Assembly: GCF_012272855.1 (NCBI RefSeq)
Contig: NZ_JAAXCQ010000006.1
Span: forward strand, 186,001 to 250,000
Direction: 5' to 3'
Length of the DNA stretch: 64,000 bases
Source of the DNA: Arenibacter sp. 6A1
GTDB lineage: Bacteria > Bacteroidota > Bacteroidia > Flavobacteriales > Flavobacteriaceae
The notes beneath the pieces are model-generated. The model did no database searches, was not told the DNA's origin, and saw only the letters and a list, made by a program, of their open reading frames with translations. Both the position numbers and the translations under genes were made by a program. Positions 1 to 64,000 of this stretch are shown here, piece by piece. Within the stretch, counting starts at the first letter, position 1, and each line of letters opens with the position of its first letter.

Positions 1-71
1 AAACTGGTCGCAAATACGAATGAAGATTTGTGAATTACATATGACCGTTATAAAACAATAAATATACATAG

Positions 72-977
72 ATGAAATTAAATATACTGGGTTGTTATGC
101 GGCTACACCAAGGTCTTTAAATAATCCGACAGCCCAAGTTCTCGAAATTAAAAATCACTTGTTTTTAATAGATTGCGGGGAAGGTACCCAAGTACAATTA
201 CGCAAGAGTAAAGTCAGGTTTTCGAGGATCAACCATATTTTTATTTCACATTTACATGGAGATCATTTTTTTGGACTACCAGGACTAGTCTCTACTTTTC
301 GTTTGTTGGGAAGGAAGACGCCATTGCATGTATACGGCCCCAAGGGCATTAAGGAAGCTATAACCTTACTTTTAAAACTAGGGGATTCATGGACCAATTA
401 TCCGCTGTTGTTCCATGAATTGACATCTTCGGAATCAGAACTTGTTTTTGAGGACAATACAGTAACCGTTTCTACTATTCCACTACAGCATAGAGTCTAT
501 ACCAATGGTTTTTTGTTCAAGGAAAAGCCGGGGCAAAGGCAATTGAATGTCGCGGCAGCCGAAAAATATAGTATAGACCGCTGCTATTACCAGAATATAA
601 AGAATGGCAGAGATATTAGGTTAGAGGATAATAGGCTTATCGCTAATGCCGAGCTTACCTTTGATCCGCCAAAGCCAAAGAGCTATGCTTTCTGCAGCGA
701 TACAGCTTATACAACATCAATTGTTCCGCTGATTAAAGATGTAGATGTATTGTATCATGAGGCTACATTTTTGGAGACCGAAAAAGATTTGGCGCCAAAA
801 ACAAAACATGCTACGGCAAAGGAAGCAGCTAGTATTGCAAAAGCGGCCAATGTGGGGCAGCTTATTCTAGGGCATTTTTCAACCCGCTATAAATCTATAG
901 AGCTGTTTAAAGAAGAGGCTCAGACAATTTTCTCCAATGTCGCCCTAGCCGATGACGGCAAGGAATTTCAACTGTAG
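72..977 (+). CDS. rnz: Ribonuclease Z (tRNA 3' endonuclease)
   Basis: This 301-residue metallo-beta-lactamase-fold protein cleaves 3' trailers from tRNA precursors in the cytoplasm. The zinc motif HLHGDH lies at residues 60-65 and is followed by FFGLPGL, typical of the RNase Z branch. Further expected ligands are seen in FCSDTAY, in KHATAKEAA and in LGHFSTRY near the C-terminus. The length fits the short bacterial form. The ATG is preceded only by A/T-rich sequence without a clear ribosome binding site, as is usual in Bacteroidota. Bases 1-71 may hold the tail of an upstream gene, but no frame there is recognisable. Confidence 0.97.
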   Translation: MKLNILGCYAATPRSLNNPTAQVLEIKNHLFLIDCGEGTQVQLRKSKVRFSRINHIFISHLHGDHFFGLPGLVSTFRLLGRKTPLHVYGPKGIKEAITLLLKLGDSWTNYPLLFHELTSSESELVFEDNTVTVSTIPLQHRVYTNGFLFKEKPGQRQLNVAAAEKYSIDRCYYQNIKNGRDIRLEDNRLIANAELTFDPPKPKSYAFCSDTAYTTSIVPLIKDVDVLYHEATFLETEKDLAPKTKHATAKEAASIAKAANVGQLILGHFSTRYKSIELFKEEAQTIFSNVALADDGKEFQL

Positions 978-1560
978 GTTTGTAATCGTGCTAAGTCTTG
1001 TTAAAAGGTTTGGACGCAATTAGAAATTGTGAATTCGTAGAGTCTTTAGCATATTACTTTGGGCGTTCCCTCCTTCGTCGGGCGGGCCCTTGGCTATATC
1101 CCTTGCGGTGCTGCGGGGATGCCGCCGCGGTCCCTAACGCATAATAATCTGCAAATGTACTAAGGTCCTTAGGTGAGATAGAATGGAATTAAATTGAAAT
1201 ATAGTAAGGTAGATGTAACTTGTAAGCAAGGTATATAAGAGGAGGGTAAATAGGAGAAACCAGTATGCCGACCCAAGAAAAATTTGCGGCAGCTAGCAAC
1301 AGATCAAATTTTAGGATAGAAGAATGTATTTTCGTGGGTTGCTCTTGCATAATGCAGCGATGAAAAAATAAAAATTATTCCCGATTCCATCTGTTAAAAA
1401 TATATTCTATATCTTCTTCGTTAAAATCTTATCCTATTAATAATAGTTTGTTTTAATTAGGAAACATATCTAAAATAAACCGACGTACTTTTCGTGATTA
1501 GGTTTGTTTTGCGCAAATTTGTGTAAATACAGGTATAGTTTAAAATATTAAAGATTTCGC
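978..1560. other. Intergenic stretch with one 80-nt repeat
   Basis: No credible gene is seen in these 583 bases. The only clear structure is the 80-nt imperfect palindrome at 1061-1140, listed separately. The remainder is A/T-rich and presumably holds the pdxH promoter. A weak TATAGTTT at 1534-1541 is the nearest thing to a Bacteroidota -7 box, but it departs from TAnnTTTG. Confidence 0.5.
1061..1140 (+). repeat. 80-nt interspersed palindromic repeat, copy 1
   Basis: A GC-rich island in an A/T-rich spacer. It begins GGGCGTTCCCTCC and ends TCCCTAACGC. GCGTT at 1063-1067 is complementary to AACGC at 1136-1140, and an inner hairpin pairs ATCCC with GGGGAT. A second copy lies inverted at 31562-31641; by hand alignment the two are gap-free over 80 nt with 8 mismatches. 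This is the pattern of a REP-like interspersed element, and similar elements are common in Flavobacteriia genomes. No transposase gene is beside it. Confidence 0.8.
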
Positions 1561-2208
1561 ATGCAAAAAGACCTAGGGAATTATCGAAAATCCTATGAGA
1601 AAAGTGCCCTGACAGAAGGCACTATTTCTGCTAATCCTATGGAGTTGTTTCAAAAGTGGTTTTATGAGGTAGAGGCTTCGGAAGGAGTAGATGAGCCCAA
1701 CGCTATGACGGTATCAACGGTAGGTTTAGATGGTTTTCCTAAAAATCGGGTGGTATTATTAAAGAAATACACCTATGAAGGCTTTATATTTTATACTAAT
1801 TACGAAAGTGAAAAAGGAAAGGCCATCGCGCAAAATCCTAAAGTTTGTATTTCATTTTTTTGGCCTAATATGGAAAGACAAGTCATCATAAAAGGAAATG
1901 CCGAAAAAATTGCCGAAAATTTATCCGATGGCTACTTTGAGTCTAGACCGCTAGGGAGTAAATTAGGGGCTATTGTCTCTGATCAGAGTTCCGTGATTCC
2001 GGATAGGGAGTTTTTAGAGGAGAAATTAAAAGATTTGGAAAAATCTTATGAAAATAAGGAGGTAGAACGACCCTTGTATTGGGGCGGCTTTATCGTAAAG
2101 CCCGTTTCAATAGAATTTTGGCAGGGACGCCCCAACCGTTTGCACGATAGGATCCGTTATAGCCTGCAACCAGATTTTGACTGGAAAATAGAACGACTGG
2201 CACCCTAA
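1561..2208 (+). CDS. pdxH: Pyridoxamine/pyridoxine 5'-phosphate oxidase
   Basis: FMN-dependent oxidase that converts pyridoxamine or pyridoxine 5'-phosphate to pyridoxal 5'-phosphate, the last step of vitamin B6 synthesis and salvage, in the cytoplasm. The 215-residue length is typical. The FMN-binding region appears around residues 60-85 (KNRVVLLKKYTYEGFIFYTN). The family signature is near the C-terminus, with IEFWQGRPNRLHDR followed by the expected final WKIERLAP. It stands alone, 81 bases upstream of sixA on the same strand. Confidence 0.97.
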   Translation: MQKDLGNYRKSYEKSALTEGTISANPMELFQKWFYEVEASEGVDEPNAMTVSTVGLDGFPKNRVVLLKKYTYEGFIFYTNYESEKGKAIAQNPKVCISFFWPNMERQVIIKGNAEKIAENLSDGYFESRPLGSKLGAIVSDQSSVIPDREFLEEKLKDLEKSYENKEVERPLYWGGFIVKPVSIEFWQGRPNRLHDRIRYSLQPDFDWKIERLAP

Positions 2209-2289
2209 TAGTAGGTCGGTACCATCCTTGTTTCTCACGGGTGTTTTGGGAGGGAATTAGTGAATCAATAGAACCATAAAATTGTACAC

Positions 2290-2775
2290 ATGAAAACCTT
2301 AATTTTAATGAGACACGGTAAATCTTCTTGGGAATACAAGGTGTCCGATAGAGACAGGCCTTTATTGGAAAGGGGAATAAAGGATGCAGGATTGGTGGCG
2401 AGTACCTTTAGTGCTTCTCCCGTGAAAATCGATGCCGCATATTCCAGTCCGGCCAATAGGGCATTGCATACGGCCATAATTTTTTTAAGGACTGTCAATG
2501 TGCCGTTTTCGCAGTTGGAGGTGGCCCACCAACTATACGATTTTTCGGGTGAGGATGTATATCAGTTTGTAAGGAATTTGGACAATAAGTTAGAGACAGT
2601 TATGATTTTTGGTCATAATGAGGCCTTTACACATATTGCAAATTCTCTTGGAAACCAATATATAAACAATGTTTCTACCAGTGGTTTGGTGCAGTTGAAA
2701 TTTGATACAAATGATTGGAATACCGTTAAAAAAGGAACTACGGTTCGAACGTTATTTCCGAAACAATTAAAATAA
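2290..2775 (+). CDS. sixA: SixA-like histidine phosphatase
   Basis: A 161-residue phosphoglycerate-mutase-like phosphatase. The phospho-accepting RHGKSSW motif is at residues 8-14 and the second catalytic histidine is in FGHNEAFT near residue 108. SixA of E. coli removes phosphate from histidine-phosphotransfer domains; whether this protein acts on a phosphoprotein or on small phosphate esters cannot be told. The gene abuts ppk1 (its stop is directly followed by the ppk1 ATG) and so belongs to a sixA-ppk1-ppx operon, pointing to phosphate or polyphosphate metabolism. Confidence 0.85.
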   Translation: MKTLILMRHGKSSWEYKVSDRDRPLLERGIKDAGLVASTFSASPVKIDAAYSSPANRALHTAIIFLRTVNVPFSQLEVAHQLYDFSGEDVYQFVRNLDNKLETVMIFGHNEAFTHIANSLGNQYINNVSTSGLVQLKFDTNDWNTVKKGTTVRTLFPKQLK

Positions 2776-4854
2776 ATGAATAAAAATAAATTCCAATATA
2801 TTAACCGAGAAATCAGTTGGTTAAGTTTTAATGCTAGAGTACTGCAGGAGAGTGCAGATATAAATGTTCCCTTAATAGAGCGACTTCGTTTTTTGGGGAT
2901 TTTTTCAAATAACTTGGACGAATTCTTTAAGGTGCGCTATGCAACGGTAAAAAGAATCGTAGATGCCGGTAAAACGGGAAAAAGTGTTCTGGGAGGTGAA
3001 AAGGCAAAAGATCTGTTAGAAGAAATTACCAACATAGTAATTAATCAACAAACTAGAAGTTTAGAAATACTAGGAGATATCGAAGCCGAATTGGAGACCA
3101 AGAATATTTTTCTGATCAACGAAACGGAAATATCTGAGGGGCAATCCCAGTTTATAAAAAACTACTTTCTACAAAGGGTGAGTCCTGTTTTAATGACCAT
3201 TATTTTAAATGATCTTACAGAATTCCCTATGCTGAATGATACCGCGGCATATTTGGCAATAAAACTGATCTTGAAAAATTCGGATGGTGAGAGCTCGGAA
3301 AATAAAGAAAAACGCTATGCCCTTATTGAAATTCCTAAAGAAATAGACAGGTTTGTAGTCTTGCCAAAGGAGGGGGATAGAAGTTATATTATTATGTTGG
3401 ACGACGTGATCCGGTATTGTTTGGGAAGTGTCTTCAATATGTTCGATTATGAATCTATATCGGCACATATGATCAAAATTACACGGGATGCCGAGCTCGA
3501 TATGGATAATGATCTAAGTAAGAGTTTTATTGAAAAGATATCCTCGAGTGTTGAGCACCGTAAAATAAGTGACCCCGTACGGTTCGTTTACGACAAGAAT
3601 ATAGGGGAAGATACCCTAACCTTTCTGAAAGATAAAATGGACGTAGAGGATACCGATAGTATAATTCCGGGAGGAAGATATCATAATCGGCGCGATTATA
3701 TGGGGTTCCCTAGTTTGGGTAGGCAAGACCTGATGTACGAGAAAATATTGCCTTTGCCGGTAAAAGGGATTTCTATGGAAGGAAGTCTTTTTGAGCGAAT
3801 TGCAGAAAAGGACTTTTTACAATACACCCCTTTTCAAACCTTTTCCTATATTATTAAATTCCTGAGAGAAGCGGCCTTAGATCCCAAGGTTCGGAATATT
3901 AAAATTACGGTATATAGACTCGCTAATAATTCGCAAGTCGCCGCTTCTTTGATCAATGCCGTAAAAAACGGAAAGCATGTAACAGTGCAGATAGAATTGC
4001 AAGCAAGATTCGATGAGCAGGCAAATATTAAATATGCCGAGCAATTGCAAGCAGAAGGCGTGAAACTGATCTTTGGTGTCCGTGGGCTTAAAGTTCACAG
4101 TAAAATATGTTTGGTAGAACGCGAAGAAGGAAACGAAATAAAACGATACGGGTTTTTGAGCACTGGGAATTTTAACGAGTCCACGGCTAAAATATATACC
4201 GATTATACCTTGTTTACAGCCCATCAAGGAATCTTGAAAGAACTGAACAAAGTCTTCGATTTCTTTGAGACGACCTATAAAATCAACAAATATAAACACC
4301 TTGTTGTTTCTCCTCATTATACTAAGAATGTTTTTAAACGCTTAATAGATAAGGAAATTCGGAACGCGAAAGAAGGGAAAGAGGCCTTTATAAAAATTAA
4401 AATGAACAGCTTTACTTCTTATAAAATGGTCGATAAATTGTACGAAGCTAGTCAGGCAGGTGTAAAAATCCAATTGATTATAAGAGGAATCTGCTGTTTG
4501 GTGCCTGGAGTAAAGGGAATGAGCGAGAATATTGAAGCAATCAGTATTGTCGATAAGTTCTTAGAGCACCCAAGAGTTTTTATTTTCGGGAATGATGGCA
4601 ATCCAAAAGTTTATATATCATCAGCAGATTGGATGACTAGAAATTTAGATTACCGTGTAGAAGTGGGAGTGCCTATTTATGATCAGGATGTGAAACAAGA
4701 GTTGTTGGATACTTTCGAAATATGTTGGCAAGACAATGTAAAAGCCCGTGTTTTTTCCGAAAAACAGGATAATGCTTATAGGGAAAATGACGAAAAGAAA
4801 GTCCGTTCTCAATTTGCGATGTACGACTATTACCTAAATAAATTAAATTCTTAA
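2776..4854 (+). CDS. ppk1: Polyphosphate kinase 1
   Basis: A 692-residue PPK1 that polymerises the gamma phosphate of ATP into inorganic polyphosphate. The N-terminal domain begins with the characteristic INREISWLSFNARVLQE. The two C-terminal phospholipase-D-like domains carry His441 in GLKVHSK, matching the autophosphorylated histidine of the family, and His598 in LEHPRVFIF. ADWMTRNLDYRVEVGVPI completes the active-site region. It is translated immediately after sixA with no spacer and is followed 12 bases later by ppx, so synthesis and breakdown enzymes appear to be co-expressed. Confidence 0.97.
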   Translation: MNKNKFQYINREISWLSFNARVLQESADINVPLIERLRFLGIFSNNLDEFFKVRYATVKRIVDAGKTGKSVLGGEKAKDLLEEITNIVINQQTRSLEILGDIEAELETKNIFLINETEISEGQSQFIKNYFLQRVSPVLMTIILNDLTEFPMLNDTAAYLAIKLILKNSDGESSENKEKRYALIEIPKEIDRFVVLPKEGDRSYIIMLDDVIRYCLGSVFNMFDYESISAHMIKITRDAELDMDNDLSKSFIEKISSSVEHRKISDPVRFVYDKNIGEDTLTFLKDKMDVEDTDSIIPGGRYHNRRDYMGFPSLGRQDLMYEKILPLPVKGISMEGSLFERIAEKDFLQYTPFQTFSYIIKFLREAALDPKVRNIKITVYRLANNSQVAASLINAVKNGKHVTVQIELQARFDEQANIKYAEQLQAEGVKLIFGVRGLKVHSKICLVEREEGNEIKRYGFLSTGNFNESTAKIYTDYTLFTAHQGILKELNKVFDFFETTYKINKYKHLVVSPHYTKNVFKRLIDKEIRNAKEGKEAFIKIKMNSFTSYKMVDKLYEASQAGVKIQLIIRGICCLVPGVKGMSENIEAISIVDKFLEHPRVFIFGNDGNPKVYISSADWMTRNLDYRVEVGVPIYDQDVKQELLDTFEICWQDNVKARVFSEKQDNAYRENDEKKVRSQFAMYDYYLNKLNS

Positions 4855-4866
4855 AATTGTTGACTA

Positions 4867-5754
4867 TTGAAAGTACGTAAATTTGCCGCTATAGATATAG
4901 GATCCAATGCAATCCGTTTATTGACCCATAACGTTATCGAGGAAGAAGGCAAAAAAACACTCTTTAGAAAGAGTGCTCTAGTGAGGCTTCCCATTCGTTT
5001 AGGGGAAGATGTCTTTGTGAACGGAAGGATTTCTGATAGGAACACCGATCGTTTGGTCAATGCAATGAAAGCCTTTCAGTTATTGATGAAGGTACATGGG
5101 GTAGAAAAATATATGGCTTGTGCCACTTCTGCAATGCGCGAAGCTGCGAATGGAGAAGAGGTGATTTCCGATATATTTGAGGCCTCGGGCGTCAATATAG
5201 AAATCATAGATGGTGAAAAAGAAGCTTCTATTATAGCGTCTACAGACCTAAAAAATGTCATTAAAAAAGATGAAAACTACCTTTATATTGATGTAGGAGG
5301 AGGCAGTACAGAGTTTACCGTTTTTACAGAAGGAGAAATAAAAATCTCCCAGTCCTTTAAAATAGGAACCGTACGATTGTTAAATGATATGGTCGATGAT
5401 GCCCTTTGGAAGGAGTTGGAGCTTTGGCTGAAAAATAATGTTAAAGGACTGTCAAACCTATCAATAATCGGTTCAGGGGGAAACATCAATAAACTGCACA
5501 AAATGTCGGGCAGAAAATTAGGAGATCCCTTATCGTATGTATGGCTAAAGGGGCAGTATCATTTTTTACAAAGCCTTACCTTCGAAGAAAGGGTATCAGA
5601 ATTGGGCTTAAATCCAGATAGGGCCGATGTTATTATCCATGCGACCCGGATTTTTATAAATGCCGCCAAATGGTTGGGGGTAAAAAAAATCCATGTACCA
5701 AAAATTGGGCTTTCCGATGGGATTATAAAGACCCTGTACTATACGGAAAATTAA
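4867..5754 (+). CDS. ppx: Ppx/GppA-family exopolyphosphatase
   Basis: A 295-residue sugar-kinase/actin-fold phosphatase that releases phosphate from polyphosphate ends or hydrolyses pppGpp. The phosphate-1 motif AAIDIGSNAIRLL is at residues 7-19 and the phosphate-2 motif DVGGGSTEF follows around residue 140. The start is taken as TTG at 4867: no ATG or GTG lies between the upstream stop and the conserved AIDIGSN, which must be N-terminal. At under 300 residues it is the short form, without the extra C-terminal HD-like domain of E. coli Ppx. It is the third gene of the sixA-ppk1-ppx unit. Confidence 0.92.
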   Translation: MKVRKFAAIDIGSNAIRLLTHNVIEEEGKKTLFRKSALVRLPIRLGEDVFVNGRISDRNTDRLVNAMKAFQLLMKVHGVEKYMACATSAMREAANGEEVISDIFEASGVNIEIIDGEKEASIIASTDLKNVIKKDENYLYIDVGGGSTEFTVFTEGEIKISQSFKIGTVRLLNDMVDDALWKELELWLKNNVKGLSNLSIIGSGGNINKLHKMSGRKLGDPLSYVWLKGQYHFLQSLTFEERVSELGLNPDRADVIIHATRIFINAAKWLGVKKIHVPKIGLSDGIIKTLYYTEN

Positions 5755-5792
5755 GAGGGTATTATTGATTAGATAACCTTAAAAAGTTTTAT

Positions 5793-5837
5793 AAAGGTAT
5801 TGTTAAAGCATATACAACGCTTTGTCAATACCTTTTT
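5793..5837. terminator. Bidirectional terminator between ppx and miaE
   Basis: AAAGGTATTG pairs with CAATACCTTT, and a nested AAAGC/GCTTT pair extends the stem. The hairpin has A-rich sequence on one flank and a T run on the other, so it can end both convergent transcripts. Confidence 0.8.
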
Positions 5838-5840
5838 TCA

Positions 5841-6422
5841 TTATCCGTGTACCGATTCTTTGTTTCCAAGATCCTTCATTATTTCGGCTTCATAGGTCAG
5901 CAAGGCTTCCCACTTGCTATCTACCTCTTGGCGATCACCATATTGTCTGGCGAACTTTAAAAACATTGTGTAATGGCCCGCTTCGCTAATCATGAGTTTG
6001 TGATAAAAAGATGCCAGTTCCTTGTCTTCAAGTTGTTCCGATAGTAATCTGAAACGTTCACAACTACGTGCTTCTATTAAAGCAGCATATAGTAATCGAT
6101 GAACGAGCTGTGTGGTTCTACTGCCTCCTTTTGGGAAAAACTTCATCAGAGCAATAACATAGTCGTCCTTGCGGTCTCTTCCCAAGGTTTTTCCTCGTTC
6201 CAATATCCGGTCGTGTACCATTTTAAAATGGCCCATTTCTTCCCTAGATAAAGCTATCATTTCTTGGATAAGGTCTGTGTATTCTGGAAAACTAACAATT
6301 AACGAAATAGCAGTACTGGCCGCTTTTTGCTCGCAATAGGCGTGATCCGTCAATATCTCATCGATATTTTTTTCTACAATATTGACCCATCGAGGGTCTG
6401 TGGGTAATTTTAAACCTAACAT
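5841..6422 (-). CDS. miaE: MiaE-like tRNA hydroxylase
   Basis: A 193-residue ferritin-like diiron protein. In the known enzyme it hydroxylates the isopentenyl side chain of 2-methylthio-N6-isopentenyladenosine at tRNA position 37. Diiron ligand motifs are visible in order: DHAYCEQKAAS near residue 26, SREEMGHF near residue 69, IEARSCERF near residue 115, and SEAGHYTMF near residue 146. It is a single gene, convergent with the polyphosphate operon and separated from it by a strong hairpin terminator. Confidence 0.92.
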   Translation of the reverse strand: MLGLKLPTDPRWVNIVEKNIDEILTDHAYCEQKAASTAISLIVSFPEYTDLIQEMIALSREEMGHFKMVHDRILERGKTLGRDRKDDYVIALMKFFPKGGSRTTQLVHRLLYAALIEARSCERFRLLSEQLEDKELASFYHKLMISEAGHYTMFLKFARQYGDRQEVDSKWEALLTYEAEIMKDLGNKESVHG

Positions 6423-6602
6423 AATTCCTTAATTCTATCTCAAAAATAGAAAGAATAGCCCTAAGGGCCATAATATATAATGATATAGTTTTATATTTAT
6501 TCTTTGGTTTACAACAAACAAGCCTTTTTGTGGGCTAAGTTGCTGTTATTTAAGAAGTAAGTTGGATGTTGTGTCGTTGAATTTAAAGATTTAAAAAAGA
6601 AT

Positions 6603-7460
6603 ATGTTGTTTAAAAATGTAAGTGAGCAGTTGTTTAAAATATTGGAGCATAATTTGGCCGAGGAGGAGAAGCAATGGCTGTTGTCTAAAATAATTCACAT
6701 TCTGGAAGCCGAATCCACCAAAGACTTATATTTGACCTATAGTCTGATTCCTTCGAAAATAAAATTAAATGAACTTTCCATAACTATAGGAGATGCAGAA
6801 TTAAGTGAGTATCTAAGGACTCAGAAAGCTACCATCCATGAATTGGGCCGAATTTATCTTTTGGTACGGGTATTGGAAGAAAATGCTACTTTTTTCAAAA
6901 CTAAAGTCGCTAATATTATCCAAGTGGCAGACAAAAGTGAATTGGAAACTTTTTTAAAGTTTTTGGTCCTTTTACCAAATCCGTCAGATTATAAAAATCA
7001 GGCTGTCGAAGCCTTGAGGACCAATATAGCGACGGTCTTCGATGCCATTACGATGAATAATCCGTATCCGGCATTGTTTTTTAATGATCAGCAATGGAAT
7101 CAAATGTATTTAAAGGCCGCTTTTATGCAACAAGATTTAAAGCAGATCTTATCGGTAGATCAAAGGGCCAATGCTGAACTCGCTAGGATTATATCAGATT
7201 ATGGCCATGAACGTTGGGCAGCTTCAAGAGAAGTGGATCCCTATTTTTGGAGGCCTGTGGGCAAGTTTTTGGACGATGGGCTTTTATTGGATATGGAGCG
7301 TTTATTGCACAGTGAAAAGACCGCTGAGAAAAAGGCGGGAGCGCTATGCTGTTATGTTTCAGACAATGCTAGGGCAAAGAATATGTTGGCAGCCTTTCCG
7401 GAGCTGGTAAAAGATATAGAAAACGGATCCCTGTCTTGGGAAACCTTAACTGCTCCGTAA
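6603..7460 (+). CDS. eboA: EboA-family protein
   Basis: A 285-residue soluble protein with the EboA C-terminal signature: NPYPALFF, WNQMYLKAAFM, DQRANAELA, YGHERWAASREV and YFWRPVGKF. EboA is the first gene of the ebo (EDB) cluster known from cyanobacteria, some bacteria and eustigmatophyte algae, which is linked to export or processing of an unknown metabolite. Its own biochemical role is not known. Here it is separated from eboB-F by about 8 kb and ends at a very strong terminator, so it is not co-transcribed with them. No signal peptide or membrane segment is seen. Confidence 0.88.
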   Translation: MLFKNVSEQLFKILEHNLAEEEKQWLLSKIIHILEAESTKDLYLTYSLIPSKIKLNELSITIGDAELSEYLRTQKATIHELGRIYLLVRVLEENATFFKTKVANIIQVADKSELETFLKFLVLLPNPSDYKNQAVEALRTNIATVFDAITMNNPYPALFFNDQQWNQMYLKAAFMQQDLKQILSVDQRANAELARIISDYGHERWAASREVDPYFWRPVGKFLDDGLLLDMERLLHSEKTAEKKAGALCCYVSDNARAKNMLAAFPELVKDIENGSLSWETLTAP

Positions 7461-7481
7461 GAATTAAAATGGTATAACAAG

Positions 7482-7516
7482 AAAGGCCTCAAATCTATCA
7501 TAGATTTGAGGCCTTT
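7482..7516. terminator. Bidirectional terminator after eboA
   Basis: A perfect 16-bp stem (AAAGGCCTCAAATCTA and its complement) closes a three-base loop, with a T run on the + side and A-rich sequence on the other. It separates eboA from the convergent cytochrome gene. Confidence 0.9.
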
Positions 7517-7537
7517 TTAATAAGGAATAGGGTGAGA

Positions 7538-9481
7538 TTATTTTTTCAATGAATTTATCCAAGCCGCTATTTTTAATGCCTGATCTTTTGGAACATGGGG
7601 CATAGGTGCCATCGGAGTAGCGTATTCTGGCCAGTTCTTAGGCTGTGGATTGTAAATTAAATCTACAATTTTTTCGTCTGTATAATTGCGTTTGGCAATT
7701 TCTTTAAACGACGGGCCAATTACCCTTTTGTCCTTGTGATGACAGGCAACACAGGTGTTATTTGTTAAAAATGGCTGAATTTCGGTATCCGTTAAAACCT
7801 TAATATTGGTCGCTATTTGTTTAGGAGCGGCCTTTTTAGGGGTTACTTTTTTTCTAGCACTAGATCTTTTGGTAGAAAGTTCGGAAACCGATAATTTGTC
7901 CCCATCAGGAATATTGTTAAGTGTGTAGTAAAAAGTAGGATGCAATAGTTGGTTGGAAGATGTTTTTGCCTTGACACCAGCGAGCATAATTTCATGCACG
8001 TAATACGGTCTAAGGTTATCGGTAACCACGCGAACTTTCATCCCGTCTTCACTAACCTTTACTCCTTTAATTTTAATTTCTTCTATATTGGTCTGTGGAC
8101 TACCATAGGCGGCGTGGTATTTATAGATGTAGCTTTTTCCTGTATAGGAATCTAAGTCTTCGGCAGAAGCCTTGTCAACAGGAAGGGTGAATTCTAGTTC
8201 AAACCCGTCTGGCATCGCTTTTACCGTTTTCATCTCAAATGGCATACGTCCGGTCCATGTAAGGAATTCTAATCCAGAGTTGGTAGTTCCGGCAGAACCC
8301 CAACCTCTATTCGTTTCTCCTACGAATAGCCGTCCTTCGTTATCAAAATCCATTCGCATTACACCCGATTGGAATCCAGATCTAAAATCGAAGGCTACCC
8401 CTTGGTATTCGCCTTTTACCTTTTCTAGGACTACTCGCATAATTTTACTTTGTCCCATATCACCCACGAGTAGCTGACCACTAAAAGGTCCGAATTTCCC
8501 CTTGGTTTCGTCTACTTTTAATTCCGAGTTCGAAATCCCTAAAATCCCATGGGGAAGAATAACTGCAGGAAGTTTTAAACCGGGGAAATCTTCTAAAAAT
8601 TGATAGGCAAAATCCGGGTTTTTTTCATCGTTGATATTCTCGGGCTTCACGTAACGACCATTTACCTTTACCTGTCGTATGTCAATTTTGCTATAGAACT
8701 GCTCTTCGGTAAGGGTTATAGGAGAGTTTTTATGCCCAGACCACCTTAGTCCCGCAGGGTGTCCGGCAAAAGTTCCTTTGGAAAGGTGCCAAATGGCGCC
8801 AGAGCCAACCCAATCGCCTTGGTTTTCGGAATAGAATAATTCGTTATCTACCAATCCGTAGCCCGCCGGAGATCGCATTCCCGTTGCCCATGGCTCCATT
8901 TGACCATCTTCGGTGATTTTCATGGTCCATGCTCTCCAAGGCTTTCGGCTTTCCCCGCGCCACCATTCCTCATTGCCAAAGGCAACATTGGCAGTGACAA
9001 AAAAGCTGTTATCGGGAGCTAATACAGGACCAAAAGAATATTCGTGGTAATGGGTAGAAAGCGGCCATGCATAAATGGTCTTGTACTCATCGGCAATCCC
9101 ATCGCCATCAGTATCTTTTAACCTGGTCAATTCTCCTCGCTGCGCCGTATATAAGGCATCGTTTTTATAAGCAAGGCCTAAAGGCTCATGAAGACCTTGA
9201 GCGAATTTTTTAAAAACAGGCTGCTGGCCGTTGGCCATAGAAGGGTTTTCTATGGTCCATACGTCCCCCCTTCGGGTAGATACCGCCAAACTTCCATTAG
9301 GAAGTGATACGACACCACCGCCTTCTACCAGAATTCCTTCTGGAGTGGGGATAGTAGTGATCCTATAATAATCGTCCTCTGTAGGAGCGTTTTGTGCAAG
9401 TAGGGCATTTGTAGAGGCAAACAAGCTGATAAAAGCCAATGTTTGCATCTTTTTTAAAGTGTTATGTATGTAGGTTCTCAT
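7538..9481 (-). CDS. Exported dehydrogenase-like propeller with C-terminal cytochrome c
   Basis: A 647-residue exported protein with a Sec signal peptide (hydrophobic LAFISLFASTNALLAQ). Residues ~30-410 form a beta-propeller of the type found in putative membrane-bound or glucose/sorbosone-like dehydrogenases (LHEPLGLAYKNDALYTAQRG, LKDTDGDGIADEY, FDNEGRLFVGETNRGWGS). A lysine/arginine-rich linker (RSSARKKVTPKKAAPK) leads to a cytochrome c domain with heme motif CVACHH near residues 577-582 and a probable methionine ligand in YATPMAPMP. The ATG at 9481 is preferred over an in-frame TTG at 9493 that would overlap the upstream stop. It lies 5 bases after the DUF1080 gene and is surely co-transcribed with it. 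Periplasmic sugar oxidation coupled to electron transfer is inferred; the substrate is unknown. Confidence 0.8.
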   Translation of the reverse strand: MRTYIHNTLKKMQTLAFISLFASTNALLAQNAPTEDDYYRITTIPTPEGILVEGGGVVSLPNGSLAVSTRRGDVWTIENPSMANGQQPVFKKFAQGLHEPLGLAYKNDALYTAQRGELTRLKDTDGDGIADEYKTIYAWPLSTHYHEYSFGPVLAPDNSFFVTANVAFGNEEWWRGESRKPWRAWTMKITEDGQMEPWATGMRSPAGYGLVDNELFYSENQGDWVGSGAIWHLSKGTFAGHPAGLRWSGHKNSPITLTEEQFYSKIDIRQVKVNGRYVKPENINDEKNPDFAYQFLEDFPGLKLPAVILPHGILGISNSELKVDETKGKFGPFSGQLLVGDMGQSKIMRVVLEKVKGEYQGVAFDFRSGFQSGVMRMDFDNEGRLFVGETNRGWGSAGTTNSGLEFLTWTGRMPFEMKTVKAMPDGFELEFTLPVDKASAEDLDSYTGKSYIYKYHAAYGSPQTNIEEIKIKGVKVSEDGMKVRVVTDNLRPYYVHEIMLAGVKAKTSSNQLLHPTFYYTLNNIPDGDKLSVSELSTKRSSARKKVTPKKAAPKQIATNIKVLTDTEIQPFLTNNTCVACHHKDKRVIGPSFKEIAKRNYTDEKIVDLIYNPQPKNWPEYATPMAPMPHVPKDQALKIAAWINSLKK

Positions 9482-9486
9482 GTTTC

Positions 9487-11376
9487 TTACCAAATTATTT
9501 CATATTTAATAGTACTGCCATCGGCTAATACCAACAATTCTGTCTCTCCATTTATTTCTCGAACTATAGGCTGTTGTCCCGAAAGAATATTGATGTAGTA
9601 TTCCTTATCGTTGATGGTAAAGGAGCCATCGGCTTGTTTTTCAGCCTTGCCCGATGCTATTTTATAATACCAATTGGCATCCACGGTACCCGAAACATTG
9701 ATCTCATGAATTAAATGGGTATTGTTGTTATTAGGATATATTTTATTGGTGATGGCAGCTCCCTTATAAGTATGCTTAAAAATAGGTAAGCCGTCTGTCG
9801 TATCCATGGTATAGCCTTCTGGTTTAAAGTCAGGGGTTGTTCCTGTGGCAGGGAAGGCAACATTTAAGTCCTCGAGTTGGGCTAATGGCTGGTTCAAAAA
9901 AGTCCATTGTACAGCACCATCAGGATTAAAAGAACCGTCACCACGGCTATGCCACATTGGAGTAGCGTTCACAAAATTGCCTCGCCATACGCCAACAAGG
10001 TTGGCCGATTCCAAATCGTAAACAAAATTAAGTCCCTCATTAGTGCCGACACCTATCGTATGGGAAAGACGTTGTTCGTTGCCTTTAAAACTAACAAATC
10101 CTCTGAGCATTCGTGGCTCTGCCTCGGCAGAAACATATATGGGAGATACGGAATTTACACTTGGAGGATAAGAATCGAATACATGAAAACTTTTTGGGTT
10201 GGTTTTAGCACTGCTTATTGTAAATCCTAATCGTGGTGCTCTCCAGGCGGCCGTTTTAATATTGGTAATCGTAAAGGAATGTGTGCCGGCTCTTAAAGCA
10301 ATTTCTTTAGAAAGTACGCCTTCGGAATCTGAGGAATTGTTAGAAGCTATGGTGTTACCATCAATGGTAAAGCTTGCTCCTCCGGTATATCCAATTTCAA
10401 AGGTATAGTTGTCATCTTCAGGGATAGCGATAGAACCGGAATAAGTAATACCGTAGGCATCCTCTTCATCCGTAACATGCACATCGATACTTTTAGCAGA
10501 TGCTTGTTTTACAACTTTTGCGGCTTCCAGGTCTTCCAAACCTTTAAAATCGCCCTTATAAGTTTTATAGGAAAGATCGTTAAGGGTCACTTTGGAGTTG
10601 GTCAATAATTGGTATTTGATATTTCTAAAAGCAATAGGACCGTGGTCCCCTTGGATCATCAAAGGTCCGGTTGCAACTTCGGTATTGGAAATAGGGCCTC
10701 CGGTAGGCAAAGGTATTTCTACATTACTATGGATTAAAACACCGTTTAAGGTCGCAGAGATTAACTTGGCATTGGCTATTTTTTCACCAGCATCATTAAA
10801 TCTTGGGGCTTGGAAATGAATGGCAATTTTTTGCCATAAGCCTGGAGCTTTGGTAGGGTTGCTCAAAGGATTGATTCCCATAAATATCTTTCCTGGTGTT
10901 GTTTCCCAATTTCGATGAATACCACCAATATCACTGGAAGTTGGGTTTTTAACACCCCAGCTGTCCTTTAATTGTACTTCATAGCGACCTTGTAAGTATA
11001 TACCAGAATTGGAGCCATTTGGAATCAGTACTTCCAATTCTAATTTTAGGTCTCCGTGTTCCCATGTTGTCAATAAATGGTCTTTTTGGGTCTGGCTATA
11101 GTTGTTATATAGAATTCCAGTTCCTGCTTGTGTCTGTACAGCAGCCAATGCTGGGGCAGACTTCCTGTTTTTGCGTTTACGGCGTTTAGAAGCTTTTTTT
11201 GATTCGGGCTCTGGCTCCGGATGTACCGAAATGTTCCGATTGGCTAAAACACTGCCAATAATTTGCCAATTTCCTGATTGATTTCTGAAATCATTCATGT
11301 TTTCTAATGATAGTCGCTCTTGAGCAAGCATGCTAAAACCAGAAAATAGTAGGAGAATAGATACTTTGATTTTCAT
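9487..11376 (-). CDS. DUF1080 (3-keto-glycoside hydrolase-like) plus PA14 domain protein
   Basis: A 629-residue exported protein with signal peptide MKIKVSILLLFSGFSMLAQ. Residues ~22-255 form a DUF1080 concanavalin-like domain (SNSGIYLQGRYEVQL, DIGGIHRNWETTPGKIF, GPLMIQGDHGPIAFRNI), the family named 3-keto-disaccharide hydrolase. It is interrupted by a very basic insert near residues 60-74 (KKASKRRKRKNRK). Residues ~265-395 are PA14-like, a carbohydrate-binding fold (GDFKGLEDLEAAK, YTFEIGYTGGASFTIDG). The remaining C-terminal beta-rich part is not recognised. It is first in a two-gene operon with the cytochrome-c dehydrogenase-like gene. Hydrolysis of a 3-keto sugar made by an oxidoreductase is a reasonable but untested role. 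Confidence 0.8.
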   Translation of the reverse strand: MKIKVSILLLFSGFSMLAQERLSLENMNDFRNQSGNWQIIGSVLANRNISVHPEPEPESKKASKRRKRKNRKSAPALAAVQTQAGTGILYNNYSQTQKDHLLTTWEHGDLKLELEVLIPNGSNSGIYLQGRYEVQLKDSWGVKNPTSSDIGGIHRNWETTPGKIFMGINPLSNPTKAPGLWQKIAIHFQAPRFNDAGEKIANAKLISATLNGVLIHSNVEIPLPTGGPISNTEVATGPLMIQGDHGPIAFRNIKYQLLTNSKVTLNDLSYKTYKGDFKGLEDLEAAKVVKQASAKSIDVHVTDEEDAYGITYSGSIAIPEDDNYTFEIGYTGGASFTIDGNTIASNNSSDSEGVLSKEIALRAGTHSFTITNIKTAAWRAPRLGFTISSAKTNPKSFHVFDSYPPSVNSVSPIYVSAEAEPRMLRGFVSFKGNEQRLSHTIGVGTNEGLNFVYDLESANLVGVWRGNFVNATPMWHSRGDGSFNPDGAVQWTFLNQPLAQLEDLNVAFPATGTTPDFKPEGYTMDTTDGLPIFKHTYKGAAITNKIYPNNNNTHLIHEINVSGTVDANWYYKIASGKAEKQADGSFTINDKEYYINILSGQQPIVREINGETELLVLADGSTIKYEIIW

Positions 11377-11800
11377 TTGATTATACTTGGTTTTTAAAAG
11401 GGTAAATTCTTAAAAGTATCATAAAAAGGAAAGATGAATTATAATACTTTATGATTTTAACAATTAATTTATGTTTGTGATATTTTTTAGAATGAAACCT
11501 TAGGCAGTTTTTTCCGTAGAGGAAAGAAAGACGACTGGACTCATGGATATTGGGTTGGTTTGCGATTTTACAATTTTAAACGTCCTTTTGTTGTAAGATT
11601 TCATCTAATGTTTTTAATAGTTAAATGCCCAATATTTTGGTGTTTTTTTATAAGAGATTGCAATAATAAGCGCAAAAATTATAAATTGTAGCACTATTTT
11701 GGATAAAATTAAGATAAAAAGCAAAAAAAGTATCAAAAAATGGTAAAATGCGATTTCCTAATTAATTAGGATCTAATTGTTAAAAACTAATAAAGGGAAT
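11377..11800. other. Divergent promoter region
   Basis: These 424 A/T-rich bases separate two divergent transcripts, the DUF1080-cytochrome pair and the ThuA-dehydrogenase gene. Promoters for both must lie here, but I find no perfect TAnnTTTG box for either. The nearest is TATTTTGG at 11695-11702 on the + strand. No gene is seen. Confidence 0.5.
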
Positions 11801-14800
11801 ATGATAAATATGTTTAAAGGCATTGTAACGCTTGTGCTAATAGGTGTCTTGGGAGCTTGTACTTCAAAGAAAGAAAAGTTGTTGGTGTTCAGTAAAACGG
11901 AAGGTTTTAGACATGGTTCTATTGAAGCCGGAATAGAAGCCTTTAAGAAATTAGGGGCAGAGAACAATATAGGTATGACATTAACGGAGGATGCTTCTGA
12001 TTTTACAGAGGAAGTATTGCGAGAATATACGGCAGTGGTTTTTTTAAATACCACCGGGGATGTTTTAAATGATGTTCAGCAAGCAGATTTTGAAAGATAT
12101 ATCCAGGCCGGAGGTGGGTTTGTAGGTGTCCATGCGGCCACAGATACCGAATATAATTGGCCTTGGTATAATAAATTGGTAGGGGCTTATTTCGATGGAC
12201 ATCCAAAAGTTCAAGAGGCAACATTAAAGGTGGCCAATAAAACCCATCAGGCCACAAAATCATTGGAGGATATTTGGGTCAAAACTGATGAGTGGTACAA
12301 TTTTAAAAATATTAATCCCGATATAAATGTATTGATAGCTATTGATGAAAATAGTTATGAAGGTGGTACAAACGGGGATAATCATCCAATTTCTTGGTAT
12401 CATGACTACGATGGGGGCAGGTCTTTTTATACGGAAATGGGGCATACCGATGATACCTTTGCAGACCCTACTTTTTTGGCTCATTTGCTGGGAGGTATAA
12501 AATACGCCATGGGAGAAAATGTATTGGATTATACTAAAGCCAAGACAAAAAGGATTCCAGAAGAAAACAGATTTGTTCGTAAGGTGCTGGATTTTAATTT
12601 GAACGAACCTATGGAGCTCGACGAATTACCTGGAAGAGGTATTTTGTTTGTGGAGCGCAAAGGAGTATTAAAACTCTATGATTTTGAAGCCGAAGAAACT
12701 AAGGTCATCGCTCAATTAGAGCTGTTTTACGGCAATGAAGATGGCTTGTTGGGATTGGCAGTAGATCCAAATTATAAGGAAAACAACTGGATTTACTTAT
12801 TTTATTCCGCTGCAGGGGAAGAATCCAAGCAGCATGTTTCCCGATTCGACTTAGTGGGCGATTCCTTGGTCCTAGAGTCAGAGAAAAAATTACTGACCAT
12901 TCCAACTTTAAGAAAATGTTGTCACAGCGGGGGAGCTTTGGAATTTGGTGCTGATGGCAACTTGTATATAGGATTGGGAGATAATACCAACCCTTTTGAG
13001 TCCTCAGGATTTGCTCCTATAGACGAGCGTGCGGGAAGAGCCTTATGGGACGCGCAAAGATCGGCAGGAAATACCAATGATTTAAGAGGTAAAGTTTTAA
13101 GGATTAGACCAGAAGATGACGGTAGTTATTCTATTCCTTCAGGAAACTTATTCCCGGAAGGCACACCAAATACAAAACCAGAAATATATGCGATGGGACT
13201 TCGTAACCCATTTAGGTTTTCTGTAGATAGTAAAACAGGGTATTTGTATTGGGGAGATGTAGGTCCCGATTCCGGAAAAAATGACCCGCAACGAGGTCCA
13301 CACGGGATGGGCGAATTTAACCAGGCAAGAGAGGCTGGCAATTGGGGATGGCCGTATACAAGAGGGAACAACCAGTTGTATAATGATTATGATTTTGCGA
13401 CCAAGACCCCTGGCGACAAGTTTAATCCGAAAAAACTGATCAATGATTCTCCCAATAATACCGGACTAAGGGAATTGCCAGCGGCTCAGGAATCCATGAT
13501 TTGGTTTTCCTATGGTGCCTCGGAAGAATTCCCTTGGCTAGGAGCTGGTGGGGTGAACCCTATGGCCGGGCCAGTTTTTCGTGCTTCCGATCACCCTAGT
13601 GCAACCAATTCCTTTCCAGACTATTTTGAAGGGAAATTGTTTTTGTACGAATGGATGAGAGACTGGATATATGTTGTAACCTTAGATGAAAATCAGAATT
13701 ATGTGAAGGCAGATCCATTTATGCCTAATAGTGAGTTCTCCCATCCCATGGATATGATCTTTGGTTCTGATGGCAACTTATATGTTTTGGAATACGGACA
13801 AAAATGGAATTCCCAAAACATGGATGCCCGTTTAAATAGAATTAGTTATGAAGGGGGAAATCGTAAGCCGATAGCAAGAATTACAGCCGATAAAATGGTG
13901 GGAGCTCATCCTTTTACCGTGCAATTCTCAGGGGAAGCATCGGAAGATTATGACAAGGACGAGTTGCAATACGAGTGGTCTTTTACCGAAGAGTCCGTAC
14001 AAGATAAAAGTGTAACCCCTTCCTTTACTTTTACCGAACCCGGAAAATATACAGTACGTTTAAAAGTAACTGATAAAGCAGGCAATAGCAGTGAAAGTAC
14101 CGAGGAAATATTGGTGGGTAATGATGAGCCAGTGATAAAAATAACCTTGGACACCGAAAATGTCACCTATTGGGACAACCGTCAAGTAAAGTATAAAGTA
14201 AGTGTGGTAGATGCGCAGGACGGAAGTAGCGAGGAGGGGAGTATTTCTTCTAAGGATGTAAAAGTGACTTTTGATTATATCCCGGAAGGTGAAGATATGG
14301 TTAAGGCTACCCTTGGGCATCAGCAAAACACGGTTCCTGTGGGGAAGACTCTGATAGATGGTACCGATTGTAAGGCCTGTCACGCTGTCGATGTTAAAGT
14401 AAATGGTCCTAGTTATCAGGAAATATCCCAGCGTTATTCAGTGACCGATAAACCATATTTGATTAGTAAAATTATAAAAGGAGGATCTGGTGTTTGGGGC
14501 GAAGGAATGATGTCGGCCCATCCTCAGTTAAAGGTTGAGGAAGTTGAAAAAATGGTAGATTATATCTTGTCCTTGGAGAATGGCATGAATAAAAAAGAAA
14601 CGCTACTCCCCTTAGAAGGAGTCCTTAGTTTTAAAGAACATATGGTAAATAAGACCGAGGGGAAATATGTTATCATGGCGTCCTATTTGGATAAGGGAGC
14701 CTCAGATTTAGAAGATTCAAAGTTACAAGGGAGGGCCCAAGTGATTTTTAAATTTCCAAAATATGAGGCCGAAATGGCCGATGAAAAAAGCGAGGGGCTA

Positions 14801-15151
14801 AGTGTTTGGGATGCCATGGGAGATAATATGGTGGGTGATATAAAAAATAAGTCCTTCTTAAAATTTAATAAGGTGTCCATGGCCGGACTAAAAGGAGTTC
14901 GCTTGTCCGTGTTTTTTGGGCCAGATACCCAATATTCGGGAAAAATTGAAGTCCGGGAGGGAAGTGCTGTCGGAAAGATAATGGGAACCCAAATTATTGA
15001 TCATTACGACAAGAAGGAGGGGCGTAAAAAGGAAATTTTTATTCCTTTAAATCCTACTTCCGAAATCGGAACTATTTATTTAGTCTTTGTTAATGAACAG
15101 GATAAGGATCAGGTGATTGCTAACTTGGATTGGATGGCTTTACAATATTAA
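11801..15151 (+). CDS. Lipoprotein: ThuA, sugar dehydrogenase, PKD, cytochrome c, CBM6-like
   Basis: A 1116-residue multidomain lipoprotein. The ATG at 11801 follows AAAGGGA and gives a signal ending in lipobox LGAC; a TTG at 11777 is less likely. Domain order: ThuA glutamine-amidotransferase-like fold ~20-235 (GFRHGSIEAGIEAF, GGFVGVHAATDTEY); PQQ/glucose-sorbosone dehydrogenase-like propeller ~255-685 (EDGLLGLAVDPNY, CCHSGGALEFGADGNLYIG, AMGLRNPFRFSVD); PKD domain ~687-775; cytochrome c with heme motif CKACH at 857-861 and a likely methionine ligand in GEGMMSAHP; C-terminal CBM6-like domain ~965-1116. This architecture is common in Bacteroidota and Planctomycetota and suggests sugar oxidation at the cell envelope. 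It is divergent from the DUF1080-cytochrome pair. Confidence 0.85.
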   Translation: MINMFKGIVTLVLIGVLGACTSKKEKLLVFSKTEGFRHGSIEAGIEAFKKLGAENNIGMTLTEDASDFTEEVLREYTAVVFLNTTGDVLNDVQQADFERYIQAGGGFVGVHAATDTEYNWPWYNKLVGAYFDGHPKVQEATLKVANKTHQATKSLEDIWVKTDEWYNFKNINPDINVLIAIDENSYEGGTNGDNHPISWYHDYDGGRSFYTEMGHTDDTFADPTFLAHLLGGIKYAMGENVLDYTKAKTKRIPEENRFVRKVLDFNLNEPMELDELPGRGILFVERKGVLKLYDFEAEETKVIAQLELFYGNEDGLLGLAVDPNYKENNWIYLFYSAAGEESKQHVSRFDLVGDSLVLESEKKLLTIPTLRKCCHSGGALEFGADGNLYIGLGDNTNPFESSGFAPIDERAGRALWDAQRSAGNTNDLRGKVLRIRPEDDGSYSIPSGNLFPEGTPNTKPEIYAMGLRNPFRFSVDSKTGYLYWGDVGPDSGKNDPQRGPHGMGEFNQAREAGNWGWPYTRGNNQLYNDYDFATKTPGDKFNPKKLINDSPNNTGLRELPAAQESMIWFSYGASEEFPWLGAGGVNPMAGPVFRASDHPSATNSFPDYFEGKLFLYEWMRDWIYVVTLDENQNYVKADPFMPNSEFSHPMDMIFGSDGNLYVLEYGQKWNSQNMDARLNRISYEGGNRKPIARITADKMVGAHPFTVQFSGEASEDYDKDELQYEWSFTEESVQDKSVTPSFTFTEPGKYTVRLKVTDKAGNSSESTEEILVGNDEPVIKITLDTENVTYWDNRQVKYKVSVVDAQDGSSEEGSISSKDVKVTFDYIPEGEDMVKATLGHQQNTVPVGKTLIDGTDCKACHAVDVKVNGPSYQEISQRYSVTDKPYLISKIIKGGSGVWGEGMMSAHPQLKVEEVEKMVDYILSLENGMNKKETLLPLEGVLSFKEHMVNKTEGKYVIMASYLDKGASDLEDSKLQGRAQVIFKFPKYEAEMADEKSEGLSVWDAMGDNMVGDIKNKSFLKFNKVSMAGLKGVRLSVFFGPDTQYSGKIEVREGSAVGKIMGTQIIDHYDKKEGRKKEIFIPLNPTSEIGTIYLVFVNEQDKDQVIANLDWMALQY

Positions 15152-15176
15152 TGATTCCATTAATTTTGTGATATTT

Positions 15177-15205
15177 GCCGTTTCTAAGGTTGTTTTAGAA
15201 ATGGC
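15177..15205 (+). terminator. Hairpin after the ThuA-dehydrogenase gene
   Basis: GCCGTTTCTAA pairs with TTAGAAATGGC (one G-T wobble) around a seven-base loop, starting 26 bases after the stop codon. No T run follows, so it may end transcription or only stabilise the 3' end. Confidence 0.4.
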
Positions 15206-15413
15206 AAGCCTATTTTGGGATTGTTAAAAGCGGTTTAAAAAAGCGTAAAGGTTGGCCTTATAACCTATTAATTCAGTAATTTTAGCCGTTAGAGAATTTC
15301 CTAATTTTATACCATGAATATCTGCTGCTTTAGGGGGGATGTTGTTTAAAGGAAGGAAGTAAACTATTGCATTGACAATTAAATATTAAAAAAAAACAAT
15401 ATAGAAGTATACT

Positions 15414-16322
15414 ATGGAAGAGAAAATGATGATAATAGATCCTCACGTACACATGACGTCTAGGACTACCGATGATTATGAGGCTATGGCGGCAGCAGGA
15501 GTGGTAGCCATCATTGAACCTTCTTTTTGGTTGGGACAGCCACGGACGCAAGTGGGTTCTTTTCAAGATTATTTTAGCAGTTTAGTAGGGTGGGAGCCCT
15601 TTAGAGCGAGCCAGTTTGGTATAAAACACTACTGTACCATCGGATTAAATTCTAAGGAAGCTAATAATGAAGCTTTGGCAGAACAAGTACTAGAATTGCT
15701 ACCCTTATATGTTCATAAAGAAAACGTAGTGGCCATTGGAGAAATTGGGTATGACGATCAGACCCCTGCGGAAGATAAATATTTTAGGGCGCAATTAGAA
15801 TTGGCCAAAGAATTGAACTTACCGGTACAGGTACATACCCCGCATAGGGACAAGAAGGCCGGTACGATTAAAAGTATGGAAGTATGTCTAGAGCATGGTT
15901 TAGATCCTTCCATGGTGGTTATTGACCACAATAATGAAGAAACGGTAAAAGAAGTTTTAGACCGTGGATTTTTGGCAGCTTTTACCATTTACCCTAAAAC
16001 AAAGATGGGGAATGAACGGATGGTTGAAGTGGTTCGTAAATTTGGAAGTACCAATATTATCGTGGACAGCTCGGCGGATTGGGGTGTTAGCGATCCATTA
16101 GCGGTGCCAAAAACAGCGTCTTTGATGTTAAAAAGAGGTATTTCTAGAGAAGATGTGAGAAAGACATGTTACCAAAATGCCTTGGATATTTTTGGAATGA
16201 ACGGAAAAATGAAGGAGTCGGACTGGTTAAAGCCATCAGGAATCAATCAGACCCAACTCTTTAATGATAATAGTGTTTTACGAGGGCAAGAGCCTAAGAT
16301 AGATACTGATAAGATAGTATAA
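15414..16322 (+). CDS. eboB: EboB, TatD-like metal-dependent hydrolase
   Basis: A 302-residue amidohydrolase-fold (TIM barrel) protein. Metal ligands of the TatD family are visible: DPHVHM with His11 and His13, GEIGYDD, the histidine in VQVHTPH, VIDHNN, and DSSADWGVSD near the end. In the ebo cluster this position is the TatD-like hydrolase; its substrate is unknown. It opens an operon in the usual order B-C-D-E-F. A weak promoter candidate is TTG at 15252 and TAATTTTA at 15277-15284, only a partial match to the consensus. The following gene starts directly after its stop codon. Confidence 0.88.
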   Translation: MEEKMMIIDPHVHMTSRTTDDYEAMAAAGVVAIIEPSFWLGQPRTQVGSFQDYFSSLVGWEPFRASQFGIKHYCTIGLNSKEANNEALAEQVLELLPLYVHKENVVAIGEIGYDDQTPAEDKYFRAQLELAKELNLPVQVHTPHRDKKAGTIKSMEVCLEHGLDPSMVVIDHNNEETVKEVLDRGFLAAFTIYPKTKMGNERMVEVVRKFGSTNIIVDSSADWGVSDPLAVPKTASLMLKRGISREDVRKTCYQNALDIFGMNGKMKESDWLKPSGINQTQLFNDNSVLRGQEPKIDTDKIV

Positions 16323-17225
16323 ATGAATCCTGTAACTAAAGGATATTTAAGACTTACTAGACCTGCAAACCTACCTACTTCAGCGGCCGATATTTTAGCC
16401 GGTATTGCTATCTCAGGAGTTTTTATGCACTCTTCATTAGGGGAGTCATCTAGCGCCAATAATATAGAAGATATTCTACTATTGATAATGTCTTCGGTGC
16501 TTTTATATGCAGCAGGAGTGGTCTTAAACGATGTCTTCGATTATAAAATAGATAAAACAGAACGTCCAGAAAGACCTATTCCCTCTGGTCTGGTACCTTT
16601 AAGATCGGCCGCTATATTTGGAGGCGTATTAATGGCATTGGGGGCAGGGATAGCTTTTTTGGTAAACCCTTTAAGTGGCTTAACGGCTACCGCCCTAGGA
16701 TTGGTTATTCTTTTGTACGATAGTTTGGCAAAACATCACGGTTTTTTTGGTCCTCTGACCATGGGGACGTGTAGAGGCATCAATTTATTATTGGGAATAA
16801 GCATTCTGGGTACTTTTAATTATTGGTGGTGTGCATTTATTCCTATAGTATATATTGCCGCAATAACCCTTATAAGTAGGGGGGAGGTATATGGGAATAA
16901 CAAAAAGCATATTCTTTTTGCCGCGATTTTGTACGCCAGTGTAATTCTTGGCATTATGTTGCTGTTCGTTAGCGCGGACCTAAACGTACTACAGACATTG
17001 CCCTTTCTTGTGTTATTCGCTATTTTGGTATATAGGCCATTGGTGAAGGCTTATAAGATTAATTCACCCGAAAATATAAAGAATGCAGTGGTTGCCGGGG
17101 TACTTTCTATAATAGTACTAGACGCAACCTTGGTTGTAGGGTTTTCCTATTGGTGGGTAGGTTTACTAACCCTACTATTATTGCCTTTATCCAAATTTTT
17201 GTCCAAACTGTTCGCAGTTACCTAA
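16323..17225 (+). CDS. eboC: EboC, UbiA-family prenyltransferase-like membrane protein
   Basis: A 300-residue integral membrane protein with about eight or nine helices. The first aspartate-rich motif of UbiA prenyltransferases is clear, NDVFDYKIDKTERPERPIPSG near residues 77-97. The second Asp motif is in LLYDSLAKHHGF near residue 137. In UbiA enzymes these bind Mg-prenyl diphosphate. Within ebo clusters EboC is the UbiA-like component, proposed to prenylate or move a metabolite precursor. Its ATG directly follows the eboB stop, which implies translational coupling. Confidence 0.88.
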   Translation: MNPVTKGYLRLTRPANLPTSAADILAGIAISGVFMHSSLGESSSANNIEDILLLIMSSVLLYAAGVVLNDVFDYKIDKTERPERPIPSGLVPLRSAAIFGGVLMALGAGIAFLVNPLSGLTATALGLVILLYDSLAKHHGFFGPLTMGTCRGINLLLGISILGTFNYWWCAFIPIVYIAAITLISRGEVYGNNKKHILFAAILYASVILGIMLLFVSADLNVLQTLPFLVLFAILVYRPLVKAYKINSPENIKNAVVAGVLSIIVLDATLVVGFSYWWVGLLTLLLLPLSKFLSKLFAVT

Positions 17226-17239
17226 AGTTAAAAAAACAG

Positions 17240-18415
17240 ATGCAACATTATAAAGCTATCGCCCAGTCGTTTAAAGTTCCCTTTGAGTATAAACTTCATT
17301 TCACGGAACAGCTGTTTCAGGCGAATAATCCCCTATTTAAAAATATAATTTCCGATTATAATGACAAAGGAAACGTAAAGGTCCTTTTTGTTATAGATGA
17401 TGGTGTTGTGAAAAATCATCCTTCTCTACAAGAAGATATAAAAGGATATTGCGAAACCTATAAAGAGACTATTGCTTTAACAGAGCAATTAATAATAGCA
17501 GGTGGGGAGCAGTGTAAAAACGACTACGAAAATGTGGAACGTATTTTGGAAGCGGTCAACGAAAACCGTATTTGCAGGCATTCTTTTGTTGTGGTTATTG
17601 GCGGAGGTGCTGTTATAGATATGAGTGGTTATGCCGCCGCTATAGCGCATAGAGGTGTGAAACTTATCAGGATTCCTACTACGGTATTATCCCAAAATGA
17701 TTCGGCCGTAGGGGTTAAGAATAGCATTAATATTTTTGGAAAGAAGAATTTCTTGGGGACTTTTGCCCCTGCATATGCCATTATTAACGACAGTCACTTT
17801 TTAACGACCTTGGAAAACAGGGATTGGATTTCCGGTATTGCCGAAGCGATAAAAGTGGCACTGATAAAGGATGATGTTTTCTTTAAGTATATAGAAGAAA
17901 AAAGTGTTTTGTTGCATGCTAGGGAGATGGATAGCATGCAGTATTTAATATATCGCTGTGCAGAAATGCATATGGAACATATTGCCCAAGGAGGAGATCC
18001 TTTTGAAAGTGGTTCTTCTAGGCCGTTAGATTTTGGGCATTGGGCGGCTCACAAACTTGAGTATATGACCAACTATCAATTGAGGCACGGTGAAGCCGTC
18101 GCTATCGGTATGGCGTTGGATTTAACATATGCCCATTTTATTGGATTAATAGATAAACCAACCCTTGATCGTACTCTTAAAGTGATGGAACAGATCGGCT
18201 TCGATTTGCATATCCCTATCAAGGGAGAACAGGAATTGGACGAACTACTTGCGGGAATTGAAGAGTTTAGAGAGCATTTAGGAGGAGAACTTACTATTAC
18301 GCTAATATCTAAAATCGGAAAAAAACACGACGTTCATGAAATCGATATGGCATTAATGCGAAAATCGGTAGTTTGGCTCAATGAAATGTTCCAACCCAAA
18401 ATGTCCCAATTCTAA
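17240..18415 (+). CDS. eboD: EboD, sugar phosphate cyclase (dehydroquinate synthase-like)
   Basis: A 391-residue protein of the 3-dehydroquinate synthase/sugar phosphate cyclase fold. The ATG at 17240 is chosen; an open frame extends upstream into eboC but lacks family similarity. NAD-binding VVVIGGGAVIDMSGYAAA and the IPTTVLSQNDSAVGVKNSIN segment are present. Metal ligands are expected in GIAEAIKVALIKD, LDFGHWAAHKLE and LRHGEAVAIGM. In true dehydroquinate synthases the second motif is normally NFGHTxGHA; here Asn is Asp and Thr is Trp, as in cyclases acting on other sugar phosphates. So a role in the shikimate pathway is unlikely. The stop overlaps the eboE start by one base. Confidence 0.88.
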   Translation: MQHYKAIAQSFKVPFEYKLHFTEQLFQANNPLFKNIISDYNDKGNVKVLFVIDDGVVKNHPSLQEDIKGYCETYKETIALTEQLIIAGGEQCKNDYENVERILEAVNENRICRHSFVVVIGGGAVIDMSGYAAAIAHRGVKLIRIPTTVLSQNDSAVGVKNSINIFGKKNFLGTFAPAYAIINDSHFLTTLENRDWISGIAEAIKVALIKDDVFFKYIEEKSVLLHAREMDSMQYLIYRCAEMHMEHIAQGGDPFESGSSRPLDFGHWAAHKLEYMTNYQLRHGEAVAIGMALDLTYAHFIGLIDKPTLDRTLKVMEQIGFDLHIPIKGEQELDELLAGIEEFREHLGGELTITLISKIGKKHDVHEIDMALMRKSVVWLNEMFQPKMSQF

Positions 18416-19608
18416 TGATTATCAATAATAAGTATCACCTAAGTTACTGCACTAATATACATCCAGGGGAAAACTGGCAGCAAACCTGGGAGAGTTTAAA
18501 GAAATATCTCCCTAGAATAAAAGCAGAAGTTGCAGCAGGAGTGCCCTTCGGTGTCGGTTTGCGATTGTCTAATATAGCTAGTGAAGAATTGCAAGAGGGA
18601 GATCGCTTGCAAAAACTGAACGATTGGTTAGAAGAGAATCAAATGTACGTTTTCACCATGAACGGGTTTCCTTATGGCAATTTTCATAACGAACGGGTGA
18701 AAGATCAAGTACATGCGCCGGATTGGACCACTACAGATAGATTGACTTATACCAAAAGGCTCTTTGATCAGTTGGCATTTTTAGTGCCAAGAGGAATTTC
18801 AGGAGGAATTTCGACTTCTCCTATAAGTTATAAGCATTGGCATAAGACGGAATCGGCTTTGGAAGAGGCATTCTTAACCGGGGCCAAAAATATGGCTCAG
18901 GTAGCTCTGCATTTATATGAGATAGAAAAAAATACCGGTAAACACCTGCATTTAGATATAGAACCAGAGCCAGATGGTATGCTCGAAAATAGCGATGAGG
19001 TATTGCATTTTTTTGAGACTTATTTACTTCCTCAAGGCAGTACACTGCTGATGGAAGTTCTGGGAGTGGATGCAGCAACGGCTAGGGAACTAATATTAAA
19101 ATATATCACCGTTTGTTACGATGTATGCCATTTTTCTTTGGCATATGAAGAACCGGAATATACCCTTACAAAGTTTAGGGATGCTGGAATTAAGGTTGGG
19201 AAGATTCAAGTTAGCTCAGCCTTAAAAATAGTATTCGACGAAGGCGATACGGAGAAGGTATGGGACTCTTTGGCGCAGTTTAATGAAGGGGTATACTTGC
19301 ATCAGGTGACCCAAAAAGTTGACGGTAGGGTGATTACGTATAACGACTTACCTAAAGTGTTAGCAGAAAAGCCTGATGCAGACGAGCTAAGAGCCCACTT
19401 TCATGTCCCTATATTTTTAGAGAAATACGATGCTTTATTATCTACCCAAGACCAAATTATCAAGGTGGTGGAGTATCTTAAAAACAATCAGGTTTCCGAG
19501 CATATAGAAATAGAAACGTATACCTGGGATGTATTGCCAGCTGGTTTGAAAACGAATCTGACCGATTGTATCGTTAGAGAAATACAATGGTTAAAGAATA
19601 AGCTTTAA
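18415..19608 (+). CDS. eboE: EboE, TIM-barrel metabolite traffic protein
   Basis: A 397-residue xylose-isomerase-like TIM-barrel protein. The N-terminus HLSYCTNIHPGENWQQTW is characteristic of EboE. Likely barrel-end metal or substrate residues are in LHLDIEPEPDG, VCYDVCHFSLAYE and FLEKYDALLSTQDQ. The ATG overlaps the eboD stop as TAATG. Function is unknown beyond membership in the ebo cluster; isomerisation or epimerisation of a sugar-derived intermediate would fit the fold. No signal peptide or membrane segment is seen. Confidence 0.87.
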   Translation: MIINNKYHLSYCTNIHPGENWQQTWESLKKYLPRIKAEVAAGVPFGVGLRLSNIASEELQEGDRLQKLNDWLEENQMYVFTMNGFPYGNFHNERVKDQVHAPDWTTTDRLTYTKRLFDQLAFLVPRGISGGISTSPISYKHWHKTESALEEAFLTGAKNMAQVALHLYEIEKNTGKHLHLDIEPEPDGMLENSDEVLHFFETYLLPQGSTLLMEVLGVDAATARELILKYITVCYDVCHFSLAYEEPEYTLTKFRDAGIKVGKIQVSSALKIVFDEGDTEKVWDSLAQFNEGVYLHQVTQKVDGRVITYNDLPKVLAEKPDADELRAHFHVPIFLEKYDALLSTQDQIIKVVEYLKNNQVSEHIEIETYTWDVLPAGLKTNLTDCIVREIQWLKNKL

Positions 19609-19611
19609 ATA

Positions 19612-20988
19612 ATGAAAAAGACTGTAGTAATTAATGTTGTTGGCTTAACGCGTAGTTTAATAGGGGAACACACTCCGTTTATTAAATCGTTTTTGGAAAA
19701 AGGAAAGTTGGCAACCATAAGGCCACAGTTACCTGCGGTTACCTGTGCGGCCCAGGCCACTTATTTAACGGGTAAAACCCCTTCCGAACATGGAATCGTA
19801 GCCAATGGCTGGTATTTTAAGGAAGAGCACGAGGTGAAGTTCTGGAGACAGTCCAATACCTTGGTGCAGCAAGAAAAAATATGGGACAAGCTAAAAAGAC
19901 AGGATGAAAACTTTAGCTGTGCCAATATGTTTTGGTGGTATAATATGTATTCCAATGCCGATTATAGCGTAACACCTAGACCCAACTATTTAGCCGATGG
20001 AAGAAAAATACCGGATATTTATTCTTATCCAGCTGAACTGCGCGATCATTTACAGGGCGAACTGGGGACTTTTCCGCTGTTTCATTTTTGGGGACCAAAG
20101 ACCACTATTAAATCGAGTCAATGGATTGCCGATGCCGCGATGAAAACCGAGGCCATGCACGACCCGACCTTAACTTTAATATATCTCCCTCACCTAGATT
20201 ATAACCTTCAGAGGTATGGTAACGATTTTAACGTTATATCCAAGGATCTAAATGAAATAGATGGGGTGGTAAAACAATTGGTAGACTTCTATGAAAGGAA
20301 GGATGCGCATATAATCCTGCTTTCCGAATATGGAATTACCAATGTTAATAATCCTATACATATTAATAGGGAGCTAAGAAAAGCTGGCTATTTAAAAGTA
20401 AGGGTAGAACGGGGATTAGAATTGTTGGATGCAGGACAAAGCGAGGCCTTCGCCGTTTCTGATCATCAGTTGGCTCATGTGTATATTGACAATGTTGCGG
20501 AAAAGGAAAAGATAAAATCTATGCTCCAAAATGTGAAGGGAATAGAAAAAGTTCTTTCTGGCGATGACATTGTTGCGATGGGCCTAAATCATGAACGGAG
20601 TGGGGATTTGGTAGTGGTTGCCGATAAGAACTCTTGGTTTACCTATTATTTTTGGCTTGATGATGCCAAGGCTCCCGATTATGCGAGGATGGTAGATATT
20701 CATAAAAAACCTGGTTATGATCCTGTAGAAATGATGACCGACCCCAAGGATAAATTTTTGATGCCTAAAGTATTATGGAAATTAGCAAAGAAAAAGATGG
20801 GCTTTAGAACTGTTTTGGACATTATTCCTTTGGATGCAAATTTAATAAAAGGGTCTCATGGCCGTATTCCGGAAGATGCTAACGATCACCCAGTATTCAT
20901 AACAAATAATGTCAGTTTAAATCCTAAAGATACTTTGCTAGCGACCGAAGTATGTGGGCTTATAGAAAGTCATGTTCTAAAATCTTAA
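19612..20988 (+). CDS. eboF: EboF, alkaline-phosphatase-superfamily protein
   Basis: A 458-residue nucleotide pyrophosphatase/phosphodiesterase-like protein. The N-terminal core is recognisable: LPAVTCAAQATYLTGKTPSE followed by HGIVANGW, with the threonine nucleophile position kept. Several canonical metal-ligand motifs differ: the first strand reads VVINVVGLT where the usual aspartate would precede Gly, the usual D-x-x-GH region reads HLDYNLQRYG, and the usual SDHG reads SEYG. AFAVSDHQLAHVYI lies further on. So it may use a changed metal site or not be a classic phosphodiesterase. No signal peptide is seen, implying a cytoplasmic location. Spacing from eboE is three bases. Confidence 0.85.
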   Translation: MKKTVVINVVGLTRSLIGEHTPFIKSFLEKGKLATIRPQLPAVTCAAQATYLTGKTPSEHGIVANGWYFKEEHEVKFWRQSNTLVQQEKIWDKLKRQDENFSCANMFWWYNMYSNADYSVTPRPNYLADGRKIPDIYSYPAELRDHLQGELGTFPLFHFWGPKTTIKSSQWIADAAMKTEAMHDPTLTLIYLPHLDYNLQRYGNDFNVISKDLNEIDGVVKQLVDFYERKDAHIILLSEYGITNVNNPIHINRELRKAGYLKVRVERGLELLDAGQSEAFAVSDHQLAHVYIDNVAEKEKIKSMLQNVKGIEKVLSGDDIVAMGLNHERSGDLVVVADKNSWFTYYFWLDDAKAPDYARMVDIHKKPGYDPVEMMTDPKDKFLMPKVLWKLAKKKMGFRTVLDIIPLDANLIKGSHGRIPEDANDHPVFITNNVSLNPKDTLLATEVCGLIESHVLKS

Positions 20989-20991
20989 TTC

Positions 20992-21351
20992 ATGAAATTG
21001 TTCTCCAACCTTGTTGCGGCAATTTTTACTGTGTTGTTTATATGGGCGGCATCCATGCAGTACAATGATCCGGATGCAGCCCTGTGGTATGTTTTATACG
21101 GTATTGCTGCTTTAGCTTCAGTCTTGTTTTTATTTCAAAAACTACCAAAGCTAATAGGGCTCTTCCTAGGAGTTTTTTATGGGATAGGAGGAATTTTATT
21201 TTGGCCAGAGCAGTACCAGGGTGTTGCTATTTCCGGAGGGGATATCGATAATATAGAGCACGCCAGGGAATCTTTGGGGCTTTTCGTAAATGCTATCGTA
21301 ATGTTGTTTTATACTTGGCGGATCTCTATGCGAAAAAAGGAATCCCTTTAA
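20992..21351 (+). CDS. TMEM220-like small membrane protein
   Basis: A 119-residue protein with about four membrane helices, beginning MKLFSNLVAAIFTVLFIWAA. The family motif QYNDPDAALWYVLYGIAAL is clear, matching the transmembrane 220 family. It starts three bases after eboF and ends the operon, so it may be the membrane partner of the ebo products. Its function is unknown. The convergent dnaX begins 15 bases past its stop. Confidence 0.75.
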   Translation: MKLFSNLVAAIFTVLFIWAASMQYNDPDAALWYVLYGIAALASVLFLFQKLPKLIGLFLGVFYGIGGILFWPEQYQGVAISGGDIDNIEHARESLGLFVNAIVMLFYTWRISMRKKESL

Positions 21352-21365
21352 GCACCCATACCCTT

Positions 21366-22085
21366 TTACATATCCAAATCGAATTCTTGTCGTAGAAAAT
21401 CGATCACAGGATTCTTTTCCCTTAGTTTTTGGTACTTTTCCTCGGGTGTAAAAGCAAACTTTTTGGCAGTAGCTTCGTTGACGCTTATTTCTAAACTAAT
21501 AAAATGGTTGTTCAGTTTTAGTTTTAAGAACTCCATTAAATCGTACTTATCCCTTTCTACCTCTTTTTTCATGGTATCGTTGGGCAATTCTATACAAAGT
21601 GTAAAATTATCCTTTAATTTTGGAAGATCGGCATTGAGGTTAGAAGCCAATATTTTACGTCCCCCCTTGTCTAAAACCTCTACAAATTCTGTCCACAATT
21701 CTTGCATGGCCTTTTCTGTAAAAGGGCTCTTTGGTAATTGGTTTTCATCGGCAACATCTTCTTTTTTACTAAGTTCATGTTCCTTTTTTGCCTTTAAGCT
21801 AGATAAGGAAAGACCAGAAACTCGCTTGGGCAATGATTTTAGGTTTATTTTGGTTGCTGCGGCTGCAGAGGCAGTCTCTAGTTTTTGGCTTCCAATGGGC
21901 GCATTGCTGCCGTTCTGCTGCCCTGCTACGGTTTGTGGACTTTTGGCAAGGGTAGGAGTTGCTGGAGAATCTGTGGTGACGGTAGGTTTTTCTAGAGTTT
22001 CTTGTGCTTCAACACCGGTCTTATAATAAGAAGCAGGGATTATAAAATTGAGATGGCTAAGGCTATTTCCTAGGGATTTAGACTT
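21366..22085 (-). CDS. dnaX: DnaX C-terminal part (tau-specific), in the shifted frame
   Basis: This frame continues dnaX after the A10 run at 22084-22093. It encodes about 239 residues: a low-complexity Thr/Pro/Ala/Gln linker, then a conserved end (SGLSLSSLKAKKEHELSK, AMQELWTEFVE, FTPEEKYQKLREKNPVIDF). This is the kind of C-terminal region that in tau contacts polymerase and helicase. No credible start lies at its beginning, so it is reached only by a -1 ribosomal slip or by an extra A in the message. A shift at the third AAA codon would give a tau of about 596 residues. Confidence 0.85.
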   Translation of the reverse strand, partial: KSKSLGNSLSHLNFIIPASYYKTGVEAQETLEKPTVTTDSPATPTLAKSPQTVAGQQNGSNAPIGSQKLETASAAAATKINLKSLPKRVSGLSLSSLKAKKEHELSKKEDVADENQLPKSPFTEKAMQELWTEFVEVLDKGGRKILASNLNADLPKLKDNFTLCIELPNDTMKKEVERDKYDLMEFLKLKLNNHFISLEISVNEATAKKFAFTPEEKYQKLREKNPVIDFLRQEFDLDM

Positions 22086-23155
22086 TTTTTTTTATCTCCA
22101 TCGAAACCGATGGATGCCAATTTCATTAAGGTAAGCTCTACTAAAAGACGTTGGTTTTTGCTAGACTTATAGTGAATGTCACAATCATTGGCGATTTCAA
22201 TGCCATCAAGTAAAAAGGGCCCTGAAGTTTTTTTGGACTGCTCTAAGTAATTCCTTTTGGCGTCATCACCAACCTCTAAGAGAGCTATTGTTTGTTGGTG
22301 CTGGCATACCATAAGATCTCTAAAATGCGAAGCCAAACCACTCATAAAATGATGCCCGTCGAACCCTTTGGCAAGAGTGTCGTTAAAGAGCACTAAAAGT
22401 CCAGGGATATCATGATCTAATATTAGGTCGGTAGCTTTAAAATAGGTGTCGTAGTCCAAGACGTTTAAGTTCTCGGTCACGGCTTTTCGAGTCAGTGATT
22501 TTCCTGAAAAACTCACCACACGGTCAAAAATAGAGAGGGCATCGCGCATCGCGCCATCGGCCTTTTGGGCAATGATGTGCAAGGCGTCGCCATCTGCTTC
22601 TATACCTTGATTTTCTGCAATATATTTTAAATACTCTACGGCATCACTAACAGTAATACGCTTAAAGTCGAATATTTGACAACGCGACAAAATAGTCGGG
22701 ATGATTTTGTGTTTTTCGGTAGTCGCCAGAATAAAGATAGCATGTGCTGGTGGCTCTTCCAAGGTCTTTAAAAAAGCGTTGAAGGCCGCTTGGGAAAGCA
22801 TATGCACCTCATCGATAATATATACCTTGTATTTTCCTACCTGAGGGGGTATACGTACCTGGTTCGTTAGATCCCTTATGTCGTCTACCGAGTTATTGGA
22901 TGCGGCATCCAATTCAAAGATATTAAAGGCAAAATCTTCATCTCCATAATCTCCGGTAGCCTGGTTGATTTGCTTGGCCAAAATACGGGCACAGGTAGTT
23001 TTTCCTACGCCACGTGGTCCGGTGAATAAAAGTGCCTGCGCCAAATGGTTGTTTTCTATGGCATTTACTAGGGTATTGGTAATAGCCTGCTGGCCCACAA
23101 CATCTTTAAATGTTTGGGGTCTATATTTTCGTGCAGATACTATAAAAGGCTCCAA
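22070..23155 (-). CDS. dnaX: DNA polymerase III clamp-loader ATPase, gamma form
   Basis: A 361-residue zero-frame product holding the AAA+ clamp-loader domains I-III. It begins with TTG at 23155 giving (M)EPFIVSARKYRPQTF; an in-frame stop lies upstream and no ATG is available. Walker A is GPRGVGKTTCA near residues 45-55, Walker B is IIDEVHML, the sensor region is FILATTEKHKI and the arginine finger is in TILSRCQ. The four-cysteine zinc module of E. coli DnaX is absent, which is normal in Flavobacteriia. The frame ends eight codons after entering an A10 run (KKKSLNP then stop), just where gamma would end. The rest of the gene lies in the -1 frame. Confidence 0.92.
   Translation of the reverse strand: MEPFIVSARKYRPQTFKDVVGQQAITNTLVNAIENNHLAQALLFTGPRGVGKTTCARILAKQINQATGDYGDEDFAFNIFELDAASNNSVDDIRDLTNQVRIPPQVGKYKVYIIDEVHMLSQAAFNAFLKTLEEPPAHAIFILATTEKHKIIPTILSRCQIFDFKRITVSDAVEYLKYIAENQGIEADGDALHIIAQKADGAMRDALSIFDRVVSFSGKSLTRKAVTENLNVLDYDTYFKATDLILDHDIPGLLVLFNDTLAKGFDGHHFMSGLASHFRDLMVCQHQQTIALLEVGDDAKRNYLEQSKKTSGPFLLDGIEIANDCDIHYKSSKNQRLLVELTLMKLASIGFDGDKKKSLNP
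22084..22093 (-). promoter_or_regulatory. A10 slippery run in dnaX (candidate recoding site)
   Basis: On the minus strand GAT is followed by ten A and then GTC. In the zero frame this reads AAA AAA AAA AGT and soon a stop; a -1 slip or an added A gives AAA AAG TCT and opens about 239 further codons. A 6-bp hairpin (CCATCG/CGATGG, 22098-22113) sits four bases 5' of the run. Known precedents are E. coli dnaX (-1 ribosomal frameshift) and Thermus dnaX (transcriptional slippage). Confidence 0.65.
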
Positions 23156-23205
23156 TAGATTGACTTTAATATTGGTGTAAAAATAGGGACCAATAGATTA
23201 TTCTA

Positions 23206-23213
23206 CAAATATA
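23206..23213 (-). promoter_or_regulatory. Candidate dnaX promoter -7 box
   Basis: TATATTTG on the minus strand is a perfect match to the Bacteroidota TAnnTTTG -7 element. It lies about 50 bases before the dnaX TTG start. No good -33 element is apparent. Confidence 0.45.
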
Positions 23214-23278
23214 AAAATAGCTTGGCATTCCATGGCTTAATTAATGCTCTTTAGTAGTTTATTTATCAACAATTGAAT

Positions 23279-23286
23279 TACCTTTG
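23279..23286 (+). promoter_or_regulatory. rnpB promoter -7 box
   Basis: TACCTTTG matches TAnnTTTG perfectly and sits five bases before the first paired base of the RNase P RNA. It is divergent from the dnaX promoter. Confidence 0.6.
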
Positions 23287-23290
23287 CAGC

Positions 23291-23626
23291 AGCAGGTCGC
23301 CTTATCGCTGAAAAGCAAACTTGTTTTGTGAATCAGAGGAAAGTCCGGACACCATAGTGCAGTATAGCGGGTAACGCCCGTCCATCGAGAGATGAGGACA
23401 AGTGCAACAGAAAGCAGGTACAGGTAATGCTGTAGTGAAACCAGGTAAACTCTATACGGTGCAACGCCATGTAAATCAGTGTTTGAGGGTGCACGCCCGA
23501 GCTGAAGGGTAGGCGGTTAAAGCTGTTGGGCAACCAATAGACGAGATAAATGATAAGGACATTCTTATTTTTTAGGAGCAATTCTAACATAGTAACGACT
23601 GAACAGAATCCGGCTTATGACCTGCT
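23291..23626 (+). ncRNA. rnpB: RNase P RNA, bacterial class A
   Basis: The catalytic RNA of RNase P, which matures tRNA 5' ends. Helix P1 is formed by AGCAGGTC at 23291-23298 and GACCTGCT at 23619-23626. Universally conserved core segments are present: GAGGAAAGTCCGGAC near 23336, ACAGAAAGCAGGTA near 23408, a GGTAAACTC block, GGGTAGGCGGTTAAA, and the final ACAGAATCCGGCTTATGA. The length of about 336 nt is usual for Bacteroidota. The P1 end runs into a T6 stretch, serving as terminator. Confidence 0.95.
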
Positions 23627-23640
23627 TTTTTATATGAATT

Positions 23641-24253
23641 GAAAAACTAATTTCGGTTAGATTTCTTTCCCTTAACAGAGACCGTAGTTACATTGGTTGG
23701 TCCGATTATCCCCAAAAAATATAAAATTGTATTACTTTTTGTTGAAAAGTTGTTTCTATAATTCCTCCTTTTGTAGATATTCCTTCAAGAATGAATTCTG
23801 AAATCATTTTCTATTTTTATTGTCCGAAATTCAAAATTTAAGGATAATAAAGACATATGGGTGCTTTGTTCGATTATGTGTCTGTGTTTGCGCTACTTTA
23901 TTAATGGTTTCCTTTGAAGGGGGAGTGTTTTAAAACTGTAATTAAAGCAGTGGTTTTAAAAATACTCTAGTCATGTCATTCATGGAGGAACTTAAATGAA
24001 ATGAGAATGATCGAAAACGGGGCGCCAATATGAATGAAAAAAAATGATGTAGATAGTACCGTTAAAAAAAATCTACAAATGAAATTGGTGACAACCTAAT
24101 GTATTATATTTAATAATTAGATATATTGTTGATAATTAATTGAGTAAGATGATCTGAACAGCGGAAAGGGTAGTTTATTGTTTGGGTCTTTGATTTAATA
24201 GCGTATATAAAACGGATTAAATAGTTAATTTTAGGAGTAATAAAATATAACCA
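23641..24253. other. Intergenic stretch, no gene seen
   Basis: About 610 A/T-rich bases between rnpB and the DUF2200 gene. I find no conserved protein frame, no tRNA, and no strong hairpin. A short minus-strand open frame at its right end has no recognisable features. Confidence 0.5.
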
Positions 24254-24619
24254 ATGAAAACAACACCTGAGCATAATGAGCGTATAGCAAAAATGACTTT
24301 TGCCTCTGTTTATCCTCACTATATTACAAAAGTTGAGAGTAAAGGCCGGACGAAAGAAGAATTGCACCAAGTAATTGAATGGCTGACAAGTTTTGATGAA
24401 AATAAATTAGAAGCACTGATCAAGGAGAAAGCAACGTTTGAAACCTTCTTTGAGAAGGCAAAACTACATCCTAATGCTCATCTTGTTAAAGGTGTAATCT
24501 GCGGTTACCGGATAGAAGAAATTGAAAATCCCTTAACGAAGCAAGTAAGATATTTAGATAAGTTAGTAGATGAATTGGCTAAAGGCCGAAAAATGGAAAA
24601 AATTTTACGTGAAGTCTAA
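24254..24619 (+). CDS. DUF2200 family protein
   Basis: A 121-residue, charged, cytoplasmic protein. The family pattern is clear from end to end: MKTTPEHNERIAKMTFASVY, ELHQVIEWLTSFDENKLEAL, NAHLVKGVICGYRIEEIENP, and QVRYLDKLVDELAKGRKMEK. The function is unknown. It is a single gene followed by a strong terminator shared with the convergent cold-shock gene. Confidence 0.88.
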   Translation: MKTTPEHNERIAKMTFASVYPHYITKVESKGRTKEELHQVIEWLTSFDENKLEALIKEKATFETFFEKAKLHPNAHLVKGVICGYRIEEIENPLTKQVRYLDKLVDELAKGRKMEKILREV

Positions 24620-24679
24620 TCTTAAAAGACAATACTGCCAATCTCTAAATCTACAGTTCGAATAACAATTATAGACAAA

Positions 24680-24709
24680 AAAAAGACCGTTTTTTCAAAC
24701 GGTCTTTTT
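24680..24709. terminator. Bidirectional terminator
   Basis: A perfect 13-bp stem (AAAAAGACCGTTT and its complement) closes a TTTC loop. It has A-rich and T-rich flanks, so it can end both the DUF2200 gene and the convergent cspA-like gene. Confidence 0.9.
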
Positions 24710-24755
24710 GGTCTTTAATAAGATGTTATCCATAAAGGATAAATATTATTGAGAA

Positions 24756-24950
24756 TTAATCTATAACTTGAACGTTAATAGCGTTTAATCCTTTTTTTCC
24801 TTGTTCAGTATCAAACTGTACTTTATCATCTTCTCTGATTTCGTCAGTTAATCCAGAGATATGAACAAAGATATCTTCGCCTGTATCTGCTGATTTAATG
24901 AATCCAAATCCTTTTGAGTCGTTGAAAAATTTTACTGTGCCTTCTTGCAT
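24756..24950 (-). CDS. CspA-family cold shock protein
   Basis: A 64-residue single OB-fold nucleic-acid chaperone. The RNP1 motif is KGFGFI at residues 13-18 and RNP2 is DIFVHISGL at residues 26-34; MQEGTVKFFN is the typical beginning. A long untranslated leader of about 220 bases is implied by a perfect -7 box at 25178-25185, as is common for cold-shock mRNAs whose leader folding regulates translation. Confidence 0.96.
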   Translation of the reverse strand: MQEGTVKFFNDSKGFGFIKSADTGEDIFVHISGLTDEIREDDKVQFDTEQGKKGLNAINVQVID

Positions 24951-25559
24951 CTTTACTTAATTTTAATCTATTAATTATTTTTTTACAAAAAAAGCTTCCT
25001 ATTTAAGATAAGCATATCTAATGAATTAATATTGAAATTGTAAAAACAATTCATATAATTTAAAAACGCTATTGTAAAAGTGATTGTAAAAATAAAATTG
25101 GAAAGAAGAGAAAACTCGTAAAACTAATTGTATTATATACTACCTTAAAACTCTATAGGAGTCTGTTTTTTGTGGTGCAAATATACTACTTAGTTTTAAC
25201 AGAACCTAATCATTTGGTCAAAAATGTTAGTTTTAATACTTCAAATAGTGGTGTTGTTTAAAACAGTAGGTTTACTTATTAAAAATAATAGCCAAGATTA
25301 TAATTGAATTATGGATTTTGTTCTATCAATAATTTCCAGCATAAAGGAATATTAAAATCAATCTGATCGAAAAAACTATGGGGAGTTGGAGTAGAAGCTT
25401 AAGGCCTTGGACTGGGGATAGTTACTTTATAGGTCCCATCGGATATTGTTTTCAGTTTTTATGTCTTGGCAAAAGTCCAAATTCTTGGAAGAGTACATAG
25501 TAGGGCATTAGAATGCAACCAAATGAAGAAAAATTCATCTAAAAGGAAAGCCACTTGTT
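24951..25559. other. cspA-like leader region and empty spacer
   Basis: Bases 24951 to about 25170 form the presumed long cspA-like leader on the minus strand, with a short hairpin near its start (GACTC/GAGTT). The rest, 25186-25559, is A/T-rich spacer in which I see no gene or strong signal. Confidence 0.5.
25178..25185 (-). promoter_or_regulatory. Candidate cspA-like promoter -7 box
   Basis: TATATTTG on the minus strand is a perfect TAnnTTTG element about 230 bases before the cold-shock start codon. Confidence 0.5.
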
Positions 25560-25985
25560 ATGAAAAGAATACTCTGCCTAATTCTAATTGGACTAACGAA
25601 TTTAAGCTGTTCAAACGATGACAATCAAGGAAAGCAAAATAATTGTGATTTTGAGGTGTTGGTAAGTGCTAAACAATATATGAATGCGCCTTCGGGCCAG
25701 TTAACAATTAATAGATTGGAAATAATCGACCATTGTTTAAAGATAAACTTTAGTTCGGGTGGATGTGGTGGAGCTACTTGGGAATTGAAATTAATTGACT
25801 CAGAAGAAATATTAGAATCCTTTCCTCCTCAAAGAAATTTACGGTTATCATTAAAAAACGAAGAATTATGCGAAGCGTATATCACAAAAGAATTGACTTT
25901 TGATATTTCAAATTTACAAGTTGATGGAAATCAAGTTCAATTGAGGATCACCAATTCTGATCAAAGTATTTTATATGAATATTAA
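25560..25985 (+). CDS. Lipoprotein of unknown function
   Basis: A 141-residue protein with a lipoprotein signal (MKRILCLILIGLTNLSC, cysteine at 17). The mature part is small and beta-rich, with further cysteines in NNCDFEV, DHCLKINFSSGGCGGATW and EELCEAY that could form disulfides. I recognise no family with confidence. It stands alone before the amidohydrolase gene. Confidence 0.7.
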   Translation: MKRILCLILIGLTNLSCSNDDNQGKQNNCDFEVLVSAKQYMNAPSGQLTINRLEIIDHCLKINFSSGGCGGATWELKLIDSEEILESFPPQRNLRLSLKNEELCEAYITKELTFDISNLQVDGNQVQLRITNSDQSILYEY

Positions 25986-26103
25986 ATAACGACACAACCA
26001 TAACCATGGGGCAGTCATTCTGGTCCTTTTAGCTCGCCGAATTCTTCTGAAGTTTATATTCATATAATTAAATTGTAAATTCCATTTCCTAAAACGAACA
26101 TAT

Positions 26104-27825
26104 ATGCGATTACGTAATTTTCTTTACTCGGGGGTGGCCATGGCCTTCTTATTCTTATCAGCCTGCCAAAGTCCTAAAAATGAATCCGCGACCATGCTTA
26201 TTTATGGTGGTACTATTTATACTGTAGATACAAACCAACCACTAATAGAAGCCGTAGCCATAAAGGACAATATCATACTTTTTGCCGGTAGTCTTGCTGA
26301 AGCCGAAAAATTTAAAACCGACCAAACGCAACTGATAAATTTGGAAGGTAAAACTATGACCCCAGGGTTAATAGAAGGGCATGGGCATTTTATGGGATTG
26401 GGGTACAATGAGTTGAACCTAGATTTGATGCACACTACGAGCTATCAGGAAATAGTAGCTGCCGTAGCGGAGAAAGTTAAAACGGCAGCACCGGGAGAAT
26501 GGATTACCGGTAGAGGATGGCATCAAAACAAATGGAAAGAAATGCCTGCCGACATGGTTAATGGTTTTCAAACACATGATATGCTTAGTGCGGTTTCTCC
26601 AGACAATCCTGTCTATTTACGCCATGCCAGTGGGCATGCAGGTTTTGCCAATGCAAAAGCCATGGAAATAGCGGGTGTCACAGTAATGTCTAAGGAAGGA
26701 ATCAACAAATTTGAGGTAGAGGGCGGTGAAGTAATGCGCGATGCGATGGGAAGGCCGACGGGTATTTTCAACGAGCGTGCAGAATACCTGATCACAAAAC
26801 ATATTCCGGAGAGCACCCCAGAGAAGGATATCAAAGCATTTGAACTAGCCGTTGCCGCTTGTCATAGAAATGGCATTACTGGCTTTCATGATGCTGGGAT
26901 AGGGAGAGAAACCATTGCCCTTTATAAGGAAATGAAGACCCTGGATAAAATGAAAATCCGACTGTATGGCATGCTTACCGGTTGGGATAAGGAATTGCTA
27001 AGCGAGTGGTATGAAAAAGGTCCGGTGATAGATCCTGATAACTTACTGACCCTCCGTTCTGTGAAATTGAACTGTGATGGTGCTTTGGGGTCTAGGGGAG
27101 CTTGGTTATTGGAACCCTATACCGATAGACCCGGACATTTTGGTCATGAAACCCTTCCCATGGAATTTGTAAAGGAGACTGCCTTGAATGGATTGCAAAA
27201 AGGATTTCAAATTTGCTCGCATGCCATAGGCGATCGGGCCAACAGAGAAATACTCGACCGCTACGAGGCGGCTTTTACCGCTTTACCGGACTTAGCAGTC
27301 GACCACAGGTTTCGAATAGAGCATGCACAACATTTACACCCAGATGACATTCCTCGTTTTGCCGAACTAGGGGTAATCCCTGCCATGCAAGCGATTCATA
27401 TGTCTTCCGATAGGCCTTGGGCTATTGACCGTTTGGGAGAGCAACGAATCAAAGAAGGAGCCTATATGTGGCAAAGTTTACTACAAAGTGGTATTCCCAT
27501 TGTCAATGGCACCGATGTACCGGTGGAACCAATGAATCCAGTTGCTAGTTTTTATGCCAGTGTAAGTAGGAAAACTTTAAAAGGAAGTCCAGATGGCGGT
27601 TATGAGCCAGCAGAGAAAATGACAAGGGAACAAGCCCTACGGTCTTATACCTTGGATGCGGCCTATGGGGCCTTTGAAGAAGACATCAAAGGGTCTATTA
27701 CGGTTGGCAAACTGGCCGATTTTACTATTTTCAACCAGGATTTAATGAAGGTAGCTGAAAAGGACCTCCTAAATACAAAAGTAGTCATGACTATTTTCGA
27801 TGGAAAAGTGGTGTATGAGGAGTGA
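26104..27825 (+). CDS. YtcJ-like amidohydrolase, lipoprotein
   Basis: A 573-residue amidohydrolase (amidohydrolase_3/YtcJ group) with a lipoprotein signal ending FLSACQ. Metal-binding motifs include the first-strand PGLIEGHGHF near residue 95, CSHAIGDRAN near 373, RIEHAQHLHPDD near 402, and the catalytic aspartate in NGTDVPVEPMNP near 473. The final LADFTIF and VVMTIFDGKVVY belong to the flanking beta-sandwich typical of urease-like hydrolases. The substrate is unknown; members act on N-acyl amino acids or amides. It is probably anchored in the envelope. Confidence 0.88.
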   Translation: MRLRNFLYSGVAMAFLFLSACQSPKNESATMLIYGGTIYTVDTNQPLIEAVAIKDNIILFAGSLAEAEKFKTDQTQLINLEGKTMTPGLIEGHGHFMGLGYNELNLDLMHTTSYQEIVAAVAEKVKTAAPGEWITGRGWHQNKWKEMPADMVNGFQTHDMLSAVSPDNPVYLRHASGHAGFANAKAMEIAGVTVMSKEGINKFEVEGGEVMRDAMGRPTGIFNERAEYLITKHIPESTPEKDIKAFELAVAACHRNGITGFHDAGIGRETIALYKEMKTLDKMKIRLYGMLTGWDKELLSEWYEKGPVIDPDNLLTLRSVKLNCDGALGSRGAWLLEPYTDRPGHFGHETLPMEFVKETALNGLQKGFQICSHAIGDRANREILDRYEAAFTALPDLAVDHRFRIEHAQHLHPDDIPRFAELGVIPAMQAIHMSSDRPWAIDRLGEQRIKEGAYMWQSLLQSGIPIVNGTDVPVEPMNPVASFYASVSRKTLKGSPDGGYEPAEKMTREQALRSYTLDAAYGAFEEDIKGSITVGKLADFTIFNQDLMKVAEKDLLNTKVVMTIFDGKVVYEE

Positions 27826-28026
27826 GGATAATTCTAAATATAGGCCAAGATTCATTCCTACATAATTACCTAAAATTAAGATTTTTCTTATATTTAGCTG
27901 TGAATAAACATTTAAACATTTTGGCGTCGGTCTCGAATCATAAGAAAATAACACGGGGAGAAGTAAATTGTTATCTGGCCAACAGACGGACCGAAATCAA
28001 TGTTTGTAATGTTGAAATGCTTTAAG

Positions 28027-28734
28027 ATGAATCAAGTGCTCACTTTTCTATTTTGTTTTTTTATTTTGTCTTGTCAATCCAAGAGGGAGGAACAGAAGGA
28101 TGAAAAGATAAATGAAAACCAACCTCCAACCTTCACGGAAGATACGCAAACAATTGGCAGAGTTGATACGCTCCTTAATTCCAATGAATATTTATTATTG
28201 GGTAAAAAAACAGCTAAAGTGAAAGTTGTAAAGGAAAACGAAACCGCCCATTTTCCGACCTATAACATTCTAATTACTTATAAAGATGATGTAATTATCG
28301 GAGAAAACATAGTCTTGGATGAGGTTGAAGTTTATAAGAAATACAAGCCTAAGACAACATTTGAAGATTATAAGGTAGATTTATATGAAGGAGATTTGGC
28401 CGACCCAGATTTTTCAACAGCCCCAGCGGCAAAAGCATTTATTTCTCGAATGACCAATGAGTGTAAAAAAGGAATCAACTTCGCTGGTCATTATACTTTA
28501 GTTATCTGGGGTTGTGGTACCGCTTGCCAGAATGGCGTGGTCGTTGACAGAAAAACGGGGAAAATATTTGAAGGGTACGGAACAGCGCTAGGTTCGGAAT
28601 TCAGAAAAGACAGTAATATGATCATTAAGAACATTGGCGCCATTGACATGGAAACTAACTTAATTGAAGTTTTTGCTCCTAGCGACGTCAGCCACCAGGT
28701 GTGGACAGGAACGGAATTTAAAGAAATAGAATAA
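28027..28734 (+). CDS. Conserved lipoprotein of unknown function
   Basis: A 235-residue protein; the ATG at 28027 gives a lipoprotein signal ending ILSCQS, whereas upstream ATGs at 28000 and 28009 would spoil it. The C-terminal half holds a recurrent pattern seen in hypothetical proteins of many bacteria (NFAGHYTLVIWGCGTACQ followed by GVVVDRKTGKIFEG). The two cysteines of CGTAC may form a disulfide. The function is unknown. Confidence 0.72.
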   Translation: MNQVLTFLFCFFILSCQSKREEQKDEKINENQPPTFTEDTQTIGRVDTLLNSNEYLLLGKKTAKVKVVKENETAHFPTYNILITYKDDVIIGENIVLDEVEVYKKYKPKTTFEDYKVDLYEGDLADPDFSTAPAAKAFISRMTNECKKGINFAGHYTLVIWGCGTACQNGVVVDRKTGKIFEGYGTALGSEFRKDSNMIIKNIGAIDMETNLIEVFAPSDVSHQVWTGTEFKEIE

Positions 28735-28810
28735 AAAGAAGGTTAATAATCAACACCATGGCTGGCATTTGATGTCGGCCTTATAACTCACAGATTGAAA
28801 TTAATAACAA

Positions 28811-29119
28811 ATGAAAAACTGTCCTAATTGTACCTCTGAAACTGAAGATAACTTTGAAATATGCTGGAAATGTAATTACAGTTTCACGGAAGGGAAAATA
28901 ATAGAATTTAAAGACGAACTACCTGGCGGGAAAGAAATAGACTGTTTACGATGCAAGGTACCGATGCATTATTCTGGGATATATAAGTTTCACGAAGGAA
29001 ATAAAACAGGGTTATGGGGGAATGTTTTCGAAATTTTTGTCAATCGGGAATCTTTTGACCTTTATTTATGCCATAAATGTGGAAAGGTAGAATTCTTTTC
29101 TCCCTTTAAAAAGCCTTGA
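28811..29119 (+). CDS. Small protein with zinc-ribbon cysteine pairs
   Basis: A 102-residue protein with four CxxC pairs: Cys4/Cys7, Cys18/Cys21, Cys45/Cys48 and Cys87/Cys90. The first two form an N-terminal zinc ribbon (CPNCTSETEDNFEICWKC) and the last two flank a beta-rich segment and may form a second ribbon. No signal peptide is seen, so it is cytoplasmic. The function is unknown; nucleic-acid or protein binding is possible. Confidence 0.72.
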   Translation: MKNCPNCTSETEDNFEICWKCNYSFTEGKIIEFKDELPGGKEIDCLRCKVPMHYSGIYKFHEGNKTGLWGNVFEIFVNRESFDLYLCHKCGKVEFFSPFKKP

Positions 29120-29228
29120 GATTTCTACTCCAAAATTCTTTTTTGCAACCAATTATAAGAGAAACGATGAACATCTCACCGATTAGAATTCAGGTGAACT
29201 AAGCAAACTACAGCATAAAGCAAACCAA

Positions 29229-29612
29229 ATGATAAAATAGGAAGTAATAATTGCAGTAGCACACGTTGGAAAAAGCTCTGTATGGTATCAAAAGCTGCTA
29301 AACTGTAAAAGTGGACACGGTGGAAATACATTTGAAATTTTGACCAATGAAAACAACGAACAAATATTGTCTTTGCACAAATGGGAAACTCATGGACATC
29401 CAACCATGTCCGACAAAAAAAAACAGCAGGGAACGGACTGATATTATATTTTGTAGTTGACGATTTTAACCTGATTTGGGAGAACGCTCAAAAAATTGAA
29501 GGCAAAAATAGAAGTAGCACCTCGTTTGAATAATAATTCGGGTCGAAGAGAGTTTTCTATTCGTGACTTAGATGGTTATTACGTATCCATTTGTACAAAC
29601 ATCATACATTAA
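29229..29612 (+). pseudogene. Decayed VOC-family (glyoxalase-like) gene
   Basis: Pieces of one VOC-fold protein are readable in two frames. From ATG 29229 the frame has a stop at codon 4 and then reads AVAHVGKSSVWYQKLL, ending in QILSLHKWETHGHPTM and a stop at 29439. After an A9 run at 29415-29423 the neighbouring frame reads GLILYFVVDDFNLIWENAQK, to a stop near 29531. Back in the first frame SGRREFSIRDLDGYYVSICT completes the fold. Adding one A to the A9 run joins the first two pieces exactly. A nonsense codon and two frame changes make a functional gene unlikely. Confidence 0.75.
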
Positions 29613-29664
29613 AAAAAGCTACAATCTATAAATATCTATAAAATTCCCTGTAGTTTTGGATAGG

Positions 29665-30093
29665 ATGAAGGATTTTAAGACCATAACGAACCCAGCAGTT
29701 GAAGTAGTTTTTAATAATTACCCCGATTTTGTGCGTGACAAAATGCTGCATCTTAGAGCACTAGTAATAGAGGCCGCCAAAGAAGTGGAAGGCTTAACGG
29801 AATTGGAAGAAACCTTAAAATGGGGCGAACCGAGTTTCTTGACAAAAAATGGAAGTACCATTCGAATGGATTGGAAGCCAAAATCGCCAAAGCAATATGC
29901 CTTGTACTTTAAGTGTACCAGTAGATTGGTAGAAACTTTTAAAATTGTATTTCATGACACTTTTGTTTTTGAGGGAAGAAGAGCTATAGTTTTTCAACTA
30001 GATGATCGGTTACCTAAAGAGGAGTTGAAATATTGTATGAAGGCTGCGTTGATGTATCACAAGGTAAAACAGTTGCCAACTTTGGGAATCTAA
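29665..30093 (+). CDS. DUF1801 domain protein
   Basis: A 142-residue soluble protein. The ATG at 29665 is chosen over an in-frame TTG nine bases upstream. The DUF1801/YdhG-like pattern is visible: VFNNYPDFVRDKMLHLRALV, ETLKWGEPSFLTKNGSTIRM, and YALYFKCTSRLVETF. Members have an iron-chaperone-like (frataxin-like) fold; no function is shown. It is a single gene. Confidence 0.8.
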   Translation: MKDFKTITNPAVEVVFNNYPDFVRDKMLHLRALVIEAAKEVEGLTELEETLKWGEPSFLTKNGSTIRMDWKPKSPKQYALYFKCTSRLVETFKIVFHDTFVFEGRRAIVFQLDDRLPKEELKYCMKAALMYHKVKQLPTLGI

Positions 30094-30456
30094 AAATTTA
30101 CAAAGGCCTATAATAATTGCGGAATATCTGCCATTTAATATCACTTAAAAATAGATAGTTTACCGTATGCTTCTTATAGGAACCATGAATTAATCGGGCA
30201 TTTCCGAAACCTCCTCTGACCGGCCCCATGGAGTTCTAGACACAAAAAGACCTTGGATAAAACTTAGGGATCTTAGTTGCAATGCTGTTAAAAAGAAGTA
30301 GTTCATTATAGTTACCTATTTTAGTTTTTATAGTGGTGAGAATCGCTTTTTGGTTTATTGTATTAGTGCTTGGGGAGGGATAAAACGGATCGTGATAAAA
30401 ATAAATCCGGTAAAATTCCGTTATTCAACCTATTAGCCATTTTAAAACTAAGAAAT
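30094..30456. other. Intergenic stretch, nothing recognised
   Basis: These 363 bases lie between the DUF1801 gene and a secreted protein gene. No conserved frame, RNA gene or strong terminator is seen. Confidence 0.45.
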
Positions 30457-31452
30457 ATGCGAAATAAAATTACACTTTTAGTATGTTCATTCTTAATAAT
30501 TTCAATAGTCAAGGCGCAAGAAAAAATTACGGATGACATGAGGGAATTGTATTCTAAAATCTTGTACGCTAATAAAGAGCCCATTTTTAAGGAAGATATA
30601 TTTCAATATAAAACAGTTGGTTATATAGCATCGGACCACTTTCATCCGGTTCCTCCAAATCGGATTATTGAGGAATGTATCAGTAACATAAAAAATACTG
30701 GAGAGATTACTGTAACCACCTATTCCGAAGACAGTGATCTGTATTTTAAAGCACTATTGTCCGAGAATGTGGCTTCTTATTTAAGCAAGGAGCTTACTTT
30801 AACCTTAAAGGAAAGCGGTTTAAAGTATATAAATGGAAAACCAATTGTCCTGAACACTATAAGTAAGACGGCATTGAGCCCCGGAGAGCTAAAGTTAAAG
30901 GTTCGCACCAAGGAAAATATAGATGCGTCCCAAGATATTTTAGGAAATATCACCTTTGATCTGGAATATTTAACCAACTATGTAAGGGTACGGTTATCCA
31001 AGTCTGACATTGGGCAGATTTTTAACCTTGGAAGTTGTGATTTTAAACTAATCGATATTTTCAAAAATAAAATTGTATTAGAGAAATTATGCGAGGAAGA
31101 AGATGATCAGTTAGATATAAAGGTCATAAATTTTACAAGCAATGGACAAGCGATTAAATCATATTCTTATTTGGAGTTGGTTAAGTTAAAACACGAAAAT
31201 GAAAACATTAATCTCGATAGTTCCCATATAAGAAGTATGATCATCTTGTATAAAACTATCTATGATATCTTCGTGGCCAAACCCGAAATTACTTCTGAAG
31301 CGTTTGATGCATTAATGACAACCGACCTATTGGAAGGGTTAAAGGATTCTACAAAATATATCATACTCAAAAATGTCGCAGATTTTGAAAGTGATTTTAT
31401 CTTATACTCCCCAAAATACGGCAATAAGGAATTTAAAATGGAATTTGACTAG
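30457..31452 (+). CDS. Secreted protein of unknown function
   Basis: A 331-residue protein with a Sec signal (MRNKITLLVCSFLIISIVKAQ); the ATG at 30457 is chosen because the open frame upstream is polar and would mask the signal peptide. The mature protein is rich in Ile, Lys and Glu, with no motif I recognise. A strong terminator follows its stop. It appears to be a single-gene unit. Confidence 0.6.
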   Translation: MRNKITLLVCSFLIISIVKAQEKITDDMRELYSKILYANKEPIFKEDIFQYKTVGYIASDHFHPVPPNRIIEECISNIKNTGEITVTTYSEDSDLYFKALLSENVASYLSKELTLTLKESGLKYINGKPIVLNTISKTALSPGELKLKVRTKENIDASQDILGNITFDLEYLTNYVRVRLSKSDIGQIFNLGSCDFKLIDIFKNKIVLEKLCEEEDDQLDIKVINFTSNGQAIKSYSYLELVKLKHENENINLDSSHIRSMIILYKTIYDIFVAKPEITSEAFDALMTTDLLEGLKDSTKYIILKNVADFESDFILYSPKYGNKEFKMEFD

Positions 31453-31499
31453 GGATGTGTGTTCCTGTAGAGCGTTTATTTTATGGATGACTTATCTCA

Positions 31500-31525
31500 A
31501 AGACGGCTTTTTAAGGCCGTTTTTT
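31500..31525 (+). terminator. Intrinsic terminator
   Basis: AAGACGGC pairs with GCCGTTTT (one G-T pair) and is followed by a T run, about 50 bases after the secreted-protein gene. Confidence 0.75.
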
Positions 31526-31561
31526 GCTTTTGGAAGAATATGATGTTTATGTGAATTTTTT

Positions 31562-31641
31562 GCGTTAGGGATAGCGGCGGCATCCCCGCAGCGGAGCAAG
31601 GGATATAGCCAATAGCCCGCCCGACGTAGGAGGGAACGCCC
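31562..31641 (-). repeat. 80-nt interspersed palindromic repeat, copy 2
   Basis: The inverse complement of the element at 1061-1140, same length, with 8 mismatches by hand alignment. The inner loop has changed while the stem sequence is kept. It lies between the terminator of a secreted-protein gene and the aspartate-dehydrogenase-like gene. Confidence 0.8.
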
Positions 31642-31643
31642 AA

Positions 31644-31664
31644 ATTATTATTATTATTATTATT
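31644..31664 (+). repeat. ATT trinucleotide repeat (7 units)
   Basis: Seven tandem ATT units begin two bases after the 80-nt repeat and about 80 bases before a start codon. Variable unit number could alter spacing upstream of the gene, but this is speculation. Confidence 0.7.
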
Positions 31665-31741
31665 TTAATGGTCAATTGGCATTTTTTAAAAGCAATTACC
31701 AAGGGTTGTTTTGGGTAAAAAAAGGCAGTATATTAGACCGT

Positions 31742-32542
31742 ATGAAAACACATACACTTGCCATTGTAGGCTGCGGAAAACTTGCACAAATAGTTACGGA
31801 AGCCTTAAATTCCGGACTATTGCCCCATTACCAATTGATAGGAACTTATTCTCGCTCCTTTGAAAAAGCATCACATATAGCCAACCTGGTATCCAATGTA
31901 CAACCCGATGTATCCTGCACGGCCTGTACATCTATAGAAGCCTTATTGGCCCTAAAACCGGACTATATTATTGAAGCGGCATCCCCGGATTCCCTACGCG
32001 AACTAGCCTTGCCTGCTTTAAAGAACGGATCTAATATTGTAACCCTTTCCATAGGGGCCTTGGCCGATACGGAATTCCATGAAGCGGTGAAGAAAACCGC
32101 CAGTGAAAACAATACTCGCCTGCATCTGGTATCTGGCGCTATCGGTGGTTTTGATGTTATGCGAACAATTTCCCTAATGGAGCCTTGTACTGCTTCTTTT
32201 GATACCGAAAAGAGTCCAAATTCCCTGAAAAACACTGCTGTATACGACGATTCGCTACAAACAGAACAACGAAAGGTTATGGAGGGGAATGCAAAGGATG
32301 CCATTGCTCTTTTCCCCTCCAAAGTAAATGTGGCCGTTGCCGCTTCGCTTGCTACGGTAGGTCCTACAAACATGAAGGTTTCGGTGACGTCTACACCAGA
32401 GTATGTAGGGGACAGGCACCGTATAGAGGTGAAAAGCGAACAGGTGCACGCCGTGGTGGATGTATACAGTAAAACCTCTCAGATTGCGGGTTGGAGCGTT
32501 GTGAATACCTTGCGAAATATTATTTCGCCTATCGTTTTTTAA
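31742..32542 (+). CDS. Aspartate dehydrogenase-like NAD(P)-binding protein
   Basis: A 266-residue two-domain protein. The ATG at 31742 gives MKTHTLAIVGCGKLAQIVTE, a Rossmann nucleotide-binding start. The C-terminal half matches the aspartate dehydrogenase domain (DUF108): LVSGAIGGFDVMRTISL, SKVNVAVAASLATVG, and VTSTPEYVGDRHRIEV. Known enzymes oxidise L-aspartate to iminoaspartate for NAD synthesis or in reverse aminate oxaloacetate. No nadA or nadC lies nearby. Its last 14 bases overlap the convergent hydroxyacid-dehydrogenase-like gene. Confidence 0.82.
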   Translation: MKTHTLAIVGCGKLAQIVTEALNSGLLPHYQLIGTYSRSFEKASHIANLVSNVQPDVSCTACTSIEALLALKPDYIIEAASPDSLRELALPALKNGSNIVTLSIGALADTEFHEAVKKTASENNTRLHLVSGAIGGFDVMRTISLMEPCTASFDTEKSPNSLKNTAVYDDSLQTEQRKVMEGNAKDAIALFPSKVNVAVAASLATVGPTNMKVSVTSTPEYVGDRHRIEVKSEQVHAVVDVYSKTSQIAGWSVVNTLRNIISPIVF

Positions 32543-33440
32543 GATACGACTCAATATTGGCCAGCACTTTTTTGCTTAGTCTGTCAAAGGCCTGTCGCGT
32601 TCGACCGACTGAAACGTTCATGCAATAGACATTGGGGTGGTTTAAAAAATCTTCGTTGCCCAGAGCCCCAATGGTATCGGCGTAAATTCTATTGTCGTTG
32701 TTAATCCATGTGGCAAAAGGAGTTTCGTCCCAAGCAGGGGACAGGCCGGTATTGATTAGGATTTTGCGGTTTCCCAATTGTTGAAATTCGGCTTCGTGTA
32801 AGAGGACCGTATTTTTATTGAGGCAGGTGATCACTACTTCACTTTCAGAAAGCAAGGTGCCCAATGGCAAAAAACGATATCCTTTTGCTTGGGCGTCTTG
32901 TTTTTCACTGCGCGAATAATAGGCAATATGGGCACCAAAGAAATGAAGGGCATCGGCCACCATGCCACCGGAGGCTCCCAAACCTACAATCCCTACTTTG
33001 GTACCTGTAATTTCCCTGGGTACGCCGTCCCATGGGGTCTCTGGGCTTCCGTTGGGCTTAGTGCCAAAACCGTGTAGGCAGCGAACCAGCTCACTAACGA
33101 CATATTCTACCACTCCTTCATCGCCATAATCGCGAATTCCGGTAACGGTGATGCCTCGTTTATTGGCATACGGAATATCTACATTGGCACTTTCTGGAGA
33201 ATACAAAGAACAGCACATTCCTATATACGCTACATTTGGACAGTTTTCCAAGGCACCGGAACCAAGGTTGGAAGTGTAACTTAACAACACCGCGTCTGCA
33301 TCGCCAATGCGCAATGCCATTTCTTCATCGCTTTTAGGGATGTCCTGGTACAATACCACTTCTTTTGCGTAGTGGTGAAGTTCTCTTTCTGCCGAGGGAA
33401 TTAAATTTAACGGCTCTATGGCCACAAGTTTATTAAACAT
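32529..33440 (-). CDS. D-2-hydroxyacid dehydrogenase-like protein, catalytic residues lost
   Basis: A 303-residue protein with the fold of D-isomer-specific 2-hydroxyacid dehydrogenases. The cofactor motif GIVGLGASGGMVADAL near residues 149-164 is intact. The three catalytic positions are not: the usual NTARG arginine region reads NTGLSPAWDE, the usual DVFE glutamate region reads ADTIGALG, and the usual TPHIGG histidine region reads MNVSVGRT. So it is probably an NAD(P)-binding protein with a different reaction or a sensor role. It converges with and overlaps the aspartate-dehydrogenase-like gene by 14 bases. Confidence 0.8.
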   Translation of the reverse strand: MFNKLVAIEPLNLIPSAERELHHYAKEVVLYQDIPKSDEEMALRIGDADAVLLSYTSNLGSGALENCPNVAYIGMCCSLYSPESANVDIPYANKRGITVTGIRDYGDEGVVEYVVSELVRCLHGFGTKPNGSPETPWDGVPREITGTKVGIVGLGASGGMVADALHFFGAHIAYYSRSEKQDAQAKGYRFLPLGTLLSESEVVITCLNKNTVLLHEAEFQQLGNRKILINTGLSPAWDETPFATWINNDNRIYADTIGALGNEDFLNHPNVYCMNVSVGRTRQAFDRLSKKVLANIESYLKKR

Positions 33441-33687
33441 ATTGTTACGCTTTTTGTTGAATCTGGTTTAATCAATGAGTATAAACTAACTTTTTGGGAA
33501 TTACAAGTTTAATGTCATTAAAACCTATATCGTTCTTTTATTGGGATAGCCCCGGATCTTATTTTTCTAAGCCCAGGGTTGATGTCGTCTTATTTGGGAG
33601 TTGATCAACGTAATTAGTAGGGTTGTAGAAGTGCTGTATTTTAAATATGGATTGGCGGTGAGACGTAAGGATAACGGTTTATGCCCA

Positions 33688-33733
33688 ATAAAAAAGGCAT
33701 TAACCACGGAGACTGTTCCGTGCTTAATGCCTT
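33688..33733 (-). terminator. Terminator of the cobalamin-uptake operon
   Basis: Outer stem AAGGCATTAA/TTAATGCCTT (10 bp) and inner stem CACGGA/TCCGTG with one C-C mismatch. On the minus strand it ends in a T run. Confidence 0.85.
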
Positions 33734-33761
33734 AGGTTTTTCTGTTTTTTACTTCTTAATT

Positions 33762-35327
33762 CTAAGTAAAAACGATGATTGCCGGGAACCAATAGTGTTC
33801 ATAAAATATATTTTTCTTCAACGCCCCTGTAGTACCATCATAAAAATAAAGGTTGTTTTTGGCGGCAGAAGTTCCCCAACCGTCTATAGTGGTTACCACA
33901 ACCTGATTGTTCCTTGGGTCTACATTAATACCCGCACCATAGATCATTCTGCCCGAAGGTACCGTAAACAAAGGCGAATTAAGGGAATTTGGATCTCCGA
34001 TAACATATTTATAAACCTTTAACCCATTGACAAAATAAAGGGCATTTTCTTGTTTAGAGGCCGAAAGGGAACTAGCGGTCCAAACCCAAGCGTTGTGGGA
34101 GACACTTACACCTGTAGGCATTGCGATAGTTTCCATTTCTAAGGTGTAAGGGTTAATCTTCAATAGGGAATTGCCATTAGCACTCCATACCATGCCATCT
34201 TTGCTTACTGCCAGTCCGCCTTTGGCGCCATCGTAGGTTTTATCAATTGCCCAGGTGTCGGTATTAATAACATAAATTTTACCCTTTGCAACGGCAAACA
34301 CGTACTGTCTGTATTGTAGTAACTCTCCAACCTCTCCGGTAATACCATCAATTTTATCTCCTAAGCTAAGGGGATTTAAGTTTAGCTTGTAGATGCCATT
34401 GGCAGTGCTGACCAATCCAAGATCGGCTGTTACCCCGCAAAACGCTCGTCCGTCGCTGGCTAGTTTGTTAAAGTTATCTATTCGACCGGTCTCTTTCATG
34501 GTTTTGGCATCGGCCACTACCAAAGCCCCTTGTTTAGAAATTATATACAATTGTTGGTTGTATATAGCGGCGTATTGCGTAGTATTCCCTAGCGTACTTC
34601 CCGGATTGGCATTCGCAAACACTTTTGTTTCTATGTCATTTGATCCGTTTCTAAAAAAGTTTACACTTCCTGTTTCCTGTCCAAACCAACCTTCATTTAC
34701 AATAAAGAGACCGCTAGTATATTCTATGGTGGCTGTTTCCTCCATAGGTACCGTAATTTGGGTATCATTACTGAATTTAAATATCATGTTACCGTCCTCA
34801 ACAACGATTCCGGTAATAGAGGGAGCATTTTCTCCATCATTTCCATCTGCACCGTTATTTCCGTTGGTGCCATCCGTCGCTTCAGCCTTAACTCCTGTAT
34901 TTTCGCCATTGATATACCAATATCCCTCTACAATGGTAATTTCGGGCGTTTGGCCATCCAGACCATTTTCTCCTGTTGCTTTTATTCCGCTATCCTTGCC
35001 GTCTATCAACCAGTTACCATTATCAGCCAAGCTAAAAACAGGGGTGTGGCCGTTGGTAAGGTCTACTGTACTTCCATCGGAAAAAATAATAGTGTAACCA
35101 TCGACATTGTCCTCTACCGAATCGACGGTTAATTTATTTTGAAGGGCATTAAGAAGGGTTTCATAATTTTTTAATAGGGCTGCCTGCAGTTCTTGTTCTT
35201 CCTTTAGGGCTTGTTGCTCTTGGGACAAGAGCTCATACTTGCTGTTTAGATCGTTAATGTCTTCTTGGTTGCACCCCGTTAATAGAATTAGTGATGCAAA
35301 TACTAATAAGGATAATAATTTTCTCAT
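33762..35327 (-). CDS. DUF5074 surface lipoprotein with stalk
   Basis: A 521-residue lipoprotein (lipobox LTGC). Residues ~20-65 form a short coiled coil (LLSQEQQALKEEQELQAALL). Then come repeats of the NGNWLIDGKDSG and YWYINGENTG type and a collagen-like stretch (GTNGNNGADGNDGENAP), ending near 200. The C-terminal ~320 residues are a DUF5074 beta-propeller (SGLFIVNEGWFGQETGSVNF, STLGNTTQYAAIYNQQLYII). It is last in the btuB-like operon, so it probably helps bind or deliver cobalamin at the cell surface. It shares its N-terminal module with the neighbouring 516-residue protein. Confidence 0.82.
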   Translation of the reverse strand: MRKLLSLLVFASLILLTGCNQEDINDLNSKYELLSQEQQALKEEQELQAALLKNYETLLNALQNKLTVDSVEDNVDGYTIIFSDGSTVDLTNGHTPVFSLADNGNWLIDGKDSGIKATGENGLDGQTPEITIVEGYWYINGENTGVKAEATDGTNGNNGADGNDGENAPSITGIVVEDGNMIFKFSNDTQITVPMEETATIEYTSGLFIVNEGWFGQETGSVNFFRNGSNDIETKVFANANPGSTLGNTTQYAAIYNQQLYIISKQGALVVADAKTMKETGRIDNFNKLASDGRAFCGVTADLGLVSTANGIYKLNLNPLSLGDKIDGITGEVGELLQYRQYVFAVAKGKIYVINTDTWAIDKTYDGAKGGLAVSKDGMVWSANGNSLLKINPYTLEMETIAMPTGVSVSHNAWVWTASSLSASKQENALYFVNGLKVYKYVIGDPNSLNSPLFTVPSGRMIYGAGINVDPRNNQVVVTTIDGWGTSAAKNNLYFYDGTTGALKKNIFYEHYWFPAIIVFT

Positions 35328-35355
35328 TTTACTTACTGTTGTTTATATGTGTGGT

Positions 35356-36906
35356 TTACTCTAAATTCAAATCTTTAAATCCGGATACCTCCGTAGAAAC
35401 TTCTCCCAGCCAGCCTGCTTCGGCACGATTGGCGGTATATACCTTTATAAAATCGATGCCTTGTAATGCGACACTTTCGCCATCTTTGTCTACGGCCCAA
35501 CTGATATCAATATGTCCTTTTGCGTCGTTATTGCCCCAGTTGTCCGTATAGCCATACTCATAGGCCGGGTTTGCCCAATTGGTGCCTTGGCCGGATTGGT
35601 CAACTACGTTCGATTTTAAGAAGGTCCCTTTTAAGGTTATCCTATCGCCTTTCCAAAGGGGGTAGTATGACTGTTTATGAAAACTGTTTTTGGAGACATA
35701 ACCGGTTTCCCCTTGGTTATCGGTCCATTTTATATAGTTGGGCTCATTGGGATCCTCGGGTTCGGTCGCTGGTTTATAATATGTAATCTCATAGTTTTTG
35801 ATGGTGCTTGGTTTTTGGTGTTCCGAACCTTGAATTTCGAACCATTGGTCATCTGGTTTTCCATTGCCATTGGCATCGTAAGAAACCATTACAATACCTG
35901 GTTCTGCCCAGTTGGAATAAGCATTGCCCAACACTACAAAATCATTTCCTTCCCTGTTTACGATAGTATGGTCAAAGCCCATAACCACATAGCCTCCATA
36001 GCCACCCAGGGTTATGATGTTGTTACTGCTCAAGGCGGTTTCTGCTTTTATTCGCATAGATTCGTCCGTGTCCTGGTCGGTAGCCGCTGGCATGCTATTT
36101 ATAAACTGTCCTGGAGCAGGAAAGTAATCGAATACTTGGGTGATTTTGTTTTCGTAGGTTTTTGCCTCTACCGTTAGGGTGAAGGTTTCTGAATTTTCGC
36201 CCACTCCGTTTTTTGCCCTGAATTCTAGTGTATAGCTGCCTGTTTCGGCAAATACATAATGTAGCTCTAAGGATTTTGAAACCTCCGTACCATTTACCAA
36301 CCAGATATAGCTGGCCCCATCAGGATTTTTTATCTGTGGTAGCAGTCGAAACCACTGCCTTTGGTCTATTGTGTAGCCTTCCGCAGGTTGTGATAGGGTT
36401 ATTTCGGGAGCGCTTGCTTGTATAGATAGGGTACGGCCATCGGCAAAAGTGAAGGTCATCATGCCATTATCTAATGCTATAGCAGTAATGTTCGAGGCAT
36501 CTTTGCCATACTGACCTGTGGCCGAAGCTTGAGTATCGACCCCATTAATCCACCAATTGCCATTTTCTCCGATGACAATTTCCGGGGCTTTTCCAGGCTC
36601 CCCTTGTGCCGATTTTCCGGTGTCGACCCCATCGATATACCAATTTCCGTTGGCTCCAATTTCTATAAAGGAAGAAGTGTTGCGGACATTTAATTTAGAG
36701 CCATCGCTCATACTGATGAGGTATCCACCGTTTGTTGATTCGTAACCAACGATATACAGTCGCTTGTTTAGTACCTCTAGCAAGTTTTCGTATTGAGCCA
36801 TTCGCTCCTTTAGTTCGGAGATATCTTCCTTTAGGCTCTTGATATCGTCTAAATAACATCCTGACAAGAGTAGGATGGCAGCTACTGCAAATAGTATTTT
36901 TCGCAT
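35356..36906 (-). CDS. Surface lipoprotein with shared stalk and PKD-like domain
   Basis: A 516-residue lipoprotein (lipobox LSGC). Like the next gene it begins with a coiled coil (LKEDISELKERMAQYENLL) followed by GNWYIDGVDTG and GNWWINGVDT repeats up to about 165. A PKD-like Ig domain follows (~170-250). A C-terminal domain of about 265 residues has the pattern ITLGGYGGYVVMGFDHTIVN and WAEPGIVMVSYDANGNGKPD. Proteins of this type occur in cobalamin-uptake loci of Bacteroidota; the ligand is not proven. It lies between the BtuG-like and DUF5074 genes with spacers under 30 bases, so it is co-transcribed. Confidence 0.78.
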   Translation of the reverse strand: MRKILFAVAAILLLSGCYLDDIKSLKEDISELKERMAQYENLLEVLNKRLYIVGYESTNGGYLISMSDGSKLNVRNTSSFIEIGANGNWYIDGVDTGKSAQGEPGKAPEIVIGENGNWWINGVDTQASATGQYGKDASNITAIALDNGMMTFTFADGRTLSIQASAPEITLSQPAEGYTIDQRQWFRLLPQIKNPDGASYIWLVNGTEVSKSLELHYVFAETGSYTLEFRAKNGVGENSETFTLTVEAKTYENKITQVFDYFPAPGQFINSMPAATDQDTDESMRIKAETALSSNNIITLGGYGGYVVMGFDHTIVNREGNDFVVLGNAYSNWAEPGIVMVSYDANGNGKPDDQWFEIQGSEHQKPSTIKNYEITYYKPATEPEDPNEPNYIKWTDNQGETGYVSKNSFHKQSYYPLWKGDRITLKGTFLKSNVVDQSGQGTNWANPAYEYGYTDNWGNNDAKGHIDISWAVDKDGESVALQGIDFIKVYTANRAEAGWLGEVSTEVSGFKDLNLE

Positions 36907-36922
36907 GATAAATGAATTGAGG

Positions 36923-38074
36923 TTATTGTTGTGTAGTAGTGGTTACTTTAAAGGCCAAATGTGCGGGAATATCTCCTGTTGTTACTTGAAATTTAATGTC
37001 ACCGTTTTTATCGATACAGTATAAGGTGCCCGGGGAAACATAATCGCCGGCATCGGTAACATAAATATTTTGTGATACTGGATCTACCGCAATGCCATAG
37101 GGAGTTTTTATAGCATCTATCACAGATTGAGGAAGAAAGCTGTCTACTAACAGGGTTTCGTTCTTTACATCTATTAGGGAATAGTTAATTTTCCAATCAA
37201 AGGTTTCGTAACTAAATTCGGAACCAATAATATAGGCGGTATCCCTCACAATGGTAAAATTGGATGTTGCTAGGTCGAAGCTCTTTTTTACCGAATCGGT
37301 CTTGGTATCGATTACAAAAAGCTTGGACGGGGTTTGGTAATAATCGCCACGGGAGCTTACATATAAATCCCCGTAGTCATCTGCTTTGAGTCGGTTCAGG
37401 TTAATGGCAACATCAATATCCTTGGTTTTTGTAAAACTCTTAAGATCTATAACAGAAACTGTTCTTTCGTAGTTAGGCGGGCTGTATCCCCCTGAATTGG
37501 CCACGTACAATTTATCGCCCACTACGGCCATTTCTTCAGGCTGTCGGCCTACCTTAACGCTGCGTTTTATATCTAGGGAGAGGGTGTCAATTTCCGCAAT
37601 AAACCCATTAGGGGAGTTATCGCCCAATTGCGCCTCGCCATCATAGGCGCTAACATAAGCATTGCCCTTGGCAAAGGTTATATAGCGAGCGTTTTTTACA
37701 TCAATGACCTGTAGGCGTTTGTTGGTCTTAACATCCATAACCTCTACCTTGTTAGAGTTGTTGATGACGGCGTAGAGTTTGTTTCCATAAATGCCAATAT
37801 CGTTCCCTACATCGCCCAAGCCTAGGGTAGCCCCTGGGTTTGCCTCCCCATAAACATTACGGCGATAGCTTCCGGTAGCGTAATCATAATAATCCAAAGA
37901 AGCCTTGTTCATATTCATATTGCCTTCGTTCAGCAGATAAAATCCTTCTACCGTGGTTACGGTTTGTGGAGGCAATATTTCTTCTTCTTCCGGAATAATA
38001 TAGTCGTCTTTTCTACATCCGGTTAGGGTAATGGTAGCGAAAGCCAATACCATGGATAATTTGTTAGTGTTCAT
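36923..38074 (-). CDS. btuG: BtuG-like cobalamin-binding propeller lipoprotein
   Basis: A 383-residue lipoprotein. The start is set at the ATG near 38074 giving MNTNKLSMVLAFATITLTGC; an open TTG start upstream would place 14 polar residues before the signal. The mature part is a YncE/DUF5074-type beta-propeller: GFYLLNEGNMNMNKASLDYY, GDVGNDIGIYGNKLYAVINN, VGRQPEEMAVVGDKLYVANS. BtuG of gut Bacteroides is a surface propeller that binds cobalamin tightly and hands it to BtuB. Position directly after the TonB receptor and under a cobalamin riboswitch supports the same role. Confidence 0.82.
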   Translation of the reverse strand: MNTNKLSMVLAFATITLTGCRKDDYIIPEEEEILPPQTVTTVEGFYLLNEGNMNMNKASLDYYDYATGSYRRNVYGEANPGATLGLGDVGNDIGIYGNKLYAVINNSNKVEVMDVKTNKRLQVIDVKNARYITFAKGNAYVSAYDGEAQLGDNSPNGFIAEIDTLSLDIKRSVKVGRQPEEMAVVGDKLYVANSGGYSPPNYERTVSVIDLKSFTKTKDIDVAINLNRLKADDYGDLYVSSRGDYYQTPSKLFVIDTKTDSVKKSFDLATSNFTIVRDTAYIIGSEFSYETFDWKINYSLIDVKNETLLVDSFLPQSVIDAIKTPYGIAVDPVSQNIYVTDAGDYVSPGTLYCIDKNGDIKFQVTTGDIPAHLAFKVTTTTQQ

Positions 38075-38105
38075 ATTTGCGTTGTTTAATTTTAGTGATG
38101 GTAAG

Positions 38106-40157
38106 CTATAGTTCAATAGATAGATTGACGTTGTAATTCCTTCCAGGCATGGGGAAGTTCAATACTACGTCATAGTATTGATTAAAGAGGTTGTTCACTT
38201 CCGCGCCTACTTTTACGGGGAGTTTTAAAAATGTACCCTCCCAATTCAGTGCGAGATCGCTGGTATACCAGGGCTGTACATAGTTGACGGGGATGTTGGC
38301 TTTTTGACTGTATCGTTCGCCCGTATATATAAAACTGTAGTTGATTTGCCAGTTTTCCCAATTGATAGAGGAGGTGAGGGTTGCAGTATGTTCTGGGGCA
38401 TACGGAATTTGATCCCCGTGGGTGCTGCCGTTTGGCGTTATGTCTATGGCTTCCTGGTAGGTATAGTTAAGACCAAGGTCTACAAATACATTTGATGACA
38501 GTTTAAAGCCAAGATCTGTAGTTGTTTCCAGGCCCCTGATATCTACTTCGCCTAGATTCAGCATGGTCCAACGGAATAAATTTGATGAAGGCATGGCTAC
38601 GATTTTATCTTTCACACGATTGTAGTACACATCGGCTTGTACAGCGGCCGATTGTAAAAACCCAGCTGTTTCCATCATCCATGTTGCTCCTATATCGTAT
38701 TGGGTAGTAAATTCTGGGCGTAAGGAACTATTGCCAATAAAGGTGTAATACAGGTCGTTGAAGGTAGGCATGCGGAACGATTCTTTGTAGAAGGCCCTGA
38801 ACCTAAAGTCTTTCGTGTTAAAGGGCTGTGCCGAGGCCGATATGACGGGGCTTAAAATACTTTGGTTATCGCCCTGTTGATAGTGTTTTACCTCTTCTTT
38901 TATATATCCGGCCAAAAGGTTGGTCTGTAGTTCTAATCGTTCCCACTTCAAGTGGCTAGACAGCGCACCCAAATAAGAATAACGGGTGGGGTAGGGAAAA
39001 CGATAGAGATTGGCCGTAAGCGTATTTAGGGAAAAATCGGTTGCCAAAGATATATCCCACCATGGTCTTAGGGAGTATTGGTTCACTAAGGAAGCGTAGA
39101 GTTCTTTTTGGTAATATTTGTTGTCAAGGGCCCCTTCATTGGTTTTGTAATCGGGGTCTAGATACCGGCTGTAATCCCTACTAAATTTGATATTGGCAAG
39201 CAGGTGATGTTTCTTAGAGAAAGAATTGTACAAGGAACCGTGTACAAAGAAGTTTCTGTCCCATTGGCGCTGCACATGATGGTAACGGTTGGCCACTATG
39301 GCCCCGGGGAGTCCACGCTCTGAATCGTAGTAATAGGTTTTTAAATGTGCCTGTCCCGTTTTTCCCAATGTTGCGTGAAGGGTCACCTCGGTACGGAGGG
39401 AGGTAATATCGCCATTTTGTCGAATGGCAGTGGTATCATAACCCCCTTCTTTTCGATAGTTATAGGCATAACGTCCGTGTGCCTTTACCCATTCTGAACT
39501 GGCAGAAAGGGAAAGGCTAGGGGATAGCTTTTGTTGATATAGTAGGGAGGGATTGACCAGTCCGAAGGAACCCGTTTTAAAGGCTGTTTTTAGACGATGG
39601 CTTTCGCCTTCGGAAAATTGTGGTGCCTTGCTTTTTAAAAAAAGGGTATTGGAAGAGAAAAAACCTCGTGCAGGCTGAAAAATAGTAGCTTTTTGTCCGT
39701 TATAAAGTTCGATGGATTCAATATTGTCCAGAGAAAATTTCCCAAGATCTACCTGTCCGTTTTGGGCGTTTCCCACACTCATGCCATCATAGAAAACTGC
39801 CGTATGGGCACTTCCTAGGCTGCGGACGTTTATGGTTTTGATACCACCAATACCCCCATAATCCTTGAGTTGTACCCCAGAGAAATACCGAATAGCATCG
39901 GCAACGGAAAGACTGTTCAGTTTCTCGAGTTTCTTCCCGCTTAAAATCTGGACGGGCATGGGCGATGCTAAAGCAAACTTGGCTTTGGTGGCGGTAACAA
40001 TAACCTCACCCAAGGCAAAGCCCTTAATAGTGTCCAAGCTGTCCTTGGAATTGCCAGGGATTTCCTGGGCAAATGCCGGATTCAAAAATGAAAATATCAT
40101 CAGAGATAAGAGCATAGAAACCCTTACCCATAAACGTTTGTGTTTATAGAAATACAT
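38106..40157 (-). CDS. btuB: TonB-dependent cobalamin receptor, BtuB-like
   Basis: A 683-residue outer-membrane receptor with signal peptide (LSLMIFSFLNPAFAQ). A TonB-box-like segment and plug domain occupy ~45-170 (GEVIVTATKAKFALA, SVADAIRYFSGVQLKDYGG, TINVRSLGSAHTAVFYDGMS). The barrel follows, ending VNLSIEL. There is no SusC-type carboxypeptidase-like extension. Cobalamin specificity is inferred from the cobalamin riboswitch upstream and the BtuG-like gene downstream. A terminator-like hairpin ends exactly before the ATG, leaving no room for a ribosome binding site if it forms. Confidence 0.88.
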   Translation of the reverse strand: MYFYKHKRLWVRVSMLLSLMIFSFLNPAFAQEIPGNSKDSLDTIKGFALGEVIVTATKAKFALASPMPVQILSGKKLEKLNSLSVADAIRYFSGVQLKDYGGIGGIKTINVRSLGSAHTAVFYDGMSVGNAQNGQVDLGKFSLDNIESIELYNGQKATIFQPARGFFSSNTLFLKSKAPQFSEGESHRLKTAFKTGSFGLVNPSLLYQQKLSPSLSLSASSEWVKAHGRYAYNYRKEGGYDTTAIRQNGDITSLRTEVTLHATLGKTGQAHLKTYYYDSERGLPGAIVANRYHHVQRQWDRNFFVHGSLYNSFSKKHHLLANIKFSRDYSRYLDPDYKTNEGALDNKYYQKELYASLVNQYSLRPWWDISLATDFSLNTLTANLYRFPYPTRYSYLGALSSHLKWERLELQTNLLAGYIKEEVKHYQQGDNQSILSPVISASAQPFNTKDFRFRAFYKESFRMPTFNDLYYTFIGNSSLRPEFTTQYDIGATWMMETAGFLQSAAVQADVYYNRVKDKIVAMPSSNLFRWTMLNLGEVDIRGLETTTDLGFKLSSNVFVDLGLNYTYQEAIDITPNGSTHGDQIPYAPEHTATLTSSINWENWQINYSFIYTGERYSQKANIPVNYVQPWYTSDLALNWEGTFLKLPVKVGAEVNNLFNQYYDVVLNFPMPGRNYNVNLSIEL

Positions 40158-40185
40158 AAAAAACTATTTGATTAGTACCAAATAG
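40158..40185 (-). terminator. Riboswitch expression-platform terminator
   Basis: On the minus strand CTATTTG and CAAATAG pair around GTACTAAT (AAG/TTT extends the stem with one wobble). Six T follow and then directly the btuB ATG. Position between aptamer and start codon suggests transcription termination when cobalamin is bound. Confidence 0.65.
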
Positions 40186-40267
40186 CTTCAATGGAGAAAA
40201 TGAAATCAAATGTATGCAATAACTGCATTTGGTTTCAAAGCCTTATTCCACGAAAGCTTTAAAATTG

Positions 40268-40475
40268 TACGCATTGGCAGGTATCCTGACTTATTCCCAT
40301 TTTGAACGGCCTTCCCACATCTAACAGATGCAGTGGCAAAAGATAAACCTCGAAAAACTTTGTGAGCATCGGGGCTGTCAAAATGTTGCATGGAACTTAC
40401 AGTAACGGGATTGTTCAGGATTTTCACCTGATTCCCTCTTAGTCGACTACACCGAAAAGTGCAGCTGAACCATTG
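40268..40475 (-). promoter_or_regulatory. Cobalamin riboswitch
   Basis: The aptamer core is read on the minus strand. AGAGGGAATCAGGTGAAAAT and CCTGAACAATCCCGTTACTG are conserved core segments. The B12 box AAGTCAGGATACCTGCC is at 40276-40292. An open frame of 92 codons across this region is only a shadow. A perfect -7 box (TATGTTTG, 40482-40489) places the transcript start near the aptamer's 5' end. It controls the btuB-btuG operon. Confidence 0.93.
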
Positions 40476-40481
40476 CGGCTG

Positions 40482-40489
40482 CAAACATA
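40482..40489 (-). promoter_or_regulatory. Promoter -7 box of the cobalamin operon
   Basis: TATGTTTG on the minus strand matches TAnnTTTG and lies just before the riboswitch 5' end. Confidence 0.55.
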
Positions 40490-40667
40490 CTTAAACTCTT
40501 TATGATTATGGGCTTGTTTATGGAATGAATTTTAGTTAAGATTTTTTACGATTCTGAGAAATTTGATCAACATCTGCACATTCCATATTCGGATGGGTTT
40601 GGTTCCATGGAAATATAGAGAACAAGAGAATTACTCTCAGCTTTTTGAACGTCTCACAGTTAATTAG

Positions 40668-40710
40668 AAAAGAAATGACCGGTCTTTTATCTCAAAAGGC
40701 TGGTCATTTC
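40668..40710 (-). terminator. Terminator of the PL6-PL8 lyase gene
   Basis: A 17-bp stem with two G-T wobbles (arms 40672-40688 and 40694-40710) and loop ATCTC. On the minus strand it is followed by TTTTCT. It lies about 120 bases past the lyase stop codon. Confidence 0.75.
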
Positions 40711-40718
40711 CAGTAGCA

Positions 40719-40741
40719 ATCTCAAAAACAAGTTTTGAGAT
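40719..40741. repeat. Hairpin with arm repeated in the neighbouring terminator
   Basis: ATCTCAAAA (40719-40727) pairs perfectly with TTTTGAGAT (40733-40741) around ACAAG. The same ATCTCAAAA recurs at 40689-40697 inside the adjacent terminator hairpin, so the TTTTGAGAT arm could pair with either copy. Confidence 0.7.
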
Positions 40742-40831
40742 ATAAATATTATAGGATGGCTATTTCATGAGCTAAGATTTTACTTGTTTTTCTGGAACGG
40801 GGTATATGTTTACATTCTTTAATCCGCTGCA

Positions 40832-43800
40832 TTACTCTTTAATAAACTGTTCGGAGTACTTTTTTCCGTATTCATCCCAAATATTAAGGATATAAAACCC
40901 TTCCATTAATTCTTCTACTATAATCTCTATTTCCTGGGAGTTTAGATCTGACTCTGAAAGCTTTACCTGATTCCCATAGTCATATATGGTGTAGCTGTTT
41001 ATTTTTTTATTTAATTGAACGGTAAGGGTATACGTTGTAGGGTTCGGATAATAAACTATTCCAGATTTTCTTTTAGTAGAAGGGGTAGAATTCTGGTCAT
41101 TTTTTGAGGTAACTACAACATTGACGCTATCCGATGCTCCTGTTCCCTCATCCTTCAGTGTTATGGTTGCCTTGCCAACAGCAACAGCTGTCGTTACGCC
41201 TTCCTGATCTACGGTGGCTACTGACTTTTTATTAGAGCTCCAAACCAAGTTTACATTTGCGGCATTGTTTGGTGTTGCAAACCCGTTAAAATCATAAGTT
41301 TCCCCTACTGCAATTTGTCTATTGGAATGAGGGGTTATATGCACCTTTTTAACTTTTTTAGATTTTAATAAAGTAACCTCTACTGGCATAGCGTTCTTTA
41401 CGGTAAACTGATAAGTAGTTGTACTATCCGTGATATTTAGTTGGGACACTTCCGAACTAGGTTTGTCGAGCGTCCATGCTCCATGCAAGGTCAATACTAT
41501 ATTCTTGATCAATGCCGGTTGGTTAGATCTGGATTCAAAACCAAGGTCTGGATCGGTTATGGCCAGTAAAATATGTTCCGAATCCAATTCTTGGTACATT
41601 ACTAAACAAGGTGCATCGTTACCCTTTATAAGTCCGTTTTCGTGATTTAGCGCTGTGGATGGCTGGAATAGGGAATACCCCCATACAGCACTTTCATGGT
41701 GTTTAACCACATGGCGATCTGAAGATTTTTCCAATACCATGTACGGCTTTTTCCGGGCAATGACCTGCATATCGGAGGCAGTGGCATTGGGCCGTATCAC
41801 ATATTCATAAGCTGCATTGGCAGGATTGGTGCCATGGTCTATAAACCCTAATGTATACGTATCTATGGCATTGTTGTGATATGCACTAGGGTCGGTCTGG
41901 TTTTCGTTGGGTGTTTGTTGATTCCCTTTTCTTATTTTTAACTCCCCACTACCAGATACCACATAAAAACCGGTGTTGTAGTCGCTTATAACCCAGTTGT
42001 CTTGCGTTCCAGAAAAGCTATTGTCACCAGTATTAAAGAAGCTAGAATTTACGGTGGCACCGCTCTGGGTATTTGCCAAACGTTGGTATAAAGTGGTTAC
42101 GGTTGAATGCGTATTATCGTTATTGGATATACCCGATCCTAGACATACGATGAAGTCATCAAAGGCAAAGTTCGATTTCTTAAATGTAAAACTAGCATTA
42201 TGGGAATTGGGGCCAAAAGTGGTTCCGAAACCTTGGTTTTCCATTTCTTGAAAGTCCATCGTGAAGATGCCATAGGTGCCGTAATTTTTTTCTAGAGCAC
42301 CCACTTCTTTACCTTTATTCTTTAAGGCTAGGGCTCCTACAAAGCGTTTGTGCTGCAATTCATCTATACGCGATCGTTCCCCATGTAGTTTATCCCAAGG
42401 TAGAACTATTGTAGTAGCCCCGGGATTGTAATTCCAGTTCCATGTATCGGCATCAAAACCATTTTCACCAAGAGCGGTGCCTTTAGGATATATTATCTCC
42501 AACGTCCCATAGCTTTGATACCGTCCATAACGGTTATTGGTAGGGTAAAGTTCCGAGCCCCACATATAGTTGCTGAAACCATTCATTACCGCAACCCAAT
42601 TATCTTTTCTGTATACACCAAAATGACCATGGTTAAATTGGATAAAACCCTCTTCGAAAGGGGTGCTATTAACGTAATTGAATGCTGGCTTACTGCCCCA
42701 TACCCTGTTGTGATACCCGGCTAAAAGTGGATCGGCAGTAGCAAGACCCATAATTTTACCGCCACTGATCGCTAGTTTAGATATTTGCTCTTTTCCTGTG
42801 GTTACCTTCCTTAGGAACGGTTTTCTGCCGGCCATAGATAATGCCCTGGTCTGTGTGTCATTAGAAAACATTTTTTGCGCATAAATAGCATTCCTGAGTA
42901 CTAAGTAATACTCCTCTTCTATTTGAAAGCTTGTATCGTTAAATGCCTCGATGATGTTAATGGCGGCAGTTAAGGCATACATATAACCGTCGTAGGCAGT
43001 CCAATGATGAAATCCAGTTCCATCGGGTTTAACACCATCCTCAGTACCATCGGAATAGGTAAGAAAACGCTCCATAAAACGTTTCCCGCCTTTCATGTAA
43101 CGTACTTTTTCCTCATCGTTATCCGGATATCTAAAAATCCCATACAAGATCATTTGCTCCCCCATATTGTACATCCAATCGGTATTATATCCTTGCCCTT
43201 TTTGGAAGTCGCCCCAAAACCCTTTAAAATTTCTTGTTTGAGCATCAAGAACATAAGCAAATTGATCCTTTATAGAATCGGGGAGATGGTCTTTGAGATA
43301 CATAGTAGGACGAGAAAAATATTTAAAATCATAGGCATTTTTATCTAATAATATGGTTCCACGACAGAATTGCTGGGAGACTAGCGCTACTACATTGGAT
43401 GCTTTTTCCGCTATGTCGGTATCGTTAGAATCTATGAATTTAAGGTATCTGGCAAAAGCCAATACTATAGGTCCTGCCTCCTTAAACGATGTATTATTTC
43501 CATTGACGACATAGGCATCTGTTGTAATATTTAGATTGTCATAATCGATCAATGCTTGTTTCATTTGTTTTTGAAATTGTCCTGAAGGTATCGATCCTAA
43601 ATAGGTGTCAGATAGTGTATTGTAAACCTGTTCGGCCGCTGTTCCTTCCTGCGCTGTCACAGCAGATAAAGGGATATCGGGGGTTACATTGGCACCTTGT
43701 GCACATTCTGGATCTAAGGCTGGTGGGACGACTTCCCTATTCAAGAATACACCGTTTATAGTGGCCCAATCTATGCTAAACCTCCGAACGGGATTGCCGT

Positions 43801-46570
43801 CGTCTGCTCTTAGATAACGTAGTTGTAACTGATCTCCTTCATCCCTAGGTCCTGTTATATGTGATAACGTTATTGTAGTAGATGAATTTGGAGGGATTAG
43901 AAGGGCATCGGTGCTAGCCAGTATCAAATTGTCTATACTATTAAAAAGTTGAATTTTTACCTTTACATAAGAGTTTTTACTGTTAAAAACAGCCGTTTCG
44001 ATCTCCAGAGATTCTTCTAAGTTCATCGAACAATCAAACGCATAGAAGATGCCCTGATCTACTTCAGTGCCATAGGTTAGGGAAACGACTTCCAAACCAC
44101 CGTCATTTTGACCGTCCCCGTTATCAACATCCTTGGTCACGGGATTTATGGTTACATCCCCAATGCGGTCCCATCCCGGTTCGCTACCGGTTTGGTTGAA
44201 ACAGGAAGTGACCTGAGGTTGGCCAATAGTTATGTCATCAATATGGAAATTTCTGGAGGCATTTGTACTACCATCGGAAGTGGCTTTAAAGGCAATTCTG
44301 GTACCAGCCTTTCTGTAAGGGTTTAGGTCAATACTTTCCGAAGAATATCTTTGATAATCGGCGGTAGAAGGTAGTGTATAATCTAACTGGGTCCACTGGG
44401 TGGTGGTTACATCGCCGGTAAAAGCTGTTGTTATCCAAAGGGTCATCTCATTAGCATTAACAGTACCATATCTAAAGGCAGACAGGAAAGAGAGTTCTAT
44501 ATCATCGGTGGTTTCCATATCTAGAGAAGGAGAAATCAACCAGTTTTCCGTTGTACTACCATAATCCTTATTACTGACAATCCTAGCGTATTTTCCATTG
44601 ACATCACTTCTATATTCCCATTTACTAGCCCCTCCAGCAACCTGTACGGAGGTCCATTGGCCCAAACTCCCTGCTTCAAAATCTTGTGAATGGGGGAGGC
44701 TAAGAAGTTCAATTATTTTAATGGAATCTATTCGCCAATTTCTAGAAGCGTTATTAGTACCATTGGCCATAGCTTTAAAAGCAATCGTGATTTGTCGGTT
44801 TTTATAGCTGGTCAGATCCAAGGTGATAGTACTGCTGGGAACTTCCCAAGAGGATGCTGGAGAAGGTAGTACAAAAGGTAACTGCGTCCAATTGGCGCTT
44901 GCAAGGTCCCCATTATAATCGGTAGAAACCAATACCTGTAGCTCGTTGGCGCTATTGGTACCATACCTATGTAGAAGGTCGAAGGACATTTGAATATTGT
45001 TCGTCGTCGTCAGATTTATTTTTGGGGATAATAGCCAATCTTCATTGGTTTCCTTATTGCCTTTGAATTCTGCAAAACCATTACTATTGTAAATTTGATG
45101 TGACCAATCGCTATTGCCCGAAACACTTACTGGAATCCAAGTGTCCAATCCATTTTTGAAATCCTGTTGCAATGGAATGCTAATAATTGTAGGTTCTGTA
45201 CTTGCGACTATCCAAGATGGTCCTACGTCATTAATGTTGAGCGGATCTACAGCAGGTCCTTTTTCAGTAGCACTATATATGGTATATCCGTTTTTAGAAA
45301 CTGGAGTTAAATTTGGATCAATAGCCGAGATGCCATTGGGTATAGGGGTAATACCAATATTCTGATATACCTTATTGGAGGCATAGGTTACGGTGGGTGT
45401 TCCGCCAAAAAACCCTATCTGTTCTTTATTGGAATTTTCATAAATGTAATTTCCCTTAATGGTAATATTGGAGGGTATAATATTTTTTGTGTTGCCCTGG
45501 CTGTCGGTTTCCCCATAATTGGTTCCTAAAGCTAAAGCATTATAATTTTTATTGGTTTGATAAATAATATTATCGGTAATGGTAATATTGTTGACTCGCT
45601 CGTGCAAAGAAGAATCAAGATTTCCCGAACCAGCAGTAAGACTAATAGCACCACCATCGGTTTCTTTTGGTTTTGTTTGATGAAAGTAATTGTTCAGAAT
45701 TTGATGATCTTCACCCCAAATGCGAAGGTCAACCCCATAGGGCAATGAACTGTCCGTATTTAAAAAGTAATTATCCTGAATCGTATTGTTACTATAATGT
45801 CGACAGGTAACACTACCATGACAATTTAAAAAGGTATTGCCTTCTATTATATTGTAGCTGCTTTTAAGGGAGATAATTTCGTCCTCCCCATTATATTCAT
45901 AAAACAAATTACCGCGAATAATATTAGATCCCTTGAGGTTCTGTGGTCTTAATCCGGAACCAAAACGAATGGCCGATGAGCCGTTTCCAACTCCTTGATC
46001 TGACTTGAAAAAACAGTTTTCAATAAGATTAAAGGTGCCTGTACTGCCATCTGGAATATTACCATAAACTTTAATGCCGTCGTTTTCAGGACCTTTCGAT
46101 TCTAGCCAACACGCACGTACGATACAATTTTTGGCTTCAGCCGTTCTAAAATAAATATACCGATGCTTTGAAACGCTTCCATTACTGATATTAATCATTC
46201 TGACATCTTCTATGGTATTGTTTCCTTTTTTTATTAAGATAACCGTATCCTCATTCGAAGCATTGATGGAACTACCATTGAAATCGAACCCGACTAATTT
46301 TACATAACTAGCGTTTAACACTATTCCTGCCGAACCGGTAAATATTGCTTTACCGGGATTTAAAGCTTTTATGGTAATAGGATTATCAGCAGTTCCCGAT
46401 TGGGAAATATTTAAAATAAAATCGTCAGAATAGGTTCCGTTTTCCAATTCAATGACATCACCGGGTTGGGATGCTGAAATCAGGTTTTGTAATAGATTGA
46501 TGTTGTTTACAGTTTGACCGTAACTATTGTAAAATAAGAGTAGAAGTAGTAGGTTTATATAGTTTTTCAT
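40832..46570 (-). CDS. Secreted bimodular polysaccharide lyase, PL6 plus PL8
   Basis: A 1912-residue exported protein with signal ending NSYGQ. Residues ~19-455 are a PL6 beta-helix. Glu229, Glu231, Lys236 and Arg257 reproduce the spacing of chondroitinase B calcium ligands and catalytic Lys/Arg (7 and 21 residues). Two jelly-roll modules (~465-620, ~624-785) and a third beta module (~786-945) follow. Residues ~965-1735 are a PL8 lyase: YNTDWMYNMGEQM near 1128, His1189 and Tyr1196 with the 7-residue spacing of chondroitinase ABC, Arg1249 in AGRKPF, and a likely catalytic Glu1340. An Ig-like BIG2 domain (~1741-1822) precedes a type IX secretion sorting tail (YYPNPTTYTLTVQL to the end). The substrate is probably a uronic-acid-rich glycan such as chondroitin or dermatan sulfate. 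No SusC/D pair is adjacent. Confidence 0.88.
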   Translation of the reverse strand: MKNYINLLLLLLFYNSYGQTVNNINLLQNLISASQPGDVIELENGTYSDDFILNISQSGTADNPITIKALNPGKAIFTGSAGIVLNASYVKLVGFDFNGSSINASNEDTVILIKKGNNTIEDVRMINISNGSVSKHRYIYFRTAEAKNCIVRACWLESKGPENDGIKVYGNIPDGSTGTFNLIENCFFKSDQGVGNGSSAIRFGSGLRPQNLKGSNIIRGNLFYEYNGEDEIISLKSSYNIIEGNTFLNCHGSVTCRHYSNNTIQDNYFLNTDSSLPYGVDLRIWGEDHQILNNYFHQTKPKETDGGAISLTAGSGNLDSSLHERVNNITITDNIIYQTNKNYNALALGTNYGETDSQGNTKNIIPSNITIKGNYIYENSNKEQIGFFGGTPTVTYASNKVYQNIGITPIPNGISAIDPNLTPVSKNGYTIYSATEKGPAVDPLNINDVGPSWIVASTEPTIISIPLQQDFKNGLDTWIPVSVSGNSDWSHQIYNSNGFAEFKGNKETNEDWLLSPKINLTTTNNIQMSFDLLHRYGTNSANELQVLVSTDYNGDLASANWTQLPFVLPSPASSWEVPSSTITLDLTSYKNRQITIAFKAMANGTNNASRNWRIDSIKIIELLSLPHSQDFEAGSLGQWTSVQVAGGASKWEYRSDVNGKYARIVSNKDYGSTTENWLISPSLDMETTDDIELSFLSAFRYGTVNANEMTLWITTAFTGDVTTTQWTQLDYTLPSTADYQRYSSESIDLNPYRKAGTRIAFKATSDGSTNASRNFHIDDITIGQPQVTSCFNQTGSEPGWDRIGDVTINPVTKDVDNGDGQNDGGLEVVSLTYGTEVDQGIFYAFDCSMNLEESLEIETAVFNSKNSYVKVKIQLFNSIDNLILASTDALLIPPNSSTTITLSHITGPRDEGDQLQLRYLRADDGNPVRRFSIDWATINGVFLNREVVPPALDPECAQGANVTPDIPLSAVTAQEGTAAEQVYNTLSDTYLGSIPSGQFQKQMKQALIDYDNLNITTDAYVVNGNNTSFKEAGPIVLAFARYLKFIDSNDTDIAEKASNVVALVSQQFCRGTILLDKNAYDFKYFSRPTMYLKDHLPDSIKDQFAYVLDAQTRNFKGFWGDFQKGQGYNTDWMYNMGEQMILYGIFRYPDNDEEKVRYMKGGKRFMERFLTYSDGTEDGVKPDGTGFHHWTAYDGYMYALTAAINIIEAFNDTSFQIEEEYYLVLRNAIYAQKMFSNDTQTRALSMAGRKPFLRKVTTGKEQISKLAISGGKIMGLATADPLLAGYHNRVWGSKPAFNYVNSTPFEEGFIQFNHGHFGVYRKDNWVAVMNGFSNYMWGSELYPTNNRYGRYQSYGTLEIIYPKGTALGENGFDADTWNWNYNPGATTIVLPWDKLHGERSRIDELQHKRFVGALALKNKGKEVGALEKNYGTYGIFTMDFQEMENQGFGTTFGPNSHNASFTFKKSNFAFDDFIVCLGSGISNNDNTHSTVTTLYQRLANTQSGATVNSSFFNTGDNSFSGTQDNWVISDYNTGFYVVSGSGELKIRKGNQQTPNENQTDPSAYHNNAIDTYTLGFIDHGTNPANAAYEYVIRPNATASDMQVIARKKPYMVLEKSSDRHVVKHHESAVWGYSLFQPSTALNHENGLIKGNDAPCLVMYQELDSEHILLAITDPDLGFESRSNQPALIKNIVLTLHGAWTLDKPSSEVSQLNITDSTTTYQFTVKNAMPVEVTLLKSKKVKKVHITPHSNRQIAVGETYDFNGFATPNNAANVNLVWSSNKKSVATVDQEGVTTAVAVGKATITLKDEGTGASDSVNVVVTSKNDQNSTPSTKRKSGIVYYPNPTTYTLTVQLNKKINSYTIYDYGNQVKLSESDLNSQEIEIIVEELMEGFYILNIWDEYGKKYSEQFIKE

Positions 46571-46819
46571 AATAGGTTGGTTTAATCTTTTAAATTTTCT
46601 GCTAATACAATTTCTTGTTGGTAGGCTTTGTGGTAGGATGGAAGATAAGCCTTTTGTAGGCCGACCGAAATAGTGGCTTATTCAAGCTTTTAATTGGGAA
46701 AAGAGCTTTAACTATTGTTAAGAAACAGGGTCGTAGATCAGTATTAAGATAAATGATAGGATGAAGTTTTTCATGGTGTTCTAATATTATGGTTAGCATT
46801 GTTTTACACTTTTTTTGGA

Positions 46820-46827
46820 CAAACCTA
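46820..46827 (-). promoter_or_regulatory. Candidate lyase promoter -7 box
   Basis: TAGGTTTG on the minus strand is a perfect TAnnTTTG element, about 250 bases before the lyase start. No clear -33 partner is seen. Confidence 0.3.
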
Positions 46828-46990
46828 TTTGATTATAAAATTCCTGTTTTTTTTATAAATAAAGGGGGGGTATGGGGTGTTAAAAGAGGGGGATGTTGTT
46901 CTATTTCAGGTAGTTTTTAAAAAATAAATGGCAGAAGCGTTGTTTGTTTTACAAGTGACACTGCCCAGAAGATATTTTAAGAATACAAAC

Positions 46991-46998
46991 TATATTTG
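46991..46998 (+). promoter_or_regulatory. Candidate promoter -7 box for the LTA-synthase-like gene
   Basis: TATATTTG is a perfect TAnnTTTG element about 110 bases before the ATG; a good -33 element is not seen. Confidence 0.35.
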
Positions 46999-47110
46999 TC
47001 AGATTAGATATCCTTAGGGCTTTAATGCTTTATAGCAATTATTTATATTGTAAATTTCAATCGAAAAATTAGCAGGCCTTACTGTATTAAGTCAATAATT
47101 TAAAGTTCCC

Positions 47111-49144
47111 ATGACCCTACATAATTTAAAATCTACCCTCTTAAAAGCTGTTCAATCCTTTAGTGTTTATGCTCTTATTGCGTTGTTTTATTTAGGGGTG
47201 GTTAGCGCACTAGAACTCCTTTTGTATAAGCTAAGTCATTTTTTGCCGGAGGGGTACTTGAGCCTGTTGAGCGCTAGTTTAATTATTGATAGTGTATTTT
47301 GGTTGCAATGGATTTTTATCCCCGGTCTTATTTTTATATTGATGTATGTGCTGCATCAAAAAGTAGCCAGGATCTTGATGGGTACGGTAATAGTATTGTT
47401 TTTCGCCATCCACATAGGGCTGATAAGTTACTATAATACATCTCTTGTTTTGCTTGGAGCCGACCTCTTTGGGTATTCTATGGAAGACATTGAACAGACA
47501 GTAGGAGCTTCTGGAGGGGTGTCTTTAACTTCTGTATTGGGCTTATTAGTAATCCTAGGCCCGCTGGTGTGGGGACTTTATTTTATTCCTAGAAAATGGA
47601 AGGCTCATAACGCCATTGCTATTGCTTTACCTGTACTTTCCGCCCTGGTATATGTTACCGGAATTTTTAAAGTAGCAGCGAATCCTAGATTAAGCTCCGA
47701 TTTTGCCAATAACTTGGTGACGAATAAATCTGAACATTTTTATAATGAAGCGTCATCATATTTTTTTGATAATGGTTATGAGGTCGATATTTATGCCGAT
47801 GACTATTTAGGAGGTTTTGAAGATTCGCATTTGGCCGGCTTAAAAACGATAGATTACACAAATGAAGCCTATCCTTTTTTACATTCTAGACCCCAAGACG
47901 ATGTGCTTACGCCCTTTTTTAAACCAACTGCAAAAGCTCCTAACATTGTTTTTATGGTAGTAGAAGGCTTGGGTAGGGCCTTTACAAATGAAGGGGCCTA
48001 TTTGGGGAATTTTACCCCCTTTTTAGATTCTTTGTCACAAAAAAGTCTCTATTGGAAGAATTTCTTAAGTAACGGAGGAAGAACCTTTGCGGTTTTACCC
48101 TCTTTAGTAGGGTCACTTCCCTTTGCCGAGAACGGGTTTTTAGAGCTTAGGGATAAGATGCCTAAAGAGGCCTCCTTATTGAGCATCTTAAAAAACCATG
48201 GGTATGAAACCGCTTTCTATTATGGCGGAGATGCTAGTTTTGATGGAATGAAAGGCTACCTTATAAAAAACGGGATAGATCATATCTATGACGAAGGGAC
48301 ATTTCCTAACACCTATAAAAAACTGCCTGCAAACAATAATTTCAGTTGGGGGTATAGTGATGGGGAATTATACCGCTATTATTTAAACAATCAGAAAGAA
48401 GATACTATAGGAAAGCCCCAGCTCAATATATTACTGACCGTTACTACACACAGTCCGTTTTTATTGAACAATATGCAGTTCTATAAAAAGAAATTTGAAG
48501 AACGCTTGGATGTATTAGGATTCAATAAAGAAAAAAAGCAGCAATACGGCGTTTATGCAAAGCAGTATGCTACTATACTTTATGCAGACGATGCTATAAG
48601 GAATTTTATGGATGCCTATAAAAAACGGGACGATTATGAAAATACTATTTTCCTAATTACCGGTGACCACCGTATTCCGGAGATTCCTATGAGTACCAAA
48701 ATAGACCGCTATCATGTACCTTTACTGATCTATTCCCCTATGTTAGAACGAACTGCAGAAATAGCCTCGGTTTCCAGTCATTTTGATATCGCACCGAGCC
48801 TGTTAAATTATTTAGATAATAATCACCGTCTACAACTTCCTAGTCAGGTGAGTTTTATGGGTAGTGGTTTAGATACCATCCGAGATTTTAGAAATATACA
48901 TCAAACCCCCTTAATGCAGACAAAAACCGATTTGGTCGATTTTGTAATGGGGAACTACCATCTGAATGGAAACAACTTATTTGAGCTGGATGAGAATATG
49001 GGGGAGGTTTTAGTTGAAAATCCTGCAAAAAAGAAGGAGTTACAAGCAGCCTTTGAGGCCTTTAAAAGGCGTAACCGAAAAATCATAGAAAGAGCACCTT
49101 TAGTGCCCGATTCTATTTATAAAAAGTACAACGCCAATTATTAA
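47111..49144 (+). CDS. LTA synthase-like membrane sulfatase-fold protein
   Basis: A 677-residue protein with about five N-terminal membrane helices (to ~200) and an extracytoplasmic alkaline-phosphatase/sulfatase domain. PNIVFMVVEGLGRAF supplies the first metal-binding acid, SNGGRTFAVLPSL carries the threonine nucleophile expected for lipoteichoic-acid-synthase-like phosphoglycerol transferases, and LITGDHRIPE supplies later ligands. As Bacteroidota lack lipoteichoic acid, it may transfer phosphoglycerol or phosphoethanolamine to a periplasmic glycan. Its stop codon shares the palindrome TTAA with that of the convergent exopolysaccharide-cluster gene. Confidence 0.85.
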   Translation: MTLHNLKSTLLKAVQSFSVYALIALFYLGVVSALELLLYKLSHFLPEGYLSLLSASLIIDSVFWLQWIFIPGLIFILMYVLHQKVARILMGTVIVLFFAIHIGLISYYNTSLVLLGADLFGYSMEDIEQTVGASGGVSLTSVLGLLVILGPLVWGLYFIPRKWKAHNAIAIALPVLSALVYVTGIFKVAANPRLSSDFANNLVTNKSEHFYNEASSYFFDNGYEVDIYADDYLGGFEDSHLAGLKTIDYTNEAYPFLHSRPQDDVLTPFFKPTAKAPNIVFMVVEGLGRAFTNEGAYLGNFTPFLDSLSQKSLYWKNFLSNGGRTFAVLPSLVGSLPFAENGFLELRDKMPKEASLLSILKNHGYETAFYYGGDASFDGMKGYLIKNGIDHIYDEGTFPNTYKKLPANNNFSWGYSDGELYRYYLNNQKEDTIGKPQLNILLTVTTHSPFLLNNMQFYKKKFEERLDVLGFNKEKKQQYGVYAKQYATILYADDAIRNFMDAYKKRDDYENTIFLITGDHRIPEIPMSTKIDRYHVPLLIYSPMLERTAEIASVSSHFDIAPSLLNYLDNNHRLQLPSQVSFMGSGLDTIRDFRNIHQTPLMQTKTDLVDFVMGNYHLNGNNLFELDENMGEVLVENPAKKKELQAAFEAFKRRNRKIIERAPLVPDSIYKKYNANY

Positions 49145-50304
49145 TTCTTTTTAGCGAATTCCATTTCGTTTTCCAAAATCTCGGTAACCATTGGTTTGTA
49201 AAAATTCCAAAAGAAACTACCGCGTTCCAAAGGGTCCCGATCATCAAAGAAAAATCCTTTAAAAAATCCGACCCCTTTAAAATAAGAGCTGTTTAAGTTA
49301 ATGGGATTATCGCTAAAGTCGCCCGAAAAGTAGAAAAAACGATAGTCGTCTCCTAAATGTCGGGTAACTGCTGGAAAGGTTTCCGGAATATTATAGGCAG
49401 CCAATTCTTTTTTTCCTTCGGGTAATAGGCTTATTTGAAAAGAGGCATCCACAGTATTCACTTCTAAATTAGGCACCATAACGTCGAACCAAAAGGGGTA
49501 CTTTGTTTTTTCGGGCAAATGCCAATTTGCTTGTCCCTGGGGAGTAGCGTGTATGTAGGGTAATGCATTCTCTACATGTCTTCCCTCTTCTAAAACAACT
49601 ACTTGATCGCTATCATTAACAAAAACCAGGCCGGCACGGGTAAAGGGCCATTCTCCGTTATGGGATTTTTTGTAATTAGCAATTAACCAGCTAGGGATTT
49701 CTAAGTTTATACTAGGGTCCAGATTATTAAAGTACCTGCCTGTCCAACCAGTCCATTGTAATTGGAACAATTTTTCGAACTTCCTGCGGTTTTCGTTACG
49801 GGTAGGGGAGCCTATGGTATTAAATTCGGTGATTATGAGTTTATGACGTTCTTTCATAGCCTCTAAAAAACTAAGGTCCTCATCACTTAACCCTCCATAA
49901 AGCATCCCGGAACGGGCACTGATTTCTCCTTCCTTATACCATTCATTATTATATATTCCATAAGTATCCGTAAAATAAGCCAAATCGGCATCGGCGCTCA
50001 ATTTTTTTAATTGTGCCTTTGAAAAACGCTCTAGCCCCTTTAGCTGAAACTCTTCATTTTTTAAGGGAAAAAATCCAAAATAGTCTTTGTTTATCTTATA
50101 GGGTTTATCGGTGGTTTTAGTATATCGGTTATTGTTTAAAACCCAATTTAAAGATATGTGCTCTTGTCCTTTGGAGGTTAAAACGGTTTTGTCTACAACG
50201 GCTATCACCAACTTTTTTTTAGGCGTAACTAGCCAACCTACCCACATGGCGATGGGAGTTACAATAACTAGAATAAGTAATATACTTAAGATTTTTTTTG
50301 CCAT
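49141..50304 (-). CDS. Membrane-anchored protein of unknown function in glycan cluster
   Basis: A 387-residue protein with one N-terminal membrane helix (ILSILLILVIVTPIAMWVGW) and a large extracytoplasmic domain. Conserved-looking aromatic and acidic patches include ADLAYFTDTYGIYNNEWY, HKLIITEFNTIGSPTRNENR, LQWTGWTGRYFNNLD and FFYFSGDFSDN. I do not recognise the family. Six bases separate it from the upstream YaiO-like gene, so it is the last gene of the glycosyltransferase operon. A role in processing or modifying the exported polysaccharide is the simplest inference. The pattern of acidic residues at strand ends would suit a hydrolase, but no catalytic residue can be assigned. Confidence 0.7.
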   Translation of the reverse strand: MAKKILSILLILVIVTPIAMWVGWLVTPKKKLVIAVVDKTVLTSKGQEHISLNWVLNNNRYTKTTDKPYKINKDYFGFFPLKNEEFQLKGLERFSKAQLKKLSADADLAYFTDTYGIYNNEWYKEGEISARSGMLYGGLSDEDLSFLEAMKERHKLIITEFNTIGSPTRNENRRKFEKLFQLQWTGWTGRYFNNLDPSINLEIPSWLIANYKKSHNGEWPFTRAGLVFVNDSDQVVVLEEGRHVENALPYIHATPQGQANWHLPEKTKYPFWFDVMVPNLEVNTVDASFQISLLPEGKKELAAYNIPETFPAVTRHLGDDYRFFYFSGDFSDNPINLNSSYFKGVGFFKGFFFDDRDPLERGSFFWNFYKPMVTEILENEMEFAKKN

Positions 50305-50309
50305 AATTT

Positions 50310-51569
50310 TTAAAATCGCTTACTATATCCAATGCTTAGAGATAGTTGGTTGCCTCTGGTTTCTGGAGCGTATTCCTGGTTTTCTAAAGAAGCCTGAAAA
50401 CTAAATACATTAGTGTCCCAAAGCAGTTTTCGGTAGCCTAAGGCCATATTGATAGATTTCAGTTTATAAATATTCTCCGGATCAAAGGAAACACTGTTGG
50501 CGTTATCGTCTGGTGAAATCCCTGTGCCTATTTTAAAGCTAAGGTAGTCGTCTGCCCCCCCTAAATAATAGCGGGTTGTGAAGGAATAGGAGTGTGAAAT
50601 AGCATTGGGAGAAGGTGTTAGGTAGGTTCTTAAATTAAACCAATAACTTTTATAATATTTACCGACTCCAACCGTATAGATCCAAGTACTTCCCGAAAAG
50701 GCTAAAAAACGAAACCCTGCGTCAGCTTCAAAGGCAGCAGGAAGATTGGCATACAAGGAGAAGCCAGCTCGGTAGCGAGGAAAAATACCCTTGTTCTCAG
50801 AAATCCCACCACTGACATAAGCATAAAACAGATCTGATATTCTCGGGTATGCATCCACCTCAAATTGTGCGCCGTTAGTCGTAAATCTATTGGCATAATT
50901 GAAACGGGCAGCCACAGAACCGAGTTTGGTCTGCCTGCCATAATTGATACTGGCCATATGCCATGGATCATCAAATCGCTTATCGAAATAAATGAAATCA
51001 TAGCTAAGACCAAAACTGTTTTTGGCAGCGGAACTATTCACACTGCCCAATAAACTTCGGGCCTCGGTGAATTTAGGGTTGACTTTAAGTAATTGGTCTA
51101 TGACGCCTCGAGATTCATCAAAACGTTTTAAATCTTTTAAAACTTTAGCCTTTAAAAGCCCTAGTTTCTCGGATTTTGGATGTTTTTCTAAGCCCGTGTT
51201 TACAATGGATAAGCTTTTCCGGGAATCGGAATTCCAATATTCAAGGTTAGCATAAGCAAGGGAGGCGTCTTCATGACCAGGTTCTTTTTGTAAAATTTCC
51301 TCAAAAACCATTCGTGCCTTAGGAAGGCTATCGCTAAAGGTGTACAGTCTGCCTAAAAAGACACTGACTTCTAAATAATCCGGACTTTTAGCCAAGGCTT
51401 GTTTTAGTAAGGCGATGGCTTTTCCATAATTGTCTTCATCAAAAGCAGCTGTCCTGGCTTTGGTGTACAATTCATCAGTAGATAGTTCCGTTTGTGCAGT
51501 CAACATTAGAGAATTGAAGACAAATAGAAAAGGTAAAAGAATTTTAAGTTTTAAATGTTGTTTTAGCAT
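50310..51569 (-). CDS. TPR-containing YaiO-family outer-membrane barrel
   Basis: A 419-residue exported protein; the ATG at 51569 gives signal LPFLFVFNSLMLTAQ. Residues ~25-165 carry tetratricopeptide repeats (YGKAIALLKQALAKSPDYLE, ARMVFEEILQKEPGHEDASL, SLSIVNTGLEKHPKSEKLGL). Residues ~180-419 are a beta-barrel of the YaiO family, with alternating aromatic strands and terminal IGYSKRF. TPR-plus-barrel proteins such as PgaA serve as export pores for polysaccharides made by a GT2 synthase. The gene follows the GT2 gene by about 30 bases, fitting that role. Confidence 0.85.
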   Translation of the reverse strand: MLKQHLKLKILLPFLFVFNSLMLTAQTELSTDELYTKARTAAFDEDNYGKAIALLKQALAKSPDYLEVSVFLGRLYTFSDSLPKARMVFEEILQKEPGHEDASLAYANLEYWNSDSRKSLSIVNTGLEKHPKSEKLGLLKAKVLKDLKRFDESRGVIDQLLKVNPKFTEARSLLGSVNSSAAKNSFGLSYDFIYFDKRFDDPWHMASINYGRQTKLGSVAARFNYANRFTTNGAQFEVDAYPRISDLFYAYVSGGISENKGIFPRYRAGFSLYANLPAAFEADAGFRFLAFSGSTWIYTVGVGKYYKSYWFNLRTYLTPSPNAISHSYSFTTRYYLGGADDYLSFKIGTGISPDDNANSVSFDPENIYKLKSINMALGYRKLLWDTNVFSFQASLENQEYAPETRGNQLSLSIGYSKRF

Positions 51570-51598
51570 ATCTAAGAATAAAAATCGTTGAAATCGAA

Positions 51599-53032
51599 TT
51601 AAGGTTTTGTTTTTGTGGGATTGGATAATCCTGTACGGGTCATTTTTCCCCAAGTTGTTTTTCCTCGGATCAAATCTATATTTCCTTTCACAGCGGCCCA
51701 CATGACAAACGGATGATACAAAATAGGCTCTAATAAAGCAGTCCGTAGCAAGCGAATCATGTATTTTGGTTTTTTGTATTGTTGAAATGAAAATTCTTCA
51801 AAAAATAAAGCCGTAATAGAGAACAAAATAGAAAAGCTATAGATTACTCCGAAAAATATTAGGAAGACATACCAATTCAGCTGGCCAAAAATGACCATAA
51901 AAATTAAAAATAGGATGCCGAAAAATTCAATGATGGGAGCCAACCATTCAAAAAACATCCAATATGGGGTGCTAAGGAGTCCTAATACTCCATATTTGGG
52001 GTTAAAAATCATCTTTTTATGCAAGTCAAGGGTTTCTATGGTGCCACGGGTCCAGCGGTTTCGTTGCCTGTGTAAAACCTTCCAGCTTTGGGGGACTTCG
52101 GTCCAGCACAATGGATCGGGGACAAAACTTACGGTATAGGGGATTTTTTGTTCACGCATTAAGCGTCTCATACGGACAAGTAGCTCCATGTCTTCTCCTA
52201 CGGTGTTATGGTTATAGCCCCCAGCTTCAATAACTATTTTCTTGTCGAACATGCCGAAGGCACCCGATATTAGCAGCAAACCATCAACTCGAGACCACGC
52301 CATTCTCCCCATTAAGAAAGCTCGGAAGTATTCTAGAATTTGAGCACGAGCTATAAAAGTATCCGGCAGACGAACTTCAATGATTCTACCATCTTCGATA
52401 ATACATGAGTTGGCAACCCGTATAATTCCGCCCGAAGCAATCACTTTTTTAGTGTTGTTTAGAAATGGTTTTACAAGCTTTAACAGAGCATCCCTTTCTA
52501 GAATACAATCGACATCGATACAACAAACAATATCATGATTACAACAGTTAATCCCCGTATTCAGTGCATCTGCCTTACCGCCATTTTCCTTGTCTATAAT
52601 TTTTAAATTTTTGTAGGCTTTGTTTCGTGAAGAATAAACACCTCTAACCTTTTGAGTAGAAACGTGATTAAAATAGATCATGTCATCCAAGAAGAGGTCA
52701 AATGTGCTAACCAATGCCCGTAAGGTATTATCTGAACTCCCATCATTGATAATTACTATTTCAAAGGAAGGGTAGTCAAGTGTGAGCAAGGATTTTACGT
52801 TTTCAATAACATTGGCCTCCTCATTATAAGCGGGTGCAAGTACAGAAATTTTGGGAAGATGGGAAGATTGCAACAAGGCAACTTCATCCTTAAAATTATG
52901 CTTACGCTTATAATCTCTAAGTTCAAATAAAGAAAATATGGCCAAAAAAACATAACCGGTAAGGATAATTAATCCATAGGCCAAAAATAGCAAACTTGCG
53001 ATGTCAATAATTTCGAAAAAATTAATATTCAA
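51599..53032 (-). CDS. Membrane glycosyltransferase family 2, polysaccharide synthase-like
   Basis: A 477-residue processive-type GT2. Two N-terminal helices (~10-40) precede the catalytic domain with SVLAPAYNEEANV, INDGSSDNT, the DVDC metal motif, GED acid-base motif and the product-channel RQRNRWTRG (QxxRW type). Three or four further helices follow. This matches the cellulose/hyaluronan/poly-N-acetylglucosamine synthase group. Substrate cannot be told from sequence. The neighbouring YaiO-like export barrel and upstream phosphorelay indicate regulated synthesis of an extracellular glycan. Confidence 0.9.
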   Translation of the reverse strand: MNINFFEIIDIASLLFLAYGLIILTGYVFLAIFSLFELRDYKRKHNFKDEVALLQSSHLPKISVLAPAYNEEANVIENVKSLLTLDYPSFEIVIINDGSSDNTLRALVSTFDLFLDDMIYFNHVSTQKVRGVYSSRNKAYKNLKIIDKENGGKADALNTGINCCNHDIVCCIDVDCILERDALLKLVKPFLNNTKKVIASGGIIRVANSCIIEDGRIIEVRLPDTFIARAQILEYFRAFLMGRMAWSRVDGLLLISGAFGMFDKKIVIEAGGYNHNTVGEDMELLVRMRRLMREQKIPYTVSFVPDPLCWTEVPQSWKVLHRQRNRWTRGTIETLDLHKKMIFNPKYGVLGLLSTPYWMFFEWLAPIIEFFGILFLIFMVIFGQLNWYVFLIFFGVIYSFSILFSITALFFEEFSFQQYKKPKYMIRLLRTALLEPILYHPFVMWAAVKGNIDLIRGKTTWGKMTRTGLSNPTKTKP

Positions 53033-53090
53033 AAGGAGCTGTTATTTATTTTTTAGTGAAACAGATTTAAAAACCGATGACTAGATTGTG

Positions 53091-54200
53091 TTAGGTACCA
53101 TGGGACATATTAATAGTGTCACTTTGTAAATTATTGGTATAGTTGGTGTTTTCTATTTTAGATGATTTTGGGTTAAAATAACGGTCTAACCTTTGGAGCT
53201 CTACTTTAAGGATACCGTCCTCTTTGTTGATAAACGGCGCAACAGCTTGAAGGTGTTTTTCAAGGCCTATTTTGCCAATAGTTTTCAGGATTTCTTGCTT
53301 TAGGACGATGTTTTCATTTGGGAAATTATCTATTAAGACTTCCAGTAAGACTTCTAATGTTTCAGAAATTTCCATGTCTCGCAACGATAAAATGGCCTGC
53401 TGGCGTATTTCGGGATTCTCGTGGTTTAGAAGCTTTAATAATAAGGGAATGTGTTCAAACTGATCATAATCGGCTATCATTTTCATACAAAAGATTGCTA
53501 CGCTTGGAAATTTATGATCTATCCACCGTGAAAAATCAGGAGTATTTCCCTTGTAACTTTTAAGGGCGTTTTTTATATATATCTGTTCCCACAGGGTTAA
53601 GGGAGTATTTATTTTATCTAGAAAGCCTAAAGGATTTTCCGTAGAGCTATGAAGAAGGTATAAAAATGCTTGCTGTCTTAATTCATTGCGGCTTGAGTTG
53701 ATCGAAGGCTCAACCAATGACATTGGAATTTTGATGTTTAGTTGATAAAACACAAATAGTGCTTTTGCTTTTTTAAACCATGCATTCTTTTTTAAATCCG
53801 ATATCAGAAAATGATACAGCCCAAGTCCCAAAAAAATTTCTTGAATTACAGCCGAGGATTCTCCTTTTAAATTTTCGGCGAACACTAATATTTGGCTAAT
53901 CGCTACTCGTTTGTCTAAGGAGGTTTTTAGTTGGCGCTTTTTAAAAACGGCCATTTCTTTTACCTTGTTGAATTCCTCATTGAACAAATAGTTGTTGATA
54001 AAATCGATTAACAAAAGATCTAATTTTTCTTTTCTGCGGTTTGCAATGTTTTTATGAACTCTCAGATATAATATCAAGCTTATTAATAATAGGGTGAACA
54101 CAAAAAAAACAATAGTCAACACCAGGTTTATTTCAAGAATTGGAGGCAATTCATGAATGTCAGATGCTAAATTCATCTTTAAATAAATTGGGCTGACCAT
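53091..54200 (-). CDS. Membrane-anchored HEAT-repeat protein
   Basis: About 369 residues; ATG at 54200 is preferred to a GTG at 54209, and 54176 is also possible. One membrane helix near residues 25-50 (LVLTIVFFVFTLLLISLILY) anchors a cytoplasmic alpha-solenoid. HEAT repeats are clearest toward the end (HIPLLLKLLNHENPEIRQQA, LEVLLEVLIDNFPNENIVLK, ILKTIGKIGLEKHLQAVAPF). It lies between the response regulator and the synthase. By position it may link the phosphorelay to the synthase by protein contact; no catalytic motif is seen. Confidence 0.78.
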   Translation of the reverse strand: MVSPIYLKMNLASDIHELPPILEINLVLTIVFFVFTLLLISLILYLRVHKNIANRRKEKLDLLLIDFINNYLFNEEFNKVKEMAVFKKRQLKTSLDKRVAISQILVFAENLKGESSAVIQEIFLGLGLYHFLISDLKKNAWFKKAKALFVFYQLNIKIPMSLVEPSINSSRNELRQQAFLYLLHSSTENPLGFLDKINTPLTLWEQIYIKNALKSYKGNTPDFSRWIDHKFPSVAIFCMKMIADYDQFEHIPLLLKLLNHENPEIRQQAILSLRDMEISETLEVLLEVLIDNFPNENIVLKQEILKTIGKIGLEKHLQAVAPFINKEDGILKVELQRLDRYFNPKSSKIENTNYTNNLQSDTINMSHGT

Positions 54201-54211
54201 AAGTTGCACGC

Positions 54212-54598
54212 TTATTTATGTGAGAGTTGATTTTTAAAAGAACCTATGCTTCTTTTGACCCGCAAAGCCAATTCATTTGGACTAAAAGGCTTGGTTATAA
54301 AATCATCGACGCCCATATTAAAAGCATCCGTAATAATATCTTCCTGGGTGGCCGTAGATAATACGATGATAGGGATATTAGGATGATTTTTCTTTATATG
54401 TTCTATAAGTTGGCTTCCAGAAATAAAAGGCAACATCAAATCGGTTAAAATCAAGTCAAAATTAGTAGCTTCCAATTGTTGCATAGCGCTTCTTCCGTCC
54501 ATTGCAATAGCAACGTCATAGCCTTCTTTTAAAAGCTTAAATTCAAGGGATTTAACAACCATCGGGTTATCCTCTATGACCAATATCTTTTTTTTCAT
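54212..54598 (-). CDS. Single-domain response regulator
   Basis: A 128-residue CheY-like receiver. The acidic pair is ED9-10 in VIEDN, the phospho-acceptor is Asp53 in LILTDLMLP, the switch residue is Ser81/Thr82 and the conserved lysine is Lys103 in TKPFSPNEL. No output domain follows, so it signals by protein contact, with the HEAT-repeat protein or synthase being candidates. It sits one base from the end of the pseudoreceiver-HPt gene. Confidence 0.92.
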   Translation of the reverse strand: MKKKILVIEDNPMVVKSLEFKLLKEGYDVAIAMDGRSAMQQLEATNFDLILTDLMLPFISGSQLIEHIKKNHPNIPIIVLSTATQEDIITDAFNMGVDDFITKPFSPNELALRVKRSIGSFKNQLSHK

Positions 54599-54599
54599 T

Positions 54600-55319
54600 T
54601 TAAATGTGTGCTGAAGGGAAATCTAAAGCAATTTGTTTTTTAATTCTATTATATTCTAGTTTCAATTCTTCCACCAATGTCTTTAATTCTTCGGGCTTGG
54701 TGGCAAACTCCATCGTTTGACAAAGTTCCTTCCCATGATCGTTTAAAAGCATTTGAAAAGACGGTTTTATGCTATGGGCAATTGTACGGATTTCTGCGAA
54801 TTCCTGCTGGTCTAGAGCTTCTTGGAGATGGGTCAGTTTTTCGGAAATAGAATCGTTAAAAAGCGCCAGTGATTCCATTATAAATTCTAAACTTCCATCA
54901 GATAATTCGTCTAGATAATCTAGAGAATAAAGTTTTGGGAATTCCTCCGATTCCTTGATGTTTTGATCATTGTATAAGAATTCCTCGATTTTTACAAGGG
55001 TGTCATCCGAATAGGGTTTGGTTAAAAATCCTTGTGATTTCTTTGCGGTGATCTCAGTGTCTGTTTCTATAGTAATCAAGACAGGGCTCTTAACCCCAAG
55101 CTCTGTCCGTAAATATGCCAAGGTTTGCCACCCGTCAAGGGGACTCGATAATTCTTCCAGGATGAATAATTTAGGATTGCCATTCTCCATAACCCACTGA
55201 ATAGCACTCATGCTATTGTCAAAGTCTACGACCTCAAATGAACTTTCAACAAGCTTTTTTTTTAGAATGGCCCGCTCGTCGGCCTGTCTTTCTATTAATA
55301 TTATATATTTATTATCCAC
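54600..55319 (-). CDS. Degenerate receiver plus HPt protein
   Basis: A 239-residue protein. Residues ~1-118 have the receiver fold (YIILIERQADERAILKKKLV, SQGFLTKPYSDDTLV with Lys101) but the phospho-acceptor position reads Glu55 (FILEELSSPLDGW) and the acidic pair is ER, so it cannot be phosphorylated normally. Residues ~135-230 form a histidine phosphotransfer domain with His182 in AHSIKPSF. It is the expected shuttle between the hybrid kinase and the single-domain regulator in the same operon. Confidence 0.85.
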   Translation of the reverse strand: MDNKYIILIERQADERAILKKKLVESSFEVVDFDNSMSAIQWVMENGNPKLFILEELSSPLDGWQTLAYLRTELGVKSPVLITIETDTEITAKKSQGFLTKPYSDDTLVKIEEFLYNDQNIKESEEFPKLYSLDYLDELSDGSLEFIMESLALFNDSISEKLTHLQEALDQQEFAEIRTIAHSIKPSFQMLLNDHGKELCQTMEFATKPEELKTLVEELKLEYNRIKKQIALDFPSAHI

Positions 55320-55378
55320 CTGAATTTTAGGTTTAATGGGTTTGTATTCTCTTTGAAAATGTCAAAAAAATCATTTTA

Positions 55379-58300
55379 TTATGCTAAAGCTTTGTCTTTT
55401 ACGATTAAAAATTTGATAAAAATTTCTTTTAAGGTCTCGAATACTACAGGTTTGGATACATATTCATCCATACCGTATTTTAGGCATCTCTCGCGTTCAC
55501 CTTTTACCGTTCTAGCCGTTAAGGCTATAATAGGAATGCGACTTTCATTGTTCTCTAGTATTCTTATTTCTTGTGATGCCTCAAAACCACTTAGAATAGG
55601 CATTTGAATATCCATTAATATTAAATCTACCTCCTTATTCTTAAAGGCTTCTACCGCTTCTTCTCCATTGTCTACTTCTATCAGTTCTACATTGGGAAGT
55701 AGTTTTTTGATAATGGTACGAGTCAAATATTTATTTATCTTATTGTCCTCCGCGACCATAATCTTAAAGTTATAGACAGAAAGATCTATTTCTTGTATCA
55801 TTTTAGGGGCGGGATTTTTTGATATTGCTGGATTTTGAATTTGATCAATAAGTTTATATAGCGCATTCATTTGAATGGGCTTTACTTCATTAAATTGCAC
55901 CTGGTATTCATGGCATTTTTGTTGTACCTCATTGTCGTCGCCAGAACTGTGTAATAGGATGATTGGAAGCTGTTGTTCTGATATTTTAAGTACGGTTCTT
56001 ATATGTTTAATTAGATCAAGACCATTTAGATAAGGCATGTGGTAATCGATGATGGCCAAATCAAAGCTCTCTCCTTTTTGTAAAGTGTTAATGGCATCAA
56101 TTCCATTTGCCAATAGGGTAGTACTTATTTGTTCTACGGCGAGCATTTCTTTTAATATAGTACGGTTGTTAAGATTGTCATCTACCACCAATACATTTTT
56201 TACATTGCGGGTGAGGGCCTGATTAGGGTTTTGATCCATTTCAGTTTTAAAGGAAACATTAAAATAAAACACACTGCCTTCATCCAGGGTACTGTTTACT
56301 TGAAGCTTACTGCCCATGATTTCTAACAAGCGATTACTGATGGTTAGGCCTAGTCCAGAGCCACCATATTTACGGGTGGTTGATGCGTCTTCCTGATCAA
56401 AGGCATAGAAAATTTTGTCCATATTTTCAGGCGCAATACCAATTCCGGTATCTCGTATAGAAAAGGTATAAGGTATTTCACCTGCGCTTAGATCCGATGA
56501 ATTAGCCTCTACTTTAAGTTCTATTTCGCCATGGTGTGTAAATTTTACCGCATTTCCTAAAAGGTTAATAATAATTTGCTTCAGGCGTACGGTATCGGCA
56601 TAAATGGAACGCTTTATTTGTGGGGAAATATTCAACAGTACTTCTAAACCCTTGTCATGGGCCTGTTGTTTGATAAGGTCAATAGCCTGGCCGCAGACCT
56701 CTACCAAATCGGTTTTCTCTATGTTCATCTCTAATTTACCAGCCTCAATTTTGGAGAAATCCAAAATGTCATTTATTAAATCGAGTAGCGATATGGCCGA
56801 GCTGTAAACAGTTTTCATATAGTTTTTTTGGCTATCTGAAAGTTCTGTTTTCATCAAAAGGTCTGTAAAGCCAATGACGCCATTTAGCGGTGTTCTGATC
56901 TCATGGCTCATATTTGCCAAGAAATCTGACTTCGATTTACTGGCCATTTCAGCCTTTTCCTTAGCTGTGATCAGAGATTTTTCCATCGCTTTTAATTCAG
57001 AGATGTCTGTCCCAACCCCCAAATAACCAGTGGTAGTACCGTCCTGATCTTTTACGGGAGTGATCACTAGCTGTACAGGGAACCTACTGCCGTCCTTTTT
57101 TATATAACTCCATTCCTTGGGTTCAAAATTTCCCTGGTCGGCATCAAAACTGAAAGCATCTTCCTCGGCTATAGTGGTACCATATTTTTCCGAAAGTACT
57201 TGTGCATGATCAGTTATTTCATGCTTAACATGAAATAAGCCTGGACTGGTTTTTCCAACGACTTCATGGGCGGTATACCCTAGTAGGTTTTCTGCGCCTT
57301 TATTAAATTTTCTTACCGTATGGTTAAGATCTGTCTCTATAATAGATATCTGAGTCGTAGCATTTAGCAAGCCTCGTAAATCATTTAAACTGCGCTGTAG
57401 TGCCTTCCGGCCTAAAATGGTCTCGGTCATATCTACGACCTGACCGATAAGGGAAGTTACTTTTCCGTGTTCATCATAAATACCGGCAACATGAAATTGA
57501 CAATGGACAATACCTCCATTTTTATGAATATATCTTTTTTCAATGCTATAGTTTTCGATCGCTCCATTAACAAGTTGTTCTATTAAATGGCTGTCATTTT
57601 TATAGTCATCAGGGTGTATGATGTCCCTAAACCTAAGCCCGCGAAACTCCTCCTTAGAATAGCCTATAATTTCAGCTAGCTTGTTGTTGAACATCACCCA
57701 GTGGCGATCGAGGCCTATGACACCCATCCCGTTGGGAGAATTGTCAAACGCCTTGATAAACTTGTCAGCGTTTTCTTTGGCCACACGCTCTAATTCCTTT
57801 TGCTCTGTAATTTCTTCAATCTGGGTGATAATAAGGTCTTCATGATTGTCAGATCCTGGTAGTAGGGAAGAATTAATGTTGCACCAAACGATCTGACCAT
57901 TAGAATGGATACATTTTACTTCTAGTTTATAGCTTGGAAGTTCTCCCGCGATTAATTTTTTACGAAAATCAACGGCAGTGGCAAGGTGATCGGGATGAAT
58001 GACATCTTTAAAAGTTAGCTGCAAAACTTCTTCCATGGGAAGATTTTCGAAACCAAAAATCCGTAAACTGGCCGGGTTAATATCAATTACATTATTCTCT
58101 TTGTCAGCCAAGAGGATCCCGATAGGCGAACTGTCAAAGATTTTTTCGAAACGGCTCCTAGTTTCCTTTAATTCAATTTCTCGTTTCTTTTTTTCGTCTA
58201 TATCCTGAAAAGCACCATAGGCACGGATACACTTTCCCAATTTAAACACGGGTTTTCCAATGGCTCGGACCCAAATATCCCTGCCTTTTGCAGTAATTAT

Positions 58301-58984
58301 TTTGCATTCAACATCATAAGTGGAGCCATTAGAAATGCAATCATTAAACGAGGAGGTAATTAAATCCCTGCTCCAACCTTCTTTAAAAAAGTGTATCGAT
58401 TCTTCAAATTTAGGTTGGTAGTCAGAGGCAACCTCATGAATAGCTTTGGTTTCCTTGGTCCAGTTTATTTTGTTGTTTAATAAATCTATTTCCCATCCCC
58501 CAATGTGGGCAATTTCATTGGTTTGCTCATATACGCCCGTAAGCGTATTTAAATCATCGAGTTGTTCATCAAACCAGATTTTAGATTTTTTAAAGCGTAC
58601 TAAATAATATACATTTTGCTGTGCATCGGTAAGAGAAAAGGCTTCTAACTCATAATTGAACGGCTTGCCCAAAGCATCCGATACCAAAAGTTGTGCCGGT
58701 CGGTTTTTAAAAGTATCCTTACCAAGAGATGTTAGAAATAGTTGGAGGTCTTCAATCGTTTTTGGGCCTAGTTTCTCATTTAAAAAATGACTGTTATAAT
58801 CAGCTTCTATGAGGTCAAACTGTAGACTCTTCCAAAACGATTGGCTGACCCAGAAACTATCGGTGTTTCCTTTTTCAAAAAACCATAATCCATCAATTGG
58901 TTTTTCGGTAATCCAATTAAAAATAGCTGGGTTAACTTGAAGTAGCTTTTGTAATTTATTTTTTAAAAAGGAAGAAGTTATCAT
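55379..58984 (-). CDS. Cytosolic hybrid histidine kinase with five PAS domains
   Basis: A 1201-residue hybrid sensor kinase without membrane helices. PAS-like domains lie at ~20-130 (divergent), ~150-265, ~280-400, ~405-520 and ~535-665. Phosphoacceptor His694 is in NMSHEIRTPLNGVIGF. The HATPase domain follows (~795-915: DTVRLKQIIINLLGNAVKFT, GIGIAPENMDKIF, TRKYGGSGLGL). Two receiver domains carry Asp980 (IIDYHMP) and Asp1125 (ILMDIQMP). It heads an operon of pseudoreceiver-HPt, response regulator and glycan synthesis genes, so it should sense an internal signal and feed a phosphorelay. Confidence 0.93.
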   Translation of the reverse strand: MITSSFLKNKLQKLLQVNPAIFNWITEKPIDGLWFFEKGNTDSFWVSQSFWKSLQFDLIEADYNSHFLNEKLGPKTIEDLQLFLTSLGKDTFKNRPAQLLVSDALGKPFNYELEAFSLTDAQQNVYYLVRFKKSKIWFDEQLDDLNTLTGVYEQTNEIAHIGGWEIDLLNNKINWTKETKAIHEVASDYQPKFEESIHFFKEGWSRDLITSSFNDCISNGSTYDVECKIITAKGRDIWVRAIGKPVFKLGKCIRAYGAFQDIDEKKKREIELKETRSRFEKIFDSSPIGILLADKENNVIDINPASLRIFGFENLPMEEVLQLTFKDVIHPDHLATAVDFRKKLIAGELPSYKLEVKCIHSNGQIVWCNINSSLLPGSDNHEDLIITQIEEITEQKELERVAKENADKFIKAFDNSPNGMGVIGLDRHWVMFNNKLAEIIGYSKEEFRGLRFRDIIHPDDYKNDSHLIEQLVNGAIENYSIEKRYIHKNGGIVHCQFHVAGIYDEHGKVTSLIGQVVDMTETILGRKALQRSLNDLRGLLNATTQISIIETDLNHTVRKFNKGAENLLGYTAHEVVGKTSPGLFHVKHEITDHAQVLSEKYGTTIAEEDAFSFDADQGNFEPKEWSYIKKDGSRFPVQLVITPVKDQDGTTTGYLGVGTDISELKAMEKSLITAKEKAEMASKSKSDFLANMSHEIRTPLNGVIGFTDLLMKTELSDSQKNYMKTVYSSAISLLDLINDILDFSKIEAGKLEMNIEKTDLVEVCGQAIDLIKQQAHDKGLEVLLNISPQIKRSIYADTVRLKQIIINLLGNAVKFTHHGEIELKVEANSSDLSAGEIPYTFSIRDTGIGIAPENMDKIFYAFDQEDASTTRKYGGSGLGLTISNRLLEIMGSKLQVNSTLDEGSVFYFNVSFKTEMDQNPNQALTRNVKNVLVVDDNLNNRTILKEMLAVEQISTTLLANGIDAINTLQKGESFDLAIIDYHMPYLNGLDLIKHIRTVLKISEQQLPIILLHSSGDDNEVQQKCHEYQVQFNEVKPIQMNALYKLIDQIQNPAISKNPAPKMIQEIDLSVYNFKIMVAEDNKINKYLTRTIIKKLLPNVELIEVDNGEEAVEAFKNKEVDLILMDIQMPILSGFEASQEIRILENNESRIPIIALTARTVKGERERCLKYGMDEYVSKPVVFETLKEIFIKFLIVKDKALA

Positions 58985-59342
58985 AAAAATGAAGTTGGGG
59001 AAACTTCAACGAATATACGAAATTCTTACTGTTTATCGAAGGATTGTGGTTTTAAACGATGGAAGATCAAAGACTTTTGAATTTATGTCCTTTGAGAGGA
59101 TTTTTAACTAATAATAGTCTAGGAAATATTTTAGGATGAGATGGCTATAATGGATTTTCGTAAGCGAACTTTATATTGATTTTTTTAAAGATATATATAA
59201 AATATTGTTTTTAAGAAGTTTGAAGAATTAAAAGAAGGTATAAGCTTACTTAAAATTGGTGAGTAAGCTTCTTATGTATAAAAAAAGTATTATTTATATA
59301 TTGTTTTATAAACTACAAATAAATAAAGATTTTTCTTCATTA
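58985..59342. other. Spacer with a 9-bp hairpin
   Basis: No gene is seen. AAGCTTACT at 59242-59250 pairs with AGTAAGCTT at 59262-59270; this may terminate the sigZ transcript. The kinase operon promoter should lie to the left, but no perfect -7 box was found. Confidence 0.5.
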
Positions 59343-59882
59343 TTAATTGCATTGTGCACAGTTTTCTTCTCCTACAAGTTTACCTTCCTTATTAATTTCA
59401 AATTTACAACACTCGTTAAAATTCTTTTTTAGAATCGATTTTGCACGTCTAATTCTTGCTTTTACATTCGGTAAACTGATTTTTAGAAATTCAGCGACCT
59501 CAATTTGTTTCTTTCCTTTTATAAAAACCATATCAATAACTTCCTTATATTCTAAAGGTAAATTGGCTATGAATTTATCAAAACAACAAAATTTTTGATA
59601 GTATTCAGCGTCTTTTAAGAGGTCGTGATTTAGACCGGTTCTTGTATTTGACGAGTCCCTAAAATGATTTGCGATCTCATTTCTAACAATTTGATAAGTC
59701 CAAGCTTTTACCTTTTCCGGGTTTTTTAACTGTTCAATGTTTTGGTGGATTTTTAGAAAGGAATTTTGAAGAATTTCATCAACGGAATCCTTGTTTTTCA
59801 CCTTTTTTAGAATAAAAAAATAAAGCTGGCTATTGTAGGTATTCCATATGGTGATAGTGTCAATTTTCATTTGTAGAAACAT
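59343..59882 (-). CDS. sigZ: SigZ-type ECF sigma factor with cysteine pairs
   Basis: A 179-residue ECF sigma factor; an alternative ATG at 59870 would remove four residues. Region 2 spans ~6-76 (NSQLYFFILKKVKNKDSVDE, AWTYQIVRNEIANHF) and region 4 spans ~100-155 (LPLEYKEVIDMVFIKGKKQI, LPNVKARIRRAKSILKK). Cysteines are concentrated outside these: Cys99-Cys100 in the linker, Cys158-Cys159, and Cys175/Cys178 in a CAQC end. C-terminal cysteines are usual in SigZ and recall the metal-sensing cysteine-rich tails of CorE-type sigma factors. No anti-sigma gene is adjacent. A metallothionein-like gene lies upstream on the same strand. Confidence 0.88.
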   Translation of the reverse strand: MFLQMKIDTITIWNTYNSQLYFFILKKVKNKDSVDEILQNSFLKIHQNIEQLKNPEKVKAWTYQIVRNEIANHFRDSSNTRTGLNHDLLKDAEYYQKFCCFDKFIANLPLEYKEVIDMVFIKGKKQIEVAEFLKISLPNVKARIRRAKSILKKNFNECCKFEINKEGKLVGEENCAQCN

Positions 59883-59997
59883 ATTGTTTTTTATCGGTCA
59901 TACTTCGGCTGGGCTGAGTACAGGTATGTAATTCTTGTATCTTAATTCATTTTTGCGAACAGTTAGCTGCCTGGCTCATTTCATATGATAAAATTTA

Positions 59998-60026
59998 AGG
60001 TTGGCCGAAAGACCAACCTCTTTTTT
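59998..60026 (-). terminator. Hairpin after the metallothionein-like gene
   Basis: AGGTTGG pairs with CCAACCT around an eight-base loop, with T-rich sequence on both flanks. It lies between the small cysteine-rich gene and sigZ. Confidence 0.65.
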
Positions 60027-60138
60027 AACAACATTCGCATTTGCTACATTCACATTTTGTGCACTTGCAATTATTATCCTTACAATTTACACAATTACAT
60101 TTTGTGCATTCACAGTTTGTACATATACAGGTATTCAT
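60025..60138 (-). CDS. Metallothionein-like 37-residue cysteine-rich protein
   Basis: Too short for usual gene callers. The frame from ATG at 60138 to TAA encodes 37 residues of which 14 are cysteine (positions 4, 6, 9, 11, 14, 16, 19, 24, 26, 29, 31, 34, 36, 37). They form two sets of seven in a C-x-C-x2-C-x-C rhythm, separated by KDNN at 20-23. All other residues are small, polar or charged (Thr, Asn, Glu, Lys). There are no histidines and only two aliphatic residues after Met. Such composition is diagnostic of metal-thiolate clusters. It is unlike the SmtA/GatA type of cyanobacterial metallothionein. It is followed by a terminator and then sigZ. Confidence 0.8.
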   Translation of the reverse strand: MNTCICTNCECTKCNCVNCKDNNCKCTKCECSKCECC

Positions 60139-60250
60139 GGTTTAAGATTTTTAAGTTCACTAAGGAGACTAGATGTTACCCAAAAAGATACAAAATAATT
60201 GAGTTTTTTTAAAATGTAAGGATCTAACTCTCTTAGGATCATCTGAAGGT

Positions 60251-62128
60251 CTAGGCATTAGGATCTCTATTTACTGTAACATTAAATTTGGGCGCCTTAT
60301 AGTCCTTTGGCAAATAGTTTTCTGGAATAGTGGTCATACTACCATCTCTGGCAGCTCTGTAGTGAGGCGAAAGAATTTCAATCCCTCTCTCATTAAATAC
60401 ATCTTGTATATTTTGATGTAGGTTAGAATAAATCAAACCTTGTTGACTAGACTCTTTTGTATGGGCATTAATTTGATAAGCAACATAAAAATCCTCAAGT
60501 CCGGTTTGTAATACAAAAGGTGATGGGGCCTTCAAAAGTAGATCGGTCCTTAGAGCAGCATCTATTAAGGCCTTATGTACCTGTATCCAAGGAATATCGT
60601 AGCCAATGGTAACCGTGGTGTGTATTATAAGACCTTTCTCCAAGGATTCACTGGTATAATTTGTAGTGTTTCCAGAAAGTACGGAAGAGTTTGGAATGGT
60701 GATTACTTCGTTTTTAACGGTTTTTACCCTAGTAACCAAGAGGGTTTTTTCGACCACATCGCCGGATACCTCCCCAATCTTTATACGGTCGCCAATTTTA
60801 AAAGGGCGCATATAGGTAATGACCAAACCGGCAACCATATTGGCAATAGCTGTGGAAGATCCCAGCGAGAAAAGTATCCCGATAAACACCGATACTCCCT
60901 TGAAAATATCGGAATCTGACCCAGGTAAATTGGGAAAGATCAATACAAACATAAAAGCATACAACAAAAATTTAACGATACTAAATGTCGGCATTGCCCA
61001 ATCTGTATGGAATCCGGAAATTTTTAGTTTTTCACTTTCAATTTCAGAAAAAATGTAGCGTACAAAACGGATTACATTCTTCATCACGAAAATGATCACC
61101 AAAATACTGAACAGTTTGGGAAGGTAATCCCATACAGCAATTAATATACCTTTAAAAGGAGACCAGAATAATTGAAAAAGAGCGTCGGCCCAATTTCGTG
61201 AGAAAGGGAAAATGCTAAAAATTATAGGGAGTGATATATAAAGGATTATAGCATATAATAACCAGCGGAAAATTTTAAACAAGAACAGGATAACCGTTAA
61301 CTCTTGGTCTGCCGTTAAGAAAGTATAATCCTTATAAGATAAATTTTTAAGCCATTTTTCCTTGGTCTTATGAATATAGTCTAAGAGACGGATGTTACCC
61401 TTGCCGATAAGCCAAATAATTAGCCATCCCAGAAAAATAACTAAAAGAACCAATCCAACCCGAAGAAGCAAAGTGATTAAATTATTCTCTTTTTTACCAT
61501 CAAGAATAGCTTTTTTAATAATTTCCCTAAATTCATCGGCTACCTCATGGGGGCTTTTATCATACCACATGGCATCTGTCTCGGAAATACTCATGATGAC
61601 GGTATCCTCATAAACCAAGTCGACGGTGTTTTCGGATTTCAATACGGTGATAGCATCGATTTTTAAGAAATCGTCTTCCGACAGAGCTTTAATTTTCTTA
61701 TTTATTCTAACGGCTCTTTCCATGGGAGTGAATGCTCCAAATTTAGAATAGATGGTGAACAATGTATCTCCCAATATACTGATAACAGGATAACCATGGG
61801 CTGTATTTCGCAAGGTGTCTATACGTGCTTTTTTATTGGCTATCCGCAGATTTTCCTCATCCTCAATAGATTTTAATTGAATAAGAAGCGCTTCCTTTTG
61901 TAAATTATCCGTGGTTTTTAAAGATTTTAGTTCAATTTCTAGGGCAGCCTTCTTAATAGAATCTGCAAGACGTTGGTTTTCGATCTCTACAATACGTTTG
62001 TTATAATCCGCAATTAATACCGTGTTTACAGAATCGCTGTCGGTTTTGGTAGTGTCGGTTTGGCTGTTAACTGGGGTGTTAAACAGTAAATTTGATATTA
62101 TTAATAATACTGGTATAAATGCTTTCAT
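60251..62128 (-). CDS. MscS-family mechanosensitive channel
   Basis: A 625-residue inner-membrane protein; ATG at 62128 gives signal MKAFIPVLLIISNLLF. A periplasmic region with coiled-coil character (~35-110) precedes several helices (~225-430). The MscS pore helix and beta domain are at ~435-510 (LGSSTAIANMVAGLVITYMR, FKIGDRIKIGEVSGDVVEKT, ITIPNSSVLSGNTTNYT), followed by the alpha/beta cytoplasmic domain (~520-600). It opens on membrane tension to release solutes on osmotic downshock. The gene stands alone, 112 bases upstream of the small cysteine-rich gene on the same strand. Confidence 0.92.
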   Translation of the reverse strand: MKAFIPVLLIISNLLFNTPVNSQTDTTKTDSDSVNTVLIADYNKRIVEIENQRLADSIKKAALEIELKSLKTTDNLQKEALLIQLKSIEDEENLRIANKKARIDTLRNTAHGYPVISILGDTLFTIYSKFGAFTPMERAVRINKKIKALSEDDFLKIDAITVLKSENTVDLVYEDTVIMSISETDAMWYDKSPHEVADEFREIIKKAILDGKKENNLITLLLRVGLVLLVIFLGWLIIWLIGKGNIRLLDYIHKTKEKWLKNLSYKDYTFLTADQELTVILFLFKIFRWLLYAIILYISLPIIFSIFPFSRNWADALFQLFWSPFKGILIAVWDYLPKLFSILVIIFVMKNVIRFVRYIFSEIESEKLKISGFHTDWAMPTFSIVKFLLYAFMFVLIFPNLPGSDSDIFKGVSVFIGILFSLGSSTAIANMVAGLVITYMRPFKIGDRIKIGEVSGDVVEKTLLVTRVKTVKNEVITIPNSSVLSGNTTNYTSESLEKGLIIHTTVTIGYDIPWIQVHKALIDAALRTDLLLKAPSPFVLQTGLEDFYVAYQINAHTKESSQQGLIYSNLHQNIQDVFNERGIEILSPHYRAARDGSMTTIPENYLPKDYKAPKFNVTVNRDPNA

Positions 62129-62403
62129 TTGGTTTCTATTAAGGAGGAAAAATAGAAAGAAAAAATTCAGCAAACCAGTTTTATTTTTTCCTTTTATAAA
62201 GGCACTAGATTAAGCTTTTTATTTGTTGTGTACTAGTGGATTAGGTTGATATTAGAATTCTTAGGTTACCGTAATTTGTCAATAAAGGTGCATGTTACAA
62301 AGGGATGGGCGTTAAGGATTTTGGTAAGGCCCAAGGAGTTTTTCTCTATGGCACTTTAGAGCATAAAATACATGTCAGGTAAAGATGCGTTGCCTTTATA
62401 GGA

Positions 62404-63375
62404 TTATGCTGGCTTAAGGCAGCGTTTTCCTAGCTTTTGGGCGATATAGGCAACAATTAATAGTTGACTGATATGGTATAGCATTACGGGTAATATGTAG
62501 ATGCTTGCGTTGGCACTATGTCCGAACATTATTTTAGCCATTACAGAACCGTGGACCAAAGATTTTTTAGACCCACAGAATATAGCCGTTATCCGATCTT
62601 CTGTAGAAAACCCTAACTTATTAGAAATCGCGTTTATCAAGAGTAACATAAAAAAGAACAGTGCCAAAATAGCAAGGCAAAGCATGAATAGGACCGTAAT
62701 ATTTAATCCAGAAAAAAGATTGGCAAGGAACGAAAGACAAAAGCTAGTGTAAACAATAAGCACAATAATGGTTTTATCAAAATTAGCGATCAATGTACTG
62801 TTCTTAAGTGCTAGTTGTCCAAATTGGCCATGTAAAAGAATCCCTAAAGTCAATGGTAATACAATTTGCAACATTAATTTACTGATAACGGACAGTGCAG
62901 AAACCCCTTGGGCATCATCTACGAGCAGTCCGAGCCAAAGTGGGGTTAGTGCCACCCCAAGAAGTCCAGATAGACTTGCATTAAAAATGGCTGCTGGGAT
63001 ATTTCCTTTGGCAATGGAGACCATTACTACGGAAGAAGAAACGGTAGAGGGCAGTACAGATAAAAAGAACATACCTACCCATAACAACTCGGCACTTTCA
63101 CTTACCATCAAAGATTTAAAGGGCAATACCAGTAGGGGGAAAATTATAAAGGTGCTAAGGTGAATCAAGAGGTGTAACTTATAATTACTCACTCCGGCCC
63201 TAAAGGTGTGCATCGATAGTTTTAAGCCGTAAAAAAAGAAAATAAGGCCAATCCCCACATCGGTAACCTGGTTTAAATGGAGAAAATTAGCACCAGTTGG
63301 CCAAACATAGGCAACGGGAATCGCTGTCAGCAGGGCCAGAATAAAGCCATTGAATTTAATTTTCCTTTGAAGCAC
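62404..63375 (-). CDS. Bile acid:sodium symporter-family transporter (YfeH-like)
   Basis: A 323-residue integral membrane protein with about ten helices, of the SBF-like group. Recognisable segments are IGLIFFFYGLKLSMHTFRAG, FFLSVLPSTVSSSVVMVSIA (the crossover region) and IFCGSKKSLVHGSVMAKIMF. It starts with GTG at 63375; no ATG is available before the conserved first helix. The substrate is unknown; the fold transports organic anions with sodium. A perfect -7 box lies about 45 bases upstream. Confidence 0.88.
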   Translation of the reverse strand: MLQRKIKFNGFILALLTAIPVAYVWPTGANFLHLNQVTDVGIGLIFFFYGLKLSMHTFRAGVSNYKLHLLIHLSTFIIFPLLVLPFKSLMVSESAELLWVGMFFLSVLPSTVSSSVVMVSIAKGNIPAAIFNASLSGLLGVALTPLWLGLLVDDAQGVSALSVISKLMLQIVLPLTLGILLHGQFGQLALKNSTLIANFDKTIIVLIVYTSFCLSFLANLFSGLNITVLFMLCLAILALFFFMLLLINAISNKLGFSTEDRITAIFCGSKKSLVHGSVMAKIMFGHSANASIYILPVMLYHISQLLIVAYIAQKLGKRCLKPA

Positions 63376-63416
63376 AATACTATTTTTAAAGGGTTACATA
63401 AAATATGAACCGAGGG

Positions 63417-63424
63417 CAAATGTA
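63417..63424 (-). promoter_or_regulatory. Candidate promoter -7 box for the SBF-like gene
   Basis: TACATTTG on the minus strand is a perfect TAnnTTTG element, about 42 bases before the GTG start. Confidence 0.4.
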
Positions 63425-63629
63425 TGGTATTTATATGATTGGAATGAATAAGGTTTGTCAGGAATTCAGTTTTTGATGTTCTGGTTAGATAAAAAAAAGT
63501 GGAGGCTTGTGAAGATATAAAATAGGGGCAAAGGGCAGAAAGAAAGACTTTTATATGGTCCTTAGTAAAGCCCTATATTGGTAGGAATGTAGTGTGTTCG
63601 AAGATTGACCGAAGAAAGAAAAAAGTGTT

Positions 63630-64000
63630 TTAAACAGCTTTGTTGATTAAGCATTCTTCTTTTAAATTCTTAAGGTCTTCCTCAAATTTTATGTGTTGCT
63701 CAGCTCTTTTATAAGCCATTTCTGAATGATACATGGCTGCTGAGGTAATATCGGCTCGTTCCATGGCGGCTAAGGAACAGAATGCTTTTTGGAGTTTTAT
63801 CATTACTTCAATATTAGTTGCACCGTCTCGAGCAATAGGCCTAAAAGCATCTTCAAATAAATCGGCCATCGAAATTTCGGGTACTTCAATGCGGTCATAG
63901 GAAACGGAAGTAGTCTCCTCTTTGTTTTCTGGTTCGGCCCAGAGGTGAAAGAGGCGAGTAAGGCTTCCAATAATTTGAATGGCAGTGCCAGGATCGTTGA
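63630..64000 (-). CDS. DUF2254 membrane protein, C-terminal part (partial)
   Basis: The frame is open to the window edge, so only the last 120 or so residues are seen. The segment NDPGTAIQIIGSLTRLFHLW, then ISMADLFEDAFRPIARDGAT and YHSEMAYKRAEQHIKFEEDL, is characteristic of DUF2254. Full-length members have N-terminal membrane helices, which would lie beyond position 64000. The function is unknown. A start at 63869 would be internal to the conserved domain and is not the real start. Confidence 0.85.
   Translation of the reverse strand, partial: NDPGTAIQIIGSLTRLFHLWAEPENKEETTSVSYDRIEVPEISMADLFEDAFRPIARDGATNIEVMIKLQKAFCSLAAMERADITSAAMYHSEMAYKRAEQHIKFEEDLKNLKEECLINKAV

Follow-up and report, generated by a model that had tools for sequence, protein, structure and literature searches.

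Bacterial metallothioneins, such as SmtA, BmtA, PmtA and MymT, are very small, cysteine-dense proteins, and the small protein described here is equally tiny and cysteine-dense. However, its gene is tied to a sigma factor, not to a repressor such as AzuR, which the accessible part of the source places in the SmtB/ArsR family (PMC8790569). Among the ECF sigma factors, CorE and CorE2 of Myxococcus xanthus (the former ECF44) are described, in the available portions of two reports (PMC8999054, PMC3107203), as factors in which the cysteines of the linker and of the C-terminal extension carry the metal response. The available portion of the former report also names the groups ECF287 and ECF288, for which CorE-like regulation is suspected owing to their cysteines. 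OrbS of Burkholderia cenocepacia, an ECF factor with C-terminal cysteines that serves siderophore genes, is inhibited by Fe(II), according to the accessible part of PMC9023288.

The operon analyzed here comes from a stretch of 64,000 nucleotides of Arenibacter sp. DNA, to which, as a whole, we refer as the window. Its SigZ-like factor resembles CorE and CorE2, to the extent that these are covered by the accessible text, in being an ECF factor without a linked anti-sigma factor gene and in carrying cysteines in both the linker and the C-terminal extension; the absence of a linked anti-sigma factor, which characterizes the CorE-like groups (ECF44/ECF238), was observed in a comparison of 23 loci that took in ORFs of at least 80 aa. 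The differences pertain to motifs and targets. Among the 63 aligned factors of what we denote the MT clade (the 74 sigma-profile places scoring at least 155 bits), the linker CXC of CorE is found in none, with CC in 33, and the C-terminal C-x2-C-x-C is found in a single one; judged by motif, the SigZ-like factor is not a CorE member. Moreover, CorE controls several copper genes, as far as the available descriptions go, whereas here there is one promoter-like site, located before a metallothionein-like gene in the factor's own operon. An earlier note on this DNA had proposed a compact metal-stress pair with a self-sensing sigma factor, by analogy to CorE; the conserved unit, the lack of an anti-sigma-like neighbor and the near-invariant cysteines speak for that proposal, whereas CorE membership is not supported by motif.

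With OrbS, the factor would share an on-board C-terminal cysteine metal sensor, which is proposed here, although the cysteine spacing of OrbS in the accessible part of the source, C-x2-C-x3-C-x5-C, is unlike that of the MT clade. As for the SigZ family itself (TIGR02959/NF007215), a CC and tail cysteines are common to its members and relatives, and a sister of the promoter-like motif lies near part of them, whereas the window clade is distinguished by coupling to a 14- or 11-cysteine protein.

This is a real, conserved operon of which no description was found in the searchable papers. The accessible parts of PMC9723704 and PMC10141476 do not mention it, and neither the operon nor a link between SigZ and arsenic was found among the matches listed, subscription papers being mostly outside the scope. 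No paper combining metallothionein, SigZ and sigma factor was found in the searchable literature, and the co-mentions of extracytoplasmic function with metallothionein and of SigZ with arsen among the matches listed were judged incidental from the text available.

A cysteine-rich small gene next to a SigZ-like gene

The locus contains the following features, in which cysteine numbering takes position 59870 as the start of the sigma factor:

60164..60192 (-): ECF-type promoter-like element, TGTATCTTTTT-N12-GTCTCC; ATC-to-GTCT distance, 17 nt
60025..60138 (-): metallothionein-like small gene, 37 aa, 14 Cys, indicated by ORF, conservation and codon bias
59997..60020 (-): hairpin (terminator or attenuator), a terminator-like stem just 3' of the small gene
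59343..59882 (-): SigZ-like ECF sigma factor, 179 aa; start at 59882, or at 59870 by alignment with relatives
59583..59588 (-): linker Cys pair C95-C96; C96 present in 62 and C95 in 34 of the 63 rows
59406..59411 (-): Cys pair C154-C155 following region 4; both residues present in all 63 rows
59349..59360 (-): tail C171-x2-C174; C171 in 63 of 63 rows, C174 in 62 of 63

The earlier note had described a 37-codon frame whose 14 cysteines fall into two groups of seven, an adjacent ECF sigma gene with six cysteines and a terminator between the two, and all three are borne out, at 60138..60025 (-), at 59882..59343 (-), with cysteine pairs in the linker, after region 4 and in the tail, and, as a terminator-like stem, at 60020..59997 (-). 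In the translated small protein, 14 of the 37 residues are cysteines (7+7), there is no histidine in the window copy, and the 11 invariant columns of an alignment of 15 rows are every one a cysteine. When 14 related copies are compared to the window copy, the summed substitutions at codon positions 1, 2 and 3 amount to 44, 80 and 220, respectively, and cysteine codons show TGT/TGC exchange. The sigma ortholog is present in 15 of the 18 Arenibacter genomes, the window's own included (search of 60 relatives), and the conservation of the frame in relatives, on which the original proposal depended, is complete at these 15 loci, each of which contains a 37-aa, 14-Cys ORF directly upstream of the sigma gene, so the small ORF is not a chance occurrence. 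A chance or spurious ORF is ruled out by this conservation combined with the codon-position bias, and these patterns of substitution support the view that the small ORF behaves like a true coding gene.

Very small size and cysteine density are features that the protein has in common with metallothioneins; it matches no described metallothionein family in Pfam, NCBIfam or the PDB sequences, given that none of 15 family members was matched in the Pfam and NCBIfam scan and that the PDB sequence search returned no match. Being absent from both curated family libraries, the small protein may be unannotated in many genomes.

The sigma factor possesses sigma70 regions 2 and 4 (PF04542 and PF08281, above cut-off) and only these, as is typical of ECF factors. 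The top-ranked NCBIfam sigma models are NF007215 (143.1 bits, cut-off 212) and TIGR02959 (128.9 bits, cut-off 168.65); the equivalog cut-offs of both SigZ models are missed, and the protein is, on these scores, SigZ-like only, SigZ being the nearest named family among the NCBIfam sigma models. The six cysteines form three pairs: FCCFD in the linker, CC behind region 4 and C-x2-C in the tail. A linker cysteine of some kind is present in all 63 aligned MT-clade factors, among which the spacing CC-x15-C-x2-C occurs in 33 rows and CC-x19-C-x2-C in 29. A CC with a later cysteine is also found in 36 of 43 SigZ-like rows without the metallothionein-like (MT) gene, so the cysteines are not specific to the MT operon, as would be expected if sensing predates the link to MT.

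In the AF2 model of the sigma factor (pLDDT 81.8, pTM 0.42), sigma2 and sigma4 are confidently predicted, the pTM value leaves the mutual arrangement of the two domains unresolved, and the best fold matches are ECF factors. The model confirms the ECF fold but does not confirm a metal site; in terms of the prediction, a joint metal site is neither supported nor excluded.

In one genome (G002), a SigZ-like paralog that lacks the cysteine tail is present four times (L027-L030); the copies score identically or almost so and are located near contig ends, which suggests a repeated, possibly mobile element.

Conservation of the gene pair

Across 397 Flavobacteriaceae genomes, the small-protein profile matched 40, in 38 of which the sigma factor adjoins the small gene; it is absent beside it in two (L136, L140). 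The sigma profile, at E 1e-30, matched 113 places in 105 of the 397 genomes. A search for the same frame next to sigZ, as had been suggested at the outset, shows that, at 73 of the 74 MT-clade places, the small ORF, in its 14- or 11-Cys form, lies upstream of the sigma gene, L172 being the exception; the 73 include one locus (L247) in which both genes are broken. The 11-Cys forms were seen in two genera other than Arenibacter (L023, L024). Among the 39 lower-scoring SigZ-like places, 24 were inspected, and none has the upstream ORF, although L251 has a cysteine-rich ORF downstream. Outside the family, the pair is also present in a Saprospiraceae MAG and in a Pontibacter. Taken as a comparison of gene content, these observations support the SigZ-like gene and the small ORF as one conserved unit in many flavobacteria.

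In a quickly built tree of 101 rows with moderate branch support, the 43 sampled MT-linked factors and L172 formed one group (support 84), and the five factors with a downstream cysteine-rich ORF formed another (support 84); the outgroup of this tree is not clean because three "control" rows, L353, L357 and L373, come from Pseudomonadota and match TIGR02959. Provided that these branches, with their moderate support, are correct, SigZ and a cysteine-rich ORF became associated at least twice.

At L247 (G228), the small gene and sigZ are both broken and the promoter-like element is still there, as if the unit had decayed as a whole.

When the ORFs of at least 80 aa from 23 neighborhoods were clustered, the sigma gene was the only one common to all, the next clusters being confined to at most four loci. 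This comparison led us to reject a larger conserved gene cluster, and it supports the conclusion that, among ORFs of this size, there is no conserved neighbor that could be an anti-sigma factor. In the window, a 1201-aa protein (55379-58984), which by eye resembles a multi-PAS hybrid histidine kinase, is encoded on the same strand about 360 nt beyond sigZ; it is not common to the loci of the relatives.

Terminator-like stems were found at two sites compared to 0.5 +/- 0.8 in shuffles, the two being one stem scored on both strands. A stable hairpin of varied sequence follows the small gene within 75 nt at 100 of 106 loci, stability being defined as z < -2 relative to mononucleotide shuffles, which preserve single bases only. 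The distance from the stop of the small gene to the start of the sigma match is at most 100 nt at 55 of 65 family loci and 157 nt in the window. A separate sigZ promoter would hardly fit into the short gap beside the hairpin, and we read this arrangement as one transcript in which a partial terminator would favor the small protein.

In the window (59870-60024) and in the nearest relative (G009), the gap is about 110 nt longer than in other members of the genus; by eye, the extra stretch may represent a decayed sigZ start.

A promoter-like element with fixed spacing

Alignment of 17 loci yielded the consensus TGYATCYTTTT-N12-GTCT upstream of the small gene, with a constant 17-nt ATC-to-GTCT spacing. 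Among the distinct MT loci, 98 of 106 contain the element so spaced; seven of the remaining eight contain variants recognizable by eye, the one in L246 lying farther upstream, and the eighth is L136. The GGGTAAC string that the earlier note had weakly entertained as a -35 element sits within the spacer of this conserved element and is not itself conserved, so the assignment is replaced by TGTATCTTTTT-N12-GTCTCC at 60192..60164 (-). Sigma-70-type promoters were rejected as well (two found compared to 4.5 expected), and Rfam gave no match to a known RNA element at the gathering threshold.

The strict pattern was sought in 20 genomes, 17 of which possess the operon; in 15 of the 20, it has a single match, which lies at the operon, and the reversed strict pattern matches nowhere in the 20. 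The genome of the window contains a single exact match, which is the operon element. A looser pattern was found at 31 places in 25 of 30 genomes, 25 of these at the operon and six elsewhere, compared to four for the control, and a search allowing one mismatch in 10 genomes yielded 14 further sites, 13 of them within ORFs of at least 100 aa. Further SigZ targets in the MT clade were rejected on these two grounds, that is, the six places against four for controls in 30 genomes and the intragenic location of 13 of the 14 one-mismatch sites. With one strict site per genome, at the operon, in 15 of the 20 genomes, the operon itself appears to be the sole target of SigZ, and from co-occurrence and position we infer that SigZ recognizes the element.

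A one-mismatch site at position 1501 of L377, seen only in the genome G016, lies inside a long ORF, 30 nt before the ATG that is possibly the true start of the gene, which encodes a putative exported protein; this could be a second SigZ target in G016.

The exceptional loci, which act as natural controls for the tie between SigZ and the element and count in its favor, were inspected by eye. L172, where SigZ occurs without MT, has no such element. L136, where MT occurs without SigZ, has only the TATCTTT half, the GTCT half being absent, and L140, also without SigZ, is alike. The TATCTTT stretch at these two loci may be a relic or, alternatively, a -7 box of the housekeeping type, and its retention means that MT without SigZ is not a clean natural control.

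A related motif near further SigZ-like genes

A sister motif, TGC(G/A)TC(C/T)TTTT-N12-CGTC, with a spacing of 16 or 17 nt, was found before other sigZ genes, after them, or both. The counts below cover the 450 nt upstream and the 150 nt downstream, were obtained with a pattern looser than the written consensus, and are set against mononucleotide shuffles, which keep single bases only:

MT type: 57 of 66 loci; shuffles, 0 of 3300
Other flavobacterial SigZ-like: 13 of 24; shuffles, 2 of 1200
Other Bacteroidota (including the MT-type L282 and L284 as well as L292, a gene that also appears, as L254, among the 24 above): 5 of 10; shuffles, 0 of 500
Bacillota: 16 of 23; shuffles, 0 of 1150
Pseudomonadota: 6 of 30; shuffles, 4 of 1500
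Control ECF loci: 0 of 53; shuffles, 4 of 2650

By the pattern used, the motif is missing at 24 of the 30 Pseudomonadota loci, 7 of the 23 Bacillota loci and 11 of the 24 other flavobacterial loci. In a genome-wide search of 23 genomes, 14 sites were detected in 11 genomes compared to two in controls, and 11 of the 14 lie beside a SigZ-like gene. A shorter form of the motif gave 12 sites in eight more distant genomes compared to seven in controls and so is, on its own, of little use in such genomes.

We examined 27 proteins encoded behind sister motifs, a hand-picked subset of those available. Four of these are ArsM above cut-off, with one truncated ArsM below it; three are ArsI/CadI and four ArsP_1; six are DUF2703 above cut-off, with one more just below; and four belong to other families (MatE, PIG-L, an FAD/NAD(P)-linked oxidoreductase at L068 and an AhpD-core protein at L342). 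The four unmatched proteins include three that are cysteine-rich. A small cysteine-rich ORF is found downstream of SigZ at L251, L287, L288, L290 and L291, each time behind its own copy of the motif, which at L288 is a variant seen by eye. A profile search for ArsM and ArsI matched 8 of 53 SigZ loci, one of which (L351) had, under the handle L075, contributed its ArsM to the profile, compared to none of 53 control loci that were twice as long. Arsenic is the leading candidate rather than a result, given that the best matches of the ArsP_1 proteins are to Cu/Zn-efflux and SaoE models, below cut-off, that CadI is a cadmium name, and that DUF2703 has no assigned function.

Among the Bacillota (L322-L338), DUF2703 proteins, many with a cysteine-rich N-terminus, repeatedly occur behind sigZ and the sister motif. 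On a Hymenobacter plasmid (L294), a SigZ-like gene, immediately preceded by what by eye is a similar element, is located about 2 kb from arsC and the gene for an ACR3 arsenite transporter.

Proposed mechanism and alternatives

The conserved unit, the coding small ORF, the lack of an anti-sigma-like neighbor and the near-invariant cysteines make a compact, self-sensing metal-stress operon the best reading of the locus, and we consider it moderately probable that the two genes comprise a self-contained, autoregulated, single-target operon responding to metal(loid) stress. Under this scenario, a little SigZ would be made by read-through past the hairpin. On entering the cell, a thiophilic metal(loid), perhaps of the As(III) type in the first place, with Cd, Cu or Zn as the next candidates, would bind the conserved linker and C-terminal cysteines of SigZ, which would thereby become active, rather than inhibited, with no anti-sigma factor involved. 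SigZ with RNA polymerase would then fire one promoter, TGYATCYTTTT-N12-GTCT, before the small gene, inducing the presumably co-transcribed pair; because of the leading position of the small gene and the hairpin behind it, the small protein would be made in excess over SigZ. The cysteine-rich protein would bind the metal(loid) and withdraw it from SigZ, and this withdrawal would close a negative feedback loop atop the positive autoregulation.

The chemistry of the cysteines is compatible with a different stimulus. SigZ might sense disulfide or electrophile stress, with the 14-Cys protein acting as a thiol buffer, not a metal store; the conserved sigma factor cysteines and the all-cysteine conservation of the small protein fit redox chemistry equally, and the oxidoreductase at L068 and the AhpD-core protein at L342, both behind the sister motif, are in line with such a role. 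However, the ArsM, ArsI/CadI and ArsP_1 genes beside the relatives of SigZ indicate metal(loid)s, and we regard a thiol-redox operon as rather unlikely.

Distinctly improbable, in our estimation, is that SigZ itself is the target of the small protein, which would then be a metal-dependent anti-sigma or co-activator peptide instead of a bulk metal store. The near-obligate 1:1 linkage, the apparently single target and the apparent second, separate gain of a cysteine-rich ORF beside SigZ are all features that one would anticipate of such a peptide. Nevertheless, an MT-clade SigZ exists without MT (L172) and MTs exist without SigZ (L136, L140), many SigZ-like loci have no small cysteine-rich ORF at the thresholds used, and the two kinds of cysteine-rich protein share no pattern discernible by eye. 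Inhibition by metal, such that the operon would be expressed when metal is scarce and the small protein would be a store or chaperone, has a precedent in OrbS, an ECF factor with C-terminal cysteines that is inhibited by Fe(II) according to the accessible part of PMC9023288, but seems very improbable because the genes behind the sister motif of the relatives are often of a detoxification type that needs to be switched on by the toxicant.

Extending the self-sensing metal(loid)-stress reading to the relatives, we put forward a more tentative generalization, to which we assign somewhat less than even chances. Conceivably, SigZ-like factors in three phyla carry their own thiol sensor for metalloids of the As(III) type, recognize TGCRTCYTTTT-N12-CGTC as their one conserved promoter and mainly activate neighboring genes, namely, ArsM, ArsI/CadI, ArsP_1, DUF2703 or a cysteine-rich mini-protein that was gained at least twice in Bacteroidota. 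The flavobacterial operon would then be the minimal form of such a system, with one sigma factor, one promoter and one metal sink that feeds back on the sensor.

Implications

To our knowledge, SigZ is an ECF factor without a known signal. The element described here, the apparently single target and the arsenic- and metal-related neighbors of the relatives provide a candidate signal and a testable read-out for it, and DUF2703 gains a genomic context. If the proposed mechanism is correct, the two small genes of the operon would contain the sensor, the transcription factor and the buffer of a minimal metal circuit, with neither an anti-sigma factor nor a repressor.
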